Positions 1-64,000 of a DNA stretch of 64,000 bases are shown one piece after another. Source of the DNA: Jiangella muralis (GTDB taxonomy: Bacteria > Actinomycetota > Actinomycetes > Jiangellales > Jiangellaceae). A program made the translations under genes and the position numbers. The stretch is taken from NCBI RefSeq assembly GCF_001270745.1, contig NZ_KQ434752.1, forward strand, positions 103,125-167,124, given 5' to 3'. The first letter of the stretch is position 1. Every line of letters starts with the position of its first letter. The notes under the pieces are model-generated. The model had not been told where the DNA came from. It made no database searches and saw only the letters and a program-made list of their open reading frames with translations.

Positions 1-1122
1 CGGCGTCAGCAGCACGACGTGGTCGGCGCGGCGTCCGAGCAGGGCCGGCAGCCCGAGCCCGGCGACGGCCCGCTCGACGGCCGCCGTCAGCGCGTCGCCG
101 GCCGGCGCCGCCGGGGAGCCGATGACGACGGCGCGGTGCGGCGGGCCGAGGTCGTAGCCCACGGCCTCGGCCCGGGCCAGCACGCCGGTCTCGTCGACGC
201 CGTCGAGCAGGTCCTCGACGAGGTCGCGCCGCTGCTTCCCCTCCACTTCGGCCACCGCCTGGACGTGCGCCAGCTCGCCGGACAGCACCAGCGCGGCGTG
301 CGTCAGCGCGAACCGGTCGCGCTCGCCCGCCATCCGGCCCGGGTCGACCAGCGCGATCGTGCCGAGCACCTCCTGCCGCGGCTGCGCGGCCGCGACCAGG
401 CGGTCGCCGTCGCGGACCGGCAGCGGGCCGCGCAGGTCCGGCGCGCCGGCCTGCGCCGCGGGCGCCTCGGGCGGCTCGGCCAGGCCGGACCACGCGCGGG
501 CCTGCCCGGACGCATCCTCGATGACCACCGGCAGGCCGGTGATCGCGTGCAGCGCCTCGGCGATGGCGCGGATGCGGTCCTCGGTGGCGTCGACGGCGGC
601 ACGGGCCAGCGTCTCCTGAACGGCGACCTGCTGGCGCAGCTGCGCCTCGGCCCGGTGGAGGTCGCCGGTGGTCCGGCGCAGCCGGCGGCGCAGCGCGTCC
701 TGGCCGAGCGCGACGGCGGTGTAGCGGGCCAGGCTGGCGAGCAGGAACCGGTCGTCGGTGCTGGGCGGCCGGTCACCGCCGACCACGAGGTGGCCCTGCG
801 GGCCGTTCGCGGCGTGCATGGCGTACGCCCACGCCCAGCCGTGCCCCTTGGCGCCGACCCGGCCGCCGGCGGCGCGCAGGCCGCTGATCCCGGCGGCGGA
901 CGCGTCGCCCGCCTTGCGTGGGACGGCCACCACCTCGCACGCGGTCCAGGAGCGGACGGCGCCGCGGGCCAGCTCGACGATCTGCGCCGCCGGCCGCCCG
1001 TCGGCCATCAGCAACGACAGGGCCAGCAGCTCACGCAGCCGCGCTGGGCCGCGCCGGGCCGCCGAGGTTCCCACGACAGGCGGCTGCGGCGCCCCACCCC
1101 GAGCGCTGCCGCTGTGCGACAT
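1..1122 (-). CDS. PucR/CdaR-type transcriptional regulator, 3' part outside the window
   Basis: An open frame runs from an ATG at 1122 to the window edge without a stop (374 codons). The visible part starts with a disordered 20-residue stretch, then a GAF-like sensor region (about residues 25-150), a helix likely to form a coiled coil (LHRAEAQLRQQVAVQE), a second sensor-like region (about 170-290) and the start of the CdaR-like central domain (EVEGKQRRDLVEDLLDG). This order is typical of PucR-family regulators, whose HTH_30 DNA-binding domain sits at the C terminus and would lie off the window. The ligand is unknown. The gene is divergent from the GAF-ANTAR gene. The plus-strand frames over it are antisense shadows. 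Confidence 0.75.
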   Translation of the reverse strand, partial: MSHSGSARGGAPQPPVVGTSAARRGPARLRELLALSLLMADGRPAAQIVELARGAVRSWTACEVVAVPRKAGDASAAGISGLRAAGGRVGAKGHGWAWAYAMHAANGPQGHLVVGGDRPPSTDDRFLLASLARYTAVALGQDALRRRLRRTTGDLHRAEAQLRQQVAVQETLARAAVDATEDRIRAIAEALHAITGLPVVIEDASGQARAWSGLAEPPEAPAAQAGAPDLRGPLPVRDGDRLVAAAQPRQEVLGTIALVDPGRMAGERDRFALTHAALVLSGELAHVQAVAEVEGKQRRDLVEDLLDGVDETGVLARAEAVGYDLGPPHRAVVIGSPAAPAGDALTAAVERAVAGLGLPALLGRRADHVVLLTP

Positions 1123-1332
1123 CGTCCCAGTCTGCCCCGTCACGGGTCACATGTCAGGCCATTCGGCCGGGACACGCCCGGCAGACTGGTCCGTCCACCC
1201 CTCTCGACCTGCCAGGACGGTCCGCGCGGGCCCCTCTCGTCCCGTCAGGCCGAAGCCGTTTCCGCTGGTCGGTGACATCGTCGACAGCAGGACCAGCCGA
1301 TTTTCAGGTACGAGGCGACGGGGGCGGAGCCG

Positions 1333-2067
1333 ATGACCACGGACCAAGCGATGACCACGGGGCCCAAGACGGCCTGTGCCCTGCTGACCAGCAGCGGCAC
1401 GTTGCACGACTTCCTGACCGGCCTGGCCGGCAGCATCGCGCACGAACTGGGCGGCGGGGTGTCCTGCTCGGTGACGGTGCGGCGCGGGCCGCGACTGCCG
1501 GTGACGTCGGGCAGCAGCGACGCCGTCGCCGCGGCCCTGGAGGAGACGCAGTACATCACCCAGGAGGGGCCGACACTGCAGGCGGTCCAGACCGGCGAAC
1601 CGGTGACCGTGGAGTACCTGCCGGTCGACGTGCGCTGGCCGGAGCTGACGCTGCGCGGCGCCGCCGACGGCGTGGCGACGGTGTTCGCGGCGCCGGTCGA
1701 TGGCGACCTCGCGCCGCTCGGCGCCGTCACCGTCTACGCGCGGCGGGCGGAGGCGCTGGACGCCGCGGCCCGGGCCCGGACGGCGGAGCTGGCCGGTCGG
1801 CACGCCGACGCGTTGCACATCGCGCTGCGGATGTTCGAGTACGCGGCCCACGCCGAACACCTGCGCGTCGCGCTGACCTCGCGCTACGTCATCGACCAGG
1901 CGCTCGGGGTGCTGATGAGCAAGCACAGCTGCAACGCCCGTACGGCGTTCGAGGTGCTGCGCCGCCGCTCGCAGCGCGACAACGTCAAGCTGCGCAAGAT
2001 CGCCGCCGAGATCATCGTGTCCACGACGGGCGAGGCGCCGCTCCCGCCGGGGGCCCTCCCGCCGTAG
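1333..2067 (+). CDS. GAF and ANTAR domain protein (putative antiterminator)
   Basis: This 244-residue protein has an N-terminal GAF-like domain (about 20-160) and a C-terminal ANTAR domain (about 165-230; YVIDQALGVLMSKHSCNART followed by the LRRRSQ helix). ANTAR domains bind tandem RNA hairpins and act as transcription antiterminators, with the GAF domain presumed to sense a ligand. Such proteins are abundant in actinomycetes and mostly lack known targets. The start is chosen because GGCGGAG lies just upstream of the ATG; a second in-frame ATG lies six codons in. The gene is divergent from the PucR-type gene and 12 nt upstream of the phosphoesterase on the same strand, so the two may be co-transcribed. 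Confidence 0.85.
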   Translation: MTTDQAMTTGPKTACALLTSSGTLHDFLTGLAGSIAHELGGGVSCSVTVRRGPRLPVTSGSSDAVAAALEETQYITQEGPTLQAVQTGEPVTVEYLPVDVRWPELTLRGAADGVATVFAAPVDGDLAPLGAVTVYARRAEALDAAARARTAELAGRHADALHIALRMFEYAAHAEHLRVALTSRYVIDQALGVLMSKHSCNARTAFEVLRRRSQRDNVKLRKIAAEIIVSTTGEAPLPPGALPP

Positions 2068-2079
2068 GATCGGCGGGCG

Positions 2080-2829
2080 ATGATCCTTGCCCACGCCAGT
2101 GACCCCCACGTCGGCAGCGTGCACGACGCCGCGCTCGCCGCGGTGTTCGCGGCGCTGCCCGCCGCGCTCGGCTCCGTCCTGCCCGCGCCCGACCTGCTGC
2201 TGCTCACCGGCGACCTCACCGACCACGGCACCGCCGTCGAGTACCGGCGGCTGGGCGCGCTGCTCGAGCCACTCGGGGTGCGCTGCCTGGTGGTCGCCGG
2301 CAACCACGACGATCCCGCGGTGCTGCGCGCCGAGCTGCCGCAGCTGCTGGGCGTCCCCGCCGACGCCGCCGGGTCACCGGCCGCCTGGACCGAGACCGCC
2401 GGCGGCGTCCTGCTGATCGGCCTGGACAGCTCGTCCGGCACGCTCGGCGAGGCGCAGCTGGCCTGGCTGGACGGCGTGCTGGCGGCGTCCACCGGGCCGG
2501 CGCTGGTCGTGCTGCACCACCCGCCGTTCCGCACCGGGCTGGCCCAGCTCGACACCGAGTGGCCGCTCACCGACGCGGCCGCCCTGCGCGCCGTCGTGGC
2601 CCGGCACCCGTCCGTCGCCGCCGTCCTGTGCGGGCACGACCACCGGCACATCGCGACGCGGCTCGACGGCGCCGTGCCGATGGTGTCGGCGCCGGCGCTG
2701 TCATGGCGGCCGCACCTGGACCTGCGCCCGGACGTCCCGCTGACCCCGTCCGCCGAGCCCGCCGCCCTCCTCGTCCACGTCGTCGACGAGCTCGGGTTGC
2801 GCACCCACCACCTCGCCCTGAGCGGCTGA
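2080..2829 (+). CDS. Metallophosphoesterase (calcineurin-like, CpdA/Icc type)
   Basis: The 249-residue protein carries all the metal-binding blocks of the calcineurin-like phosphoesterase fold: D-x-H in ASDPHVG near residue 10, GDLTDHG near 45, GNHDD near 73, LHHPP near 147 and GHDHRH near 187. Length and motif order fit class III cyclic-nucleotide or other small phosphodiester hydrolases; the substrate cannot be told from sequence. No signal peptide is seen, so it is probably cytoplasmic. Its TGA is directly followed by the TCA of the convergent ppk2 gene with no spacing (TGATCA at 2827-2832), so no separate terminator fits between them. Confidence 0.88.
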   Translation: MILAHASDPHVGSVHDAALAAVFAALPAALGSVLPAPDLLLLTGDLTDHGTAVEYRRLGALLEPLGVRCLVVAGNHDDPAVLRAELPQLLGVPADAAGSPAAWTETAGGVLLIGLDSSSGTLGEAQLAWLDGVLAASTGPALVVLHHPPFRTGLAQLDTEWPLTDAAALRAVVARHPSVAAVLCGHDHRHIATRLDGAVPMVSAPALSWRPHLDLRPDVPLTPSAEPAALLVHVVDELGLRTHHLALSG

Positions 2830-3741
2830 TCAGCCGACCATCTCGGCCTCGAGGAGCCGGCGAGCGCGGAGGTTGGCCTCGTGGTCTGCGGCGGAGACGA
2901 CCGGCCACTGCAGGTCGAGCCCCTGGATGGCCTCCAGGATGACGGCCGCGACCAGGGCCTGGGTGACGCTCTTCTGGTCGGCCGGCACCACGTACCAGGG
3001 CGCCCACGCCGTCGACGTCGCGGACAGCGCCGCCTCGTAGGCGGCCTGGTAGTCGTCCCACAGCGCCCGTTCGGCGACGTCGGCGGCGTTGAACTTCCAC
3101 TGCTTGTCCGGGTTGTCGAGGCGGGCCATGAACCGCCGGTGCTGCTCGTCCTTGGAGACCTGCAGGAAGAACTTGACGATCTTGGTGCCGTTGCGGTCCA
3201 GGTGCCGCTCGAAGGCGTTGATGTCCTCGTGGCGCGCGGCCCAGAAGGCCGGCCCGCGGCCGCCCGCCGGCAGCTTCTGCGCGTCCAGCCACTCCGGGTG
3301 CACCCGCAGCGCGATGACCTCCTCGTAGTGCGACCGGTTGAAGATCCCGATCCGGCCGCGCTCGGGCGCCGCCTTCGCGATGCGCCACAGGTAGGTGTGG
3401 TCCAGCTCCTCGGCCGACGGCTTGCGGAACCCGACGACGTCCACGCCCTGCGGGTTGACGCCGGACATGACGTGCTCGATCGCCGAGTCCTTGCCGGCGG
3501 CGTCCATCGCCTGGAAGACCACCAGCAGCGCGTACCGGTCGCTGGCCCAGAGCAGCTCCTGCGCGTCGGACAGCGCGGACACGCCCTCCCTCAGCAACTC
3601 GCGCGCGGTCGTGTCGAGCTCCGGCGCCGTCAGCGCGCCCAGCTCGCCGCCGGCCGACCAGCAGGTGTCGCGTCCGGCCAGGTGCGCCGGCGTGCCCGGC
3701 CGCACGCGTAACCCGTCGACGATCCGGCTGCGTCTGTCCAT
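2830..3741 (-). CDS. ppk2: Polyphosphate kinase 2 family protein
   Basis: PPK2 enzymes move phosphate between polyphosphate and nucleotides in the cytoplasm. The 303-residue protein has the PPK2 Walker A (FQAMDAAGKDSA, about residue 75), the Walker B-like region (GIFNRSHYEEV, about 140) and the lid and C-terminal block (HLDRNGTKIVKFFLQVSKDE, about 185). The single-domain length and the motif HVMSGVNPQG resemble class III (AMP/ADP-phosphorylating) members, but class is not certain. The ATG at 3741 is used because the P-type ATPase stop lies only 5 nt upstream; the frame reads on further without meaning. It is last in an operon with the ATPase and a DUF7144 membrane protein. Confidence 0.88.
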   Translation of the reverse strand: MDRRSRIVDGLRVRPGTPAHLAGRDTCWSAGGELGALTAPELDTTARELLREGVSALSDAQELLWASDRYALLVVFQAMDAAGKDSAIEHVMSGVNPQGVDVVGFRKPSAEELDHTYLWRIAKAAPERGRIGIFNRSHYEEVIALRVHPEWLDAQKLPAGGRGPAFWAARHEDINAFERHLDRNGTKIVKFFLQVSKDEQHRRFMARLDNPDKQWKFNAADVAERALWDDYQAAYEAALSATSTAWAPWYVVPADQKSVTQALVAAVILEAIQGLDLQWPVVSAADHEANLRARRLLEAEMVG

Positions 3742-3746
3742 CGTCC

Positions 3747-6457
<2,711 letters not shown>

Positions 6458-6461
<4 letters not shown>

Positions 6462-6868
6462 GGCGCGAAGATGCCGGAGCGGACGATCGCCCACATCGAG
6501 AACACGCACAGCGCGATGACGATCATCGACCAGACCGGATAGTGCGGCAGGAAGAGGAAGTTCGAGATCGCCGACAGCCCGGCCAGCGCCATCGCCGCAC
6601 CGGCCGCGACCCGGCTGCCGCCGTACAGCGCGAACCCCGCGATCATCAGCAGGAGCGCGAGCACCAGGTGGATCCAGGCCCACGCCCCGACGCTGATGTC
6701 GTACGCGTACGCGGGCACGTCGGCGTAGAAGTTCTCGTCGATGAGCGCGGTCAGCCCTTCCAGCGACTGGAACACGCCGAGCAGGATCATCATCGTCGCG
6801 GCGAACATCACTCCGGTCTCGGCCCACGAGTCCGTGCGCGACCTCTGCGGCTCGAATGTGCTGGTCAT
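6458..6868 (-). CDS. DUF7144-type four-helix membrane protein
   Basis: This 136-residue protein has four predicted membrane helices, starting near residues 18, 58, 85 and 110, with the motif GVFQSLEGLTAL after helix 1. It matches the actinobacterial DUF7144 family as I recall it; the function is unknown. The start is set by a strong GGGGGGAGG ribosome site 5-6 nt before the ATG at 6868. The stop overlaps the ATPase start by four bases, so the two are translationally coupled. It is first in the DUF7144-ATPase-ppk2 operon, divergent from the ycaQ-like gene with about 100 bp between. Confidence 0.8.
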
Positions 6869-6965
6869 GACGCCTCCCCCCAGGTTCGTCGGGCTCATGG
6901 TCCACCCGCGGCGGGTGCGGGGCCTCACCCGCGCGGGGTGAGCCCCACCGTCTAGCGTGGGCGCC

Positions 6966-8060
6966 GTGACGGTGCACGAGCTGACCCGGGCCGAGGCCCG
7001 GCGCATCGCCGTCCGCGCACAGCTCCTCGACGCCGACCGGCCGGACGATCTGGACGATGTCGTGCGGGGGCTGACGGCGCTCGTCCACGACCCGGCGTCG
7101 GCCGTGGCGCCCGCCGCCGACCTCGTCGTGTGGAGCCGCCTCGGGCCGGAGTACGACCCGTCGGAGCTGGCCACGGCGCTGGCGGAGCAGCGGCTGGTCG
7201 AGCTGCGCGGCGTCATCCGCCCGATCGAGGACGTCGCGCTCTATCGCGCCGAGATGGCCGCCTGGGACCGGCCCGAGCCCGGTGAGCCGGCCTGGCGGGA
7301 GCGGCAGCGCGCCTGGGTGCACGACAACGAGGGGTTCCGCCTCGACCTCCTCGAGCGGCTGCGCGCCGACGGGCCGCTGCGCTCGCGCGACCTCCCGGAC
7401 ACGTCCGTGCGGCCGTGGCGGTCGTCCGGCTGGACGAACAGCCGCAACGTGCGGCAACTGCTGGCGTTCCTGGTGCAACGCGGCGAGGTCGCCCTGCACG
7501 GCCGCGAGAACGGCGACCCGCTCTGGGACCTCGCCGAACGCGTCTACCCCGACGACGTCGTCCCGGCGGCGCAGGCGCTGTGCCGCCGCGACGAGCGGCG
7601 GCTGCGCTCGCTCGGGCTGGTCCGTCCGGCGGCGTTGGAGTCACCGGGCGAACCGGCCGGCGAGCCCGCGGTCGTCGACGGCGTCCGGGGCGCCTGGCGG
7701 GTCGATCCCGCCCAGCTCGGCCGGCCGTTCGCCGGGCGGACGGCGCTGCTGTCGCCGTTCGACCGCCTCGTCTACGACCGCAAGCGCATGGCCGACCTGT
7801 TCGAGTTCGACTACCAGCTGGAGATGTTCAAGCCCGTCGGCCAGCGGCGGTGGGGCTACTTCGCGCTGCCCGTGCTGCACGGCGACCGGCTGGTCGGCAA
7901 GGTGGACGCGACGGCGGACCGCCGGGCCGGCGCGCTGCGGGTGGACGCCGTCCACGAGGACGTTCCCTTCACCCTCGCGACGGCCGCCGCCGTCGACCAC
8001 GAGATCGACGACCTCGCCCGCTGGCTCCGGCTGGTCCCCGTCCGCCGGGACCGGCGCTAG
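6966..8060 (+). CDS. ycaQ: YcaQ/AlkX-type winged-helix DNA glycosylase family protein
   Basis: The 364-residue protein fits the winged-helix family PF06224, whose members include E. coli YcaQ, a glycosylase that unhooks interstrand crosslinks. Visible family blocks are the N-terminal ARRIAVRAQLLD segment, where the catalytic Q-x-D or Q-x-Q motif lies (QLLD here), two winged-helix repeats (LRSRDLPDTSVRPW, LLAFLVQRGEVALHG) and the C-terminal LLSPFDRLVYDRKRMADLFEF block. Two in-frame GTG codons (6957 and 6966) could start it. There is no ribosome site, and TAGCGT at 6953-6958 sits seven bases before 6966, so a leaderless start at 6966 is preferred. Crosslink repair itself is inferred. Confidence 0.85.
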   Translation: MTVHELTRAEARRIAVRAQLLDADRPDDLDDVVRGLTALVHDPASAVAPAADLVVWSRLGPEYDPSELATALAEQRLVELRGVIRPIEDVALYRAEMAAWDRPEPGEPAWRERQRAWVHDNEGFRLDLLERLRADGPLRSRDLPDTSVRPWRSSGWTNSRNVRQLLAFLVQRGEVALHGRENGDPLWDLAERVYPDDVVPAAQALCRRDERRLRSLGLVRPAALESPGEPAGEPAVVDGVRGAWRVDPAQLGRPFAGRTALLSPFDRLVYDRKRMADLFEFDYQLEMFKPVGQRRWGYFALPVLHGDRLVGKVDATADRRAGALRVDAVHEDVPFTLATAAAVDHEIDDLARWLRLVPVRRDRR

Positions 8061-8101
8061 CTGAACGAGTCCTCGTGATCTACGCAGCCTGGCGGTTCCG
8101 T

Positions 8102-8160
8102 GCCGTTCGCCGTGGTCCGCACGTTGGCCGTCCCCCTGCCGCCCATTCTCTCAGCCGCGT
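8102..8160 (-). repeat. Repeat module R1, copy a
   Basis: Read on the minus strand it carries the core GCGGCTGAGAGAATGGGC followed by a run of G, then GACGGCCAACGTGCGGACC. Copies b (8672-8745), c (30471-30526) and d (30645-30700) share this core. Copies a and b face each other 510 bp apart, like terminal inverted repeats. Confidence 0.75.
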
Positions 8161-8248
8161 GACCGCGCCTCAAGTCCGCCCAAGGGGGGGTCGCTTCGCG
8201 ACGACGGGGCGTACTTGACCCGCGGTCCCGCGGCCAAGAACGGGCACC

Positions 8249-8276
8249 TATCAGGGGGACGGGGAAAGACTGGGCA
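8249..8276 (+). repeat. Repeat module R2, copy a (short)
   Basis: Carries TATCAGGGGGACGGGG, the start of module R2 also seen at 8470-8575 (minus strand) and 30530-30630. Only the first 25-30 bases match in this copy. Confidence 0.6.
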
Positions 8277-8303
8277 CACCTCACTTCACCCGCGCCGGGA
8301 GCA

Positions 8304-8369
8304 CCTCACCCGCGCCAGCACCGCATGGCCGCCGATGACGACCGTCATCCGGTGCTACGGCGGGTGAGG
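8304..8369. repeat. Imperfect hairpin within the repeat region
   Basis: Arms CCTCACCCGC (8304-8313) and GCGGGTGAGG (8360-8369), with an inner pair AGCACCG (8317-8323) and CGGTGCT (8350-8356). It could be a transcribed structure or part of a mobile repeat. Confidence 0.6.
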
Positions 8370-8469
8370 CGCTCCCCACGCGAGTGACGTCGACGATCTG
8401 GGCCGTCTTCGATAGCCAGAATCGTCCAACGGCGCCCGGAACACGACTCCCGCCATCGAAGACGGCTCC

Positions 8470-8575
8470 GGGAGTCGAGGACGACCGAACGGTGCACCGG
8501 CAGGAACAGCGAACGCCAGCCAGGCGAACGGTGCGCGGCGCGGGCTCTGCCCGCACTTCCCCCGTCCCCCTGATA
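8470..8575 (-). repeat. Repeat module R2, copy b (long)
   Basis: Read on the minus strand: TATCAGGGGGACGGGGGAAG, then TGCGGGCA, a GC-rich middle, GTTCCTGCCGG, GCACCGTT and GTCCTCGACTCCC. The same order of blocks appears on the plus strand at 30530-30630, so the match covers about 100 bp. Confidence 0.72.
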
Positions 8576-8671
8576 ACTGCCCGCACTTAGACCGCGCGCG
8601 TGCGGGTCAAGTCCAAGCCCCCAAGCCCAGCGAACGCCGACCACAGCGGCGCGGACTTGAGGCGCACGCGC

Positions 8672-8745
8672 GCGGCTAAGAAAATGGGCAGCAGGGGGAC
8701 GGCCCACGTGGCCATGACGGCCAACCGCCGCACGACGGCGAACCG
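8672..8745 (+). repeat. Repeat module R1, copy b
   Basis: Core GCGGCTAAGAAAATGGGC, then CAGGGGGACGGCCCACGTG, and a tail ending in CGACGGCGAACCG. It is inverted relative to copy a, so the pair bounds a segment of about 640 bp. Confidence 0.72.
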
Positions 8746-9053
8746 TTACACGATCCCCACCCCACCGTGTGGATTCGCTGCGCCAGGTGGGGCGGATCAC
8801 TGTTCCCCTGACAACAGCAACGCCACCCGCCACGCACAGTGATCCCACCCAATGGCGCACCAGGGGGCGCACAGTCGCCGCCGCTCAACGATGCCGAGAT
8901 CGACGTGAGATCGCTGCGGAAACGACGCGGCATCACTGTCGCGGACACGACAGTGTTTCACCTCGTCACGCAGCGACCCCACACCGTTGCGCCGGCCGGC
9001 AAGGCGCCGCCACCGGGCTACATCCATGTCACGTCGCGTCGCCGAAAGCGAAG

Positions 9054-9797
9054 TTAGAGGTCGAGGAGGCCGGGCTGCGCCGGGACCGCCTCGGCCACCA
9101 GGCCGGCGTGGTTGTTGCGGACGTTCCCGACCTCGGGCCCGACCGGCCGGGCGGTCAGCGCCGCACCGGCCCGGGCCGCTGCCGAGCGGGCGAGGTCGAG
9201 CAGGGCCGCCGCTTCCTCGTTGCGGCGGTCCAGCCAGTCCGGGATCTCCGCCGCCGTCAGCAGCACCGGCATGCGGTCGTGGATGTGCGCCAGTTCCGGC
9301 ACCGGCGTCGTGGTGAGGACGCTGGCCGACAGCACCCAGCGGTCCGGGTGGTCGGCGGGGACGGACGGGTCGGGCCACCATTCGAACACGCCGGCCATCG
9401 CGAGCAGGCCGGCGTCGCCGTGGATGAAGTAGGGCTGTTTCGCGCGGCCGGGGCCCCGCTGCCATTCGTAGTAGCCGCGGGCCGGGAGGACGCAGCGGCG
9501 CCGCGCGATCGGGCCGCGGAAGGCCGGCTTGTCCGCGACGGTCTCGATGCGGGCGTTGATCATCGGGGCGCCGCCGCGGGCGTCCTTCGCCCACGATGGG
9601 ATCAGCCCCCAGCGCGCGGCGTGCAGCTGCCGGGTCCGCTCCGGCGGCTCGTCGGTGCGTTCCAGCACGACGGGGACGCGGTCAGTGGGCGCCACGTTGT
9701 ACGAGGCCATCAGCTCGAGCACCGCGCCTGACGCGATGGCGTCGAACTCCGCCGCGAGGTCGTCCATCGACGCGTCAGCCACGTACCGTCCGCACAC
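9054..9797 (-). CDS. SRAP family protein (HMCES/YedK-like abasic-site DNA-protein crosslinker)
   Basis: SRAP proteins bind abasic sites in single-stranded DNA and form a crosslink through Cys2. The GTG at 9797 is chosen because it yields Met-Cys-Gly-Arg-Tyr, placing the invariant catalytic Cys at position 2; the longer frame with an ATG-like start would bury it. Other family blocks are SYNVAPTDRVPVV with the catalytic Asn (about residue 32), ARWGLIPSWAKD (about 63), NARIETVADKPAFRG (about 81), GYYEWQR with the Glu (about 107) and HDRMPVLL (about 163). At 247 residues it is the usual length. The start overlaps the 3' end of the truncated secDF by 23 nt. Confidence 0.92.
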   Translation of the reverse strand: MCGRYVADASMDDLAAEFDAIASGAVLELMASYNVAPTDRVPVVLERTDEPPERTRQLHAARWGLIPSWAKDARGGAPMINARIETVADKPAFRGPIARRRCVLPARGYYEWQRGPGRAKQPYFIHGDAGLLAMAGVFEWWPDPSVPADHPDRWVLSASVLTTTPVPELAHIHDRMPVLLTAAEIPDWLDRRNEEAAALLDLARSAAARAGAALTARPVGPEVGNVRNNHAGLVAEAVPAQPGLLDL

Positions 9798-11569
9798 GCC
9801 CCGATTGTCCCTCACCGCGACCGGCGACGGCCACGGACCCGCCGGGCCGGCGCCGCTCCCAGCGGACCAGCAGCGGCACCGCGATGAAGATGGACGAGTA
9901 GGTGCCGGCCAGGATGCCGACGAACAGCGCCAGCGCGAGATCCTCCAGCGTCTGCGCCCCGACGGTGACGGCGCCGGCGATCAGCATCCCGGCCACCGGG
10001 AGCAGCGCGATCAGCGACGTCGACACCGAGCGGAGCAGCGTCTGGTCGACCGCCCGGCTCGCCGCCTGCGCGTACGTGACGCCGCGGGCGCGGTGCCCGG
10101 TGTTCTCGCGCACCTTGTCGAACACGACGACGGTGTCGTACAGCGAGTAGCCGAGGATGGTCAGCACGCCGACCACGGTGGCCGGGGTGACGGTCAGCCC
10201 GGCCAGCGCGTACACGCCGACGGTGATGGCGAGGTCGTGCAGCAGCGCGGCGAACGCGGCCAGCGCCACGACCGCCTTCCGGGTGACGTCGTGGCCCCAG
10301 CTCGGCCCGATGACGTCGGTGGTGACGTCGTCCGCGGACACCCCGGCGGCCTGCGCGACGGTGTCCTGCAGCTCGGCGGCGCGGTCCGCGTCGGACGTCC
10401 CGACCTCGACGACGATGCTGCCGTCGCCGAGCTGGCGCACCTGGGCGCTGTCGACGCCGTCGGCGGCCAACGCGTCCTCCACCTGGCCGACGGTGGCCGA
10501 GCCGCCGTGCGTCTGGATGATCGCGCCGCCCTCGAACTCGACGCCGAGCTGCAGGCCACGGACGGACAGGCCGGCCACGGCGAGGACGAGCACCACGCCG
10601 CTGAGGGCGAACCAGCGGCGGGACCGCCGCACGACGTCGATGCTCGCCTCGCCGCGGTGCAGCCGGGCGCCCAGCGAGGCCTGGCTCGCGTCCAGGCCGG
10701 ACCAGCGGCCGCGCAGCCACCAGCCACGCACCGCGTACGCGACCACCGGCCGGGTGAACAGGAAGACCGCCGTCAGGTCGATCAGCGTCGCCAGGCCGAG
10801 CGCGAAGGCGAAGCCGCGCACCTGGTCCGCCGACAGCAGGTACAGCACGGCCGCGGACAGGAACGACACGGTGTCGGCGACGAGGATGGTGCGCCGCGCC
10901 CGCCGCCAGCCGTACTCGACCGCCGACCGGGTGGTGCGGCCGTCGCGGCCCTCGTCGCGGACACGATCGAAGAACACCACGAACGAGTCGGCCGTGATGC
11001 CGACCGCGACGATCAGGCCGGCGATCCCGGCCAGCGACAGCCGGTAGTTGACCTGCGCGCCGAGCAGCGACACCGCCGCGTAGGAGCAGCCGGCCGCGAG
11101 CAGCAGGCTGGCGACGGCGATGACGCCGAGCCGCCGGTAGTAGGCCAGGCAGTACAGCGCGACCAGCCCGAGCCCGATCGCCCCGGCCACCAGCCCGGCG
11201 TGCAACTGTGTGGCGCCCAGCGTCGGCGAGATCGTGCTGACCTGGCTCTTCTCGAACGCCAGCGGCAGCGAGCCGTAGCTGAGCACGTGTGCGAGGTCGG
11301 TCGCCTCCTGCTTGGTGAACGTGCCGGTGATCTGCGCCCGCCCGCCGCTGATGACGTCGACGATGCGCGGCGACGACACCACCAGCCCGTCCAGCACGAT
11401 GGCGATCTCGTTCTTCAGCGCCGGCTGGTCCACGACCGCCTTCGTGGCGTCGGCGAACTGCTGCTGTCCGGTGTGGTCGAACTTCAGGTCCACCTGCCAG
11501 CCGCCCGCTCCCCCGGCCGGGACCCCCGCCTGGGCGGCGGACAGGTCGGTGCCCTCGACGACGGCCGGG
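9775..11569 (-). pseudogene. secDF: SecDF-type protein translocase, 5'-truncated
   Basis: About 590 residues of a fused SecD-SecF are readable: the end of the SecD periplasmic part (VVEGTDLSAAQAG, GGWQVDLKFDHTG), the SecD membrane block (GITADSFVVFFDRVRDEG) and a full SecF half (ITVGVYALAGL, LGYSLYDTVVVFDKVREN). The first membrane helix and most of the first periplasmic domain are missing. Upstream of about 11569 the frame runs antisense through a histidine-kinase gene, so the residues there are not SecD. No credible start exists at the break. It is probably a non-functional second copy, with the housekeeping secD and secF elsewhere; that part is inference. Confidence 0.8.
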
Positions 11570-11826
11570 TGCGGTTCGAGGTGGACGACTCCGGGCCGGG
11601 CGTGCCGGAGGACCGGCGGACGCGGATCTTCGACCGCTTCGCCCGCGACGGGGTCAGCGGCGGCCGCGGTGGCCGCGGCGTCGGCCTCGGGCTGGCGATC
11701 GTGGCCCAGCACGTGCGCTGGCACGGCGGCACCGTCACCGTCCTGGACCGCCCCGGCGGCGGCGCCCGCTTCGTCGTCGACCTCCCCGTCGTCCGGTCCT
11801 CCTCCGCCGCGCTCGGGCTCCCATGA
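11557..11826 (+). pseudogene. Sensor histidine kinase, C-terminal fragment
   Basis: About 90 residues of an HK ATPase domain remain: DDGRVRFEVDDSGPGVPED (G1 box), RIFDRFAR (F box), GRGVGLGLAIVAQHVRWHGG (G2 box) and a normal C-terminal end GGARFVVDLP. The dimerisation helix, H box and N box are absent. Upstream of about 11557 the plus strand is antisense to secDF, so the gene was cut exactly where secDF was cut. The stop (11824-11826) lies inside the 11820-11877 palindrome. Confidence 0.8.
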
Positions 11827-11877
11827 TCATCGGCGATCGACCACGTGATGGTGTGGTCGATCGCCGATGATCATGGG
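11820..11877. repeat. Perfect 25-bp palindrome (hairpin A), CATGATCATC family
   Basis: Arms 11820-11844 and 11853-11877 pair without mismatch (CCCATGATCATCGGCGATCG and complement), with the 8-nt loop GTGATGGT. It sits at the stop of the kinase fragment and at the broken 5' edge of the next gene. A near-identical copy lies at 49568-49629. It may act as a terminator; no U-tract follows. Confidence 0.85.
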
Positions 11878-12319
11878 CGGCGTGCGTCAGCCGAGCATCA
11901 GCCAGTTCCTGTCCGGCAGGATCGAGTTCAGCGACGAGCAATTGGATCGGCTGCTGTCGTGCATGGGATACCGGCTCGAGGTCAGTCACCGACCCGTTCG
12001 CCCGCAGCTCACTCGCTCCGAGCGCAGGTCCTGGCAGCTCCACCGCCGGCTGTCCACTCACCTGTCCAGGTCGGGCCTGCAGGAATGGCAACCGACCATC
12101 GAGCGGAACCTGGAGCGTCTGAGAACAAGCGTCCGAGGTCAGCCGCACCTACGCAACCTCGATCGTTGGGAGTCGCTCGTCCGGCGTACCGATGTCCCGG
12201 GCCTGCATCGCGTGCTGACCGGGCTGGATCGCGACTCGATCGAGATGCGAGAGGTGTCGCCGCTAGGAGGGCTGCTCTCGCAGGACGAGCGGTCTGAAGT
12301 CCTTCGCACGGTGAGCTGA
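11878..12319 (+). pseudogene. XRE-like helix-turn-helix protein, 5'-truncated
   Basis: The readable part opens in the second half of an HTH domain (GVRQPSISQFLSGRIEFSDE, then LDRLLSCMGYRLEV) and continues with a basic, helical C-terminal region (TRSERRSWQLHRRLSTHL). The first HTH helices are missing and the coding match begins exactly at the right edge of hairpin A; the ATG within the hairpin (11867) gives four unrelated residues. Its TGA overlaps the ATG of the next frame (TGATG at 12317-12321), as in toxin-antitoxin-like gene pairs. The gene has probably lost DNA-binding function. Confidence 0.65.
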
Positions 12320-12515
12320 TGCGCCGAGACCAACTGGAACACGCCATCCGGACCGCATCACCTTCCGCGAGGACGAACTGCCCGCCGAAGCGGCGATGTC
12401 GGTCGAGGTGGACATTCTCCCGATCGCCGATGGCGATCATCGAGGGAGTCGCTGGAGAGTTCTCACCCTTCGAGGAGATGCACGGCTTCAGTATCGACGG
12501 CGTCGACCTGACGCA
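12319..12515 (+). pseudogene. Broken downstream partner of the HTH gene (possible nucleotidyltransferase-like protein)
   Basis: Three coding blocks appear in different frames: MRRDQLEHAIRTA (from 12319), TFREDELPAEAAMSVEVDIL (from 12360) and IIEGVAGEFSPFEEMHGFSI (from 12436). The E-V-D acidic pair after a hydrophobic strand recalls the metal motif of AbiEii/DUF6036-type nucleotidyltransferases, and the pairing with an XRE-like gene is typical of such modules. At least two internal deletions and loss of the 3' half make this a pseudogene. The family assignment is tentative. Confidence 0.55.
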
Positions 12516-12562
12516 CCCTTCACGCACGGGTAGACCCCGGACAGTTGCGGCGTCAGAACCCG

Positions 12563-13813
12563 TCAGCGGGCGGCGCCGCCGCGGCGCTTGTTCCAGATGT
12601 CGAAGGCGACGGCGAGCATCAGCACCAGGCCCTTCACCACCGACTGCACCGACTGGTCGACGCCCATGAGCTGCATGCCGTTGCTCATCACCGCCATGAT
12701 CAGGCCGCCGACCATCGCGCCGACGACGGTGCCGACGCCGCCGGTCACCGCCGCTCCCCCGATGAACGCCGCCGCGATGGCGTCCAGCTCGAACATCGTC
12801 CCCGCCGCCGGCTGGGCGCCGTTGGACCGGGACGAGTAGATGACGCCGGCGACGGCGGACAGGAAGCCCATGTTGACGAAGATCCAGAAGTTCACCGTCC
12901 GCACCCGCACGCCGGACAGCAGCGCCGCGGACAGGTTGCCGCCGATCGCGTACACCTGGCGGCCGAACACCGTCCGCTTGGTCACGACGGCGTAGGTGAT
13001 GACCAGGACGCCGAGGATGATCAGCACGATCGGCAGCCCGCGCGCGTGCGCCAGCTGCCAGGCGAAGTACATGATGACGGCGCCGACGGCCAGCACCCGG
13101 GCCACGAACAGCGGGAACGACTCCACCGGCTGGCGGTAGCGGATCCGCGCGACCCGGGTCCGGAACCCGCTGACGGCGTATCCGGCCACCGCGAACGCGC
13201 CGATGAACAGCGTGAACGCGTCGTAGCCCTGCCCGCCGAACAGGCCGTTGAGGAAGCCGCTGGCGACCCGCTGGTACTCGGACGGGAACGGCGACAGCGA
13301 GATGTTGTCCAGCACCTGCAGCGTCAGCCCGCGGAACAGCAGCATGCCGGCCAGCGTCACGATGAACGCCGGGATGCCGACGTAGGCGACCCAGAATCCC
13401 TGCCAGGCGCCGACCGCGACGCCGACCAGCAGCGCCGCCACGATGCCGATCCACCAGGCGTAGCCCTGCTGGATCACCAGCACCGCCGACACCGCGCCGG
13501 TCAGCGCCACCACCGACCCGACGGACAGGTCGATGTGCCCGGCGATGATGACGATCACCATCCCGATCGCCAGCACCAGGATGTAGGAGTACTGCAGGAC
13601 GATGTTGGTGATGTTGCCGGGGCTCAGCAGCACGCCGTCGGTCAGGATCGCGAACAGCGCCACGATCACCACGAAGGCCACGTAGATGCCGCTCTGCCGC
13701 ACGTTGCGGGTCACCAGCGTGCGCAGGTTGCTGGTGCCGGTGTGCAGGGCGGCGGCCTGGGCGCTCTCCGCCTCGGCGCGGTCGTCGGCCGGCGGCCGCT
13801 GCGTGCTGGTCAT
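12563..13813 (-). CDS. mmsB: Multiple-monosaccharide ABC transporter permease (MmsB/GguB type)
   Basis: This 416-residue permease belongs to the ribose/xylose-type (BPD_transp_2) family, with about ten membrane helices. The family motif AGHIDLSVGSVVALTGAVSA lies near residue 90 and IGGNLSAALLSGVRV near 290. The unusually long cytoplasmic insert (RYRQPVESFPLF, about 235) is what I associate with GguB/MmsB. The ATG at 13813 overlaps the ATPase stop (ATGA). It is last in a minus-strand operon: binding protein, ATPase, permease. It would import pentoses or hexoses; the exact sugar is not visible. Confidence 0.88.
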   Translation of the reverse strand: MTSTQRPPADDRAEAESAQAAALHTGTSNLRTLVTRNVRQSGIYVAFVVIVALFAILTDGVLLSPGNITNIVLQYSYILVLAIGMVIVIIAGHIDLSVGSVVALTGAVSAVLVIQQGYAWWIGIVAALLVGVAVGAWQGFWVAYVGIPAFIVTLAGMLLFRGLTLQVLDNISLSPFPSEYQRVASGFLNGLFGGQGYDAFTLFIGAFAVAGYAVSGFRTRVARIRYRQPVESFPLFVARVLAVGAVIMYFAWQLAHARGLPIVLIILGVLVITYAVVTKRTVFGRQVYAIGGNLSAALLSGVRVRTVNFWIFVNMGFLSAVAGVIYSSRSNGAQPAAGTMFELDAIAAAFIGGAAVTGGVGTVVGAMVGGLIMAVMSNGMQLMGVDQSVQSVVKGLVLMLAVAFDIWNKRRGGAAR

Positions 13814-15342
13814 GCGGCGCCCTCCTTCGTCATCAGTGCCATGAGGTTCTCCTGAGTGGCCGCGCCGACCGGCAGCTCGCCGGTGAGCCGGCCCGCGGCC
13901 AGCGTGTAGATGCGGTCGCAGACGCCGAGCAGCTCGGGCAGCTCGGACGAGATGACGAGGACGCCCTTGCCGGCCGCGACCAGCCGGTTGATGATGGTGT
14001 AGATCTCGTACTTCGCGCCGACGTCGATGCCGCGGGTCGGCTCGTCCAGGATCAGCACGTCGGGGTCGGCGAACAGCCACTTGGCCAGCACGACCTTCTG
14101 CTGGTTGCCGCCGGACAGCGTGCCGACGGACGTCATGACGCTCGGCGCGCGGATGCCGAGGTAGGACCGGCTCTCCTCGGCGACCCGGATCTCCTCGTTG
14201 CCGTCGACCCAGCCACGGCTCGCGAGCTTGCGCAGCGCCGCCGCGGACACGTTGCGGCGCACGTCCTCGATCAGGTTGAGGCCATACTTCTTGCGGTCCT
14301 CGGTGGCGTAGGCGATGCCGTTGCCGATCGCCTCCGACACCGACCGCGCCCGCACCTCGCGGCCGCGCACGTAAAGCCGGCCGCTGACGTCGCGGCCGTA
14401 GGACCGGCCGAACACGCTCATGGCCAGCTCGGTGCGCCCGGCGCCCATCAGCCCGGCGATGCCGACCACCTCGCCCGCGCGGACCGCCAGGCTGACGCCG
14501 TCGACCACCTTGCGGTCCTGGCTGGGGTGCCAGACGGTCCAGTCCTCCAGCCGCAGCACCTCCTCACCGGGTGCGCTGACGCGGTCCGGGTAGAAGCTCT
14601 CCAGGTCGCGGCCGACCATGCCGCGGATGATCCGCTCCTGCGTCGCCTCGCCGTCCGACGTACGCAGCGTCTCGACCGTCCGGCCGTCGCGCAGCACCGT
14701 GATGGCGTCGGCGATCGACGTCACCTCGCCCAGCTTGTGCGAGATGAGGATGCAGGTGATGCCCCGGTCGCGCAGCCGGCGCAGCAGGTCCAGCAGGTGC
14801 GCGGAGTCGGTGTCGTTGAGCGCGGCGGTCGGCTCGTCCAGGATCAGCAGCCGGACCTCCTTCGACAGCGCCTTCGCGATCTCGACCAGCTGCTGCTTGC
14901 CGACGCCGAGCTGCGCGACCGGCGTCACCGGGTTCTCGTCCAGGCCGACGGACGCGAGCAGCGCGGCCGCCTCGGCGTTGGCGCGGTTCCAGTCGATCAG
15001 CCCGCCGCGGCCGCGGCGCTCGTTGCCGAGGAACACGTTCTCGGCGACCGACAGGTGCGGCACCAGCGCCAGCTCCTGGTGGATGATCACGACGCCGACG
15101 GCTTCACTGTCGCGGATGCCGTGGAACCGGGCCGGCTCGCCGCCGAGGACGATGTCGCCGTCGTACGAGCCGGCCGGATGCACCCCGGACAGCACCTTCA
15201 TCAGCGTCGACTTGCCGGCGCCGTTCTCGCCGCAGATCGCGTGGATCTCGCCGCGCCGCACCACCAGCGAGACGTCCCGCAGGGCCGTGACGCCGGGGAA
15301 GGTCTTGGTGATGCCGCGCATCTCCAGGATGGTGTCGCTCAT
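13810..15342 (-). CDS. mmsA: Multiple-monosaccharide ABC transporter ATP-binding protein (MmsA/GguA type)
   Basis: A 510-residue protein with two ABC domains. The first has Walker A CGENGAGKST (about residue 38), a signature replaced by LGVGKQQL and Walker B LLILDEPTAAL. The second has a degenerate Walker A (GLMGAGRTEL, about 295), signature LSGGNQQKV and Walker B VLILDEPTRGID. A degenerate second site is normal for sugar importers of the RbsA/XylG/MglA class. It couples ATP hydrolysis to sugar import with the permease downstream and the lipoprotein upstream, 9 nt away. Confidence 0.92.
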   Translation of the reverse strand: MSDTILEMRGITKTFPGVTALRDVSLVVRRGEIHAICGENGAGKSTLMKVLSGVHPAGSYDGDIVLGGEPARFHGIRDSEAVGVVIIHQELALVPHLSVAENVFLGNERRGRGGLIDWNRANAEAAALLASVGLDENPVTPVAQLGVGKQQLVEIAKALSKEVRLLILDEPTAALNDTDSAHLLDLLRRLRDRGITCILISHKLGEVTSIADAITVLRDGRTVETLRTSDGEATQERIIRGMVGRDLESFYPDRVSAPGEEVLRLEDWTVWHPSQDRKVVDGVSLAVRAGEVVGIAGLMGAGRTELAMSVFGRSYGRDVSGRLYVRGREVRARSVSEAIGNGIAYATEDRKKYGLNLIEDVRRNVSAAALRKLASRGWVDGNEEIRVAEESRSYLGIRAPSVMTSVGTLSGGNQQKVVLAKWLFADPDVLILDEPTRGIDVGAKYEIYTIINRLVAAGKGVLVISSELPELLGVCDRIYTLAAGRLTGELPVGAATQENLMALMTKEGAA

Positions 15343-15351
15343 CGCGGGGCC

Positions 15352-16488
15352 TCAGTCGGTCTGGCCGGCGGCGACCTCCTCGGCCGTGTAGTAGCCGGAG
15401 TCGACGAGCAGCGGCGCGATGTCGTCGGCGTACACGGTCTCGACCGGCAGCAGGTACGACGGGACCACCTTGACGCCGTTCTCGTACGTCTCGGTGTCGT
15501 TGGCCTCCGGCTCCTCGCCGGCCAGGAACGCCTCCGCCGCGGCGACGGCCTGCTCGGCCAGCAGCCGGGTGTCCTTGAAGATGGTGGAGTTCTGCACGCC
15601 GTCGTCGATCAGCTTCACCGACGCGATCTCCGCGTCCTGCCCGGTGACCACCGACATCGGGCTGGCGGCCGCGCCGTAGCCGGCGTTCTGCAGGGCCGTG
15701 ATGATGCCGCGCGACAGCCCGTCGTACGGCGACAGCACACCGTCGACCCGCGAGCCGTCGTTGTAGCTGGACGTCAGCAGGTCCTCCATGCGCCGCTGCG
15801 CGGTCTCCTGCTGCCAGCGCAGGATCGCGACCTGCTCGATCTCGGCCTGCCCGGATTTCACCGCCAGCGAGCCGTCGTCGATGAACGGCTGCAGCGTGTC
15901 CATCGCGCCGTCGAAGAAGAAGTGCGCGTTGTTGTCGTCCAGCGACCCGGCGAACAGCTCGACGTTGAACGGGCCGGTCGCCTCGCCCGGCTGCCCGTCC
16001 GCCGTCAGCAGCCCGAGCCCGGTCAGCAGCGCCTCGGCCTGGGCGACGCCGACGCGGTAGTTGTCGAAGCTGACGTAGAAGTCGACGTTCTCGCTGTCGC
16101 GGATCAGCCGGTCGTAGGCGATGACGGGGATGTCGGCGTCGGCGGCCGCCTGCAGCTGGCTGCTCAGCGCCGTCCCGTCGATGGCGGCGATGATCAGGAC
16201 GTCCGCGCCCTGCGTGATCATCTGGTCCACCTGCTGCGACTGCGTCGGGATGTCGTCGCCGGCGTACTGCAGGTCGACCTGGTAGCCCAGCTCCTCGAGC
16301 TGCTCGCGCACCGAGTCGCCGTCGGCGATCCATCGTTCCGACGTCTGTGTCGGCATCGAGACGCCGATCGTGCGGTCCTCGGGAGGGGCGGACTCCTCGG
16401 TGCCGCCGCCCGCGCCCTCGCCGCCGCACGCCGCCACCGTCAGGGCCAGCAGCGCGCCGCCGACCAGGGCTTTGACTCGTAGGTTCAC
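15352..16488 (-). CDS. chvE: ChvE-like sugar-binding lipoprotein
   Basis: This 378-residue protein begins with a lipoprotein signal (VKALVGGALLALTVAACGG; lipidated Cys near residue 20) and continues as a type I periplasmic binding fold: IGVSMPTQTSERW (about 40), GADVLIIAAIDGTALS (about 90), VIAYDRLI (about 118) and VTGQDAEIASVKLI (about 270). These blocks match ChvE, the multi-sugar receptor. The GTG at 16488 is used because GGGAGGGG lies 5 nt upstream and it places the signal peptide correctly; an ATG further upstream would add 43 odd residues. It is first gene of the operon; a palindrome 67 bp upstream may be its operator. Confidence 0.9.
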   Translation of the reverse strand: MNLRVKALVGGALLALTVAACGGEGAGGGTEESAPPEDRTIGVSMPTQTSERWIADGDSVREQLEELGYQVDLQYAGDDIPTQSQQVDQMITQGADVLIIAAIDGTALSSQLQAAADADIPVIAYDRLIRDSENVDFYVSFDNYRVGVAQAEALLTGLGLLTADGQPGEATGPFNVELFAGSLDDNNAHFFFDGAMDTLQPFIDDGSLAVKSGQAEIEQVAILRWQQETAQRRMEDLLTSSYNDGSRVDGVLSPYDGLSRGIITALQNAGYGAAASPMSVVTGQDAEIASVKLIDDGVQNSTIFKDTRLLAEQAVAAAEAFLAGEEPEANDTETYENGVKVVPSYLLPVETVYADDIAPLLVDSGYYTAEEVAAGQTD

Positions 16489-16554
16489 AAGGCCCCTCCC
16501 TCGCAGCAACGGGCCATGTGACCCGCCGCTGGATAACATCCGGAATATGCTGGT

Positions 16555-16568
16555 TGTGAACGTTAACA
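16555..16568. promoter_or_regulatory. LacI-type operator candidate upstream of the sugar transporter
   Basis: TGTGAACGTTAACA is a 12-of-14 palindrome centred on AACGTT, close to the TGTTAACGTTAACA form used by LacI-family repressors of sugar genes in actinomycetes. No LacI gene is in this window, so the regulator would act in trans. Confidence 0.55.
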
Positions 16569-16689
16569 GCAGTTCTGCGACAAGGCTGTCACGATCCGGT
16601 AACGGGCCAGTCGTCACGGCCGGCCGCCGGAGCGCGAGCAGCCGGTCACGTCGCGCGGCGGACGCTGGTTGTACATCACAACCCTTCGA

Positions 16690-16717
16690 TTGCGATTCAC
16701 TACTCGACTGCTAGGCT
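16690..16717 (+). promoter_or_regulatory. Promoter for the HxlR gene, probably leaderless
   Basis: TTGCGA (16690-16695), a 16-bp spacer and TAGGCT (16712-16717) end six bases before the GTG at 16724, and no ribosome site is present. This spacing predicts a transcript that begins at the start codon. Confidence 0.6.
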
Positions 16718-16723
16718 CCACGC

Positions 16724-17398
16724 GTGTCGACCAAGCGCTCCTACGCCGACGGCTGCGCGGCCGCGCACGCCCTCGACCTCGTCGGCGAGCGGTGGGCGTT
16801 GCTCGTGGTGCGCGAGCTGCTGCTCGGCCCGAAACGCTTCACCGGACTACGGCGCGGGCTGCCCGGCGCGGCGCCCAACGTCATCGTCCAGCGGCTGCGC
16901 GACCTCGAGGCCGCCGGCGTGGTCCGCCGCCACACCCTGCCCCCGCCGGTCGCGTCACAGGTCTACGACCTGACCGCGTGGGGCCGCGAGCTCGAGCCGG
17001 TGGTGCGCGCGCTCGGCCGCTGGGGCAGCCGGTCCCCCGGCATCGACCACGACGCCCCGCTCAGCGTCGACGCCCTGGTGCTGGCCATGCGCACCCTCTT
17101 CGCCCCCGGCCGGGCCGCCGGCCTCGACGCCACGTACGCGCTGCGCGTCGACGACGACGCCTTCACCGCCACCGTGGGCGGGGACGAGTTCCGCCTCGTG
17201 CGCGGCACCGGGCCGGCCGACCTCACCGTCACCGCCGCCGGCACCGTCCTCAACGAGGTCATCTGGGGCGGCCACGATCTCGGCGCCGCCGTCGAGGCCG
17301 GTCTCGTGCGGCTCGACCCCGACACCGAGGCCGCCCGCCGGTTCTTCGCCCTGTTCCCGCTGCCGGAGCCGGCCGTGCCCGCCGGCTCCGGCCGGTAG
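16724..17398 (+). CDS. HxlR-family winged-helix regulator with C-terminal SCP2-like domain
   Basis: The 224-residue protein starts with a typical HxlR domain: CAAAHALDLVGERWALLVVR (about 10-30), GPKRFTGLRRGLPG (about 36-50), NVIVQRLRDLEAAGVV (about 55-70) and VYDLTAWGREL. Residues 110-215 form a second alpha/beta region of the SCP2-like type often fused to this family in actinomycetes, presumably binding a hydrophobic ligand. There is no ribosome site; the GTG lies where the transcript should begin. The SARP-type regulator starts 10 nt after its stop. Its targets are unknown. Confidence 0.85.
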   Translation: MSTKRSYADGCAAAHALDLVGERWALLVVRELLLGPKRFTGLRRGLPGAAPNVIVQRLRDLEAAGVVRRHTLPPPVASQVYDLTAWGRELEPVVRALGRWGSRSPGIDHDAPLSVDALVLAMRTLFAPGRAAGLDATYALRVDDDAFTATVGGDEFRLVRGTGPADLTVTAAGTVLNEVIWGGHDLGAAVEAGLVRLDPDTEAARRFFALFPLPEPAVPAGSGR

Positions 17399-17408
17399 CC
17401 TCGTCGCC

Positions 17409-20282
17409 GTGCCCGAGCCGGTGGTCTTCATCCGACTGCTGGGCCAGGTCGAGCTGCTCCGGGGCACGCAGCCCGTACCGCTGGCCCGTCGTCCTGCCGC
17501 GCTGCTCGCAGCGCTCGCGCTGCGGCTGAGCACGCCGGTGCCGTACGCCGTGATCACCGAGCTGCTGTGGTCGCCGGAGGAGCTGCCGGCCAGCCCGCGG
17601 CGGGCCATCCAGACGTACGCGTCGCGGCTGCGCGACGCGCTGGGGCGCGACGCGATCGTCGCGCACGGCGACGGGCTGCGCCTGGACCTCGACCCCGACC
17701 AGGTCGACCTCCACCGCTTCCGCCTCCTCGTCGCCGCCGCCGACACCGCGGCCACCGATCGGGCGGCGCTGAGCGCGGCGCTGGAGCTGTGGACCGGCGA
17801 CCCGCTGTCCGGGCTCCCGGTCGGCCAGCTGGGCGCCGTCGAAGGGCCGGCCCTGCTCGACGAGGTGCTCAGCGTCGCCGAGCGGCGCGACGAGCTGCGG
17901 CTGCGGGCCGGCGACCTCGACGACGTGTTCGTGGCGTCGCTGCGGCGGCTGACGTCGGAGCAGCCGTGGCGCGAGCGGTCCTGGTGCCACCTGATGCTGG
18001 CGCTGTACCGCACCGGCCAGCAGGGCGAGGCGCTGGCGACGTTCGCCCGCCTGGTCTCGGTGCTGCGCGACGACCTCGGCATCGACCCGGGCGCCGAGGC
18101 GACCCAGCTGCACCAGCGGATGCTGGCCGGCGACCCGGAGCTGCTCGACGCCGTACCGGCGGCGCCCGCCACGGCGGCGTCCGAGCCGCCCGCCCAGCTG
18201 CCGGCCGGGTCACCGGCGTTCGTGGGCCGCCCGCGCGAGCTGACGGCGCTGGCCCGGCTGCTGGAGCGCCCGGCCGACCGCGTCCGCGTCGCCGTCGTGT
18301 CCGGTCCGGCCGGCGTCGGCAAGACGACCACGACGGTCGAGGCGGCGCACCGGGCCCGGGCCCGGTTCCCGGACGGCCAGCTGTTCGCCGAGGGCACCCG
18401 CGGCGGCACCGAGGTCCCGGCGCGCGACATCCTCGGGACGTTCCTGCGCGACCTCGGCATCGCGGCCGACGAGCTGCCGTCCGCGCAGGCCAGCCGCGCG
18501 GCGCTGTTCCGGTCGATGTGCGCGCGCCGCCGGCTGCTCGTCGTCATCGACGACGCGCACTCGGTCGAGCAGGTCACCGCGCTGCTGCCGGGCGCCGGCG
18601 AGTGTGCGGTCCTCGTCACCACGCGCCGGCGGCTGGCCGTCCCGGCGAACGTGTCGGTCGACCTCGACGCCATCTCGGCCGCGGAGTCCCACGACCTGCT
18701 GGCGACGCTGATCGGCACCGCCCGGCTGGCGGCGGAACCAGAGGCCGCCGCCGCCATCGTCGAGGCGTGCGCCGGCTCGCCGCTGGCGCTGCTGATCGTC
18801 GGCGGACGGCTCGCCACCCGGCCGGTCTGGCCGCTGGCGCACCTGCGCGACCGCCTCGCCGGGCCCGGCCGGCTGGCGGAGCTGCGGCTGGACGGCCGCT
18901 CCGTCGAGGCCGCCCTCGACGCCACCACCGGCACCCTCGACGCTCCGGCCGCCGCCCGGTTCCGCGCGCTGGGCACGCTGCCGGTCGACCTCGTCGACGT
19001 CGAGACCGCCGCCGCCCTGTGGGAGGCCGGCCGAGCCGAGGCCCGCGAGCTGCTGGAACAGCTCTGCGACCTCCGGCTGCTGGAGCCGTCCGCGCCCGAG
19101 TGCTACGCCTGGCACGCCCTCATCGGCAGCTACCTGCGCGACCGGCCCGGGCGACGCGACCCGGCCGGCCTGCGACGGGTCCTGCAGCAGGCCATCTCGT
19201 CCGTCACGCACGCCAACGAGCGGCTCCGGCCGGGCGACCGGCCCATGCACCCGATCGTCGCCGCCATCGAGGCCGACGGCGTGGTGTTCGCCGGGCACGA
19301 CGACGTCCACGCCTGGGTGCACCCGCGCAGCGCGCTCCTCGTCGGCCTGGCCCGCGACGCCCTGACGTCGGGCCACGCCGACGGCGCGGTCGAGGCCGCG
19401 GCACTGGCCACCAGCCTCGACCTGCTGCTCGACGAGTGCTGCGGCTCATACGACGACACCGAGGACCTGCTGCGCGCCGTCACCGTCACCCCGCTGCCAC
19501 CGGTCGCCGACCGCTTCGTGGGCAGCGCCTGGCACAACCTCGCCTCCGGTCTGGCCGACCACGGCCGGCTGGCGGAGGCCGACGAGGCCGCGACGCGGGC
19601 CATCGCGTTCTGGCGGCGCACCGGCGACCGGTACGGCGAGGCCGCCCTGCTGAACAACCTCGCCCGCCTGCGCGGCCGGTTCGGCGACGACGTCGCAGCG
19701 CTCGAGTACATGCGCCAGTGCATGGCGGTCGCCGACGCGCTGCCGGCCTCGCTGCGCGCCCGCTGCCAGGCCACCTACGCCGAATGCCTCGCCAGCCACG
19801 GCGACGCCGCCGCGGCCCAGACCGCCCTCGCGGAGGCGCGCCGGCTGCACACGCCGGAGCCGGGCTCGCACCCCGCCTACCAGCTGCTGTTCGTCGAGAT
19901 CCAGGTGCACCTCGCCGCGGGCCGGCCGGTCGACGCGGTCGACGCCGCCGAACGCACCATCGCGGCCGCCCGGACGATGCGCTCGCCCCGGCTGGTGGCC
20001 CGCGCGACCGTCGCGCTCGCGCGCGCCCAGCGGCTGGCCGGCCGCGACAGCCGGGACACCGCTGCCGAGGCGCTGCAGCAGCTCGCCGCCCTGCACCAGG
20101 TCGACGTGCAGGCGACCGGCGAGGCGCTGGCCGAGCTGGCGCACGCGCACCGCGCCGGCGGCGACGTCGTCAGCGCCGACGCCTGCGTCGCCGAGGCGGC
20201 CCGCGTCGTCGACGTCGGCGGGCTGGGCGGCACCCCCTGGGCCGAGGCGCTGCTCGGCCCGCTCCGCCAGCGGATCGGGTGA
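17409..20282 (+). CDS. SARP/AfsR-like regulator with BTAD, NB-ARC and C-terminal TPR region
   Basis: This 957-residue protein has an OmpR-like DNA-binding domain (about 5-90; FIRLLGQVELLRGTQPV, RRAIQTYASRLRDALG), a bacterial transcriptional activation domain (about 95-240; PWRERSWCHLMLALYRTGQQ), an ATPase module with Walker A SGPAGVGKTTTT (about 298) and Walker B LLVVIDDAH (about 376), and a helical TPR-like C terminus (about 690-957). This is the AfsR layout, used to control secondary metabolism or development. No biosynthetic cluster is adjacent, so the target is unknown. The first codon is GTG; it directly follows the HxlR gene. Confidence 0.9.
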   Translation: MPEPVVFIRLLGQVELLRGTQPVPLARRPAALLAALALRLSTPVPYAVITELLWSPEELPASPRRAIQTYASRLRDALGRDAIVAHGDGLRLDLDPDQVDLHRFRLLVAAADTAATDRAALSAALELWTGDPLSGLPVGQLGAVEGPALLDEVLSVAERRDELRLRAGDLDDVFVASLRRLTSEQPWRERSWCHLMLALYRTGQQGEALATFARLVSVLRDDLGIDPGAEATQLHQRMLAGDPELLDAVPAAPATAASEPPAQLPAGSPAFVGRPRELTALARLLERPADRVRVAVVSGPAGVGKTTTTVEAAHRARARFPDGQLFAEGTRGGTEVPARDILGTFLRDLGIAADELPSAQASRAALFRSMCARRRLLVVIDDAHSVEQVTALLPGAGECAVLVTTRRRLAVPANVSVDLDAISAAESHDLLATLIGTARLAAEPEAAAAIVEACAGSPLALLIVGGRLATRPVWPLAHLRDRLAGPGRLAELRLDGRSVEAALDATTGTLDAPAAARFRALGTLPVDLVDVETAAALWEAGRAEARELLEQLCDLRLLEPSAPECYAWHALIGSYLRDRPGRRDPAGLRRVLQQAISSVTHANERLRPGDRPMHPIVAAIEADGVVFAGHDDVHAWVHPRSALLVGLARDALTSGHADGAVEAAALATSLDLLLDECCGSYDDTEDLLRAVTVTPLPPVADRFVGSAWHNLASGLADHGRLAEADEAATRAIAFWRRTGDRYGEAALLNNLARLRGRFGDDVAALEYMRQCMAVADALPASLRARCQATYAECLASHGDAAAAQTALAEARRLHTPEPGSHPAYQLLFVEIQVHLAAGRPVDAVDAAERTIAAARTMRSPRLVARATVALARAQRLAGRDSRDTAAEALQQLAALHQVDVQATGEALAELAHAHRAGGDVVSADACVAEAARVVDVGGLGGTPWAEALLGPLRQRIG

Positions 20283-20350
20283 CCACAACACACCACACCG
20301 CCGCCCGAGGTGCGCGATCATGACTCGCAGGTCGTGTACCGGAGGTGGCG

Positions 20351-21553
20351 ATGTCGGGTGAGACGCTCTGGATGCTGACCGTGGTCTGCGCGGCCGGGGT
20401 GCTCGCACCGTTCGCGGCCGACCGGCTGGCCCGCTTCGTCGCCGTCCCGCCGGTCGTGGTCGAGATCGGGCTGGGCATCCTCATCGGGCCGGCGGTGCTG
20501 GACTGGGTCCGCGACACCGACGTCGTCTCCGCGCTGTCCGACCTCGGCCTGGCCTTCCTCATGTTCCTGGCCGGCTACGAGATCGAGTTCCAGCGCATCC
20601 GCGGCGGCCCGCTGCGCGCCGCCGCCTGGGGCTGGGCCGCGTCGCTCGTGCTCGGCGTGGGCCTCGGGTTCCTCGTCGCCGGCACCGACGCGGGCCTGGT
20701 GGTCGGGCTCGCGCTGACGACGACGGCGCTGGGCACGCTGCTGCCGATCCTGCGCGACCAGGGGCTGGCGGAGTCCGCGTTCGGTACCAGGTTCCTGGCC
20801 GTCGGGGCGGTGGGCGAGTTCCTCCCCATCCTCGCCATCGCGTTCGCCCTCAGCGGCGAGCGCCCCGCGCACACGACGGTGGTCCTGGCGATCTTCGCGC
20901 TGGTGGCGATCGCCGCCGCGGCGATGGCCCGCCAGCCCCGGCACCCGCGCCTGGCCCGGCTGGTCACCGCCACGCTCGGCACCAGCGCCCAGGTCGGCGT
21001 GCGGCTGTGCGTGTTCGTCGTCGTCGCGATGTTCGCCCTGGCCGACGGGCTGGGACTGGACCCGGTCCTCGGTGCGTTCGCGGCCGGAGTCGTCGTCCAC
21101 CTCTTCCTCGACGCCGGCGACCCGCACGAGTCCGAACAGGTGCTGTCCCGGCTGGAGGGCATCGGGTTCGGGTTCCTCATCCCGATCTTCTTCATCATGA
21201 GCGGCGTCCGGTTCGACGTGGACGCGCTGGTGGCCGATCCGTCGACGCTGCTCCTGGTGCCGGTGTTCCTGCTGTTCTTCCTGCTGGTCCGCGGCGCGCC
21301 GACGGTCCCGCTGCAACGCGCGGCGCTCGGGACGCGTCCGGCCGTCGCCCTCGGCCTGCTGGCCGCGACGGCGCTGCCGCTGATCGTCGTCATCACCGAC
21401 ATCGCGCGTGAGGAGGACGTCCTCGGCGCCGGCACGGCCAGCGCCCTCGTCGCCGCCGGGATGCTGTCGGTGCTGATCTTCCCCACCGTCGCGCTGCGTC
21501 TGCAGAACGGGCGGCGCGGTGGGCCCGCCGTCACGCCGGACGACGCTCTCTGA
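20351..21553 (+). CDS. CPA2-family cation:proton antiporter (Kef/NapA type)
   Basis: A 400-residue membrane protein with about 12 hydrophobic helices, family blocks VPPVVVEIGLGILIGPAVLD (about 35-55), LAFLMFLAGYEIEF (about 67-80) and FGFLIPIFFIMSGVRFDVD (about 275-295). It lacks the cytosolic TrkA-N domain of full-length Kef proteins, so it is a short exchanger; Na+ or K+ specificity is not visible. The ATG at 20351 has GGAGG five bases upstream; an in-frame GTG at 20345 would overlap that site. The last 23 bases overlap the convergent methyltransferase. Confidence 0.88.
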   Translation: MSGETLWMLTVVCAAGVLAPFAADRLARFVAVPPVVVEIGLGILIGPAVLDWVRDTDVVSALSDLGLAFLMFLAGYEIEFQRIRGGPLRAAAWGWAASLVLGVGLGFLVAGTDAGLVVGLALTTTALGTLLPILRDQGLAESAFGTRFLAVGAVGEFLPILAIAFALSGERPAHTTVVLAIFALVAIAAAAMARQPRHPRLARLVTATLGTSAQVGVRLCVFVVVAMFALADGLGLDPVLGAFAAGVVVHLFLDAGDPHESEQVLSRLEGIGFGFLIPIFFIMSGVRFDVDALVADPSTLLLVPVFLLFFLLVRGAPTVPLQRAALGTRPAVALGLLAATALPLIVVITDIAREEDVLGAGTASALVAAGMLSVLIFPTVALRLQNGRRGGPAVTPDDAL

Positions 21554-22112
21554 CGCCGGCGAGCTGCAGGCCGAGGACGGACTCCGCGTCGCGCAGCGAC
21601 TCGTCCTCGAGGTAGCGGTACAGGTACGGGACGCTCTCCAGCAGGACGATGCCGAATCGCGCGTCGATCGCGTCGACCATGGCCGTGCCGGTGTGCAGGT
21701 CGCGGTGGTCGGCCCGCCAGCGCGGGAGCGAGCCGGGCGCGTCGTAGAAGCGGTCCGCGATGGCCGTGCCGGCGCGCTCGTGCGCGAACTCGTCGACCAG
21801 CAGCCGGCCGCCCGGCGCCAGCAGCGCGGCGGCCGCGTCGACGGCGCGGCCGAGATCGTGCACGTGGTGCAGTGACAGCACGAACAGCACGGCGTCGTAC
21901 GGGCCGTCGCGGAACTCGCAGACGTCGGCGGTGAGCACGCCGGGCCGGGCCAGCGCGGGGTCGATGTCGATGGCGGTGACGTCGTAGCCACGCCCGCGCA
22001 GTACGTCGGCCAGGAGCCCGTCGCCGCAGCCCACGTCGAGGACGCGGGCGGGCGGGGGCGGCAGGTGGGTGGCGAGGAAGTCCATGCCCCCACGATGCGG
22101 CCGCGAAGCCAT
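21531..22112 (-). CDS. Class I SAM-dependent methyltransferase
   Basis: A 193-residue protein with the SAM-binding motif VLDVGCGDG (about residue 27), the acidic loop AIDIDPA (about 50), the FVLSLHHVHDL post-II block (about 80) and LAPGGRLLVDEF (about 105). The fold is clear but the acceptor is not. Possible starts are ATG 22112, ATG 22085 and GTG 22121; 22112 is chosen because it leaves a typical N-terminal helix before motif I. The gene is divergent from the LysR regulator with about 43 bp between, so it is a likely LysR target, and it ends inside the convergent antiporter gene. Confidence 0.85.
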   Translation of the reverse strand: MASRPHRGGMDFLATHLPPPPARVLDVGCGDGLLADVLRGRGYDVTAIDIDPALARPGVLTADVCEFRDGPYDAVLFVLSLHHVHDLGRAVDAAAALLAPGGRLLVDEFAHERAGTAIADRFYDAPGSLPRWRADHRDLHTGTAMVDAIDARFGIVLLESVPYLYRYLEDESLRDAESVLGLQLAGVRERRPA

Positions 22113-22141
22113 GAGCACCACTGCGGGTCCAGTAGGTCAGG

Positions 22142-22147
22142 TATACG
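22142..22147 (+). promoter_or_regulatory. -10 element of the LysR gene
   Basis: TATACG ends eight bases before the ATG at 22156, and no ribosome site is present, so the mRNA is probably leaderless. The short divergent gap (22113-22155) leaves room for a LysR site shared with the methyltransferase. Confidence 0.5.
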
Positions 22148-22155
22148 CTCCGCGC

Positions 22156-23034
22156 ATGCTCGACACGTGGTCGCTGCGCGTGCTGGCCGAGGTGGCCGAG
22201 CGCGGCTCGTTCTCCTCCGCCGCCGCCGCGCTGACGATGACCCAGCCGGCCGTCTCGCGGCAGATCGCCGCCCTCGAGCGCCGGGCCGGCGTCCGCCTGT
22301 TCCACCGGCGCCCGCGCGGCGTCGTCCCGACGGCGGCCGGCGAGCTGGCCATCGGCGAGGCGCGGGAGATCCTCGACCGGCTGGCCGCGCTGGAGGCCCG
22401 GCTGGGCGCGTACGCGCAGGTGCGCGGCGGGCACGTCCGGCTGTCGGCGTTCCCGAGCGCGAACACCGCGTTCGTGCCGGCGGCGATCCGCCGGTTCAGC
22501 GAGGCGCACCCCGGCGTCGAGGTCGGGCTGGTCCGCGGCGGCCCCGACGACGTGCGCTCCGGCGCCGTCGACATCGCGCTGGTCACCGACTGGGACCGGC
22601 CCGGCGGCGGCGTCGAGCTGGTGCCGCTGCTGGACGAGGAGCACCGGGTGGCGCTGCCGGCCGGGCACCGCCTCGCCGGGCGCCCCACCGTCGCGCTGCG
22701 CGACCTACGCGCCGAGACCTGGATCGAGGGCGGCCACCCGGACTGCCTCGGCCCGCTCACGCCGCTGACCCGCGCCCTCGGCGGGCCGCCGCGCGTCGGC
22801 TTCGTCTGCGACGACTGGACCGGCAAGCAGGCGCTGGTCGCGGCGGGCATGGGCGTCACCGTCATCTCGACGCTGGCCGCCGCGGCGGTCCGTCCGGACG
22901 TCGTCCTGCGGCCCACCTCCCCCGCCCTCCCGCGCCGCCGCCTGCTGGCCGCCGTCGCGCCCCGCGATCGGCGCACCCCGGCGGCGGCCGCGATGCTGAC
23001 GGTGCTGACGTCACTCGCCGCCGGCTACCGCTGA
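22156..23034 (+). CDS. LysR-family transcriptional regulator
   Basis: A 292-residue LTTR with the N-terminal HTH (LRVLAEVAERGSFSSAAAAL, TQPAVSRQIAALERRAGVRL) and a substrate-binding domain from about residue 90 (VRLSAFPSANTAFVPAAIRR; AGMGVTVISTLAAAAV). No effector can be inferred. It is divergent from the methyltransferase. Its 3' end overlaps the convergent glycosyltransferase by 24 nt. Confidence 0.92.
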   Translation: MLDTWSLRVLAEVAERGSFSSAAAALTMTQPAVSRQIAALERRAGVRLFHRRPRGVVPTAAGELAIGEAREILDRLAALEARLGAYAQVRGGHVRLSAFPSANTAFVPAAIRRFSEAHPGVEVGLVRGGPDDVRSGAVDIALVTDWDRPGGGVELVPLLDEEHRVALPAGHRLAGRPTVALRDLRAETWIEGGHPDCLGPLTPLTRALGGPPRVGFVCDDWTGKQALVAAGMGVTVISTLAAAAVRPDVVLRPTSPALPRRRLLAAVAPRDRRTPAAAAMLTVLTSLAAGYR

Positions 23035-24144
23035 GCCCGCGAGAGCACCGGCTCGGTCCCGAGACGCGTCCGACGGTGCGGCGATCAGGTCTTCGAGCTG
23101 CCGGACGATGGCCGCGGGCGGGATCGGCCGCGGCCGGGCGAGGACGCTCAGCAACGTGTCCACCGACTGCCCGACGGTGAACCTCGAGCCGGCGTCCCGG
23201 CGGGCGGCCTCGGAGAGTGGGCCGGCCGCGATGGCCGCCCGGATGCCCCAGGCGAGCGCCTCGGCGTCGTCGGGCTCGACCAGGGTCACGCCGCCGCAGT
23301 CGGTCTCGGGCAGGCCGCCGTCGTCGGAGGCGACGACCCGGCAGCCGGCGTGCTGGGCCTCGATGGAGACGATGCCGAAGGTCTCGTGCCAGTACTGGCT
23401 GTTGGACGGCATCACGACGATGTCGTGCTCGGCCATCAGCGCCGCCATGCTGTCCGGCGTCTTGCGGGTGGGCACGACGGAGATCCGCGGATGCGCGTCG
23501 AGCAGCCGCTCGATGATCTTGCCCTGCGGCTTGTCGGCGCCGGCGGTCGTCGCCATGAAGTCGAGATCGACGTCCTGGTCGATGATGTCGACGTGCAGGG
23601 TCGACAGCAGGGTGTAGATGCCTTTCTCGGGGCTCAGCCGACCGGCGTAGAGCACCCGGGTGGACCCGCCGGGGTTGGCCGGCCGGGGCTGCGCGGCGAA
23701 GCACGGCTCCGCGAACGGGTACACGACGCTGATGGTCGCGACGTCGACGTCGAGGAAGCGCGACCAGAGCTCGGCGGCGTAACGGCTGGTGGCGATGAGG
23801 GTACGGTCGCGGGTGCCGTCGACGGCGAAGGCCCACTCGCGTTCCCGGATGGGCGGCGGGTTGTGCAGGATCAGGAACGACGGCGTCCGCGTCGCCACGG
23901 GATGCGGCTCGTTGACGAAGACGACGGTGCCGTCGAGGTCGCCGACCTCGGCCAGCGTCGCCAGGGCCAGGAACGGGATGTCGGTGAACTCGTCGCGGCC
24001 GTCGGCGGCGCCCAGGCCGACGGTCACGACCTGGGCCGCTACGCCGCGCCGATTCAGCTCGCGGACCTGGCCGACGGTGTAGTTCTCGGAGCCGCCGGTG
24101 CCGGCGGGCAGCGGGTTGCCCGGAGACCAGATGAAGGAGATCAA
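23011..24144 (-). CDS. Family 4 glycosyltransferase (GT-B)
   Basis: A 377-residue GT-B enzyme. The N-terminal half opens ISFIWSPGNPLPAGTGGSEN with the glycine-rich loop; the C-terminal half has RVLYAGRLSPEKGIYTLL (about 205) and the donor-binding E-x7-E block HETFGIVSIEAQHAGCRVV (about 295-315), then GGLPE. The start is TTG at 24144: the frame upstream has no sensible start, and this codon puts ISFIWS at the N terminus as in relatives. Donor and acceptor are unknown. No other cell-wall or trehalose genes are adjacent. Confidence 0.82.
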   Translation of the reverse strand: MISFIWSPGNPLPAGTGGSENYTVGQVRELNRRGVAAQVVTVGLGAADGRDEFTDIPFLALATLAEVGDLDGTVVFVNEPHPVATRTPSFLILHNPPPIREREWAFAVDGTRDRTLIATSRYAAELWSRFLDVDVATISVVYPFAEPCFAAQPRPANPGGSTRVLYAGRLSPEKGIYTLLSTLHVDIIDQDVDLDFMATTAGADKPQGKIIERLLDAHPRISVVPTRKTPDSMAALMAEHDIVVMPSNSQYWHETFGIVSIEAQHAGCRVVASDDGGLPETDCGGVTLVEPDDAEALAWGIRAAIAAGPLSEAARRDAGSRFTVGQSVDTLLSVLARPRPIPPAAIVRQLEDLIAAPSDASRDRAGALAGSAVAGGE

Positions 24145-24542
24145 CGCGTGTACCGCCCAAGGAGTCGGTCTGTGCCGGGCCGAACAGGACGCGGCCGGCG
24201 ACGACCGCGGCTGCGAGCCCGGGGACGACGACGGGTCGAGGCGGTGGACCCGTGCGAAGCCGACCGTGCGTGAGGGGACAACTACGTCAACGCTGAACGC
24301 CCGACGACCGGGCAGCGGCGCATCCCGCAACGTTCGATGGATCAACGATCACAGCTGCTCGGAGCATACCACGTGCGATCCCATGACCAGCGTAAACGGC
24401 GAAAGACGGGGTCGCCCGGGCTGCGCGCGGTGACGATCCACGCGTCGGCGGTGCCCGGCTCCAGCCCGATCCGCTCGACGACACGGCGGTGACCGTTTCG
24501 TGAACGCTCGGCCGCCGCCCACGTCGTGAAAAACTGTCCGCC
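24145..24542. other. Intergenic stretch, nothing identified
   Basis: About 400 bp between the divergent glycosyltransferase and small membrane protein genes. I see no hairpin or conserved motif. Short minus-strand frames have actinomycete-like codon bias near 24415-24500 but no family resemblance, and could be a gene remnant. Confidence 0.4.
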
Positions 24543-24818
24543 ATGGAAGGCGACCCGGCAACCAAGCCCCGTCCCCGTGGCCTCGGCGGGCCGGCGCTGT
24601 TCACCGGCGTGCTGGCCCTGGTCTTCGCGTTCGTGCCGTTCGTCGGCGAGTTCGTCGCCGCCCCCGCCGCCGTCGTCGCCATGGCGCTCGGGTTCATCGG
24701 GTGGGACCGCGCTGAGAAAGGACTGGCCGACGACGGCGCCCGCGCGCTCACCGGTGGCGTGCTCGGCCTCGTCGCCGCCCTCGTCGTGTTCTTCGTGTTC
24801 CTCGCCACGATGGGCTGA
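24543..24818 (+). CDS. Small two-helix membrane protein
   Basis: A 91-residue protein with two hydrophobic helices (about 17-49 and 68-90) around a short charged loop (WDRAEKGLADDGARAL), and a basic N-terminal tail. This layout resembles DUF4190-like proteins of actinomycetes, whose role is unknown. There is no clear ribosome site before the ATG. It is followed by hairpin E and the iron-box region. Confidence 0.65.
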   Translation: MEGDPATKPRPRGLGGPALFTGVLALVFAFVPFVGEFVAAPAAVVAMALGFIGWDRAEKGLADDGARALTGGVLGLVAALVVFFVFLATMG

Positions 24819-24849
24819 GCGCGGCGCTCGACCGCAACGCTGGGCGTTT

Positions 24850-24933
24850 CGTCACCTGATCATCTCCAGCGGGTGGACGCGAAACGATCAGGTGACGTGG
24901 ACGCGGCGTAGCGGGCGGACTTGTCACCTGATC
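24850..24933. repeat. Hairpin E with a third repeated arm
   Basis: Arms CGTCACCTGATC (24850-24861) and GATCAGGTGACG (24886-24897) pair perfectly across a 24-nt loop, and the arm GTCACCTGATC recurs at 24923-24933. The first and third arms run into CATC, giving CTGATCATC, similar to the ends of hairpins A-D. It lies between two genes on the same strand and may terminate the upstream one; alternative pairing of arm 2 with arm 3 is impossible to exclude. Confidence 0.6.
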
Positions 24934-24957
24934 ATCGTCAATCTGGCACGCATGGGG

Positions 24958-24976
24958 TTAGGTTAGCCTTTCCTCA
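24958..24976 (+). promoter_or_regulatory. DtxR/IdeR iron box upstream of the DUF2470 gene
   Basis: TTAGGTTAGCCTTTCCTCA matches the 19-bp iron box TTAGGTTAGGCTAACCTAA at 14 positions. It lies 20 bp before the ATG at 24996, so iron-loaded repressor would block transcription of this gene. Confidence 0.75.
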
Positions 24977-24995
24977 TCGCGAACCGGAGGTGGAC

Positions 24996-25730
24996 ATGTG
25001 CTCCCCGACGCCGGCCGAGCGGGCCCGGACGCTGCTGCGCGGGCGGCTGCCCGGCCTGCTGTTCCTCGACGACGTCACGGTGCCGTTGCCCGTGCGGCAC
25101 GGCACCGACCGCGCCGGTCGGCCGTTGCTGCTGGTCCCGGCGGCCGGCGGGCTGCGTGCGACGCTGCGCTCGCGTGGGCCGGCCGCTCCCGGCGGCGTCC
25201 TGCGGGTCGACGACGTGCCGCCGTCGGCGGACGCGCCCAGCCTCGGCCAGGCTCGGGCCAGCGGACGGCTGCACCCCGTCGACCCCGACGCGAGCACCGC
25301 GGCGGCGCTGGAGTTCGCCGCGTCCAACCCGCTGCCCAGCCTGCTGGGCGTCGGCACCGACGCCGTCCTCTACCGGCTCGACGTCACCGGCGTCCATCTG
25401 CTCACCGACGGCGGCGGTGGCCCGCTGGACGTCGCCGCGTACGCCGCCGCCGGGCCCGACCCGCTGCACGAGGCCGAACGCGACCTGCTCCTCGACCTCG
25501 CCGACCACCACCGCGACGAGCTGGAACCGTGGTTCCGTGCCGCGCTGGCGTCCGCCGGTGTCGACGCCGAGCGGCCGCGGGCGGCCCGGCTGGACCGGTA
25601 CGGGTTCACCGTCGACACCGGGCGGCCGCGGCGGCGGTGGGTGCGGCTGGACTTCGGCCGGCCGCTGGACACCGTCGAGGAACTGGCCGAGCTGCTGCAC
25701 CCGGTGCTGTTCCACCCGCACGTCAGCTGA
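24996..25730 (+). CDS. DUF2470 domain protein, iron-regulated
   Basis: A 244-residue soluble protein. The C-terminal part (about 155-240; HRDELEPWFRAALAS, RLDRYGFTVDTG, VRLDFGRPLDTVEELAELLH) matches DUF2470, a domain found on HugZ-like haem-use proteins and in siderophore loci. The N-terminal half (PVRHGTDRAGRPLLLVPAAG, then a strand-rich part) resembles the split-barrel partner but lacks clear flavin or haem ligands. The ATG at 24996 has GGAGG five bases upstream. An iron box covers its promoter. Its last eight bases overlap the convergent ABC transporter gene. A role in iron release is inferred. Confidence 0.78.
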   Translation: MCSPTPAERARTLLRGRLPGLLFLDDVTVPLPVRHGTDRAGRPLLLVPAAGGLRATLRSRGPAAPGGVLRVDDVPPSADAPSLGQARASGRLHPVDPDASTAAALEFAASNPLPSLLGVGTDAVLYRLDVTGVHLLTDGGGGPLDVAAYAAAGPDPLHEAERDLLLDLADHHRDELEPWFRAALASAGVDAERPRAARLDRYGFTVDTGRPRRRWVRLDFGRPLDTVEELAELLHPVLFHPHVS

Positions 25731-27405
25731 CGGACACCACCCCGTCCTCCACCCGGACGACGTCGGCGTGCCGGGCGATCGTCTCCGGCCGGTGCGCCAC
25801 CAGGATCAGCGTCCGCCCGGCCCGGACCCGGTCGACGGCGGTCTCGATGCCGGCCGCGACTCCAGGGTCGAGGTCGGCCGTGGCCTCGTCGAGGATCAGC
25901 ACCGCCGGGTCCACCAGCGCGGCCCGGACGATGCCGACCAGCTGCTGCTCCCCCGCCGACAGCGCCGACCCGTACGGCCCGACGACGGTGTCCAGCCCGG
26001 CCGGCAGCCCGGCCAGCCACGTCGTCAGCCCGAGCCGGTCGACGGCGTCCAGCAGCTCCTCGCGGGTGGGCTCGTGCGGCACCAGCGCGAGGTTGTCCGC
26101 GAGCGTGCCGCTGACCAGGTGCACCTGCTGCGGGACCAGCACGATCCGCCGGCGCACCTGCGCCTCGGTCGCCGTCGCGAGGTCGACGCCGCCGAACGCG
26201 ACCGTCCCCGCGTCCGGCCGGTACAGCCCGCTGGCCAGCTTCACCAACGTGCTCTTGCCCGACCCGGTCGGCCCGGCGATCACCACGTGCGCGCCGTGCG
26301 GGAACGTCACGTCGACGCCGTCCAGCACGTCGGTCCCGGCGCGGTAGGCGTAGCGCACGCCGCGCACCGTCAGGTCGCCGGCCGCGGGCAGGGCGGCGCC
26401 TTCGGCCGGTGAGCGGTCCGCCGTCCGGTCCAGCAGGTCCAGCAGCCGGGCCAGGCTGACGGCGGTCGCCTGCAGCTCGCCGAGGACCTGCGACAGCCGC
26501 AGGACGCCCTCGAACAGGTTCGCCGTCGCCAGCACGAACACCGCGACCGTGCCGATCGTCACCCGGTCCTGCCCCGCCAGCCAGGCGCCGGCCACCAGCA
26601 GCACGGCCACCGAGAGGCCCTCCAGGAAGCCGATCAGCCGCAGCCGCAACTCGACGTCGACGGTGTGGTCCTCGGCGGTGCGCAGGTCGGCGTTCTGGGC
26701 GGCGAACCGGCGCCGCCGCTCCGGCATGCCGCCGGTGAGGTGCAGCGTCTCGCGCCCGGCCAGCGTCTCGGTGAACGTCGCGGCGATGCCCGCCCGGCCC
26801 GCCGCCACCCGTCCGTACACGTCCGTCGCGTCGCGCCGGAACCAGCGGATCGCCAGCCAGGTCGCCGGCATCGTCACCGCCAGCGTGATCAGCGTCAGCA
26901 GCGGCGCGTACGACACCAGCACCGCCAGCGTGAGCAGCAGCGACAGCGACAGGTTCACGACGTCGGGCAGCTGCTGGCGGACGAAGTCGGTGACGGTCGC
27001 GACCTCGCCGGTGGTCCGCTGCAGCAGGTCGCCGACCCGGTGCGACTCGATGAACCGCAGTGGCGCCGTCGCGATGCGGGCCACCGCGCTGTCGCGCAGG
27101 TCGCGCACCACCCGCTCGCCGGTGCGGGTCAGCAGCACCTCGGACGTGCGCAGCAGGAAGATCCGCGCGACGACCACCACCGCCAGCACCGCGACGGCGG
27201 TGAACAGCCCGGACCGCGACCGCTGCACCAGCTCGTCGATCGCCCGGCCGATGATCGGCGCCATCGACACCAGCGCGCCGGCGCTGAGCACGCTGACCGC
27301 CAGCGCGAGCAGCGCCTCCCGCCGGTACGGCCGGGCCACGGCGGCGAAGCGCCGGTACACGCCGCGGGTGGACGGCGCCTCCTCCAGGACGGGCGCCTCA
27401 GCCAT
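25723..27405 (-). CDS. ABC transporter, fused membrane and ATP-binding domains (subunit 2 of a heterodimer)
   Basis: A 560-residue half-transporter of the exporter fold: six helices (about 30-310), then an ATPase domain with Walker A GPTGSGKST (about 375), a degenerate signature LSAGEQQL and a full Walker B VLILDEATAD. Its start overlaps the stop of the paired gene upstream by 8 nt. Together with the siderophore-interacting flavoprotein and three iron boxes this resembles siderophore importers such as IrtAB or YbtPQ, but the same fold also exports siderophores, so direction is unproven. Confidence 0.85.
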   Translation of the reverse strand: MAEAPVLEEAPSTRGVYRRFAAVARPYRREALLALAVSVLSAGALVSMAPIIGRAIDELVQRSRSGLFTAVAVLAVVVVARIFLLRTSEVLLTRTGERVVRDLRDSAVARIATAPLRFIESHRVGDLLQRTTGEVATVTDFVRQQLPDVVNLSLSLLLTLAVLVSYAPLLTLITLAVTMPATWLAIRWFRRDATDVYGRVAAGRAGIAATFTETLAGRETLHLTGGMPERRRRFAAQNADLRTAEDHTVDVELRLRLIGFLEGLSVAVLLVAGAWLAGQDRVTIGTVAVFVLATANLFEGVLRLSQVLGELQATAVSLARLLDLLDRTADRSPAEGAALPAAGDLTVRGVRYAYRAGTDVLDGVDVTFPHGAHVVIAGPTGSGKSTLVKLASGLYRPDAGTVAFGGVDLATATEAQVRRRIVLVPQQVHLVSGTLADNLALVPHEPTREELLDAVDRLGLTTWLAGLPAGLDTVVGPYGSALSAGEQQLVGIVRAALVDPAVLILDEATADLDPGVAAGIETAVDRVRAGRTLILVAHRPETIARHADVVRVEDGVVSVS

Positions 27406-29278
27406 CGACGCTCCCCACGGTGGCCGGTGCGGTCGCCGGGGTGAGGAGGTCGACGACGCGGTCGGCGCGGTCGCGCAGCTGCGTCCGGTGCGATACGGCG
27501 AGGACCGCGGTGTCCGGCAGCTCGGCCCGCAGCCGGTCCAGGATCGCCCGCTCGGTGCCGACGTCGATCGCGGACGTGACGTCGTCCAGCAGCAGCACGC
27601 GCGGCCGGCCGAGCAGCGCGCGGGCCAGCGCCAGCCGCTGCACCTGCCCGCCGGACAGCGTCGTCCCGCGCTCACCGACGGCCGTCTCGTACCCGGCCGG
27701 GAGCGCGCGGACGAACCCCTCGGCGCCAGCGATCCGCCCGGCCCACGCCACCTCGTCGTCACTCGCGTCGCGGCCGAGCCTGACGTTGTCCGCGACGGTG
27801 CCGGTGAGCACCAGCGGCCGCTGCGGCACGTAGCCGATCAGCGCCCACCACGCGGTGCGGTCGACGCGGGCGAGGTCGGCCCCGCCGAACCGGACGACGC
27901 CGGACGCGGGCTCGTCCAGCCGGGCGACCACCCGCAGCAGCGACGACTTGCCGGAGCCGACCGGACCCCGCAGCACCACCAGCTCCCCCGGCGCCGCGGT
28001 GAGCCGCAGCGGCGCGGTCGGCTCGCCGCCGCTCCCGGTGCGCGCGGACAGGCCGTCCAGCACCAGCTCACCCCGCTCCGGCAGGCCGGCCAGCTCGCCG
28101 CCGCTCCCGGTGCGCGCGGACAGGCCGTCCAGCAGCAACTCGCCCCGCTCGGGCAGGCCGGCCGGCCCGCCCGAGCCCGGCACAACGGCACCGTTCGGCG
28201 TCGGCGGACTCTGTCGGTGCCCGCCCGTAGGGTGGGCACCCTCCCTAGAGGGGCGGGTCATACCTACGCCCAGCGAACCGTTCGCGTCCACACCCGCACC
28301 CAGCCAGGCAGGGCCGGGCGTGCCGAGCACCTCGGCGATCCGGGTGCCCGACACCTCAGCCTCCCGCCGGTTCGACACCAGCAGCACCAGGAAGCTCAGC
28401 GCGATGGTCAGCATCGTCATCCACGACGTGTAGGCGATCAGCCCGCCGATGCTCAGCCCGCCGTCCAGCACGGCCAGCCCGCCCGTCAACAACCCGGCCG
28501 CGATCGCCAGCCGCGGCACCGACGGCGGCACCGCCGCCCACCACGCGGCCACCCGGGCCAGCGCCAGCGTGTGCACCGTCACCTCGCCACTGGCGGAACC
28601 GTGCCGCCGGACCAGCCGGCCGGTGCCGCCCAGCCCGCGCACCGCACCGGCGGCGGACAGCAGCTCCTCGACGGCGCCGGCCCGGCGGGCGTGTGCCCCG
28701 GCCAGCCGCTCGGCCGCGGCCGCGAACCGCGGCGGGAAGATCAGCTGGGTGACGATCACCAGGGGCGCCATGATCGCCGTGACGACGAGCAGCCGCGGGT
28801 GCAGCGTCGCCACCGCCGGCACCACGACGACGATCGTGCTCAGCGCCAGCGTCCAGTAGGTGAGCTTGTCGACCCAGTCGGCGACGGCGAGCACGTCGCG
28901 CTCGGCTCGCGAGGCGAGGTCGCCGCGGTCGAACCGGGCGGTCACCGCGCCGTCGGCGGCGCCGGCGCGCGCCAGCAGCCGCTCGCGCAGGTCCAGCGCC
29001 GTCGCGTTGGCCGCGTGCCGGGTCAGCCGCTCGCCCAGCGCGCCGCCGGCCAGCACCACCAGCGCCAGCCCGGCGACGGCCAGGGCCCACCCGGCGGTGC
29101 GGCCCGGCGCGCCGGCCTCCAGCCCGTCGTCGACGGCGCGCTGCACGAGCGCGGGCGTGGCCAGGTAGCCGAGCTGCCCGGCCAGGGCGCAGAGCAGGCC
29201 GGTGACGAGCACGCGACGGCGGCGGCGGAACAGCTCCCGCAGCAGCCGGCGTCCAGGGGCGCGGGCGTGGTCGGCCAT
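27398..29278 (-). CDS. ABC transporter, fused membrane and ATP-binding domains (subunit 1 of a heterodimer)
   Basis: A 626-residue half-transporter. Six helices fill residues 1-310; the ATPase domain has Walker A GPVGSGKSS (about 435), a good signature LSGGQVQRL and Walker B VLLLDDVTS, with Asp where the catalytic Glu is usual. With subunit 2 having the reverse pattern, the pair should have one weak and one active ATP site. The linker (about 340-415) is unusually long: it holds a hairpin-coding insert and a 24-residue tandem duplication. AAAGGA precedes the ATG at 29278. An iron box in the divergent gap likely controls it. Confidence 0.87.
   Translation of the reverse strand: MADHARAPGRRLLRELFRRRRRVLVTGLLCALAGQLGYLATPALVQRAVDDGLEAGAPGRTAGWALAVAGLALVVLAGGALGERLTRHAANATALDLRERLLARAGAADGAVTARFDRGDLASRAERDVLAVADWVDKLTYWTLALSTIVVVVPAVATLHPRLLVVTAIMAPLVIVTQLIFPPRFAAAAERLAGAHARRAGAVEELLSAAGAVRGLGGTGRLVRRHGSASGEVTVHTLALARVAAWWAAVPPSVPRLAIAAGLLTGGLAVLDGGLSIGGLIAYTSWMTMLTIALSFLVLLVSNRREAEVSGTRIAEVLGTPGPAWLGAGVDANGSLGVGMTRPSREGAHPTGGHRQSPPTPNGAVVPGSGGPAGLPERGELLLDGLSARTGSGGELAGLPERGELVLDGLSARTGSGGEPTAPLRLTAAPGELVVLRGPVGSGKSSLLRVVARLDEPASGVVRFGGADLARVDRTAWWALIGYVPQRPLVLTGTVADNVRLGRDASDDEVAWAGRIAGAEGFVRALPAGYETAVGERGTTLSGGQVQRLALARALLGRPRVLLLDDVTSAIDVGTERAILDRLRAELPDTAVLAVSHRTQLRDRADRVVDLLTPATAPATVGSVDG
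28021..28164. repeat. 72-bp in-frame tandem duplication in the ABC transporter linker
   Basis: Copies 28021-28092 and 28093-28164 agree at 67 of 72 positions. Each encodes a 24-residue unit (GLPERGELVLDGLSARTGSG and flanks), which looks like the first strand of the ATPase domain, so the domain entry is doubled without frame loss. Confidence 0.9.
28216..28240. repeat. Small hairpin inside the ABC transporter coding sequence
   Basis: GGTGCCC (28216-28222) pairs with GGGCACC (28234-28240). It falls in the linker next to the tandem duplication, in a stretch encoding low-complexity residues (REGAHPTGGHRQSPPTPNG), and reads like an intergenic-type repeat captured in frame. Confidence 0.5.
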
Positions 29279-29314
29279 CGTGTCCTTTCGAGGGGGCGAG
29301 CGTCACCCGTCAGG

Positions 29315-29331
29315 TTAGGGTCGACTAACCT
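29315..29331. promoter_or_regulatory. DtxR/IdeR-like box between the ABC transporter and AraC genes
   Basis: TTAGGGTCGACTAACCT matches the core of the iron-box consensus at 14 of 17 positions; outer half-sites AGGTTAG and CTAACCT are complete. It lies in the 117-bp divergent gap, so it can control both directions. Confidence 0.68.
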
Positions 29332-29395
29332 GGTGGTGGTCCAACCCAGCGGTCACCTCACATCAGGCCGCGGACGTCGACGGTCGGGAGGTGCG

Positions 29396-30160
29396 GTGTT
29401 CGCGCGCGCGTTCGGTGGCGGGCTCGACGGCGCCGAGGAGTTCTGGCTCACCCGGTTCGAGCTGCCCCGGCTGAGCGGTTTCACCACCCACGAGCACGCC
29501 GAGCACCAGTTGTCCTGGGTGGCGCACGGCCAGCTCGTCGTCGAGGCGGGCGGGACGTGGCTGCTGCCGCCGTCGCAGGCGGTGTGGATCCCGGCCGGCA
29601 CCCCGCACGCGCTGCGCGCGACCCGTCCGACCCAGTTGTACTGCCTCTACCTGTGGCCGGCCGACTGCCCCATCGCGTGGACCGGCACCACCGTCGTCGC
29701 CGCCGACCCGATGCTGCGCCAGGTCATGCTCTACCTCGCCCGGCCGGACCTCCCCGACGACGCCGCCCAGCGGGCCCGCGCGCTGCTGGCCGACCTGCTG
29801 CGGCCCGACCCCGGCGCCACGGCGGACGTGCCGATGCCGGCCGGCGGGCGGGCGCGGGAGCTGGCCGAGGCGCTGGTCCGCGACCCCGGCGACCCGCGCG
29901 GCCTGCACGAGTGGGCCGTCGCCCTGCACGTCAGCGAGAAGACGCTACGCCGCTCGTTCGTGGCCGAGACCGGCATGACGTTCACCGACTGGCGCACCCA
30001 GGTGCGGCTACGGGCGGCGCTGCCGCTGCTGGCCGACCGGCTACCCGTCGCGGCCGTCGCGGCACGGGTCGGCTACCGCAGCGTGAACGGGTTCATCAAC
30101 GCGTTCCGCCGCCACTTCGGCCGGACGCCGGGCAGCTACGCGGCACTGCTCGGCGCGTGA
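29396..30160 (+). CDS. AraC-family regulator of the iron locus
   Basis: A 254-residue protein with an N-terminal cupin-like sensor (HEHAEHQLSWVAHGQL, LLPPSQAVWIPAGTPHALRA; about 30-75) and a C-terminal AraC DNA-binding domain (LHVSEKTLRRSFVAETGMTF; VAARVGYRSVNGFINAFRRH; about 180-245). The GTG at 29396 has GGGAGG five bases upstream. A long frame extends upstream from here but is antisense to the ABC genes. It likely activates the transporter in response to a siderophore, as YbtA-like regulators do; this is inference. Its 3' end overlaps the next, convergent small gene. Confidence 0.87.
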   Translation: MFARAFGGGLDGAEEFWLTRFELPRLSGFTTHEHAEHQLSWVAHGQLVVEAGGTWLLPPSQAVWIPAGTPHALRATRPTQLYCLYLWPADCPIAWTGTTVVAADPMLRQVMLYLARPDLPDDAAQRARALLADLLRPDPGATADVPMPAGGRARELAEALVRDPGDPRGLHEWAVALHVSEKTLRRSFVAETGMTFTDWRTQVRLRAALPLLADRLPVAAVAARVGYRSVNGFINAFRRHFGRTPGSYAALLGA

Positions 30161-30345
30161 CGCTCGTGCGCCAGGCCCATCCGCTGGGCCCGGCGCATCA
30201 GGTCCAGGCGCTCGTCCAGCCAGCCGTCCATCGCCGTCTGGATGCGCAGCAACTCACCCGGGTCGTCGCAGCGCCGGCGGTAGTCGGCCAGCCAGCGCAG
30301 CGTCTCGTCGACATAGCGGAGCTTCGCCGCGATCGGCCACGTCAT
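30136..30345 (-). CDS. Small conserved-looking hypothetical protein
   Basis: A 69-residue, charged, all-helical protein (AAKLRYVDETLRWLADYRRR, then ELLRIQTAMDGWLDERLDLM). I do not recognise the family. The ATG at 30345 is preceded by GAGGGGG at a good distance (an in-frame GTG sits one codon upstream). It overlaps the 3' end of the convergent AraC gene by 25 nt, and lies next to the second repeat element. Confidence 0.6.
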   Translation of the reverse strand: MTWPIAAKLRYVDETLRWLADYRRRCDDPGELLRIQTAMDGWLDERLDLMRRAQRMGLAHERHAPSSAA

Positions 30346-30470
30346 CACGGTTCCCCCTCACCGTAAGCGGTCTCCCCGGGCCCAGGTTCCCCGTTCCGGG
30401 CCGGGTATGCCTCCTCTGCGGCGGGTGAGATCGCGGCGGCGTCTGGTGGGCGGCCGTCCGCTGGCGCTTG

Positions 30471-30526
30471 GTGACGGTTCGCCTTTGCGGCGGTGGGCCG
30501 TCCCCTGCTGCCCATTTCTCAGCCGC
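30471..30526 (-). repeat. Repeat module R1, copy c
   Basis: Minus strand reads GCGGCTGAGAAATGGGCAGC then AGGGGACGGCCCACCGCCGC. It is one base shorter than other copies in two homopolymer runs. It forms the left inverted end of the 230-bp element. Confidence 0.72.
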
Positions 30527-30529
30527 AGC

Positions 30530-30630
30530 TATCAGGGGGACGGGGGAAGTGCGGGCACAGGCCCGCCGGGCGTACGGTGCGCCGTTCGCCCGTTCCTGCC
30601 GGCGCACCGTTGGCCGTCCTCGACTCCCGC
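30530..30630 (+). repeat. Repeat module R2, copy c
   Basis: Starts TATCAGGGGGACGGGGGAAG and runs through GTTCCTGCCGGCGCACCGTT to GTCCTCGACTCCC, in the same order as the minus-strand copy at 8470-8575. Confidence 0.72.
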
Positions 30631-30644
30631 GACATCGAGGTGGT

Positions 30645-30700
30645 GCGGCTGAGAGAATGGGCGCCAGGGGGACGGCCAACGTGCGGACCACGGCGCACGG
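30645..30700 (+). repeat. Repeat module R1, copy d
   Basis: Core GCGGCTGAGAGAATGGGC, then CAGGGGGACGGCCAACGTG, nearly identical to copy a over about 55 bp. It forms the right inverted end of the 230-bp element. Confidence 0.75.
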
Positions 30701-30830
30701 TACGCCACGTGCCTTGGTACGGCCCACCATCGCCTTGGTCATGCTGATCGTCGCCCGGGTGTCCGGTACGCCCCGTTATCCAAGATGGCCAGCAGTGCCA
30801 AGGCACCCGCCGAGAATCGGACTCGCCCAG

Positions 30831-31706
30831 CTAGAGGCCGAGCTTCTCCAGCCGGGCGATGTACTCGTCCTCCTGCTCCTCCTCGTCGGCGTCGGTCTCC
30901 CACGGGGCGAGCAGCCACGCCTGGGTGGCGTCGTCGAGGGCGGCGAGCCGGCGGTTGTACTCGTCGCCATTGTCGGTCCAGTAGCCGACCACCTTGTACG
31001 CCGACGGCGGCAGCTTCAGCTCGTGCCGCAGGTAGCGGCGGGCGTCGCGCAGCACGGCGGTCTCGCCGGCCACCCAGACGTAGCCGGGACCGGCGGGCAG
31101 CTCGGCCGCGCGCAGCGCACCGGACAGCAGGCTGGCGCCGTGCCCGTTGCCGCCGTACAGCCAGGCCACCTCGACGCCGTCGGCGGCGGGCAGCGGGACG
31201 CGGTGCGCCGGTGTCGGCACCTCGAGCACGGCGCGCGTGCGCACCCCGGCCGGGACGGACTCCAGCAGCCGGGCCGCGGCCGGCAGCCCCGCGGCGTCGG
31301 CCAGCAGCAGCTGCCAGCGCAGGTCGGCGGGCGGGTCGTACATGCCGGTCGGGGTGTTGACGGTGACGACGTCGCCCGGCGCGGCGGCCAGGGCCCACGT
31401 GGCCGCCACCCCGCCGTCGTGCACGACGAAGTCGATCACCAGCTCGCCGCGGGCGCGGCGGAACTCCCGCACGGTGTACGTCCGCATCGGCGACGGCTCG
31501 GCGCCATCCGGGTATGCCCACCGTCCCCGCTCGTCGACGACCGGCAGCACCGGCTCGGCGCCCGGCTCCGGGAAGAAGATCCGCAGGTACTCGTCGCCCA
31601 CGCCGGTGGTGGCGAACGCGGCGAGGTCCGCGCCGCCGAACACCACCCGGACCATGTCGGCGCAGACCGGCCGCGCGTCGATCACCTCCGCACGGAAGAA
31701 CCGCAT
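30831..31706 (-). CDS. Siderophore-interacting protein (FAD-dependent ferric-siderophore reductase)
   Basis: A 291-residue cytoplasmic flavoprotein of the SIP/ViuB family, which reduces ferric siderophores to release iron. Seen are the FAD-binding RTYTVREF block (about 75), GDVVTVNTPTGMYD (about 110), the nucleotide-binding region LLLADAAGLPAAARLLES (about 132) and the C-terminal YVWVAGETAVLRDARRYL (about 210) and VVGYWTDNGDEYN (about 248). The ATG is at 31706. An iron box lies 28 bp upstream, overlapping the end of the amidase gene. Together with the ABC transporter it forms a split version of the IrtA arrangement, where an SIP domain is fused to the transporter. Confidence 0.92.
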   Translation of the reverse strand: MRFFRAEVIDARPVCADMVRVVFGGADLAAFATTGVGDEYLRIFFPEPGAEPVLPVVDERGRWAYPDGAEPSPMRTYTVREFRRARGELVIDFVVHDGGVAATWALAAAPGDVVTVNTPTGMYDPPADLRWQLLLADAAGLPAAARLLESVPAGVRTRAVLEVPTPAHRVPLPAADGVEVAWLYGGNGHGASLLSGALRAAELPAGPGYVWVAGETAVLRDARRYLRHELKLPPSAYKVVGYWTDNGDEYNRRLAALDDATQAWLLAPWETDADEEEQEDEYIARLEKLGL

Positions 31707-31733
31707 CGGCGCTCCTCGAACCCAGACAACAAG

Positions 31734-31752
31734 TGAGGAAAGCCTAACCTGT
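31734..31752. promoter_or_regulatory. DtxR/IdeR-like box upstream of the siderophore-interacting protein
   Basis: TGAGGAAAGCCTAACCTGT matches the iron box at 13 of 19 positions, with one perfect half-site (CTAACCT). It overlaps the stop codon of the amidase, so the SIP gene has its own iron-controlled promoter there. Confidence 0.62.
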
Positions 31753-33180
31753 CATCGATTGGTACGCGACGCCCGCGCCCAGGCACACGTCCTCCCGCCA
31801 GCACGGCGCCACGAGCTGCAGGCCGACCGGCAGGCCGGTGCCGGGCGCGCGGCCGCACGGCACCGTCAGCGCCGGGTGACCGGAGACGTTGAACACCGAC
31901 GTGTTGCGCGCCACGACGGTGGCCAGCACGCGGTCCCGCCCGCCCAGCGGCACCGCGTCGACGCCCTCCGGCGGGGCGACGATCGCGGACGTCGCGCAGG
32001 CCAGCAGGTCCACGCCGGCGAACAGCGCGTCGACGGCGCCGGCGAGGACGGTCCGGCAGCGCAGGGCATGCAGGTAGTCGACGGCGGACAGCGACCGGCC
32101 GCCGGTGAGCAGCTTCGTGAACACCGCGCCGTAGCCGTCGAGGTCGTCGCCGGCGTCGTGCAGGGACGCCGTCTCCGCCGCGACCAGGATCCGCTTGATC
32201 GCGTCGGGGTCGATCTCCTCGATCACCGGCAGCTCGACCGGCACCAGCGTCGCGCCGAGCCCGGCCAGCACCGTCGTCGCGGCGTCGGCCAGCGCCAGCA
32301 CGTCGTCCTCGGCCACCCGGAACCAGCCGCCGAGCACGCCGACCCGCAGCCCGGCCAGCGGCGCGTCACGCGTCCCGGGCCAGCGCGGCGCGGCCGCCGC
32401 CGGTGGCACGCCGGTCATCGCCGTCAGCGCGGCCCCGGCGAGGGCGACGGACCCGGCGAGCGGGCCGGTGTGGTCCATCGTCCAGGTGAGCGGCGGGATG
32501 CCGGCGCGCGGGACGCGGCCGAGCGTCGGCTTCAGCCCGACGGCGCCGCACCAGGCGGCCGGCACCCGGATCGAGCCTCCGGTGTCGGTGCCGACGGCCA
32601 GCGGTAGCAGTCCCGCGCCGACCGCCGCGGCCGGGCCGGACGACGACCCGCCGGAGCGGCGGCCGGCGTCCCACGGGTTGCGGGTGCGGCTGTTCGGCCC
32701 GGAGGCGAACTCGTACGTCGCCAGCTTGGCCACCAGGACGGCGCCGGCGGCCCGCAGGTTGCGCACCACCTGCGCCGTCGTCGCGGGCCGGAAGCCCTCG
32801 TAGCGGCGCGAGCCGAACGTCGTCGGCGACCCCTCGACCTGCACGACGTCCTTGACGCCGAACGGCACGCCCTCCAGCGGGCGCGCGGCTCCGGCGTCGA
32901 TCCGCCGCCGCGACTCCGCGGCCGCGGCCAGCGCCTCGTCCGCCAGCAGCACCTCGACGGCACCCAGCTCGCGGCCGCGCCCGTCGAGGTCGTCGAGGAC
33001 CCGGCGGACCGCGCCCACCGGGTCCGGGTCCGGCGCGATCGGCCCGGACGGGACCAGCGGCGGCGGCGCCGCCCCGATCACGTCCCCGAACGGCACGACC
33101 GGCTCGGGGAACAGCGGCAGCGGGTAGCGCCGCAGCGCGGCGACGTCGGACCGGACGTCCGGATGCGACGGCGCGCTCAC
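31744..33180 (-). CDS. Amidase signature family hydrolase
   Basis: A 478-residue amidase with the Ser-cisSer-Lys triad region: Lys in GVPFGVKDVV (about 115), the glycine/serine motif AGRRSGGSSSGPAAAVGAG (about 180-198) and TDTGGSIRVPAAWCG (about 208). It hydrolyses a C-N amide bond; the substrate is unknown. The GTG at 33180 overlaps the stop of the upstream gene (GTGA), fixing the start. It is last of four minus-strand genes after the FCD regulator, M32 peptidase and AspA/AstE-like hydrolase, so it likely acts in the same catabolic pathway. Confidence 0.87.
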   Translation of the reverse strand: MSAPSHPDVRSDVAALRRYPLPLFPEPVVPFGDVIGAAPPPLVPSGPIAPDPDPVGAVRRVLDDLDGRGRELGAVEVLLADEALAAAAESRRRIDAGAARPLEGVPFGVKDVVQVEGSPTTFGSRRYEGFRPATTAQVVRNLRAAGAVLVAKLATYEFASGPNSRTRNPWDAGRRSGGSSSGPAAAVGAGLLPLAVGTDTGGSIRVPAAWCGAVGLKPTLGRVPRAGIPPLTWTMDHTGPLAGSVALAGAALTAMTGVPPAAAAPRWPGTRDAPLAGLRVGVLGGWFRVAEDDVLALADAATTVLAGLGATLVPVELPVIEEIDPDAIKRILVAAETASLHDAGDDLDGYGAVFTKLLTGGRSLSAVDYLHALRCRTVLAGAVDALFAGVDLLACATSAIVAPPEGVDAVPLGGRDRVLATVVARNTSVFNVSGHPALTVPCGRAPGTGLPVGLQLVAPCWREDVCLGAGVAYQSMTG

Positions 33181-34214
33181 ACCTCCAGCCGCCACTGCTC
33201 GGGCGCCGCGACCCACTCGCCGGACCCGGCGTCGGCGATGATGTACATGTACTCCCCCGGGTTCACCCGCGAGAAGCCCGGCCGGGTCTGCAGGATCGCC
33301 GACTTCTCGTACGGCGCCCTGATCTCCTGCAGCAGGTCGCCGGTGTGCGCGTCGACGATCCGCGACAGCAGCGTGCCACCGTCCACCACCGCCGACAGCC
33401 CCTCGATGCCGACCGCCGGGTAGCAGAGGCCGCCGTGATCGGCCCGGATCAGCACCCGCTCGCGCATCAGCAGCTGCTTCTCCGGCAGCTCCGGCACGCC
33501 GTCGATGATGCCCAGGCCCTTGAGGAAGTTGTCGATGCGGGTCTGGGTGAGCGCGGCGAAGCCCTCGGGCATGACGTTGCCGCCCTGCTCGGCGACGATC
33601 GACAGCTTGCCGAGCGACTTCACGTACTGGTCGATGGTGCCGGCGAACGGGTCGACGTCGTGGACGAAGACGAAGTCGGTGCCCATCAGCCGGGTGAAGT
33701 CGAAGATCCGCTTCTGCTCCGGCGTCTTGTCCGAGTTGACCAGCGTGTAGTTGATCGAGGTGTCGCCGGCGCAGTGGTAGTCGAGCATCGCGTCGATGTG
33801 CGGGATGATCTCCTCGCTGATGACGGCCGCCATCTTCTGGGTGATCCAGCCCTGCCGGGTGCCGGGGAAGACCCGGTTCATGTTGTTCATGTCGGTGTTC
33901 CAGCCCTGGCCGGTGGCCCGGGTGCCGCTCTCGAACGCGACCGGGTTGGCCACCGGCACCCCGATGACGGTGCCGGCCAGCTGCTCCGGGTCCAGCCGGG
34001 CCAGCGCCGAGTTGACGGCCTCGGCGCCGAAGATCGCGTCGCCGTGCACGTTGGCGATCAGCAGCAGCGTGGCGCCGGGCGACCGGCCGCGCACGACCTG
34101 CCCGCTGATCGCCAGCTCCTCGCCGGAGCTGCGGCGGGCGACCGGCAGCCGGAAGCGGGACCGGGAGCCCGGTGCGGCGGCGGCGATCTGGTCGGAGTGG
34201 GTCAGCGTGGTCAT
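33177..34214 (-). CDS. AspA/AstE-like zinc deacylase, paralog 1
   Basis: A 345-residue member of the succinylglutamate desuccinylase/aspartoacylase family, which removes acyl groups from amino-acid nitrogen. Seen are NVHGDAIFG (about 55), NPVAFESGTRATGQGWNTDM (about 90), the second metal His in LDYHC (about 143) and the catalytic Glu in IVAEQGGNV (about 205). The first metal motif reads HGDA, where the family norm is H-x-x-E. A second copy of the gene (41411-42466) shares this change. The start overlaps the M32 peptidase stop (ATGA). Confidence 0.85.
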   Translation of the reverse strand: MTTLTHSDQIAAAAPGSRSRFRLPVARRSSGEELAISGQVVRGRSPGATLLLIANVHGDAIFGAEAVNSALARLDPEQLAGTVIGVPVANPVAFESGTRATGQGWNTDMNNMNRVFPGTRQGWITQKMAAVISEEIIPHIDAMLDYHCAGDTSINYTLVNSDKTPEQKRIFDFTRLMGTDFVFVHDVDPFAGTIDQYVKSLGKLSIVAEQGGNVMPEGFAALTQTRIDNFLKGLGIIDGVPELPEKQLLMRERVLIRADHGGLCYPAVGIEGLSAVVDGGTLLSRIVDAHTGDLLQEIRAPYEKSAILQTRPGFSRVNPGEYMYIIADAGSGEWVAAPEQWRLEV

Positions 34215-35719
34215 CGGGTCTCCCCTTCGGTGTCGGGCGCGTAGCGCCGCTCGAGATGGGTCAGGTAGGCATCGGTGCCGAGGTCGGCCCCGGTGGCGCG
34301 GGGCACCAGCTCGGCGAGGGTGAACGTGCGGCCGGGCGCGTGCACGTGCCGGCGCAGCCAGCCGAGCATCGGCGCGAAGTCGCCGGCCCCGGCGCCGGCC
34401 TCGAGGTCGACGCCGTCGCGGCGCATCGCCGCGGCCAGCTGGGCCGACACCAGGTTGCCGATGACGTAGCTGGTGAACAGCCCCATCCACCGGTGGCACC
34501 AGTGCGGGTCCTGCAGCGCGCCGTCGCGGTCGGACGCGGGCGCGGCGCCGAAGTACTCGGCGCTGCGCGCGTTCCACAGCTCCGGCACGTCGGCGACGTC
34601 GAGCGTGCCGGACAGCAGCGACGTCTCGATCTCCCAGCGCAGCAGGATGTGCAGGTTGAAGGTCAGCTCGTCGGTGGCGATGCGGATGACGCTGGTCGGC
34701 CGGGCCACCAGCGCCTCGTGCAGCGACTCCGGCGTCACCGCGCCGGGGTGGTCGCCGAGGTACGGGGCCAGCACCCCGTGGGCGAACCGGGCGAACTGCG
34801 GCGTGCGGCCGACGATGTTCTCCCAGAACTTCGCCTGCGACTCGTGCAGCCACGGCATGACGCCGCGCGCCGCCGACGTCCCCCACAGCTCCGGCGCGAT
34901 GCCCTGCTCGTAGAGCGCGTGCCCGATCTCGTGGACGGCGCTGGTGAGGATCTCGTCGAACGGGACGTCGTCGCGCAGCGTGAAGCGGACGTCGTTGGCG
35001 CCGGACGGGCTGGTGAACGGGTGCGGCGACACCGCGAGGCCGCCACGGTTCCAGTCGTAGCCGATGCGCTCGGTGAGGTCGCGGACGAACGCGAACGCCG
35101 TCTGCCGGTCCAGTTCGGGGAAGGGCACCCGCGGCCGGCCGGCGTAGCGCCGCTGCCGCACCGCGTTCAGCCGCAGGACCGGCTCGCGCAGCCCGGCCAG
35201 CAGCTCGTCGGTCGCGGCGTAGGACAGGCCGGGCTCGTACGCGGACAGCAGCGCGTCCATCGGGTGGTCGGCGTAGCCGACGGCGTCGGCCAGCCGCAGG
35301 TTGAGGTCGACCAGCCGCCGCAGCCACGGCGCGAAGTCGGCCCACCTGCCGGCCGCGCGGGCGTCGCGCCAGGCGGGGAACGCCTCGGCCGCGACCACCT
35401 GGAAGTCGGCCAGCACGTCGACCGGCCGAGTGCGGGCCGCCTCGTGGTCGCGCCGCGCCGTCCGCGCGACGGCCCAGGTGGCGAAGTCGTCGTCCGGGTC
35501 CGGGCCGAGCCGCTCGACGGCGGCGACCAGCTCGTCCAGCCGCGGGTCGGCGATCCGGTCGCGCATGCGCCGCTCCATCAGCCCGATCTGGCGGGCGCGG
35601 TCGGCGGTCGCGCCGTCGGGAAGCACGGTCTGCTGGTCGTAGCGGAGATGGTCGAAGATCCGGCGGTAGTCCTCGGTCTCGGCGAGGTACTCGCGCAGGT
35701 CGGCGATGGGTGGTGCCAC
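34211..35719 (-). CDS. M32 family metallocarboxypeptidase
   Basis: A 502-residue zinc carboxypeptidase of the Taq type, the normal length. The zinc motif HEIGHALYEQG lies near residue 267, preceded by DDVPFDEILTSAV; the family blocks HPFTSPSGANDVR (about 242), WLHESQAKFWENIVG (about 292) and TDELTFNLHILLRWEIE (about 347) are present. It releases C-terminal residues from peptides in the cytoplasm. The GTG at 35719 has GGGAGG seven bases upstream. It lies between the FCD regulator (41 bp upstream) and the AspA/AstE-like gene (overlap), suggesting a peptide-like or amide-linked substrate for the pathway. Confidence 0.92.
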   Translation of the reverse strand: MAPPIADLREYLAETEDYRRIFDHLRYDQQTVLPDGATADRARQIGLMERRMRDRIADPRLDELVAAVERLGPDPDDDFATWAVARTARRDHEAARTRPVDVLADFQVVAAEAFPAWRDARAAGRWADFAPWLRRLVDLNLRLADAVGYADHPMDALLSAYEPGLSYAATDELLAGLREPVLRLNAVRQRRYAGRPRVPFPELDRQTAFAFVRDLTERIGYDWNRGGLAVSPHPFTSPSGANDVRFTLRDDVPFDEILTSAVHEIGHALYEQGIAPELWGTSAARGVMPWLHESQAKFWENIVGRTPQFARFAHGVLAPYLGDHPGAVTPESLHEALVARPTSVIRIATDELTFNLHILLRWEIETSLLSGTLDVADVPELWNARSAEYFGAAPASDRDGALQDPHWCHRWMGLFTSYVIGNLVSAQLAAAMRRDGVDLEAGAGAGDFAPMLGWLRRHVHAPGRTFTLAELVPRATGADLGTDAYLTHLERRYAPDTEGETR

Positions 35720-35760
35720 GTGTAGTCCTCCCTGGGTCGGGGTTAGGGGGTGCCTGACCC

Positions 35761-36468
35761 CTAGGCGGGACGGTGCCCGGCGGCCGGCTCGTCGGTGCCG
35801 GCGACGCGCTGGCGGAAGTACTCGATGACCTGGTCGCCTGTCTGGCAGAGGAACGCGCTGACCAGGCCGGCGACGGCCTCGGCGTTGCCGTTGCGCACGG
35901 CGGTGGTGGCCTGGCGGTAGAAGACGTTGTTCAGCGCGACGTGTTCGGGGTCGTCGCGCAGCCCGTGCGGGACCGACGAGATGCGGGCGCGCAGCTGGCG
36001 GACGACCTCCAGCGCAGTGCGGTTGCCGGACGCGTCGTAGAGGATCTCCCGCCACCGCCACGCGGTCTGGAACATCAGCTCCCACTCGCCGCTGGCCGAG
36101 AGCGCGAGCACCTTGTCCAGCAGGTCCTCCATCCGCGCCACCTCGGCCGGGCCGAGCCGCGGGACGGCCGACCGGGCCATGTCGGCTTCGATCAGCGCGC
36201 GCAGCCCGTACACCTCGCGGACGGTCTGCCGCGACATGCCGCTGGAGACCGCGCCGACGTTCGGCACGTGCCGGACCAGCCCGCGGCCGACCAGGATGCG
36301 CAGTGCCTCGCGCACCGGCGCCCGGCTGACCTCCAGCTCCTTGGCGATCTCCAGCTCGCGGATGCGGGCGCCCTCGGGGAACCGGCCGTCGATGACGGCC
36401 CGCTCGATCCAGTCGGCCACGGATTCGGGCAGCGTCGATGACTCCGTCACGGCGTTGGTCGTGGCCAT
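35761..36468 (-). CDS. GntR/FCD-family regulator of the divergent catabolic locus
   Basis: A 235-residue regulator with a winged HTH (LPESVADWIERAVIDGRFPE, LEIAKELEVSRAPVREALRI; about 12-70) and an all-helical FCD domain (about 85-215; REVYGLRALIEADMAR, WELMFQTAWRWREILYDASG). FCD members bind organic acids. The ATG at 36468 follows AGGA. A perfect ATTGTCGACAAT palindrome lies 29 bp upstream over its own -10 element and a near-copy lies before the plus-strand operon, so it probably represses both until the substrate appears. Confidence 0.9.
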   Translation of the reverse strand: MATTNAVTESSTLPESVADWIERAVIDGRFPEGARIRELEIAKELEVSRAPVREALRILVGRGLVRHVPNVGAVSSGMSRQTVREVYGLRALIEADMARSAVPRLGPAEVARMEDLLDKVLALSASGEWELMFQTAWRWREILYDASGNRTALEVVRQLRARISSVPHGLRDDPEHVALNNVFYRQATTAVRNGNAEAVAGLVSAFLCQTGDQVIEYFRQRVAGTDEPAAGHRPA

Positions 36469-36496
36469 CTCGTGATCCTGTCTCGCGTGGGATGTG

Positions 36497-36508
36497 ATTG
36501 TCGACAAT
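36497..36508. promoter_or_regulatory. GntR/FCD operator 1 (perfect palindrome)
   Basis: ATTGTCGACAAT is a perfect 12-bp palindrome and overlaps the -10 element of the regulator gene. The same sequence with one change lies at 36766-36777. Confidence 0.72.
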
Positions 36509-36533
36509 AAGACCCGAGTCGCCGGCAATGCAA
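36504..36533 (-). promoter_or_regulatory. Promoter of the GntR/FCD operon
   Basis: On the minus strand TTGCAT (36533-36528), an 18-bp spacer and TATTGT (36509-36504). Operator 1 covers the -10 element, which predicts autorepression. Confidence 0.55.
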
Positions 36534-36601
36534 GACCCGCGGCCGACGGTCTCGGCAGCGGCCGGCGCGTGCATCGGGTTCGTAAAGTCTGCGTGACGTC
36601 A

Positions 36602-36630
36602 TTGACAGCCAGCACGGTGTTTCCTAAGCT
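36602..36630 (+). promoter_or_regulatory. Strong promoter candidate facing the transporter operon
   Basis: TTGACA (36602-36607), a 17-bp spacer and TAAGCT (36625-36630). Transcription would begin near 36637, giving a leader of about 160 nt before the ATG at 36801, with operator 2 inside the leader. Confidence 0.6.
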
Positions 36631-36765
36631 CACCGCAATCGCACCGGCCGTCGGCCGCACTCGATCGCCGTCCGGCCCAGCGCGACGCCGCCCCCTCGGA
36701 CCGAGGGTCAGACCTCGCGTTCACAAGCCTCTTCGCTCCGAAGAGAGGCCACATTGGACCAACAT

Positions 36766-36777
36766 AGTGTCGACAAT
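36766..36777. promoter_or_regulatory. GntR/FCD operator 2
   Basis: AGTGTCGACAAT differs from operator 1 at one base. It lies 24 bp before the ATG of the binding-protein gene and about 130 bp downstream of the TTGACA/TAAGCT promoter, so it could block elongation or a closer promoter (CATAGT at 36763-36768). Confidence 0.66.
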
Positions 36778-36800
36778 CTCTCCTGATGTGGAGGTCAGGC

Positions 36801-37874
36801 ATGGCACCCGAACTCAGTCGACGGTCGTTGTTGACCATCGCCGGCGGACTTGGCGCCGGATATCTGCTCGCCGGCTGCGGCGGCGACGACGAACCGTCGG
36901 CCACCGGGGCATCCGGTGGCAGCGGCGAACTCGTCGTCCGCACCTGGAGCGGCGTCTGGGAGGGCGCCGTCAACGCGATGGCGTCCGGCTTCGAGTCCGC
37001 GAGCGGGATCTCGCTGCTCAACGACCCGGGCAGCGACACCCTCACGCTGCTGGAGCAGCGGCCGGGCGAGCACGACGTCGCCTGGCTGATCGGCACCGAC
37101 TCCACCCGCGGCATGACCGACGGCACGCTCGAGCCGATCGACACCAGCCGGATCGAGCGGTTCGCCCAGATCAACTCGCGGCTCTCCGACGGCATCACGC
37201 AGGACGGCGAGCTGTCCGGCGTCCCGATCAGCTACACCGCCACCGGCATCATCTACAACCGCGACCGCCTCGGGTTCGAGATCACCAGCTGGGAGGACCT
37301 CTGGCGCGAGGAGCTGCGCGGGCAGCTGTGCATCCAGAACGCGCCGTCGATCGGCGGCCTGTTCCTCGTCTTCACCGGCGCCCGCGTCTTCGGCTCCGGC
37401 CCGGACGACTACGAGGCCGGCTGGAAGGCGATCGAGGAGCTGGCGCCGAACGTCCAGTTCCTCTTCAACACCAGCAGCGACGGCATCAGCAAGCTCGCCT
37501 CCGGCAGCGTGCTGGCCTGCGTCACCATCGCCGACCAGGGCGTCCCGCTGCGCGAGCAGGGCATCGAGACGGTGATCCCGGAGGAGGGCACCACCTACAG
37601 CATCCAGAGCCTCACCGTGCCGGCGGAGTCGAAGAACAAGGACGCCGCCTACGAGTTCATCAACTTCATGCTCGACCAGGACAACCAGGTCGAGTGGGCC
37701 CGCAACGGCAAGGCGGCGCCGTCGACCACCGACGTCACGCTGCCCGACGACCTTGCCTCCGAGTTGCTGGAGACGCCGGCCGTCGCCGAGAGCCTCTGGC
37801 CGATCGACTGGTACGAGTTCGGCCAGCAGATCCCGGACTGGACCACGCGCTGGCAGAGGATCTTCGGGTCGTGA
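36801..37874 (+). CDS. PotD-like ABC transporter substrate-binding lipoprotein
   Basis: A 357-residue binding protein. The N terminus has a twin-arginine signal with lipobox (LSRRSLLTIAGGLGAGYLLAG then Cys near 25), so it is probably exported folded and anchored. The mature part matches the spermidine/putrescine receptor fold: GELVVRTWSGVWEGAVNAMA (about 42), TATGIIYNRDRLGFE (about 145), SWEDLW, and ESKNKDAAYEFINFMLDQDN (about 280). The ATG at 36801 has GGAGGT upstream. It is first in a seven-gene plus-strand run. Polyamine-like or amino-acid-derived cations are possible ligands; none is proven. Confidence 0.86.
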   Translation: MAPELSRRSLLTIAGGLGAGYLLAGCGGDDEPSATGASGGSGELVVRTWSGVWEGAVNAMASGFESASGISLLNDPGSDTLTLLEQRPGEHDVAWLIGTDSTRGMTDGTLEPIDTSRIERFAQINSRLSDGITQDGELSGVPISYTATGIIYNRDRLGFEITSWEDLWREELRGQLCIQNAPSIGGLFLVFTGARVFGSGPDDYEAGWKAIEELAPNVQFLFNTSSDGISKLASGSVLACVTIADQGVPLREQGIETVIPEEGTTYSIQSLTVPAESKNKDAAYEFINFMLDQDNQVEWARNGKAAPSTTDVTLPDDLASELLETPAVAESLWPIDWYEFGQQIPDWTTRWQRIFGS

Positions 37875-38737
37875 CTCGAGCACGCTCCCCCGAGGACGAC
37901 ACCACGCTGGGACGGCGCGGCAGCTGGCTGCTGGGCGGCCCGATGCTGGTGTTCGTGGTGGCCATGTTCGGCTACCCGGCGTACCTGGTGCTGCGCACCA
38001 GCGTGGCCAGTGGCGACGGGCTGGAATCCGGCGGGTTCAGCCTGACCCACTACGTCACGTTCTTCTCCGACTCGCTGTACCTCGACGCACTGCTGAACAC
38101 GTTCGTCATCGCGGTGGTCTCGACGGCGATCACCGCGGTGCTCGGGCTGCTGTACGCCTACGAGATCACCCGGCGGCCGGGGCTGCGCACCGTGCTGCTC
38201 CTGCTGCTGGTGCTGCCGCTGCTGGTGAACGGCGTGGTGCGGATCTACGGGCTGCAGCTGGGGATGATCTCGCTGGACCGGCTGCTGCTCGACGCGGGGC
38301 TGCGCGACACCCCGCTCGGGCTGCAGTACTCCTTCGCCGGCATCATCATCGCGCTGGTCATGTTCCAGTTCCCGTTCATGGCGCTGGCGATCTACGCGGG
38401 GCTGTCGCGGCTGGACGTGTCGCTGGTCGAGGCCGCGCAGACGCTGGGCGCGCCGCGGCGGGCGGTGCTGCTGCGGGTCGTCCTGCCGCTGGCGGTACCG
38501 GGGCTGGTGGCGGGCAGCGTGCTGACGTTCGCCGCCGCGGCCGGCACGTTCATCATCCCGGCCATGATGGGCGGCGGCCGCGTCAACACCATCCCGCAGA
38601 TGATCTACACGTCGGTCAGCCAGACGTCGCAGTGGGCCACGGCCTCGGCGTTCGCCGTCGTGCTGGTCGCCATCCTCGCCGTCTCCATCCTCTACAGCCT
38701 GCGGCGCGGCCTGCGCTCGACGGCGGGAACGAGGTGA
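37871..38737 (+). CDS. PotB-like ABC transporter permease
   Basis: A 288-residue permease with six helices and the EAA loop VEAAQTLGAPRRAVLLRVVL (about residue 193). It is the first membrane subunit of the Pot-type importer. The GTG at 37871 overlaps the binding-protein stop (GTGA), which fixes the start despite a longer open frame. The second permease follows with overlap. Confidence 0.88.
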   Translation: MTRARSPEDDTTLGRRGSWLLGGPMLVFVVAMFGYPAYLVLRTSVASGDGLESGGFSLTHYVTFFSDSLYLDALLNTFVIAVVSTAITAVLGLLYAYEITRRPGLRTVLLLLLVLPLLVNGVVRIYGLQLGMISLDRLLLDAGLRDTPLGLQYSFAGIIIALVMFQFPFMALAIYAGLSRLDVSLVEAAQTLGAPRRAVLLRVVLPLAVPGLVAGSVLTFAAAAGTFIIPAMMGGGRVNTIPQMIYTSVSQTSQWATASAFAVVLVAILAVSILYSLRRGLRSTAGTR

Positions 38738-38742
38738 GCGCG

Positions 38743-39549
38743 ATGGGACGCGAGCGCGTCCGCTACCCGGCCTTCGCCATCTGCTTCACGCTGCTGCTCC
38801 TGGTGCCGCTGGTGGTGGTCGTCGCGACCGCCGTCAACCCCGGCGCGTACATCAAGTTCCCGCCCGACGGGTTCACGCTCGACTGGTTCACCACCGCCGT
38901 CGAGACGCCGCGGTTCCAGTCGTCGCTACTGCTCAGCCTGCGCATCGCCGTCATCGCGTCGGTGGTGGGGCTGGCGCTGACGATCCCGACGGCGGTCGCG
39001 ATCACCCGCGGCCGGCGGCGGCTGCGGCCCTGGGTCAGCACCGCGACCGTGCTGCCGCTGATCACGCCGGACATGCTGCTGGCGCTCGGCCTGCTGATCA
39101 TGCTGGTGCAGATCGGGATGGCCAGCAGCCTGATCGGGCTGGTCCTCGGTCACGTGCTCATCGGCATGCCGCTGGCGGTGCAGGTGCTGGTGGCCGCGCT
39201 CAGCGGCGTCGACGAGAACGTCGAGCAGGCCGCGCAGACCCTCGGCGCCTCGCGGGCCACCGCGTTCGTCCGGGTGACGCTGCCGGCGATCCTGCCGGCC
39301 ATCGGGTCGGCGGCGGTGTTCCTGTTCATCTTCTCCTTCGACAACGTCTCCATCTCGCTGTTCCTGTCCGCACCGGGCCAGACGACGCTGCCGATCACGA
39401 TGTTCCAGTACCTGGAGTACAACTCCGATCCGACCGTCTCGGCGATGTCGACGATCCTCATCGTCCTCTCACTGGTCGTCGCCGTGGTCCTGTCGCGGCT
39501 GGGTGGCCTCTCCCACCTCGCCGGCTCGCCCACCAGGAGATCGTCATGA
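38743..39549 (+). CDS. PotC-like ABC transporter permease
   Basis: A 268-residue permease with six helices and the EAA loop VEQAAQTLGASRATAFVRVT (about residue 165). It pairs with the PotB-like subunit. Two starts are possible: ATG 38743, eight bases after GAGG, and GTG 38734, which overlaps the previous stop; the first is preferred for its ribosome site. The ATPase gene overlaps its stop (ATGA at 39546-39549). Confidence 0.87.
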   Translation: MGRERVRYPAFAICFTLLLLVPLVVVVATAVNPGAYIKFPPDGFTLDWFTTAVETPRFQSSLLLSLRIAVIASVVGLALTIPTAVAITRGRRRLRPWVSTATVLPLITPDMLLALGLLIMLVQIGMASSLIGLVLGHVLIGMPLAVQVLVAALSGVDENVEQAAQTLGASRATAFVRVTLPAILPAIGSAAVFLFIFSFDNVSISLFLSAPGQTTLPITMFQYLEYNSDPTVSAMSTILIVLSLVVAVVLSRLGGLSHLAGSPTRRSS

Positions 39550-40631
39550 CGTTCACCCATCAGTCCGGCACCGCACCCGCGTCCACGGAGGCGTCCGTGC
39601 CCTACCTGCGGCTGCGGGCGGTGACCAAGCAGTACCCCACCGGCGGCGGCGTCGCCGGCGTCGACCTCACCGTCGCCAAGGGCGACATGCTGGTGCTGCT
39701 CGGCCCGTCCGGCTGCGGCAAGACGACGCTGCTGCGCACGCTGGCCGGGCTGCTGCAACCCGACTCCGGTGCCATCGAGCTGGACGGCCAGGACCTCGTC
39801 TCGGTGCCGACGTTCCGGCGCAACATCTCGATGGTGTTCCAGACGTGGGCGCTGTTCCCGACCATGACCGTCCGCGACAACGTCGCGTTCGGGCTGAAGA
39901 TGCGCCACGTCGGCAAGCAGGACCGGAACGAGCGGGTGGCCCGGGCGCTGGAGCTGGTCGGGCTGACGGAGTTCGCCGACCGGCTGCCGCGGCAGCTCTC
40001 CGGCGGCCAGCAGCAGCGGGTCGCGGTGGCCCGCGCGATCGTCGTCGAGCCGCGGCTGATCCTCATGGACGAGCCGCTGTCCAGCCTCGACCACCGGATC
40101 CGCGTGCAGCTGCGGGCCCAGCTCAAGGACCTGCAACGCGGCCTCGGCCTGACCGGCGTCTACGTCACGCACGACCACACCGAGGCGCTCGCGCTGGGCG
40201 ACCGCATCGCCGTCATGGACGCCGGGCGCATCGTCGAACTGGGCCGGCCGGTCGACGTGTTCGCCCGGCCCACCCGCCGCTACACCGCCGAGTTCCTCGG
40301 CCTCGCCAACGTCGTCGACGTCAGCGCCGACGGCGGCGGCTACCGCACCGCGGCCGGCGCCCGGATCCCCGACGACGTCATCGCCGGCCGGTCCGACGTC
40401 GTCGCCGTCGCGCTGCGGCCGGACTGCGTGCGCCTGAGCCAGACCGACGACGGCGGCACGCCCGGCGTCGTCCGGGTGGTCGAGTACCAGCCCGGCGGCG
40501 TCCTGCACGACGTCGAGCTGACCGGCGGCGCCCGGCTGCAGGCGCTGACGCCGGTCGGGCTCAGCTACTCGATCGACACCCCGGTCTTCGTGACCCCCGA
40601 ATGGAGCAAGGCCGTACCTCTGGCCGACTGA
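39546..40631 (+). CDS. PotA-like ABC transporter ATP-binding protein
   Basis: A 361-residue ATPase: Walker A GPSGCGKTT (about 57), Q-loop MVFQTWALFPTMTV, signature LSGGQQQRVAVARAI (about 150), Walker B LILMDEPLSSLD (about 172), switch His in YVTHDHTEALAL, and a C-terminal TOBE-like regulatory domain (about 260-355). It powers the Pot-type importer with the two permeases just upstream. AGGAGA precedes the ATG. An amidohydrolase gene follows 15 bp downstream. Confidence 0.92.
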   Translation: MTFTHQSGTAPASTEASVPYLRLRAVTKQYPTGGGVAGVDLTVAKGDMLVLLGPSGCGKTTLLRTLAGLLQPDSGAIELDGQDLVSVPTFRRNISMVFQTWALFPTMTVRDNVAFGLKMRHVGKQDRNERVARALELVGLTEFADRLPRQLSGGQQQRVAVARAIVVEPRLILMDEPLSSLDHRIRVQLRAQLKDLQRGLGLTGVYVTHDHTEALALGDRIAVMDAGRIVELGRPVDVFARPTRRYTAEFLGLANVVDVSADGGGYRTAAGARIPDDVIAGRSDVVAVALRPDCVRLSQTDDGGTPGVVRVVEYQPGGVLHDVELTGGARLQALTPVGLSYSIDTPVFVTPEWSKAVPLAD

Positions 40632-40646
40632 GCGAAGGAGCGTTCG

Positions 40647-41414
40647 TTGCGGATCGACTTCCACACCCACATCTGGAACACCCAGCTCGACGAGGTGGAC
40701 ACGTTCGTCCAGAACATCACCGCGCTCGGGATCGACAAGGCCGTGGTGCTGCCCATCGCGCCGTACATGTCCAACCAGGCGGTGGCCGACCTCGTCACCA
40801 AGGCCGACGGCGCGATCGTCGGGTTCGCCTCCGTCGTCCCGTTCGCCGAGACCACCGGCATCCCGCGGGAGGACCCGGTCGAGACGCTGGCGCACGCCGT
40901 CAACGTCCTCGGGCTCAAGGGCCTCAAGCTGCACCCGCTGATCCAGGGGTTCAGCCTGAACGACCCCGGCCTGGTCCCGGTGGTCTCCGCCGCCGGCGAC
41001 CTCGGCATCCCCGTCATCTTCCACACCGGGCCGTCGAACGGGCGGGCCGGGCGGCTGGAGAACGGGCGTATCGAGCTGCTCGACGACCTCGCCATCATGT
41101 GCCCGGACACCGTGCTCGTCGCCGGGCACGCCAACCCGATGAGCGACGCCCTCTACCTCGCCCGCAAGCACCCGAACGTCTACCTGGAGACGTCGATCTC
41201 GTGGGCGCGGTGGGGCGCGCTGATCCCCGGCCTGGTGAAGCAGGTGGTCACCGAGGCCGGACCGGACAAGATCCTCTACGGCAGCGACTTCTCCCTCGAC
41301 CGCGACCAGCGCGTCGTCGACACCGACGCCGTCTTCACGTCGTCCGGCCTGTCCGCCGCCGACCTCGAGCTGGTCTTCGGCGGCAACGCCGCCCGGCTGC
41401 TGGGGCTGTCGTGA
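40647..41414 (+). CDS. Amidohydrolase family 2 metal-dependent hydrolase
   Basis: A 255-residue TIM-barrel enzyme of the amidohydrolase-2 type (decarboxylases and hydrolases). Seen are the N-terminal metal motif DFHTHIW (about 4-10), LKGLKLHPLIQGF (about 90), the His in VIFHTGPS (about 127), LVAGHANPM (about 153) and the barrel-end Asp in ILYGSDFSLDR (about 212). The start codon is TTG at 40647, supported by AAGGAG six bases upstream. It sits between the transporter and AspA/AstE paralog 2 (overlap), so it likely opens or splits the imported compound. Confidence 0.85.
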   Translation: MRIDFHTHIWNTQLDEVDTFVQNITALGIDKAVVLPIAPYMSNQAVADLVTKADGAIVGFASVVPFAETTGIPREDPVETLAHAVNVLGLKGLKLHPLIQGFSLNDPGLVPVVSAAGDLGIPVIFHTGPSNGRAGRLENGRIELLDDLAIMCPDTVLVAGHANPMSDALYLARKHPNVYLETSISWARWGALIPGLVKQVVTEAGPDKILYGSDFSLDRDQRVVDTDAVFTSSGLSAADLELVFGGNAARLLGLS

Positions 41415-42466
41415 GCGCGGCGCTGCTGGCCGAGGCGGCCCAGCTGCTGGACGTCGCGCCCGGCACCCGGCGGCTGTTCCATCTCCCGGTGGCCCGGCGA
41501 GCGTCGGGCGAGGACCTGCGCATCGCCGTCCACGTCGCTCGCGGGTCGGCCGGCGACGGGCCGGTGCTCGGCCTGGTGGCGGCCGTCCACGGCGACGCGA
41601 TCTTCGGCTCGCACATCGTCCGGCTGGCGATGGAGCGGCTCGACCTCGCCGGGCTGGCCGGCACCGTCGTCGCCGTCCCCGTCGCCAACCCGGTCGCGTT
41701 CGAGTCCGGCACCCGGACCACCGGGCAGGGCTGGAACACCGACATGAACAACCTCAACCGGGTCTTCCCCGGCGCCGCCGACGGCTGGGTGACGCAGCAA
41801 CTGGCGGCCGCGCTGTCGGAGAACGTGCTCGGCCAGCTGGACGCGCTGATCGACTACCACTGCGGCGCGAACACGTCGATCAACTACACGCTGGTCAGCG
41901 GCGACTCCACGTCGGAGCAGCAGCGGGCGTTCGACTTCAACCGGCTGATGGGGTGCGACTTCATCTACGTGCACGACGTCAACCCGTACTCCGGCACCAT
42001 CACCGGCTACGCCGCCGAGCAGGGCGTGCTGTGCGTCGTCGCCGAGCAGGGCGGCAACGTGCTGCCCAACGGGTTCGACGAACTGGCGCTGACCCGGATC
42101 GACAACTACCTCAAGGCGCTGGGCATGATCGACGGCGAGCCGGTGCTGCCGGACCGGCAGCTGGTCATGCGCGGCGGGCGGACGTTGCAGCGGGTGCACG
42201 ACGGCGGCCTGTTCTACCCGGCGGTCGGCATCGAGGCGCTGTCGGCGACCGTGCCGGGCGGCACCGTCCTCGGCCGCGTCGTCGACCCGCACTCGTTCGA
42301 GGTGCTGCAGACCATCACGGCGCCGTACGAGCGGTCCGCGCTGTTCCAGATGCGGCCGTCGTTCGGCCAGGTGAACCCGGGCGACTACGCGTACATCATC
42401 GGCGACGCGACCCACGCGACGGAGCTGCCCCGGCTGACCAGCTGGAAGTTCCCGCCGCCGGCCTGA
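41411..42466 (+). CDS. AspA/AstE-like zinc deacylase, paralog 2
   Basis: A 351-residue paralog of 33177-34214, sharing AVHGDAIFG (about 61), NPVAFESGTRTTGQGWNTDM (about 96), LIDYHCGANTSINYTLVSGD (about 148) and the catalytic Glu in VVAEQGGNVLPNGFDEL (about 212). The metal motif again reads HGDA. Having one copy in each arm of the same regulon suggests two related acyl or amide substrates in sequence. The GTG at 41411 overlaps the amidohydrolase stop (GTGA). Confidence 0.85.
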   Translation: MSAALLAEAAQLLDVAPGTRRLFHLPVARRASGEDLRIAVHVARGSAGDGPVLGLVAAVHGDAIFGSHIVRLAMERLDLAGLAGTVVAVPVANPVAFESGTRTTGQGWNTDMNNLNRVFPGAADGWVTQQLAAALSENVLGQLDALIDYHCGANTSINYTLVSGDSTSEQQRAFDFNRLMGCDFIYVHDVNPYSGTITGYAAEQGVLCVVAEQGGNVLPNGFDELALTRIDNYLKALGMIDGEPVLPDRQLVMRGGRTLQRVHDGGLFYPAVGIEALSATVPGGTVLGRVVDPHSFEVLQTITAPYERSALFQMRPSFGQVNPGDYAYIIGDATHATELPRLTSWKFPPPA

Positions 42467-42545
42467 CGCCGGACCGCTCGGGCGTCCCGGGCCGACGCCG
42501 GCCGCTACGGTGGACGATCACCGCACGCGTGCTGGAGGGCCGATC

Positions 42546-43739
42546 GTGAAGACCGCCTACGACCACATCGTCATCGGCGCCGGGGCGCTGGGCTCGGCCG
42601 CCGCATACAGGCTGGCGGCGGCCGGGCACACCGACGTGCTCGTGCTGGAGCAGTACCAGCTGGGGCACACCCGCGGCGCGTCGGAGGACCACTCGCGGAT
42701 CATCCGGCACACCTACCACTCCCCCGTCTACACGGCGCTCACCCCGGCCGCCTACGCCGCCTGGGACGAGGTCGAGGACGAGACCGGCCTGCGGCTGGTG
42801 TTCAAGGTCGGCGGCCTGGACCTCGCGGTCACCGGGACGCCCGGCGCGCGCGAGCTGGACACCTACCGGGCCTCGCTCGTGCCGCTCGCCGCGCACGGCG
42901 TCAGCTGGGAGGACCTCGACGCCGCCGAGATCCGGTCGCGGTGGCCGCAGTGGCGCATCGGCGACGACGTCGTCGGGTTGTTCCAGGCCGACGGCGGCAT
43001 CCTCGACGTCCGCCGGGCCACCGCCGCGCACATCGCGCTGGCCCGCGCCCGCGGCGTCGAGTTCGCCCCCGGCACCGCGGTGCTGGGGCTGGTGTCATCG
43101 GACCGCCACGTCACGGTCTCGACCAGCCGGGGCGAGTTCACCGCGGGGTCGGTCGTGCTGTGCGCGGCGTCGTGGACGCCCACCCTGCTGACCAGCCTCG
43201 GCGTCGACTGGCCGATCACGCTCAGCCAGGAACAGGTCAGCTACTTCGCGACGCCGAACCTGCGCGACTTCGCCCCGGACCGGTTCCCGATGTGGATCTG
43301 GCACGGCGAATCGTTCTTCTACGGCTTCCCCGTCTACGGCGAGGTCGCGGTGAAGGCGGCGCGCGACCTCACCGGCCGGTTCGTCACGCAGGAGACCCGT
43401 TCGGAGGTGCCCGACCCGGCCGAGACCGAGCGCGTCGCGGCGTTCCTGCGCGACCGGCTGCCCGGCGCCGCCGGCCCGGAACTGGTCAGCAAGACCTGCG
43501 TCTACGACCTGCCGCCGGACCGCGAGTTCATCCTCGACCACGTGCCCGGCCACCCCCGCATCGTCGCCGCCGTCGGCGCCGGGCACGCCGCCAAGTTCGC
43601 GTCGCTGCTCGGCGAGATCCTGGCGTCGCTGGCCACCACGGGCGCCAGCGCGCACCCGATCGACGCGTTCCGGGCCGACCGGCCGGCGCTCACCGACCCC
43701 GCCTTCGTGCCGTCGTACCGGCTGGCGCCCGCGTCGTGA
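42546..43739 (+). CDS. SolA/sarcosine-oxidase-type FAD-dependent oxidase
   Basis: A 397-residue flavoprotein of the monomeric sarcosine oxidase/N-methyltryptophan oxidase family, which demethylates N-methyl amino acids. Seen are the FAD-binding HIVIGAGALGSAAAYRLA (about 7-25), GASEDHSRIIRHTYH (about 48) and the covalent-flavin Cys in KTCVYDLPPDREFILD (about 317) followed by VAAVGAGHAAKFA. The GTG at 42546 follows GGAGGG. It lies 79 bp after the second deacylase and ends the plus-strand run, consistent with a final oxidation of a released secondary amine. Confidence 0.88.
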   Translation: MKTAYDHIVIGAGALGSAAAYRLAAAGHTDVLVLEQYQLGHTRGASEDHSRIIRHTYHSPVYTALTPAAYAAWDEVEDETGLRLVFKVGGLDLAVTGTPGARELDTYRASLVPLAAHGVSWEDLDAAEIRSRWPQWRIGDDVVGLFQADGGILDVRRATAAHIALARARGVEFAPGTAVLGLVSSDRHVTVSTSRGEFTAGSVVLCAASWTPTLLTSLGVDWPITLSQEQVSYFATPNLRDFAPDRFPMWIWHGESFFYGFPVYGEVAVKAARDLTGRFVTQETRSEVPDPAETERVAAFLRDRLPGAAGPELVSKTCVYDLPPDREFILDHVPGHPRIVAAVGAGHAAKFASLLGEILASLATTGASAHPIDAFRADRPALTDPAFVPSYRLAPAS

Positions 43740-43832
43740 CCCGGCGGACGCTGATCCTGCTCGGCCCAGTGATGACCCGGCACCGGTGCCGCTCGGCCAC
43801 CCGAGGATCAAGCCGTTGCGACGATGACGTCC

Positions 43833-43890
43833 ACCATGATCATCCACCTTTTGAGCTGCTCTGACAGCCCAAAAGGTGGATGATCATGGT
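43833..43890. terminator. Hairpin C (CATGATCATC family) between convergent genes
   Basis: Arms ACCATGATCATCCACCTTTT (43833-43852) continue to GAGCTG and pair with 43865-43890 with a single mismatch and a 6-nt loop. It lies between the convergent oxidase and sigma-factor genes, so it may end transcription from both sides. Confidence 0.7.
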
Positions 43891-44026
43891 CGGCCCGTTC
43901 GGGCGTCGCGCTCCGGGGTGGGAGATCCTGGCCGGGTACACCTAGGGGGTCTCCCGGGTCCATGGCCGACTGCGCGACGCCCAGGCGGCGCCTCGCTGCG
44001 GCCGAGACCCAGAAGACACCCCTGAC

Positions 44027-44944
44027 TCAGCCGCGGCGGGCCCGGCGCAGTTCGTGCGCGAACGCCCACGCGTCGGACAGCGGGCCGAGGTGGCCGAGCT
44101 TGTCCGGGTTGACCACCGAGCGGATCGCCTGGATGCGCCCGTCCAGCACGTCCAGCGTCATCGTGCCGATCAGCGCGCCGTCGCGGTCCTCGACGACGGC
44201 GCCCGGCTGGCCGTTCAGCGTGCGCGGCCGCAGCGTCGCGCCCACCGTCTCCAGCAGCGGGATGATCGACGCGACCAGCCGGGCCACGTTGTCGGCGCCG
44301 AAGACGCCCTTCGCCAGCGCCGGCGCCTTGCCACCGCCGTCGCCGACCATCTGCACGTCGGCCGCGAGCAGCTCGCGCAGGCGGTCGACGTCGCCGTCGC
44401 GGACCGCGTCGAAGAACCGGGCCGCCAGCTCGTCGCGCTCCTGCTGGTCCGCCGCGAACCGGGGCCGGCCGTCGTCCATGTGCCGCCGGGCCCGGACGGC
44501 GAGCTGGCGGCAGGCCGACTCGGACCGGTCGACGGCCGCCGCGATCTCCGGGAAGCCGAAGCCGAACACGTCGCGCAGCACGAACACCGCCCGCTCCAGC
44601 GGGCTGAGCCGCTCGAGCAGCAGCAGCGCCGCCATCGACACCGAGTCGGCCAGCTCGGCGGAGCGGGCCGGGTCCTCGTACGGGTCGGTGGCCAGCGGCT
44701 CCGGCAGCCACGGCCCGACGTACTCCTCGCGCCGCACCCGGGCCGAGCGCAGCACGTCGATCGACACCCGGGTGACGACGGCGGACAGGTAGGCCTTCAC
44801 CGACCTGGGCCGGGTGGTGGACGTCTGGTAGCGCAGCCACGTCTCCTGGACGGCGTCCTCGGCCTCGCTCACGCTGCCCAGCAGCCGGTACGCGATCGAG
44901 AACAGCAGCGGCCGCAGGTCCTCGAACTCCTCGGCCGGAGTCAT
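44027..44944 (-). CDS. sigJ: ECF sigma factor of the SigJ/ECF41 type
   Basis: A 305-residue sigma factor: region 2 (LLFSIAYRLLGSVSEAEDAV, QETWLRYQ; about 12-40), region 4 (LSPLERAVFVLRDVFGFGFP, EIAAAVDRSESACRQL; about 110-150) and a C-terminal SnoaL-like domain (about 175-285; FFDAVRDGDVDRLRELLAAD). This fused domain, in place of a separate anti-sigma factor, defines ECF41. GGAGGAGG precedes the ATG, which overlaps the stop of the oxidoreductase gene (ATGA). ECF41 factors usually control an adjacent oxidoreductase gene, which fits here. Confidence 0.9.
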   Translation of the reverse strand: MTPAEEFEDLRPLLFSIAYRLLGSVSEAEDAVQETWLRYQTSTTRPRSVKAYLSAVVTRVSIDVLRSARVRREEYVGPWLPEPLATDPYEDPARSAELADSVSMAALLLLERLSPLERAVFVLRDVFGFGFPEIAAAVDRSESACRQLAVRARRHMDDGRPRFAADQQERDELAARFFDAVRDGDVDRLRELLAADVQMVGDGGGKAPALAKGVFGADNVARLVASIIPLLETVGATLRPRTLNGQPGAVVEDRDGALIGTMTLDVLDGRIQAIRSVVNPDKLGHLGPLSDAWAFAHELRRARRG

Positions 44945-45876
44945 GCCGCCTCCTCCTTGAAGCCGACGCGCCAGGTGGGATACCGCAGCTCCCAGCCGAG
45001 TTCCCGCTTGGCCTTCGCGTTGGAGAACGGCCGCGCCCGAGTCATGGCCGCCACGCCCATCTCGCCGGCGAGCGGCCGGACCAGCCACGCCGGGACCCGC
45101 AGCGGCCGTTTCGCCCCGACGCACGCGGCGAGGTACGGCAGCCACTCCCGTACGGGGGCCGGTTCGTCGTCGACGATGTTGTACACGCCGGTCGCGCGTT
45201 GCTCCACAGCCAGCACGGTAGCGCTCGCCGCGTCGTCGATGTGCACCAAGGAGAAATAGCCGGCGCCGCCGCCGATGACCGGCATCCGCCGCTTGCGGAT
45301 GGCATCGAGCTGGTCCTCGATGCCGCCGCCGGGGCCGTAGAAGACGCCGTAGCGCAGTGCCGCGCCGCCGGCCTTCACGACCACGTCCTCGACGTACCGC
45401 AGCGGCCGGGCGATGACCCGCAGCTTCGCCGGCAGTTGCTCCGGCGGCAGCGGCTCGTCCTCGGTGATCAGACCGGCGTCGCGCTGCGCCGGCCAGGTGG
45501 CCAGGCTCTGCGCGACGACGTGCGTGCCGCCGGTCGCCGCGGCGGCGGCCAGCAGGTGGTCCGTGCCGTCGGTGCGCAGCCGGTTGGTGGTGGCGCCGAA
45601 CTTCTCCGGATGCCGGTAGTCGGGCTTGCCGATGTAGTCCGGCGACAGCGCGGTCATCTGGTGCACGATCGCGTCGGGCCGGGCGTGCGCCACCGCCTCG
45701 CCGACCGAGGCAGCGTCCAGCCCGTCCATCAGCACGCCCTCGGCGCCCAGCCGCTCCAGCAGGCCGAGCCGGCCCGGGCTCGTCGTCGTCGCTGTCACCT
45801 GGTGGCCACGGGACACCAGCTGCGGTACCAGGCGCCGCCCCATGACTCCGGTCCCACCCGCCACGAACACCCGCAT
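44941..45876 (-). CDS. NAD(P)-dependent epimerase/reductase-like protein
   Basis: A 311-residue extended short-chain dehydrogenase: the nucleotide motif VFVAGGTGVMGRRLVPQL (about 3-20), VHQMTALSPDYIG (about 70), LRYGVFYGPGGGIEDQL (about 172) and VHIDDAASATVLAVEQ (about 210). No Tyr-x-x-x-Lys pair stands out where expected (LRYVEDVVVKAG, near 160, is a weak candidate). It is directly upstream of and coupled to the ECF41 sigma gene, and 24 nt downstream of lnt; AAGGAG precedes its ATG. The substrate is unknown. Confidence 0.85.
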   Translation of the reverse strand: MRVFVAGGTGVMGRRLVPQLVSRGHQVTATTTSPGRLGLLERLGAEGVLMDGLDAASVGEAVAHARPDAIVHQMTALSPDYIGKPDYRHPEKFGATTNRLRTDGTDHLLAAAAATGGTHVVAQSLATWPAQRDAGLITEDEPLPPEQLPAKLRVIARPLRYVEDVVVKAGGAALRYGVFYGPGGGIEDQLDAIRKRRMPVIGGGAGYFSLVHIDDAASATVLAVEQRATGVYNIVDDEPAPVREWLPYLAACVGAKRPLRVPAWLVRPLAGEMGVAAMTRARPFSNAKAKRELGWELRYPTWRVGFKEEAA

Positions 45877-45900
45877 CTCGTCACGCTCCTTGTCCGGTCG

Positions 45901-47388
45901 TTACTCCCGGTCCCGAGACGAGACAGCGCGGCGTGCCGTGACATGGGCGACGGCGGCGGCCGCCAGCGGCAGCGCGACCAGCAGCAACACCGGCCAGTCG
46001 CCGGTGCGGGCGTACGGGGTCAGGCCGGTGCGCAGCGGCACCCGCTGTTCCAGTAGCTCCTGCGTGCCCAGCCCGCTGAGCCGCGTCACCGAACCGTCGG
46101 GCAGCACGACGGCGGAGTAGCCGGTCGGCGCGGCCTGCAGGACGGTGCGGCCGAACTCGCGGGCGCGCAGCCGCGACGCGGCCACCTCGATGGCCGGCAC
46201 CTCCTCGCCGACGTACGACGACGCGTTGGTGGGCGCCAGCACCAGCTCGCCGCCGTCGCGGACGCCGTCGGCGACCCGGTCGGCGAAGAACACCTCGTAG
46301 GAGATGACGATGGCCAGCGGCGTGCCCGCGGCCTCGACGACGGCGTCGGTCGTGCCGACGATCGCGTCGCGCGGGACGAACCGGGTGTCGTCGCTGAGCC
46401 GCTCGAACAGGCCGCGCAGCGGGATGTACTCGCCGAACGGGACGCGGTGCCGCTTCTCGTACCGGTCGACGATGTGGCCGTCCGGGCCCCAGACGACGGA
46501 GGCGTTGCGGAACCCGTCGCCCTCGCGTTCGGTGAGGCCGACGACCAGCGTGGTGCGCAGCCGCCGGGCCTGCTCGGCGAACGCCTCGTCCAGCGCGGTG
46601 CCGGCGATCGGGCCGTCGACGTCGGCGACGTTCTCGGGCAGCAGCACCACGTCCGGCTCGCCCTGAACCTGCCGCAGCGCCTCGAGATGCCGGTTGGTGG
46701 CGTCCATCGAGTCGATGAAGATCGCGCGCAGCCCGCGCGGCCCGCCGCCCTGCACGATCACCGCGTCCAGGCTGCCCGCGCCCTGCGTGGCGGCGGCGCC
46801 ACTGAGCGCGATCGGCAGCCCGACGGCGACGACGGCGGTCGCAGCGGCCACGACGCGGGTGCGGTTCGGCCCGGCGACGAGCGCGGCCAGCGCCCCGCCG
46901 GTGAGCGCCGCGAGCGCCGTCACGAACAACGCACCGCCCAGCGGAGCGACGGCCAGGAACGGGCTGTCCGCCAGGCTCAGCCCGAACGCCGGCAGCGGGA
47001 AGCCGCCGAACGGGAAGCGGTACTGCACGGCCTCCAGCGCCACCAGCGCGGCCGGCGCGACCAGCCACCAGCCGGGCCACCGTCCGGCCGAGCGGCCCGG
47101 CGACACCGCCGCCACCAGCGTCAGCAGCACGGTTTGGAGCACCGCGACGGCGACGTAGCCGGGCGGGCTGAAGTCCGTCATCCAGCGCAGCGCGACGATG
47201 AAGTGCACGGCGCCGCACAGCGCGCCCAGCCAGAGCCGGTCGCGCAGCCCGTGCCCGGCCAGCGCCAGCACGAACCCGGCCACACCGAGCGGGAACAGCG
47301 GCCACCAGTCGCGCGGCGGCAGCGCGAGCCACCACAGCAGCGCGACGGCCACCATCAGCCCGGCACTGACCGCGCGCCGCCGGGTCAC
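45901..47388 (-). CDS. lnt: Apolipoprotein N-acyltransferase, catalytic Cys replaced by Ser
   Basis: A 495-residue inner-membrane enzyme, about six N-terminal helices (1-190), a carbon-nitrogen hydrolase domain (about 210-450) and a final helix. Lnt adds the third acyl chain to lipoproteins. The triad Glu is in VVLLPENVADVDG (about 265) and the Lys in DRYEKRHRVPFGEY (about 325), but the expected Cys in C-Y-E is Ser: VISYEVFF (about 370). The GTG at 47388 overlaps the M56 stop (GTGA). It is third after blaI and the M56 gene. Either a variant nucleophile or a different function is possible. Confidence 0.82.
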   Translation of the reverse strand: MTRRRAVSAGLMVAVALLWWLALPPRDWWPLFPLGVAGFVLALAGHGLRDRLWLGALCGAVHFIVALRWMTDFSPPGYVAVAVLQTVLLTLVAAVSPGRSAGRWPGWWLVAPAALVALEAVQYRFPFGGFPLPAFGLSLADSPFLAVAPLGGALFVTALAALTGGALAALVAGPNRTRVVAAATAVVAVGLPIALSGAAATQGAGSLDAVIVQGGGPRGLRAIFIDSMDATNRHLEALRQVQGEPDVVLLPENVADVDGPIAGTALDEAFAEQARRLRTTLVVGLTEREGDGFRNASVVWGPDGHIVDRYEKRHRVPFGEYIPLRGLFERLSDDTRFVPRDAIVGTTDAVVEAAGTPLAIVISYEVFFADRVADGVRDGGELVLAPTNASSYVGEEVPAIEVAASRLRAREFGRTVLQAAPTGYSAVVLPDGSVTRLSGLGTQELLEQRVPLRTGLTPYARTGDWPVLLLVALPLAAAAVAHVTARRAVSSRDRE

Positions 47389-48365
47389 CACGGCTCGCTC
47401 CCGGCCCGGCAGTCGAGGTCGCAGGTGGCGGCGGCGTAGGCGGCGGTCGCGACCGGCGCCGCCAGCACGCCCAGCTGGATCGCCAGCATCGCGACCAGGC
47501 CGGTAACCGCGCCCGTCATCGCCACCGGGGCCAGCGGACGGCGCCGCGGCACCGTCCGCTCCAGCAGCCGCTCGACCCGGGTGACCATGCCGACGGCGCC
47601 GATGCCGATGCCCGCCTCGGGTGCGGCGCCGCGCCCGAGCTTCAGCAGCGCACCGGCCACCACCAGCGGTGACGTGGCGCGTGCGGCGGCGTCGTCGGCG
47701 TGCAGCTCGGCCAGCAGCCGCAGCGAGCGGTGGCTGTCGCGGGCGCCGGGCAGCCAGCCGGCCCGCGCGAACGTCGCCGCCGCTCCGAGCAGCCGGGCGT
47801 GCCGCGCCCGCAGGTGGGTCCGCTCGTGCGCCAGCACCGCGGTCAGCTCGGCCGGGTCCAGCACGTCGCGGGCGGCCGACGTCAGCACGACGGCGCCGGG
47901 GCGGCCGGGCACCGCGTACGCGGCCGGCTGCGCGACGTCGACCACGAGCACGCCGGGCAGGCCGACCGGCCGGGCCACCAGCCCGAGGTCGGCGAGGTGA
48001 CGGCGCCGGTCCGCCGCCGCCCGCCGGCCGCTGATCAGGACCGCCAGCACCGCGCCGGTGGCGACCGCGGCCGCGACCCCGCCGACGACGGCGTCGAGCG
48101 GCCGGCCGCCCAGGTGCGCGTAGCCGCGCAGCAGCGCGTCGGTGTGCCCGGGCAGCCGCGCATGCAGGGCGGCCGCGATCGGCGGCAGGTGCAGCACCAG
48201 CGACAACGCCGCCGCGAGCACCGTCCCGTAGGTGGCCGGCAGCACCAGCGTCCAGGCCAGGAGGCCGGCCCGCGGGTAGCGCAGCGGCCAGCGGGCCGAC
48301 GCGAGCAGCGCCGGCAGCGTCCACGACGCGACCAGCCCGGTGACGGCGACGACCAGCGCGCTCAC
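47385..48365 (-). CDS. M56/BlaR1-like membrane metallopeptidase
   Basis: A 326-residue membrane peptidase with helices at both ends and the zinc motif AVLAHERTHLRARHARL (about 190) plus LAELHADDAAAR (about 235), as in M56/M48 peptidases. It lacks the penicillin-binding sensor of BlaR1. The C terminus is Cys-containing (CDLDCRAG). The GTG at 48365 overlaps the blaI stop (GTGA). In such pairs the peptidase is thought to relieve BlaI repression by proteolysis; what it senses is unknown. Confidence 0.87.
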   Translation of the reverse strand: MSALVVAVTGLVASWTLPALLASARWPLRYPRAGLLAWTLVLPATYGTVLAAALSLVLHLPPIAAALHARLPGHTDALLRGYAHLGGRPLDAVVGGVAAAVATGAVLAVLISGRRAAADRRRHLADLGLVARPVGLPGVLVVDVAQPAAYAVPGRPGAVVLTSAARDVLDPAELTAVLAHERTHLRARHARLLGAAATFARAGWLPGARDSHRSLRLLAELHADDAAARATSPLVVAGALLKLGRGAAPEAGIGIGAVGMVTRVERLLERTVPRRRPLAPVAMTGAVTGLVAMLAIQLGVLAAPVATAAYAAATCDLDCRAGSEPW

Positions 48366-48745
48366 TGCGGCGGCCCGCCGGTGCCGGACCGGCGCCGCTC
48401 GAGCGCCTCGGCCAGCCGCCGCACGTCGGCGTCGTCCATGCGGTCGGCGAAGCGGATCAGCACGGCCGCCGGGTCCGGCGCGCCGGACAGCGCCGCGCCG
48501 ACGAGGTCGGCCGCGAACTCCTCGCGGGTGGCGGCCGGGCGGTAGACGTTCGCGCGGCCGGCCGGCTCGCGGGTCAGCATGCCCTTGCGGCACAGGTTGT
48601 CCATGACCGTCTGGACCGTGGTGTAGGCGACCGTCCGGCCGGCCAGCAGGGTGTCGAGCACCTGGCGGACCGTCCTGGGTTCCGGCGCCGCCCAGAGGAC
48701 GTCCATGACGTCGGCCTCCAGCGAGCCGAGGCTGTTCCGCGGCAC
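48362..48745 (-). CDS. blaI: BlaI/MecI/CopY-family repressor
   Basis: A 127-residue winged-helix repressor: SLGSLEADVMDVLWAAPEPR (about 5-25), VRQVLDTLLAGRTVAYTTVQ (about 26-46), TVMDNLCRKGMLTREPAGRA (about 47-66) and a C-terminal dimer helix. The GTG at 48745 has GAGAGGTG upstream. A perfect palindrome at 48779-48797 lies between it and the divergent DsbA-like gene, so it likely controls both and is autoregulated. It heads a run with the M56 gene, lnt, the epimerase-like gene and sigJ, all tightly spaced. Confidence 0.92.
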   Translation of the reverse strand: MPRNSLGSLEADVMDVLWAAPEPRTVRQVLDTLLAGRTVAYTTVQTVMDNLCRKGMLTREPAGRANVYRPAATREEFAADLVGAALSGAPDPAAVLIRFADRMDDADVRRLAEALERRRSGTGGPPQ

Positions 48746-48778
48746 CCGTTCACCTCTCTCCGTCCGGCCCGGGTGATA

Positions 48779-48797
48779 CTACTATCCCGGATAGTAG
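48779..48797. promoter_or_regulatory. BlaI-type operator, perfect palindrome
   Basis: CTACTATCCCGGATAGTAG: arms CTACTATCC and GGATAGTAG around a single central base. It lies 33 bp from the blaI start and 19 bp from the DsbA-like start, so binding would block both. Confidence 0.78.
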
Positions 48798-48816
48798 ACG
48801 CCCGAGGAGCACCCCC

Positions 48817-49491
48817 ATGCCGAAGGACCTGAAACGCTCGCTGCTGCTCGTCGCCGGCTTCGTCGTTGCGCTCGTCGTGCTGCTGGCATTGAACCGCAGC
48901 GACGGCGACGACGAACCGGCGGCCGCCGCACCGACCGGTGGGGGCGGCGGCGCCGAGGGGCCCGTGGTGCGCGACGACAGCCACGTCCTCAGCCCGGCGC
49001 CGGACGGCGCGCCCGTGCTCGTCGAGTTCCTCGACTTCGAGTGCGAAGCCTGCCGTGCCGTCCACCCCGGCATCGAGCAGCTGCGCCAGGAGTACGACGG
49101 CCGCGTCGCGTTCGTCGCCCGGTACATGCCCGGGCCCGGCCACTTCAACGCCGAGACCGCAGCCGTCGCCGTCGAGGCCGCCGCCGCGCAGGGGCAGTAC
49201 GAGGCGATGTACGACCGGATGTTCGAGACCCAGGCCGACTGGGGTGAGCAGCAGGTCTCGGCGGCGGACCTGTTCCGCACCTTCGCCGGCGAACTCGGCC
49301 TGGACCTCGCCGCCTACGACGCCGCCGTCGCCGACCCCGCGACCCTGGACCGGGTCCGCCGCGACCTCGACGACGGCCTCGCGCTCGGCGTCGAGGGCAC
49401 ACCGACGTTCTTCCTCGACGGGGAGATCATCTCGCCGGGCTCGTTGGATGAGCTGCGGGCGTTGCTCGACGCCGCGATCAGCGGTAGGTGA
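48817..49491 (+). CDS. DsbA-like thioredoxin-fold protein, membrane-anchored
   Basis: A 224-residue protein with one N-terminal helix (about 8-25), a Gly-rich linker, and a DsbA/Thioredoxin_4 domain: FLDFECEACRAVHPGIEQL with the active CEAC (about 72), FVARYMPGPGHFNAETAAVA (about 97) and the cis-Pro loop GTPTFFLDGEII (about 190). It would oxidise or reduce cysteines outside the membrane. GAGGAG lies upstream of the ATG. It is divergent from blaI across the BlaI palindrome, so it is probably in the same regulon. Confidence 0.88.
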   Translation: MPKDLKRSLLLVAGFVVALVVLLALNRSDGDDEPAAAAPTGGGGGAEGPVVRDDSHVLSPAPDGAPVLVEFLDFECEACRAVHPGIEQLRQEYDGRVAFVARYMPGPGHFNAETAAVAVEAAAAQGQYEAMYDRMFETQADWGEQQVSAADLFRTFAGELGLDLAAYDAAVADPATLDRVRRDLDDGLALGVEGTPTFFLDGEIISPGSLDELRALLDAAISGR

Positions 49492-49567
49492 CGCCGTAGC
49501 GCAGGTGGGTGACCTGCTGGCTTCGCCCCAGCAGCGGGACCTGGCAATCGAGGTGCCGCGACTGTTC

Positions 49568-49629
49568 GTCCCATGATCATCGGCGATCCACCACACGATG
49601 ACGTGGTCGATCGCCGATGATCATGGGAC
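49568..49629. terminator. Hairpin B (CATGATCATC family) between convergent genes
   Basis: Arms 49568-49594 and 49603-49629 pair over 27 bp with one mismatch around an 8-nt loop. The stem (CCATGATCATCGGCGATC) is nearly the same as hairpin A. It follows the DsbA-like gene and contains the stop codon (49621-49623) of the convergent GntR gene. Confidence 0.72.
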
Positions 49630-50403
49630 CTGGGAGCCGGGCCGGCGCTCCTGGCGTAGCACCGCCTCGTAGCGGTCGCCGCGGTACACCGCCTCGGTGT
49701 AGTGGACGACACGGCCGGCGTCGTCGCGGGCGACGGTGTGGACGCGTAGTGCCGGCTCACCGGTGGCCAGTTCCAGCAGCCGGCTGTGCAACTCGTCGAG
49801 GAGGACGGCGACGATGCGCTGCTCCGTCGCCCACAGTTGCACGCCCCACTCGCGCTCGAGCACCTCGTACAGCGACGCGTCGGTGAGGTCGACGTCCTCG
49901 AGGCCGGCGAACCGGGCGGCCGGGAGGTGTGCCCGCTCGACCGCCATCGGGATGTCGTCGCCGGTGCGGACCCGCTCGATCTGCACCGTCGCGGCATCGT
50001 CGGCGATCTCCAGCTGCTGCGCCACCGACCGGCTGGCCCGCCCCTGCGCGCTGGTGAGCATCCGCGACCCCGGCCGCATGCCGCGGTGGCGCATCTCCTC
50101 GGTGAACGACGTCACCGACGCCGACTGGCTGACGCTGACCCGGCGGTCGGCGACGAACGTGCCGCTGCCCTGCACGCGGTACGTCAGGCCCTCGCCGCTC
50201 ATCCGCTCCAGTTCGCCGCGGACGGTCTGCCGAGCGACGCCGAAGCGGCTGGCCAGCACCCGCTCCGACGGCAGCAGCGAGCCCGGTTCGAGCGTGCCGA
50301 CCAGTTCCTCCAGCAGCCGGCGCAGCTCGCGGCCCTTCGTGGCCCGGCCGGGGAGGTTCTCGGGCAGCAGGCCGGCGACCGGCTCGGAGCGGGCGCGGCT
50401 CAT
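49621..50403 (-). CDS. GntR/UTRA-family regulator (DasR/NagR-like)
   Basis: A 260-residue regulator: winged HTH (LPSERVLASRFGVARQTVRG, ELERMSGEGLTYRVQGSGTF; about 42-83) and a UTRA ligand domain (about 95-250; RMLTSAQGRASRSVAQQLEI, IERVRTGDDIPMAVERAHLP). UTRA members often bind phosphosugars. Three sites in the 51501-51735 gap resemble the DasR operator, which supports control of the neighbouring transporter and NagZ-type genes. The gene lies 92 bp after the alcohol dehydrogenase on the same strand. Confidence 0.88.
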   Translation of the reverse strand: MSRARSEPVAGLLPENLPGRATKGRELRRLLEELVGTLEPGSLLPSERVLASRFGVARQTVRGELERMSGEGLTYRVQGSGTFVADRRVSVSQSASVTSFTEEMRHRGMRPGSRMLTSAQGRASRSVAQQLEIADDAATVQIERVRTGDDIPMAVERAHLPAARFAGLEDVDLTDASLYEVLEREWGVQLWATEQRIVAVLLDELHSRLLELATGEPALRVHTVARDDAGRVVHYTEAVYRGDRYEAVLRQERRPGSQVP

Positions 50404-50495
50404 CGCCGGCCGTCGCCGGTCGTCTGACGATCCGCGAGGAGATGCATGGCGGCACCCAATCTAGCGGCGGCTCGGTGTCCGGTGCAGTACCGGCA

Positions 50496-51500
50496 TCAGC
50501 CGACCCAGTCGAAGATCACACCCATGGTCGTGCCCCGCTCGGTGGTCACCAGGCGGTAGGCCGCCGCGCAGTCCTCGGGGGCGAAGTGGTGCGTGTTCAG
50601 CCCGTCGACGGCGAACCGGCCGGTGCTGATCAGCCCGAAGAAGGAACGGTAGGTCTCGGCCTCGATGTCCAGCCGCAGCGGGCCGTGCGCACCGCGGATC
50701 TGCAGGCCGCGGGTGATCACGTCCTTGGTGAGGTGCTGCTCCGACGGCGCGCCCGGGTCGCCGAGCAGCACGACCGTCCCCTGGTCGCGGACCAGCCCCA
50801 GCGCCTTCGGCAGCATGTCCGGCCGCCCGGTGGTGTCGATGACGACGCGTGGCGCCGCGCCGAAGCCGGCGGCGAGGATCGCGTCGGCGCGCTCGCCCGG
50901 GTCGCCCTCGACGACCGCAGTGGCGCCGCCGCGCAGCGCGAGGTCGAGCCGCTGCGGCGCGATGTCGGCGACGATGACGGACTCGGCGCCGGCGGCGACG
51001 GCCCAGCGCACCGACATCTGGCCGATCGGTCCGGCGCCGATCACCAGCACGCCGTCACGCAGCCGGTGCTCGGCCGCCTCGGCGCCGACGTAGGCGACCT
51101 GCGCGAGCGTGGCCCAAGGCGCGAGATCGGAGGCGATCGTGTCCGGCACCAGGAAGCACTCGGACGCGTCGACGACGGCGTGCGAGGCGTGCGAGATGCG
51201 GGCCATGATCCGGTCCCCCGGGGCCAGGCCCGAGACGTCCGCGCCGACCTCCTCGACCACGGCGGTGGCCGTGTAGCCGGGCAGGAACGGGTACTGGACG
51301 TAGTTGTCCCAGTGCGAGCCCGGCTCGAACGTGCCCTTCAGCGCGGTCGTCTCGGTACCGGTGCTGATCAGCGAGTATTCCGTGCGCAGCCGCACCTGCC
51401 CCGCCGCGGCGCCCGGGACGTCGAACGGCTCCAGCTCGACCTTGCCCGGGCCGGGGAAGACGACGCGCTGGCCGCGGCTCGAAAGGTGGTGAGGGGACAT
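50496..51500 (-). CDS. MDR-family zinc-type alcohol dehydrogenase-like protein
   Basis: A 334-residue medium-chain dehydrogenase: GroES-like part with SLISTGTETTALKGTF (about 43-58) and FLPGYTATAVVEEVG (about 72), then Rossmann motif VLVIGAGPIGQMSVRWAVAA (about 150), and RGLQIRGAHGPLRLD (about 280). The catalytic zinc Cys of classic enzymes (position near 45) is Ser here, and the structural Cys cluster is absent, so a sugar-oxidoreductase of the BchC/threonine-dehydrogenase-like branch is more likely than an alcohol dehydrogenase. It is divergent from the transporter operon across the DasR-like sites. Confidence 0.83.
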   Translation of the reverse strand: MSPHHLSSRGQRVVFPGPGKVELEPFDVPGAAAGQVRLRTEYSLISTGTETTALKGTFEPGSHWDNYVQYPFLPGYTATAVVEEVGADVSGLAPGDRIMARISHASHAVVDASECFLVPDTIASDLAPWATLAQVAYVGAEAAEHRLRDGVLVIGAGPIGQMSVRWAVAAGAESVIVADIAPQRLDLALRGGATAVVEGDPGERADAILAAGFGAAPRVVIDTTGRPDMLPKALGLVRDQGTVVLLGDPGAPSEQHLTKDVITRGLQIRGAHGPLRLDIEAETYRSFFGLISTGRFAVDGLNTHHFAPEDCAAAYRLVTTERGTTMGVIFDWVG

Positions 51501-51559
51501 CGGCGCTGCCTCTCATGAGGGTCGAGTGAGCGGATCGGATGACCGGAACCGTACCACAA

Positions 51560-51575
51560 AGTGGCCTAGTCCACT
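51560..51575. promoter_or_regulatory. DasR-like operator site A
   Basis: AGTGGCCTAGTCCACT differs from the DasR-type consensus AGTGGTCTAGACCACT at two bases. It lies 60 bp upstream of the dehydrogenase start. Confidence 0.72.
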
Positions 51576-51588
51576 TTTCTCCCACATC

Positions 51589-51617
51589 TTGACAGTCCCC
51601 CCGCGCTCTGCAATTTT
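51589..51617 (+). promoter_or_regulatory. Promoter candidate for the transporter operon
   Basis: TTGACA (51589-51594), a 17-bp spacer and AATTTT (51612-51617). Operator site B begins four bases downstream and site A lies just upstream, so repressor would cover the promoter. Confidence 0.5.
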
Positions 51618-51621
51618 GGTG

Positions 51622-51637
51622 AGTGGACTAGGCCACC
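51622..51637. promoter_or_regulatory. DasR-like operator site B
   Basis: AGTGGACTAGGCCACC, with the palindromic core GTGGACTAGGCCAC. It lies over the predicted transcription start of the transporter operon. Confidence 0.7.
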
Positions 51638-51642
51638 TTACG

Positions 51643-51658
51643 TGTGGACTGGGCCACT
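51643..51658. promoter_or_regulatory. DasR-like operator site C
   Basis: TGTGGACTGGGCCACT, a weaker match spaced 21 bp (about two helical turns) from site B, so repressor dimers could sit on the same face. Confidence 0.62.
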
Positions 51659-51735
51659 CGGCTACCGCCCATCCGCGGCCTTCAACAGCCACGCTGGTCC
51701 CTGGTGGACCGCGCCCATATCCAGACGGAGGCGTC

Positions 51736-53418
51736 ATGACTCGAACGGCGACGCGCTCGACCCGCTCGACCCGTACCCGGCTGTTCCGCTGTCTCGTCCC
51801 GCTGCTCGCCGTCGCGCTCGCCGGCGCCTGCGCCGGGAAGAGCCCGTCGGACGACGGTGGCGGCGACGCCGACGGCGCCAGCAGCGGCAACGAGCTCTCG
51901 GCCGACTTCCCGGCGGCGGCGGACGGCGACATCTCGTCGTTCACCGTCGGCATGGCCGCCGGCCAGGGCCGCTACGACCCGCTGCTGGCGACCACCAGCG
52001 TCATCGTCGTCAACTCGTACGACTGCCTGCTCACCTGGAACGACAAGGGCGAACTGGTGCCCGGGCTGGCGGAGTCCTGGGAGCAGACCTCCGACACCAC
52101 GTACGTCTACCAGCTGCGCGAGGGCCTGAAGTTCTGGGACGGCTCGCCGGTCACCGTCGACGACGTGATCTTCTCCATGAAGCGCAACGTCGACCCGGCC
52201 GTGGCCAGCCCGTACGGCGTCTACTACACGGCCTTCCAGGACGTCACCTCGACCGGCCCGAACGAGATCACCGTCACGCTCAGCCGCCCCGACCCGTACT
52301 GGCGCTACGCCAGCGCCATCGCGACGACGGTCATCCAGCAGCAGTTCGCCGTCGAGCACGCCGAGGACCTGGGCACCCCCGGTGCGATCCCCATCGGCAC
52401 CGGCCCGTACCTGCCCAGCGAGTACTCCCCCGCCACCGGCGCGACGCTGGTCCGCAACGAGCACTACTGGGGTGAGCAGCCGGCCATCGAATCGCTGGAG
52501 TTCTCCGTCGTCCCGGACCCCGAGTCGCGCCGGCTGGCGCTGGAGTCCGGCGCCATCGACGCCACCTGGGACGTCCCGCTGGAGCAGGCCCGGCTGTGGG
52601 ACCAGATCCCGAACGTGCGCATCGGCTACGGCCCCGGCGGCAACACGAAGATCTTCAGCTTCGACGTCACCTCCCCGCCGTTCGACGACGTCCACCTGCG
52701 CCGCGCCATCGCCTACGCGATCGACCGCGAGGGCATCGCCAACTCGGTGTTCAACGGCCACGCGGAGCCGGCCCGCGGCGTGGTTCCGCCGGAGATCTTC
52801 GAGATCTTCTTCGACGAGCAGCAGCTCGCGGACTGGTACGACTCGGTGCCGGCCTACGAGTTCGACATGGAGAAGGCCAAGGAGGAGCTGGCGCAGTCGG
52901 CCTACCCCGACGGCGGCCTGACCATCGAGCTGCCGTTCCAGGCGTCGCAGACCGTCGACCAGGACATCCTCGCCACGCTGCAGCAGAACCTGCGTGAGCT
53001 GAACATCGAACTGACGTACCAGAGCATGCCCGACACCCAGTACTTCGCCGAGCTGTACCGGCACGAGAACCTGGGCATGCAGCTGTTCTACTTCGGCCCG
53101 ACCTACCCGGACCCGTTCACGTACACCTTCTACATGATGGCCGAGAGCCAGGCCGTGCCGAACGCGTTCAACTTCGCCAACTTCCACAGCGACGCGTCCG
53201 AGGAGCTGATGGCGGTCCAGGAGACCGACCCCGACCTGCAGGCCAGGGTCGAGGCGGGCGCCGAACTGGTGCGGATGGCGGCCGACGACGCGGCCTACGT
53301 CGGGATCGCCTTCCTGCCGTTCCCGGTCGCGCTGAACCGCGAGTTCACCATCGACGGGGACTTCAGCATCTGGACGTTCGCCAACTGGGCGTCCCGGATC
53401 CGGATCGCGGAGTCCTGA
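51736..53418 (+). CDS. Opp/Dpp-type ABC transporter substrate-binding lipoprotein
   Basis: A 560-residue SBP_bac_5 protein with a lipoprotein signal (RCLVPLLAVALAGACAGK, Cys near 35). Family blocks are VNSYDCLLTWNDKGELVPGL (about 92), AESWEQTSDTTYVYQLREG (about 112), GTGPYLPSEYSPATGATLVR (about 222) and LRRAIAYAIDREGIANSVFN (about 325). This family binds peptides but also oligosaccharides such as chitobiose or cellobiose. The ATG at 51736 has GGAGG upstream. The operon continues with two permeases, a fused ATPase, an oxidoreductase and a GH3 enzyme. Confidence 0.9.
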   Translation: MTRTATRSTRSTRTRLFRCLVPLLAVALAGACAGKSPSDDGGGDADGASSGNELSADFPAAADGDISSFTVGMAAGQGRYDPLLATTSVIVVNSYDCLLTWNDKGELVPGLAESWEQTSDTTYVYQLREGLKFWDGSPVTVDDVIFSMKRNVDPAVASPYGVYYTAFQDVTSTGPNEITVTLSRPDPYWRYASAIATTVIQQQFAVEHAEDLGTPGAIPIGTGPYLPSEYSPATGATLVRNEHYWGEQPAIESLEFSVVPDPESRRLALESGAIDATWDVPLEQARLWDQIPNVRIGYGPGGNTKIFSFDVTSPPFDDVHLRRAIAYAIDREGIANSVFNGHAEPARGVVPPEIFEIFFDEQQLADWYDSVPAYEFDMEKAKEELAQSAYPDGGLTIELPFQASQTVDQDILATLQQNLRELNIELTYQSMPDTQYFAELYRHENLGMQLFYFGPTYPDPFTYTFYMMAESQAVPNAFNFANFHSDASEELMAVQETDPDLQARVEAGAELVRMAADDAAYVGIAFLPFPVALNREFTIDGDFSIWTFANWASRIRIAES

Positions 53419-53420
53419 TC

Positions 53421-54374
53421 TTGAGTATCGCCTGGTATATCCTGCGACGGCTCGGCGTCGGCCTGCTGCTGCTGGTCATCGCGTCGTTCTTCGTGTTCTG
53501 CCTGCTCTACATCAGTCCTGGCAGCCCCGAGCAGGTGCTGCTCGGCGGGCGGCCGTCGACCCCGGAGATCATCGGCACCATCCGGGCGAAGTACAACCTC
53601 GACGACCCGTTCCTGGTGCAGTACGGCCAGTGGCTGCTGGACGCGTTCCGGCTGGACTTCGGCGAGTCGATCGTCACCGACCAGCCGGTGACGACCGTGC
53701 TCACCGACCGGGCCGGCCCGACGCTGGCGCTGGCCCTGGCCGGCCTGGTGCTGACCATCGTCATCGCCGTGCCGGCCGGCATGTACGCCGCGGCCAAGCG
53801 CAACACCAGCGGCGACCGCATGGTCAGCATGCTCACGCTGCTGGGCAGCAGTGCGCCGACGTTCGCCGTCGGCGTCCTGCTGCTGTACGTGTTCGGCGTC
53901 TCGCTGGAGTGGTTCCCGGTGTTCGGCAACGGCACCGGGTTCACCGGCCAGCTGCACCACCTGGTGCTGCCGGCCATCGCGCTGGCGGTCACCCAGATCG
54001 CCTACGTGACCCGGCAGACCCGGGCCGCCGCGCTGCGCGTCTACGAGCAGGACTACGTCACGTTCGCGCGGTCGCGCGGGCTCGGCCGGTCGCTGATCTG
54101 GCGCCGGTACGCGCTGCTGAACAGCAGCCTGCCGATCGTGACGGCGACCGGCCTGCTGCTCGCCTACACCCTCGGCGGCGCCGTGCTGGTGGAGGTGACG
54201 TTCTCCCGCGAGGGGGTCGGCTCGCTCATGCTGCAGGCGGTGCAGAGCAAGGACATCCCGGTGGTGCAGGGGCTGGTGGCGTTCGCCGCGATCACCGTGA
54301 CGCTGGTCAACCTCGGCGTCGACCTCGTCAACCTGGCCATCGACCCGCGGCTGCGCAAGGAGGTCACCGGATGA
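53421..54374 (+). CDS. dppB: DppB-type ABC transporter permease
   Basis: A 317-residue permease with six helices, N-terminal LLLLVIASFFVFCLLYISPG (about 14-33) and the family loop VTRQTRAAALRVYEQDYVTF (about 195) followed by ARSRGLG. The start codon is TTG at 53421, two bases after the binding-protein stop; no alternative gives the usual N terminus. Its stop overlaps the next start (ATGA). Confidence 0.88.
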   Translation: MSIAWYILRRLGVGLLLLVIASFFVFCLLYISPGSPEQVLLGGRPSTPEIIGTIRAKYNLDDPFLVQYGQWLLDAFRLDFGESIVTDQPVTTVLTDRAGPTLALALAGLVLTIVIAVPAGMYAAAKRNTSGDRMVSMLTLLGSSAPTFAVGVLLLYVFGVSLEWFPVFGNGTGFTGQLHHLVLPAIALAVTQIAYVTRQTRAAALRVYEQDYVTFARSRGLGRSLIWRRYALLNSSLPIVTATGLLLAYTLGGAVLVEVTFSREGVGSLMLQAVQSKDIPVVQGLVAFAAITVTLVNLGVDLVNLAIDPRLRKEVTG

Positions 54375-55243
54375 GCGCCATCGCCGGACAGGACGCCATC
54401 GGCGGCGGCACCACCGCGCGCAAGCGCCGGCGGATGCCGGTCAGCGTGCTGCTGGCCGCGATCTTCGCCGTGCTGGTGGTCGGCCTCGCGATCTTCGGGC
54501 CGCTGCTGGCGCCGCACGACCCCGCCGCGCAGTCGCTGCAGACCGGCGTCATCGGCCCGACGAGCGACCACCTGCTCGGCACCGACCACCTCGGCCGCGA
54601 CATCCTCTCCCGGGTGATGGCCGGGGCCCGCGACGCCGTCATCGGCCCGGCCATCATCGCGATCTCGGCGACGGTGATCAGCCTCGTCTTCGGCATCATC
54701 GCCGGCTACCGCGGCGGCGTCGTCGAGGCGGTCGTGCTGCGCGTCGGCGACCTCATGTACGCGGTGCCGGCCATCCTCGTGTCGATCGTCGTGATCGGCG
54801 TGCTCGGCGGCGGCTACTACCTCGCCGTCGCGGTGCTGGTGCTGCTCTCCGTCCCGGCCGACACCCGGGTGGTGCGGGCGGCGGTGCTGTCCGAGCGGCA
54901 TCTCCCCTACATCGAGGCGGGCCAGACGCTCGGGCTGTCGCGCTGGCGGATCATGACGGTGCACATCCTGCCCAACGTCATGCCGACGGCGGTGGCGATC
55001 GCGCTGCTGGAGTTCGTCTACGGCCTGATCACGCTGTCCTCGCTCTCCTTCCTGGGCCTGGGCGCCGAGGCGGGCTCGCCGGAGTGGGGCCGCATGCTGG
55101 CCGACAACCGGACGCTGCTGGCGGAGAACCCGAACGCGGCGCTCGCGCCCGCCCTGCTGATCATGGCCACCGCGGCGGCGGTGATGCTGCTCGGCGACTG
55201 GATCTACGACCGCGTCAGCGAGGAGTCGACCACCCGTGACTGA
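54371..55243 (+). CDS. dppC: DppC-type ABC transporter permease
   Basis: A 290-residue permease: N-terminal cytoplasmic tail and helix (SVLLAAIFAVLVVGLAIFGP), the DppC signature HLLGTDHLGRDILSRVMAGA (about 57-77) and the EAA loop YIEAGQTLGLSRWRIMTVHI (about 180). It forms the channel with the DppB-type subunit. The start overlaps the previous stop; the fused ATPase gene begins inside its 3' end. Confidence 0.9.
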   Translation: MSAIAGQDAIGGGTTARKRRRMPVSVLLAAIFAVLVVGLAIFGPLLAPHDPAAQSLQTGVIGPTSDHLLGTDHLGRDILSRVMAGARDAVIGPAIIAISATVISLVFGIIAGYRGGVVEAVVLRVGDLMYAVPAILVSIVVIGVLGGGYYLAVAVLVLLSVPADTRVVRAAVLSERHLPYIEAGQTLGLSRWRIMTVHILPNVMPTAVAIALLEFVYGLITLSSLSFLGLGAEAGSPEWGRMLADNRTLLAENPNAALAPALLIMATAAAVMLLGDWIYDRVSEESTTRD

Positions 55244-57086
55244 CCCCACGACGACCGCGCCGGCCCCCGGCGACCAGCTGTCCGGCGCGCCGCTGCTGGC
55301 CGTCCACGACCTCGCCATCACCCGCTGGCCCGGCGGCCCGCCGCTGGTCACCGGCCTCGATCTGGAGCTGCGGCGGGGCGAGACGATCGCCCTGGTCGGC
55401 GAGTCCGGCGCGGGCAAGTCGCTGTCCGCCCGGGCCGCGATCAAGCTCGTCCCCGCGGGCCTGCACGTCACCGGCGAGGTGCGCTTCCAGGGCGAGGACC
55501 TCAACCGCATGGACGAGGAGGCGGTCCGGGCCGTCCGCGGCGGCGGGGTGGCGATGCTGCTGCAGGATCCGTTCACCATCCTCAACCCGCTGATCCGCAC
55601 CCGCACCCACCTGATCGAGACGCTGCGCTCGTCCGGCCGGCGGCTCAGCGGCGCCGAGGCAGCCGACGAGGTCACCCGGCGGCTGGCCGAGGTGGGCATC
55701 ACCGACGCCTCGGTCGGCGACCGGTACCCGTTCGAGCTGTCCGGCGGCATGCGCCAGCGGGTCGCGCTGGCCTGCGCGCTGGCCAAGGACCCGGCGCTGC
55801 TGATCGCCGACGAGCCGACCACCGCGCTGGACGCCACCACGCAGCGCGACGTGCTGCGGCTGCTGCGCTCGGTGCAGCAGGCCCGCGGCATGGGCGTGCT
55901 GATGATCACCCACGACCTGCGGGTCGCGTTCTCCATCAGCGACCGCGTCTACGTCATGTACGCGGGCGGCGTCGTGGAGCGGGCCCGGCCGGAGGACTTC
56001 CTGGCCGCCCCCGCCCACCCGTATACCGTCGGCCTGATCCGGGCCGAGCCGCCCACCGGCTACCGCCGCGAACAGCTCGACGGCATCCCCGGCCAGGTGC
56101 CCGCGCCGGAGACCGTCAGCCATCAGTGCGCGTTCGCCGACCGCTGCTCCTGGGCGACACCGGAGTGCACGACCGCCCGGCCGCCGCTGCTCGCCGTCAC
56201 CGACGTGCACGCGAGCGCGTGCCGGCGACGTGAGGAGATCGCCGGCGAGCTGCTGGCGGACCTGCACGCCGCCTGGGAGCCGGCCACCGTGCCGGACCCG
56301 CCCGCCGGCGAGACGGTGCTGCGGGTCGCCGGCCTGCGCAAGAGCTACCAGCGGGATCGGTCGACGTGGGCCGTCGACGGCATCGACTTCACCCTCGGCA
56401 GCGGCCGCAACCTCGGCATCGTCGGCGAGTCCGGGTCCGGCAAGACGACCCTGGCCCGCTGCCTGCTCGGCCTGGAGGAGCCGACCGAAGGCTCGATCGA
56501 GCTGCTCGGCACCGACGTCAGCCGGTACCGGTCGCTCGACCGCGAGCAATTGCGCCGGGTGCGCGGGCAACTGCAGTGCGTCTTCCAGGACCCGTACTCC
56601 TCACTCAACCGCTCGCACTCGGTCGGGTTCATCCTGCGCGAGGCGCTGAGCCGCCGCTCGCCCGAGGCCGGGCCGGCGCCGTCGGTCGAGGAGCTGCTGG
56701 ACCGGGTCGGCCTGGCGGCGCGGTACGCCGGCCGCAAGCCGGTCGCGCTCTCCGGCGGCCAGCGGCAGCGGGTGGCCATCGCCCGGGCGCTGGCCATCGC
56801 GCCGAAGGTGCTGCTCTGCGACGAACCCGTCGCGGCGCTCGACGTCTCCGTCCAAGGACAGGTGTTGCAGGTGTTGCGTGAGGTCAGCGAGTCGGGCACG
56901 CAGTTGTTGTTCATCACCCACGACCTCGCGGTCGTGCGGCAGATGACCGACGACCTGGTGGTGCTCGAACGCGGGAAGATCGTCGAGTCCGGCCGCACCG
57001 AAGCGGTGCTGGACCAGCCGTCGCACCCGTACACCGCCCGCCTCGTCGGCGCCGTGCCGACCGGCGACGCCGAGTGGCTGTCGTGA
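55236..57086 (+). CDS. Fused DppD-DppF ABC transporter ATPase
   Basis: A 616-residue protein with two full ABC domains. Domain 1: Walker A GESGAGKS (about 54), signature LSGGMRQRVAL (about 168), Walker B LLIADEPTTALD. Domain 2: Walker A GESGSGKTT (about 397), signature LSGGQRQRVAI (about 506), Walker B VLLCDEPVAALD. Between them lies the Opp-type Cys motif QCAFADRCSWATPEC (about 290-305). Usually these are two genes; the fusion is common in actinomycetes. It supplies energy to the DppB/DppC pair. Confidence 0.92.
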   Translation: MTDPTTTAPAPGDQLSGAPLLAVHDLAITRWPGGPPLVTGLDLELRRGETIALVGESGAGKSLSARAAIKLVPAGLHVTGEVRFQGEDLNRMDEEAVRAVRGGGVAMLLQDPFTILNPLIRTRTHLIETLRSSGRRLSGAEAADEVTRRLAEVGITDASVGDRYPFELSGGMRQRVALACALAKDPALLIADEPTTALDATTQRDVLRLLRSVQQARGMGVLMITHDLRVAFSISDRVYVMYAGGVVERARPEDFLAAPAHPYTVGLIRAEPPTGYRREQLDGIPGQVPAPETVSHQCAFADRCSWATPECTTARPPLLAVTDVHASACRRREEIAGELLADLHAAWEPATVPDPPAGETVLRVAGLRKSYQRDRSTWAVDGIDFTLGSGRNLGIVGESGSGKTTLARCLLGLEEPTEGSIELLGTDVSRYRSLDREQLRRVRGQLQCVFQDPYSSLNRSHSVGFILREALSRRSPEAGPAPSVEELLDRVGLAARYAGRKPVALSGGQRQRVAIARALAIAPKVLLCDEPVAALDVSVQGQVLQVLREVSESGTQLLFITHDLAVVRQMTDDLVVLERGKIVESGRTEAVLDQPSHPYTARLVGAVPTGDAEWLS

Positions 57087-58069
57087 CCGCGGTGCGGTGG
57101 GCCGTCCTCGGGACCGCCCAGATCGCCGCCGGCGAGTTCCTGCCCAGCCTGCTCGCCGACGGCGGCGGCCGGGCCGAGGTGGTCGCCTCCCGGGACGAGC
57201 GGCGGGCCGCGGAGTTCGCCGCCCGCCACGGTGTCGCCCGGCACGTCGGCGGCTACCAGCAGGCGATCGACGACCCCGGCGTCGACGCGGTCTACGTCGC
57301 GCTGCCGAACGCCCTGCACGCGGAGTGGACGACGGCGGCGCTGCGGGCCGGCAAGGCGGTGCTGTGCGAGAAGCCGTTCGCCACCGACCTGCCGCAGGCG
57401 CGCGCCGTCGCCGCCGAGGCGCAGCGGTCCGCCGGGCCGGCCTGGGAGGCGTTCGCGTTCCTGTTCCACCCGCAGACCCGCCGGGTGCTGGAGCTCGTCC
57501 GGACCGGAGCGATCGGCGCCGTCCGGGAGGTGCACGGTGCCTACCACCTGGAGCTGGACACCGCCGGCGGCATCCGCGGCGACGCCGCGCTCGGCGGCGG
57601 CGCGCTGTTCGACCTCGGCGTCTACCCGCTGCGGCTGACCCGGCTGCTGCTCGGCGACGAGTTCACCGTCGTCGGCGCGGACCAGCGGCTGGCGCCGTCG
57701 GGCGTCGACCTCGCAACGGAGGCGGTCGTCGACTTCCCGGCCGGCGCGCGGCTGCACTTCGAGACCAGCTACACCCACGAGTACGCGCCGGCGGCCCGGA
57801 TCGTCGGCGACCTGGGCGAGCTGCGGATCGCCGCGCCCTACGCCACCGGCCCCGAGGACACCCTCGAGCTCGATCTCGTCGGCGAGGGCACCCGGGTCGA
57901 GCACTGGGGCAGCGACCGGCCGCTGTTCACCGACCAGCTCGCCCACATCCACGCGGCCCTCTCCGGCACCGTCGCGGCCCGGAACCGGCTCGGCGAGGAC
58001 GCCGCCGGCACGCTGGCGCTCGTCGACGCGATCCGGGCTGCCGCACCTGAGACGAAGGGACACCCGTGA
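57083..58069 (+). CDS. Gfo/Idh/MocA-family sugar oxidoreductase
   Basis: A 328-residue NAD(P)-dependent oxidoreductase: Rossmann motif WAVLGTAQIAAGEFLPSLL (about 6-24), the catalytic-region Lys in VLCEKPFATDLPQA (about 94) and ALGGGALFDLGVYPLRLTRL (about 172-190). It oxidises or reduces a sugar or inositol-like substrate. The GTG at 57083 overlaps the ATPase stop (GTGA). With the MDR dehydrogenase across the operators it may modify the sugar released by the GH3 enzyme. Confidence 0.88.
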   Translation: MTAVRWAVLGTAQIAAGEFLPSLLADGGGRAEVVASRDERRAAEFAARHGVARHVGGYQQAIDDPGVDAVYVALPNALHAEWTTAALRAGKAVLCEKPFATDLPQARAVAAEAQRSAGPAWEAFAFLFHPQTRRVLELVRTGAIGAVREVHGAYHLELDTAGGIRGDAALGGGALFDLGVYPLRLTRLLLGDEFTVVGADQRLAPSGVDLATEAVVDFPAGARLHFETSYTHEYAPAARIVGDLGELRIAAPYATGPEDTLELDLVGEGTRVEHWGSDRPLFTDQLAHIHAALSGTVAARNRLGEDAAGTLALVDAIRAAAPETKGHP

Positions 58070-59529
58070 CCACTGCGAACACCCGGCTCGACGAGGCGGA
58101 GATCCACCGGCTGGCGCTGGGCTGCATCCTGGCCAGCTGGACCGGGCCGGTACCGCCGGCCCGGATCGAGCAACTGCTCGCCGACGGTCTCGGCGGCGTC
58201 GTGCTGTTCGAGAACAACATCACCGGCGACGACGCAGCGACCCGGGCGCTGACCGACCGGCTGCGCGCCGCGGCCGGCCGGCCGATCGTCATCGCCGCCG
58301 ACGAGGAGGGCGGCGACGTCGTCCGGCTGCCCTGGACCGAGGGCTCCGGCCCCGGCCAGGCCGCGCTCGGCCACCTCGACGACGTCGAGACCACCGAGCA
58401 GGTGTACGCGAGCCTCGGCGAGCGGCTGGCCCGGTGTGGGCTGACGACCGACCTCGGCCCGGTCGCGGACGTCAACACCAACCCGGACAACCCGGTGGTC
58501 GGGCTGCGCTCGTTCGGCTCGGACAGCCAGCTGGTCGCGCGGCACGTCGAGGCCGCGGTCCGCGGGCTGCAGCGGGCCGGCATCGCCGCCGTCGTGAAGC
58601 ACTTCCCCGGGCACGGCAACACCGGCACGGACTCCCACCACGCCCTGCCGGTGATCGACTCGGACCTGGACCACCTGGACCGGGAAGAGCTGCCGCCGTT
58701 CCGCGCCGCGATCGACGCCGGGACCCGCGCGGTGATGACCGGGCACCTGTTCGTGCCGTCCGTCGACCCGGACCGGTTCGCCACCATCAGCCCCGCGCTG
58801 ACCCGGACCCTGCTGCGCGAGCGGCTCGGGTTCACCGGCACGGTCGTCAGCGACGCCATGGAGATGGGCCCGCTGGCCGGCGGCCTCGGCATCGTCGAGG
58901 GGACGGTCCAGGCGCTGATCGCCGGCACCGACGCGATCGAGCTCGGCTTCGACGAGCACGTCGACGTGCTGGCGGCGCTGCCGGGCGCCGTCTACGCCGC
59001 GGTCGCCGAGGGGCGGCTCGACCTCGGGCGGCTGCGCGACGCCGCCGCCCGGACCGCCGCCCTCGCCGTCGTCGCCCCGGACGGGTCCGTGGCGGCCGAA
59101 CACCCGCTGGTCGCGTCCGCGTCCGCGCGCAGCCTCGAGCGGCACGGCGACGTCGCGACCGAGGGCAAGCTGCTGGTCGTGGAGTGCCACAGCCCGAACA
59201 GCATCCCGACCGGCGACCTGGACTGGTCCCTGGCCGAGCCGCTGCGGGCGCGCGGCGCGGAGGTGACGCTGCTCCGGGTGCATGACGACGCCACCGCCGC
59301 GGCCGCCGTCGACGAGCTGCGCACGTCGGGCCTGTTCGCCGTCGTCGTGGTCCGGGAGCCGCAGTGGTACCCGTGGCAGCGGCAGGTGCTGCAGGCGGCC
59401 GCCGCGCGCACCCGCGTCGTCACCGTCGACACCGGCTGGCCGAGCCCGGCCTATCCCCCGGCGTCGATCCGCACCCGCGGCATCGGCCGCGGCCTGCTGG
59501 CGGCGGCCGCGGACCTGCTGGTCGGCTAG
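58066..59529 (+). CDS. nagZ: GH3 beta-N-acetylglucosaminidase (NagZ type)
   Basis: A 487-residue GH3 enzyme. The NagZ signature KHFPGHGNTGTDSHHALPVI (about 180-200) carries the Asp-His dyad that replaces the usual acid/base, and the nucleophile Asp is in VVSDAMEMGPLAGG (about 264). VIAADEEGGDVVRL (about 75) and LGPVADVNTNPDNPVVG (about 130) also fit. A second C-terminal domain (about 365-487) is retained. No signal peptide is seen, so it acts in the cytoplasm on an imported GlcNAc-containing compound. The GTG at 58066 overlaps the previous stop and follows GAAGGG. Confidence 0.9.
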   Translation: MTTANTRLDEAEIHRLALGCILASWTGPVPPARIEQLLADGLGGVVLFENNITGDDAATRALTDRLRAAAGRPIVIAADEEGGDVVRLPWTEGSGPGQAALGHLDDVETTEQVYASLGERLARCGLTTDLGPVADVNTNPDNPVVGLRSFGSDSQLVARHVEAAVRGLQRAGIAAVVKHFPGHGNTGTDSHHALPVIDSDLDHLDREELPPFRAAIDAGTRAVMTGHLFVPSVDPDRFATISPALTRTLLRERLGFTGTVVSDAMEMGPLAGGLGIVEGTVQALIAGTDAIELGFDEHVDVLAALPGAVYAAVAEGRLDLGRLRDAAARTAALAVVAPDGSVAAEHPLVASASARSLERHGDVATEGKLLVVECHSPNSIPTGDLDWSLAEPLRARGAEVTLLRVHDDATAAAAVDELRTSGLFAVVVVREPQWYPWQRQVLQAAAARTRVVTVDTGWPSPAYPPASIRTRGIGRGLLAAAADLLVG

Positions 59530-59605
59530 GACTTCATGATCTGACGGGTGGCCGCGCCGGAACCGGCGCGGCCACCTGTCGATGGGGCCGGCCGGAATCG
59601 CCGGT

Positions 59606-59611
59606 CTAGGA
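59606..59611 (+). promoter_or_regulatory. -10 element of the AraC-type gene at 59621
   Basis: TAGGAT ends nine bases before the GTG at 59621, and no ribosome site is present, so translation is probably leaderless. Confidence 0.45.
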
Positions 59612-59620
59612 TGACGCGGT

Positions 59621-60310
59621 GTGGGGCTGACCTTCACCGCTGTCGCCGGCGAACTCCCGCTGGTGCAGCGGGTGTGGTCGGCGAGTTGTCACGCCGCGAC
59701 CGGTTTCGCCTCGGCGGTCAAGGCCTCGACCATGATCTCGTTCTCGCGCAGCGGCGATCGGACGACGGTGCATCTGCACGGCCCCGAGACGATGGGCACG
59801 TCGCTGACCTGCCAGGAGGGTTGGGAGTTCTTCGGCGTCGAACTGCGGCTCGGCGCCTTTCTGCCGCTCTACCCGCCCTACGGCCTGACCGATCACAACG
59901 ACGCGCTGTTGCCGGTCCTGCCGGGCAACCGGATCCTGCTGGACAACCGGGAGTGGGAGCTGCCGACCGAGCAGAACGTCGACGTCTTCGTCAGCCGGCT
60001 GGTGCGTGCGGGCTTGTTGTTCTTCGACCCGCTCGTCGACGAGATCCGGCACGGTGAACGACCACGCGGAATGTCCGAGCGCATCGCGCAGCTCCGGTTC
60101 CGCCGGGCCGTCGGCATCTCGCAGCGCAAGGTCGTCAGCATCGTGCAGGCACGGCACGCCGCGCAGCTCCTCACGGCGGGGCGTTCGATCGCCGACGTGG
60201 TCACCGCCTCCGGCTACTACGACCATCCGCAGCTCGCGCGGGCGATGCGGTGGGCGACCGGCCACACCCCGAGCGAGTTGAGGTCCGGCATCGGCTTCCT
60301 GGCGTTGTGA
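59621..60310 (+). CDS. AraC-family regulator
   Basis: A 229-residue protein with an N-terminal cupin-like sensor (about 20-110; TTVHLHGPETMGTSLTCQEG, WEFFGVELRLGAFLP) and a short AraC-type C terminus (about 160-225; VSIVQARHAAQLLTAGRSIA, VVTASGYYDHPQLARAMRWA, TGHTPSELR). The first HTH is weak, the second clear. It precedes a DHFR-like gene and an alpha/beta hydrolase on the same strand, which may be its targets. Confidence 0.8.
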   Translation: MGLTFTAVAGELPLVQRVWSASCHAATGFASAVKASTMISFSRSGDRTTVHLHGPETMGTSLTCQEGWEFFGVELRLGAFLPLYPPYGLTDHNDALLPVLPGNRILLDNREWELPTEQNVDVFVSRLVRAGLLFFDPLVDEIRHGERPRGMSERIAQLRFRRAVGISQRKVVSIVQARHAAQLLTAGRSIADVVTASGYYDHPQLARAMRWATGHTPSELRSGIGFLAL

Positions 60311-60365
60311 CGCGGCTTCGGCTCCGTACAAGACGGACCGATCAGCCGGATGGTTCACTCCGGGC

Positions 60366-60905
60366 ATGCGAAAACTGATCGAATACGATCACCTCTCGAT
60401 CGACGGGAGGATGTCCGGCGACGCCTGGTGGGCCGGACAGCAGGACGTCGTCCCCAACGACAATCACTTCGCCTATCAGCGCCAGTTGCTGTCCTCGGCG
60501 GTCGGCCTCGTGCTCGGCCGGGTGACCTACGAGGGCTTCGTCCAGACCTGGCCGACCATGACCGGCGATGTCGCCGACACGATCAACTCGCTGCCCAAGT
60601 ACGTCGCCTCCACCACGCTGACCGAGACGACCTGGAACGCCGAGGTGCTGACCGGCGATGCGGTCGACGCGGTCGCCCAGCTCAAGGAGGCCGGCGACGG
60701 CACCTTGGTGAAGTACGGCAACGGCCCGTTCAGCCGGGCGCTGGTCGAGGCGGGCCTGCTCGACGAGCTGCATCTGAGCATCTCCCCGTTCGTCGCCGGG
60801 TCCGGTGAGTCGCTGCTGTCCGGCCTCCGCACCACTGCCATGGACCTGACGAAGGTCACCGAGCTCGGCAATGGCACGGTGGTGCTGACCTACGTACCGA
60901 GCTAG
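60366..60905 (+). CDS. RibD/DHFR-like domain protein
   Basis: A 179-residue protein of the RibD C-terminal/dihydrofolate reductase-like family: MRKLIEYDHLSIDGRMSGDA (1-20), the cofactor-site motif GLVLGRVTYEGFVQTWPTM (about 47-65), DTINSLPKYVAST (about 71) and the nucleotide-binding region LVKYGNGPFSRALVEAGLLD (about 114-133). In this family the Gly loop is usually GS or GG; here it is GN. The role is unknown; members are often stress-linked reductases, not true DHFR. Confidence 0.85.
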   Translation: MRKLIEYDHLSIDGRMSGDAWWAGQQDVVPNDNHFAYQRQLLSSAVGLVLGRVTYEGFVQTWPTMTGDVADTINSLPKYVASTTLTETTWNAEVLTGDAVDAVAQLKEAGDGTLVKYGNGPFSRALVEAGLLDELHLSISPFVAGSGESLLSGLRTTAMDLTKVTELGNGTVVLTYVPS

Positions 60906-60936
60906 CCGGACACCGACAGCGACGAGAGGGATGGAC

Positions 60937-61704
60937 ATGACTCAGGGCGCGTACGCCTCGGTGAACGGCATCGACCTCCACTACGAGATCCTCGGCGCCG
61001 ACCGGCCCGGTCCGCCGCTGATCATGCTGCATGGCGGCGCCTACACGTTCCGGCTGAGCTTCGACTCGTTGCTGCCGGAGCTGACCGCCGAGCGGAAGGT
61101 GATCGGTGTCGAGTTGCAGGGGCACGGGCACACGGCCGACAGCGACCGGCCGTTCTCCATCCGGCAGTGTGCCGACGACGTGATCGCGTTGCTCGATCAG
61201 CTCGGGATCGAGCGGGCCGACTTCTTCGGCTACAGCCTGGGCGGGCTGGTTGCCACCGAGATTGCCGTCTCGGCGCCGGAACGGATCGGCCGGCTCGTGC
61301 TGGCGGCCGCGCATTTCGGGCCGACCCGATCCAAGGGGTACTACACCGAGATCACCGCGCTGGAGTTGTCCTCGCCTCGGATGCCGACCGAGGAGGAGTC
61401 CGCGGCCATGATCCGCGCCTACGAGGAGGTGGCGCCGAACCCGGAGGACTTCTTCCGGTCCGTGGGAAAGTTCCAGCCGGCGGTGCACGACTTCGACGGG
61501 TGGACCGATGACCAGTTGGCCAAGGTGGCGATGCCGGTCCTGATCATCATCGGCGACACCGACTTCGTCCGGCTCGAGCACGCCGTCGAGATGAAGCACC
61601 TGCTGCCGAACGCGCAGCTGGCGATCCTGCCGGACACCAAGCACCTGCAGGTCATCCGGCCCGACCTGGTGCTGCCGATGGTGACCGCGTTCCTGCGGCA
61701 GTGA
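60937..61704 (+). CDS. Alpha/beta hydrolase
   Basis: A 255-residue hydrolase: oxyanion-hole motif IMLHGGAYTF (about 28), the strand GVELQGHGHTADSD (about 52), nucleophile elbow GYSLGG with the Ser near 97, acid Asp in IIIGDTDFVRLEHA (about 205) and the His in LPDTKHLQV (about 231). ATG 60937 is preferred over ATG 60931 because GAGAGGG sits six bases upstream. The substrate is unknown. Hairpin D follows its stop by five bases. Confidence 0.86.
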   Translation: MTQGAYASVNGIDLHYEILGADRPGPPLIMLHGGAYTFRLSFDSLLPELTAERKVIGVELQGHGHTADSDRPFSIRQCADDVIALLDQLGIERADFFGYSLGGLVATEIAVSAPERIGRLVLAAAHFGPTRSKGYYTEITALELSSPRMPTEEESAAMIRAYEEVAPNPEDFFRSVGKFQPAVHDFDGWTDDQLAKVAMPVLIIIGDTDFVRLEHAVEMKHLLPNAQLAILPDTKHLQVIRPDLVLPMVTAFLRQ

Positions 61705-61708
61705 CCCC

Positions 61709-61768
61709 GTCCATGATCATCAACCTTTTGGGCTGCTATGACGTCGCACAAGGTTGATGATCATGGAC
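61709..61768. terminator. Hairpin D (CATGATCATC family) between convergent genes
   Basis: Arms GTCCATGATCATCAACCTT (61709-61727) and complement (61750-61768) pair over 19 bp without mismatch, around a 22-nt loop. It lies between the stops of the hydrolase (61702-61704) and the convergent AraC gene (61770-61772), filling the gap entirely. Confidence 0.72.
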
Positions 61769-61769
61769 G

Positions 61770-62618
61770 TCATCGTCGCTGCGCCTGGCGGTAGTCCCGC
61801 GGCGACATGCCCTTCAGCTCCCGGAAGCGGCGGTTGAAGTTCGACAGGTTCACGTAGCCGCTGCTCGCCGCGACCTCGATGACCGGCGCGTTCGTGTTGG
61901 TCAGCAGCCGGCAGGCGGTCTCGACCCGCAGCTGGTTCAGGTACTCCGTCAGCGTCCGGCCCATCGCCCGCCGGAAGAACCGGCTGAACGACGTCGGCGC
62001 CATGTGCACCAGGCCGGCCACCTCGGTCAGCTCGACCCGCCGCGTGTGCACCTGCTCCAGGTGCCGGCACACCTTGTCGACCCGCTCGCGGACCGCCGGG
62101 TCTGGCGCGGAGATGTAGCCGGGCCCGGTGACCGGCACGCCGCCCGGCGCGACCGCGAGCAGGTGCAGCGCCTCCAGCAGCCGGGCCGTCTGCAGCGCCG
62201 GCGGCTGGTCCATCAAGGTCGTCAGGATGTCCCGCACCGCCGGCGACGCCGGACTGTAGATGATGCCGTGGACGGACGCCTCCAGCAGCGCCGCGATCTG
62301 GTCGAACTGCGGCAGCGCGAAGAAGTCCTGGCCGAGGAAGTCCGCGGGGAACTGCGCGCAGGCGGCCTCGGCCGGGTGGTCCGGGTCCTGCGCCGAGGTG
62401 AACGCGTGCGGCAGGTCCGGACCCAGCACCAGCAGATCGCCCGTCCGCAACGGCTCGACGGTGGTACCCACATAGCGGGTGCCACGTCCGTGGGTGATCA
62501 ACGCCAGCTCGTACGCCTGGTGGTAGTGCCAGCTGAAGTTGAACGAATCTTCGTGCAGGACAAAGGTGCTGAACGTGGTCCCATACGGAAGTCCGGGACG
62601 TTCGTGACGCGGGTTCAC
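61770..62618 (-). CDS. AraC-family regulator with cupin sensor
   Basis: A 282-residue protein: N-terminal cupin (about 15-95; FSWHYHQAYELALITHGRGT, LLVLGPDLPHAFTSAQD) and C-terminal AraC domain (about 180-280; VAGLVHMAPTSFSRFFRRAM, VIEVAASSGYVNLSNFNRRF). The layout is that of sugar-sensing AraC regulators. The GTG at 62618 is preferred; the ATG far upstream (62750) adds a low-complexity tail. It is divergent from the flavoprotein gene at 62771. Confidence 0.85.
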   Translation of the reverse strand: MNPRHERPGLPYGTTFSTFVLHEDSFNFSWHYHQAYELALITHGRGTRYVGTTVEPLRTGDLLVLGPDLPHAFTSAQDPDHPAEAACAQFPADFLGQDFFALPQFDQIAALLEASVHGIIYSPASPAVRDILTTLMDQPPALQTARLLEALHLLAVAPGGVPVTGPGYISAPDPAVRERVDKVCRHLEQVHTRRVELTEVAGLVHMAPTSFSRFFRRAMGRTLTEYLNQLRVETACRLLTNTNAPVIEVAASSGYVNLSNFNRRFRELKGMSPRDYRQAQRR

Positions 62619-62770
62619 GGCCCGACTGTACCGCCGCTTTCCCGCCCGTGGCGGGCTAACTGAGTACCGCTTTTGGGCAAGCGGTGTGTGGCCGCCGTCA
62701 CCCGTGACTGCGAGACTCTGAGGCACTGACCCGTCCGTGACCGACGTCACTCAGAGGAGCTGAGGTGCGC

Positions 62771-64000
62771 ATGCGCAGTGAACCGGCCCACGTGATCGTC
62801 GGTGCCGGCCTGGTCGGCGCACGGGCGGCGCAGGCGCTGCGCGCCCAGGGCTGCGACGAGCGGATCGTGCTGATCGGCGACGACAACGCCGGCACGTCCG
62901 GACGGCCCGCCCTCGCCGCCGGGGCCCAGCTCGGCATGGACGGCCGGGCGGCGGTTCGGCTCCGCGACGGGCGCTGGTTCGCCGACGGCGACGTCGAGCT
63001 GCTGCTCGGCCGGCGCGTGACGGCGCTGGACCGGGTCGCCCGCTCGGCGCTGCTGGACGACGGCGACCGCGTCGACTACACGAAGCTGCTGCTGGCCACC
63101 GGCGCGGCGCCGCGACGGCTCGCGGTGCCGGGCGCCGACCTCGACGGCGTGCACCACCTGCGCTGGGTCGAGGACTCCGGCCGCCTGGCGTCGGTCCTGC
63201 AGGCCGGCGGCCGGATCGTCGTGGTGGGCGGCGGGTGGGCCGGGCTGGAGACGGCGGCCGCGGCCCGCGAGCACGGCTGCGACGTCACCGTCCTCGAGTC
63301 CCGGCCGGTGCTGCTGCAGGACGAGGTCGGGCCGGAACTGGGCGCGTTCTTCGCCGGGCTGCACCTCAGCCACGGCGTCGACCTGCGGCTGGGCCGGTCC
63401 GCGGTCGCGTTCCGCGGCGCCGGGCGGGTCACGTCCGTTCTGACCGACGACGGCGCCGAGCTGCCGGCCGACGCGGTGGTCGTCGCCCTCGGCGCCTCGC
63501 CGCGGGTGGAGCTGGCCGAACGGGCCGGCCTCAGCTGCCGCGACGGCGTCCTCGTCGACGAGTCGCTGCGCACCGCCGACCCGCACGTCTACGCCGCCGG
63601 CGACGTCGCGCGCCCGGCCAGCCCGTTCTACGGCGCGCCGCTGCGGATCGAGCACTGGGCCAACGCGCTGCACAGCGCGCCGGTCGCGGCGGCGGCGATG
63701 CTCGGCCGGCCGGTGACCTACGACCGGCTGCCGTCGCGGTTCACCGACCAGTACGGCGTCGGCGTCGAGTTCACCGGCCGCATCGACGGCTACGACCAGC
63801 TCGTCCTCCACGGCGACGTCGCCGGGCCGGAGTTCCAGGCGTACTGGCTGGCCGGGCGCCGGGTGGTGGCCGCCATGCAGGTCAACCTCTGGAACGACGA
63901 TCTCGCCCCGGTCGAGGAGCTGATCCGCTCGCGCCGCCCGGTCGATCCCGACCGGCCCGCGGACGCGCTCCGGCACGCCCTGAGTGACCAGCCGATGTCC
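62771..64000 (+). CDS. FAD/NAD(P)-dependent ferredoxin-reductase-like protein, 3' end outside the window
   Basis: An open frame of 410 codons reaches the window edge without a stop, close to the normal family length of about 400. FAD motif VIVGAGLVGARAAQALRAQG (about 8-27), NAD motif IVVVGGGWAGLETAAAAREH (about 150-170), ATG motif LLLATGAAPRRL (about 103) and AAGDVARPASPFYGAPLRIE (about 276-295). The E-R-P-x-L-S-K segment usual after the first strand is missing, replaced by GTSGRPALAAGAQL. Starts ATG 62771 (GAGG upstream) and GTG 62765 (AGGAG upstream) are both possible. The electron acceptor is unknown. Confidence 0.85.
   Translation, partial: MRSEPAHVIVGAGLVGARAAQALRAQGCDERIVLIGDDNAGTSGRPALAAGAQLGMDGRAAVRLRDGRWFADGDVELLLGRRVTALDRVARSALLDDGDRVDYTKLLLATGAAPRRLAVPGADLDGVHHLRWVEDSGRLASVLQAGGRIVVVGGGWAGLETAAAAREHGCDVTVLESRPVLLQDEVGPELGAFFAGLHLSHGVDLRLGRSAVAFRGAGRVTSVLTDDGAELPADAVVVALGASPRVELAERAGLSCRDGVLVDESLRTADPHVYAAGDVARPASPFYGAPLRIEHWANALHSAPVAAAAMLGRPVTYDRLPSRFTDQYGVGVEFTGRIDGYDQLVLHGDVAGPEFQAYWLAGRRVVAAMQVNLWNDDLAPVEELIRSRRPVDPDRPADALRHALSDQPMS

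Follow-up and report, generated by a model that had tools for sequence, protein, structure and literature searches.

A probable 8.3-kb deletion scar joining remnants of a secDF gene and a divergent histidine kinase gene in Jiangella muralis

The point at which two divergent genes of the soil bacterium Jiangella muralis are cut head to head is very probably a deletion scar, left where about 8.3 kb of the chromosome was lost; the deletion would have taken place between two 12-bp direct repeats lying inside a secDF gene and a divergent histidine kinase gene. The window, meaning the whole stretch of 64,000 nucleotides analysed here, corresponds to positions 103125-167124 of contig C2 in a 7.27-Mb draft genome of 76 contigs. 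Completeness of this assembly is listed as 100 and contamination as 3.94; the latter value was counted as a point against the deletion reading. Comparisons within the genus were made with 11 other Jiangella genomes, labelled with G-numbers, and L021 and L045 denote coordinates of the locus in G004 and G010, respectively. The features of the junction region are listed in Table 1.

Table 1. Features of the junction region, in window coordinates
Feature	Coordinates	Strand	Remarks
Remnant of accessory (second) SecDF gene	9775..11569	-	Corresponds to the G004 gene (807 codons) from about codon 189 onwards; open frame
Second, in-frame deletion of 63 bp in the SecF half	10255..10272	-	10-bp direct repeat; kept copy GCCAGCGCCA at 10259-10268
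Junction, single kept copy of the 12-bp direct repeat ACGACGGCCGGG	11558..11569		In G004 a copy flanks the absent 8.3 kb on each side
Sensor histidine kinase remnant	11558..11826	+	Begins near codon 379 of 466 and includes the stop; HATPase_c without roughly its first third
Chimeric 649-aa open frame starting with the GTG at 11724	9775..11724	-	~52 residues antisense to the kinase, then the SecDF remnant

The junction and its counterpart in related genomes

The SecDF frame was read on the minus strand up to 11569, beginning PAVVEGTD..., with its stop at 9775. The kinase frame was read on the plus strand from about 11557 to a stop at 11826, and its ATPase domain begins DDGRVRFEV.... In the preliminary description of this DNA, both genes were without their 5' parts and cut at one point, and this was borne out by the frames, by Pfam and by alignment. 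The shared sequence proposed at the break is likewise real, its size being 12 bases (11558-11569) and not 13; base 11557 matches the SecDF side only, the G004 kinase having HDGRV there. When the window was aligned to G004, it matched the SecDF side as far as 11569, and its match to the kinase side began at 11558. Over the 141 bases of window 11500-11640, identity in the SecDF alignment changed from 63/69 to 27/71 bases across the break (base 11569 was left out of both counts), and identity in the kinase alignment changed from 20/57 to 77/84 bases. In G004 numbering the breaks lie at SecDF codon 189 and kinase codon 379.

In G004, ACGACGGCCGGG is present at both breakpoints (L021:3339-3350 and 11626-11637, 12/12 bases), and one copy, at 11558-11569, was found in window 1-13000. 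It belongs to the longest class of direct repeats between the two G004 genes (six pairs). The repeat at the junction is beyond chance, because only six exact direct-repeat runs of at least 12 bases are common to these genes, none is of 13 bases, and the probability that a random breakpoint pair falls in or at a run of at least 12 bases is 2.3e-5. The 12-bp identity was measured in G004, which is a relative and not the ancestor of the window's species, and this was counted against the deletion reading. The SecDF-side copy is identical in G008, where the kinase-side copy differs at 2/12 bases. For G001, a single base differs in the SecDF-side copy, and a clear kinase-side copy is lacking, the G001 kinase row being out of register by one base in the junction alignment and the BLAST match there starting only at 11565.

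Window 10900-12400 was searched against 40 genomes, comprising its own and those of 39 relatives, among which are 11 other Jiangella genomes. An undeleted arrangement with collinear flanks was found in 3/11 other Jiangella genomes (G001, G004 and G008). Both genes are intact and divergent in these three, the SecDF-side and kinase-side matches are separate on one contig in the same relative orientation, and the matching parts are ~8.3 kb apart. The comparison of synteny that had been proposed for the locus thus gave 8.29, 8.31 and about 8.37 kb extra relative to the window (8,287 bp in G004, 8,309 bp in G008 and about 8,371 bp in G001, computed from match coordinates). Among the matches listed in the 39 relatives, none extends more than 13 bases across the 12-base junction. 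It had been named as evidence to the contrary that relatives might possess a complete gene of this short form; the G004 genes are full-length, encoding an 807-aa SecDF and a 466-aa kinase, and the sole other short version seen among the 11 other genomes of the genus, that of G010, is a gene remnant too, broken at different points.

The interval in G004 contains, on the minus strand, the 5' part of secDF, two Opp/Dpp-type permeases, two ATPases and a family 5 (SBP_bac_5) binding protein, and on the plus strand an OmpR-type response regulator and the 5' part of the HAMP-HisKA-HATPase_c kinase. The two 5' halves enclose five genes of an Opp/Dpp-type ABC cluster together with a response regulator. 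The ABC proteins of this block were below NCBIfam equivalog cut-offs among the matches listed, and no substrate is claimed for them. SecDF, kinase and binding protein are all present at an identity of at least 81% in G004 (the query itself), G008 and G001. For 7/11 other Jiangella genomes, SecDF matches were at or below 36% and, among the matches listed, kinases did not exceed 41% or binding proteins 36%.

Content of the remnants and neighbouring features

Pfam matches in the window SecDF comprised SecDF_P1_head from profile position 18 and SecD_SecF_C, with Sec_GG just under the cut-off. The G004 SecDF gave SecD_1st, P1_head, SecD_SecF_C in two stretches and Sec_GG. SecD_1st, TM1 and the N-terminal P1 subdomain (the start of P1) are absent from the window protein, and by hydropathy scan G004 has an N-terminal membrane segment while the 649-aa chimera has none before residue 107. 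A further 21 residues are cut from the long SecF hydrophobic stretch (G004 residues 615-666) by the 63-bp in-frame deletion. A functional SecDF would be expected to have a first membrane segment, a complete P1 and a complete SecF membrane part; the remnant has none of these and is probably non-functional. It resembles the fused SecDF translocase subunit in matching TIGR01129 and TIGR00966 above their cut-offs, but differs from it in lacking ~188 N-terminal codons and 21 SecF residues. One protein alignment ran the remnant to residue 143, beyond the junction; this extension was taken as chance antisense similarity because DNA identity stops at the junction.

The remnant frame is without internal stop or frameshift. 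Over 581 codons, dN and dS were 0.029 and 0.127 for window-G004, 0.036 and 0.248 for window-G008, and 0.041 and 0.228 for G004-G008. By subtraction, dN/dS is ~0.17 on the window branch vs ~0.32 on the G004 branch and is not raised. With neither stop nor frameshift and with dN/dS not raised, long neutral decay of the SecDF remnant is not demonstrated. A recent deletion would fit the unraised ratio and intact frame best, and a remnant still under selection would fit too.

For the kinase, the only Pfam match in the window was HATPase_c 35-109 of 111, and matches in G004 were HAMP, HisKA and HATPase_c 2-109. The window remnant has lost HAMP, HisKA and the two membrane segments, along with the first third of HATPase_c. 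A HisKA phosphoacceptor and a complete HATPase_c, as expected of a functional sensor kinase, are both absent, and this remnant too is likely to be non-functional.

At the end of the kinase remnant, window 11820-11877 is occupied by a near-perfect palindrome of ~58 bp with arms GATCATCGGCGATCGACCAC. The arm has 26 copies at two mismatches or fewer in the host's own genome (14 forward, 12 reverse; control 0) and so represents a dispersed family; related copies of the palindrome are present in other Jiangella genomes. An Rfam scan of window 9000-13000 at gathering thresholds gave no match. Window 11867-12319 is a 150-aa open frame with no Pfam match, for which DNA relatives were found in G005, G021 and G009 (86, 78 and 77%) and in G019 and G017 (72 and 71%). 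At this place, between the kinase and the ABC genes that follow from window 12578 on, G004 and G008 have a different block. By reading of translations, the block in G004 and G008 appears to start with an arabinofuranosidase-like protein; the same block also follows the kinase remnant in G010. The frame at window 12319-12540 has no Pfam match and, by eye, seems broken by small deletions; it may be a decayed partner of the 150-aa frame. The ABC transporter cluster at window 12578-16632, apparently sugar-type by reading, is collinear with G004, G008 and G001 (96, 94 and 88-90%). Its best-scoring match in G010 is only 65%, which constitutes another presence/absence difference beside the scar. On the SecDF side, ~1 kb (window 8061-9054) has no counterpart in G010, whose flanking sequences adjoin each other at L045 9073-9075.

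Loss of the block in a second genome

G010, a single 7.49-Mb contig, carries only fragments of SecDF and kinase. A SecF remnant (L045 9925-10054) abuts a kinase remnant (10056-10214), and the breakpoints differ from those of the window. CGCGACGGTGTC, another of the six 12-bp repeats (L021:2135 and 11712 in G004), has one copy in L045, at 10061, with additional altered bases beside it at the join. The G010 deletion is likely, not certain, to have used this second 12-bp repeat pair, and an earlier, smaller gap could have grown into the present one. The 63-bp SecF deletion is common to G010 and the window, and a further 258-bp deletion between 10-bp repeats is present in G010. A 49% SecDF protein match at G010 3046962-3047195, on the strand opposite the kinase remnant, was set aside; it partly overlaps the true SecF remnant found by DNA. 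These statements on G010 rest on pairwise DNA matches and on repeat and hydropathy scans, the G010 row being misaligned in one multiple alignment.

One shared loss in the window and G010, as suggested by the common 63-bp deletion, is disfavoured, since G004, the nearer relative of G010, is intact. Grouping was assessed by comparing G001, G004, G010 and the window over sequence near the locus. In window 2849-7140 (4274 ungapped columns), 56 sites are shared by G004 and G010, 24 by the window and G004, and 19 by the window and G010; in window 9061-9800, G004 and G010 share 14 vs 6 and 7 for the other two pairings. G010 appears from these counts to group with G004, a grouping that recombination or ancestral polymorphism could upset. 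Two independent losses fit better because G010 groups with G004 and G004 is intact, and the losses in the window and in G010 look independent and parallel. More tentatively, and with considerable doubt, the secDF/Opp-type ABC/two-component block might be a recurrent deletion site in Jiangella, with at least two independent losses via different 12-bp repeats and the 63-bp SecF deletion arising twice; its loss may then be favoured, or the locus may be structurally prone.

Alternative explanations and mechanism

The missing 5' halves, which had been suggested to lie joined elsewhere in this genome, were looked for there by DNA and by protein and were not found among the matches listed. L021:3200-11800 gave 111 own-genome matches, of which the two window flanks were at 90% and 92%. 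Among the matches listed, the remaining ones longer than 400 bases were at or below 74%; shorter ones reached up to 91%, as expected of related ABC transporters and kinases. By protein, the SecDF matches in the genome itself were the remnant, at 89%, and a single full-length paralogue at 37% (C8:110924-113326), in which all SecDF domains are present. The kinase remnant matched at 93% and other kinases, among the matches listed, at no more than 39%. Binding proteins among the matches listed were at or below 35%, the best-scoring one being at 31%. A SecD_SecF_C profile search of the genome returned only the C8 gene, the window remnant and a weak match at C1:252490-252936. In sum, no close copy of the 8.3-kb block was found elsewhere in the assembly among the DNA and protein matches listed.

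An assembly artefact, in which two pieces were joined at the shared 12-mer and the 8.3 kb between them dropped, could arise in a draft of 76 contigs, and the join does coincide with a short exact repeat. Assemblers normally use overlaps longer than 12 bases, however, and 8.3 kb dropped in this way should turn up on a different contig, but no close copy was found among the matches listed; completeness is listed as 100. The join also lies well inside contig C2: its position there is ~114,690, and C2 has matches out to 443,165. In G010, assembled as one contig, this locus has undergone a similar loss; a misjoin is considered very unlikely. Two divergent genes cut at one point can also look like the breakpoint of an inversion or translocation that attached the lost gene halves to other DNA elsewhere. 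This reading is contradicted by the three relatives in which the counterparts are same-oriented on one contig, and among the matches listed for the genome itself neither gene had a 5' half at orthologue level. Of the inversion or deletion originally envisaged at the short shared sequence, the deletion stands; inversion is ruled out by synteny, because both flanks are same-oriented on one contig in G004, G008 and G001, and the chance left to a breakpoint of this kind is negligible.

It might instead be supposed that the genes are real, the 649-aa frame and/or the 89-residue ATPase fragment being expressed and useful. Both frames are open, and dN/dS of the SecDF remnant is not raised. Open frames are nevertheless weak evidence in the GC-rich stretch holding both remnants, where long antisense open frames are common. 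The chimera is without SecD_1st and the first membrane segment, its ~52 antisense residues contain no hydrophobic stretch, and its SecF hydrophobic stretch is 21 residues shorter; the kinase piece has neither HAMP nor HisKA, neither membrane segment, and no first third of HATPase_c. Useful short or chimeric products are most improbable on this evidence.

The deletion reading agrees with what is expected of short-repeat deletions: undeleted relatives exist, the repeat stands at both ends in G004 with one copy kept in the window, and no close copy of the block was found elsewhere among the matches listed. A repeat-mediated deletion without long homology, through replication slippage or through annealing after a break, would leave one repeat copy in this way. 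In PMC4627823, RecA-independent deletion between repeats is ascribed to slipped misalignment in replication or to single-strand annealing after a break, the routes being described for short repeats in E. coli and in Deinococcus assays with 438-bp repeats; distance between the repeats disfavours the RecA-independent route in E. coli (PMC4627823). The present case is like those in E. coli and Deinococcus in that the stretch between two direct repeats is lost, but differs in that 12-bp repeats would act across 8.3 kb. That span is long for simple slippage between repeats of 12 bp, so annealing or end joining after a break would be at least as likely. These break-induced routes would be favoured for the large deletion; for the 63-bp deletion, slippage would be the preferred reading. 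The loss may have been tolerated, as another full-length SecDF remains and the transporter and two-component module are presumably accessory.

The event is of an ordinary kind of gene loss, and its recurrence is mildly interesting. Unneeded bacterial genes are described in PMC2916853 as removed by deletions, probably mostly large ones. The erosion of bacterial pseudogenes by deletional bias is similar in that unneeded genes are deleted (PMC2916853); here, by contrast, one event truncates two genes, and the block was seemingly lost in parallel in a second species. For annotation, the locus carries the warning that the 649-aa frame resembles a nearly complete SecDF but is a chimera. The locus would offer a clean natural case in which one event between 12-bp repeats, in a GC-rich actinomycete, removes a transporter and a sensor and damages two genes. 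Together with the likely parallel case in G010 it may form a small comparative system for repeat-mediated gene loss, and if the block were a recurrent deletion site, sister species could show which repeats are used and how often.
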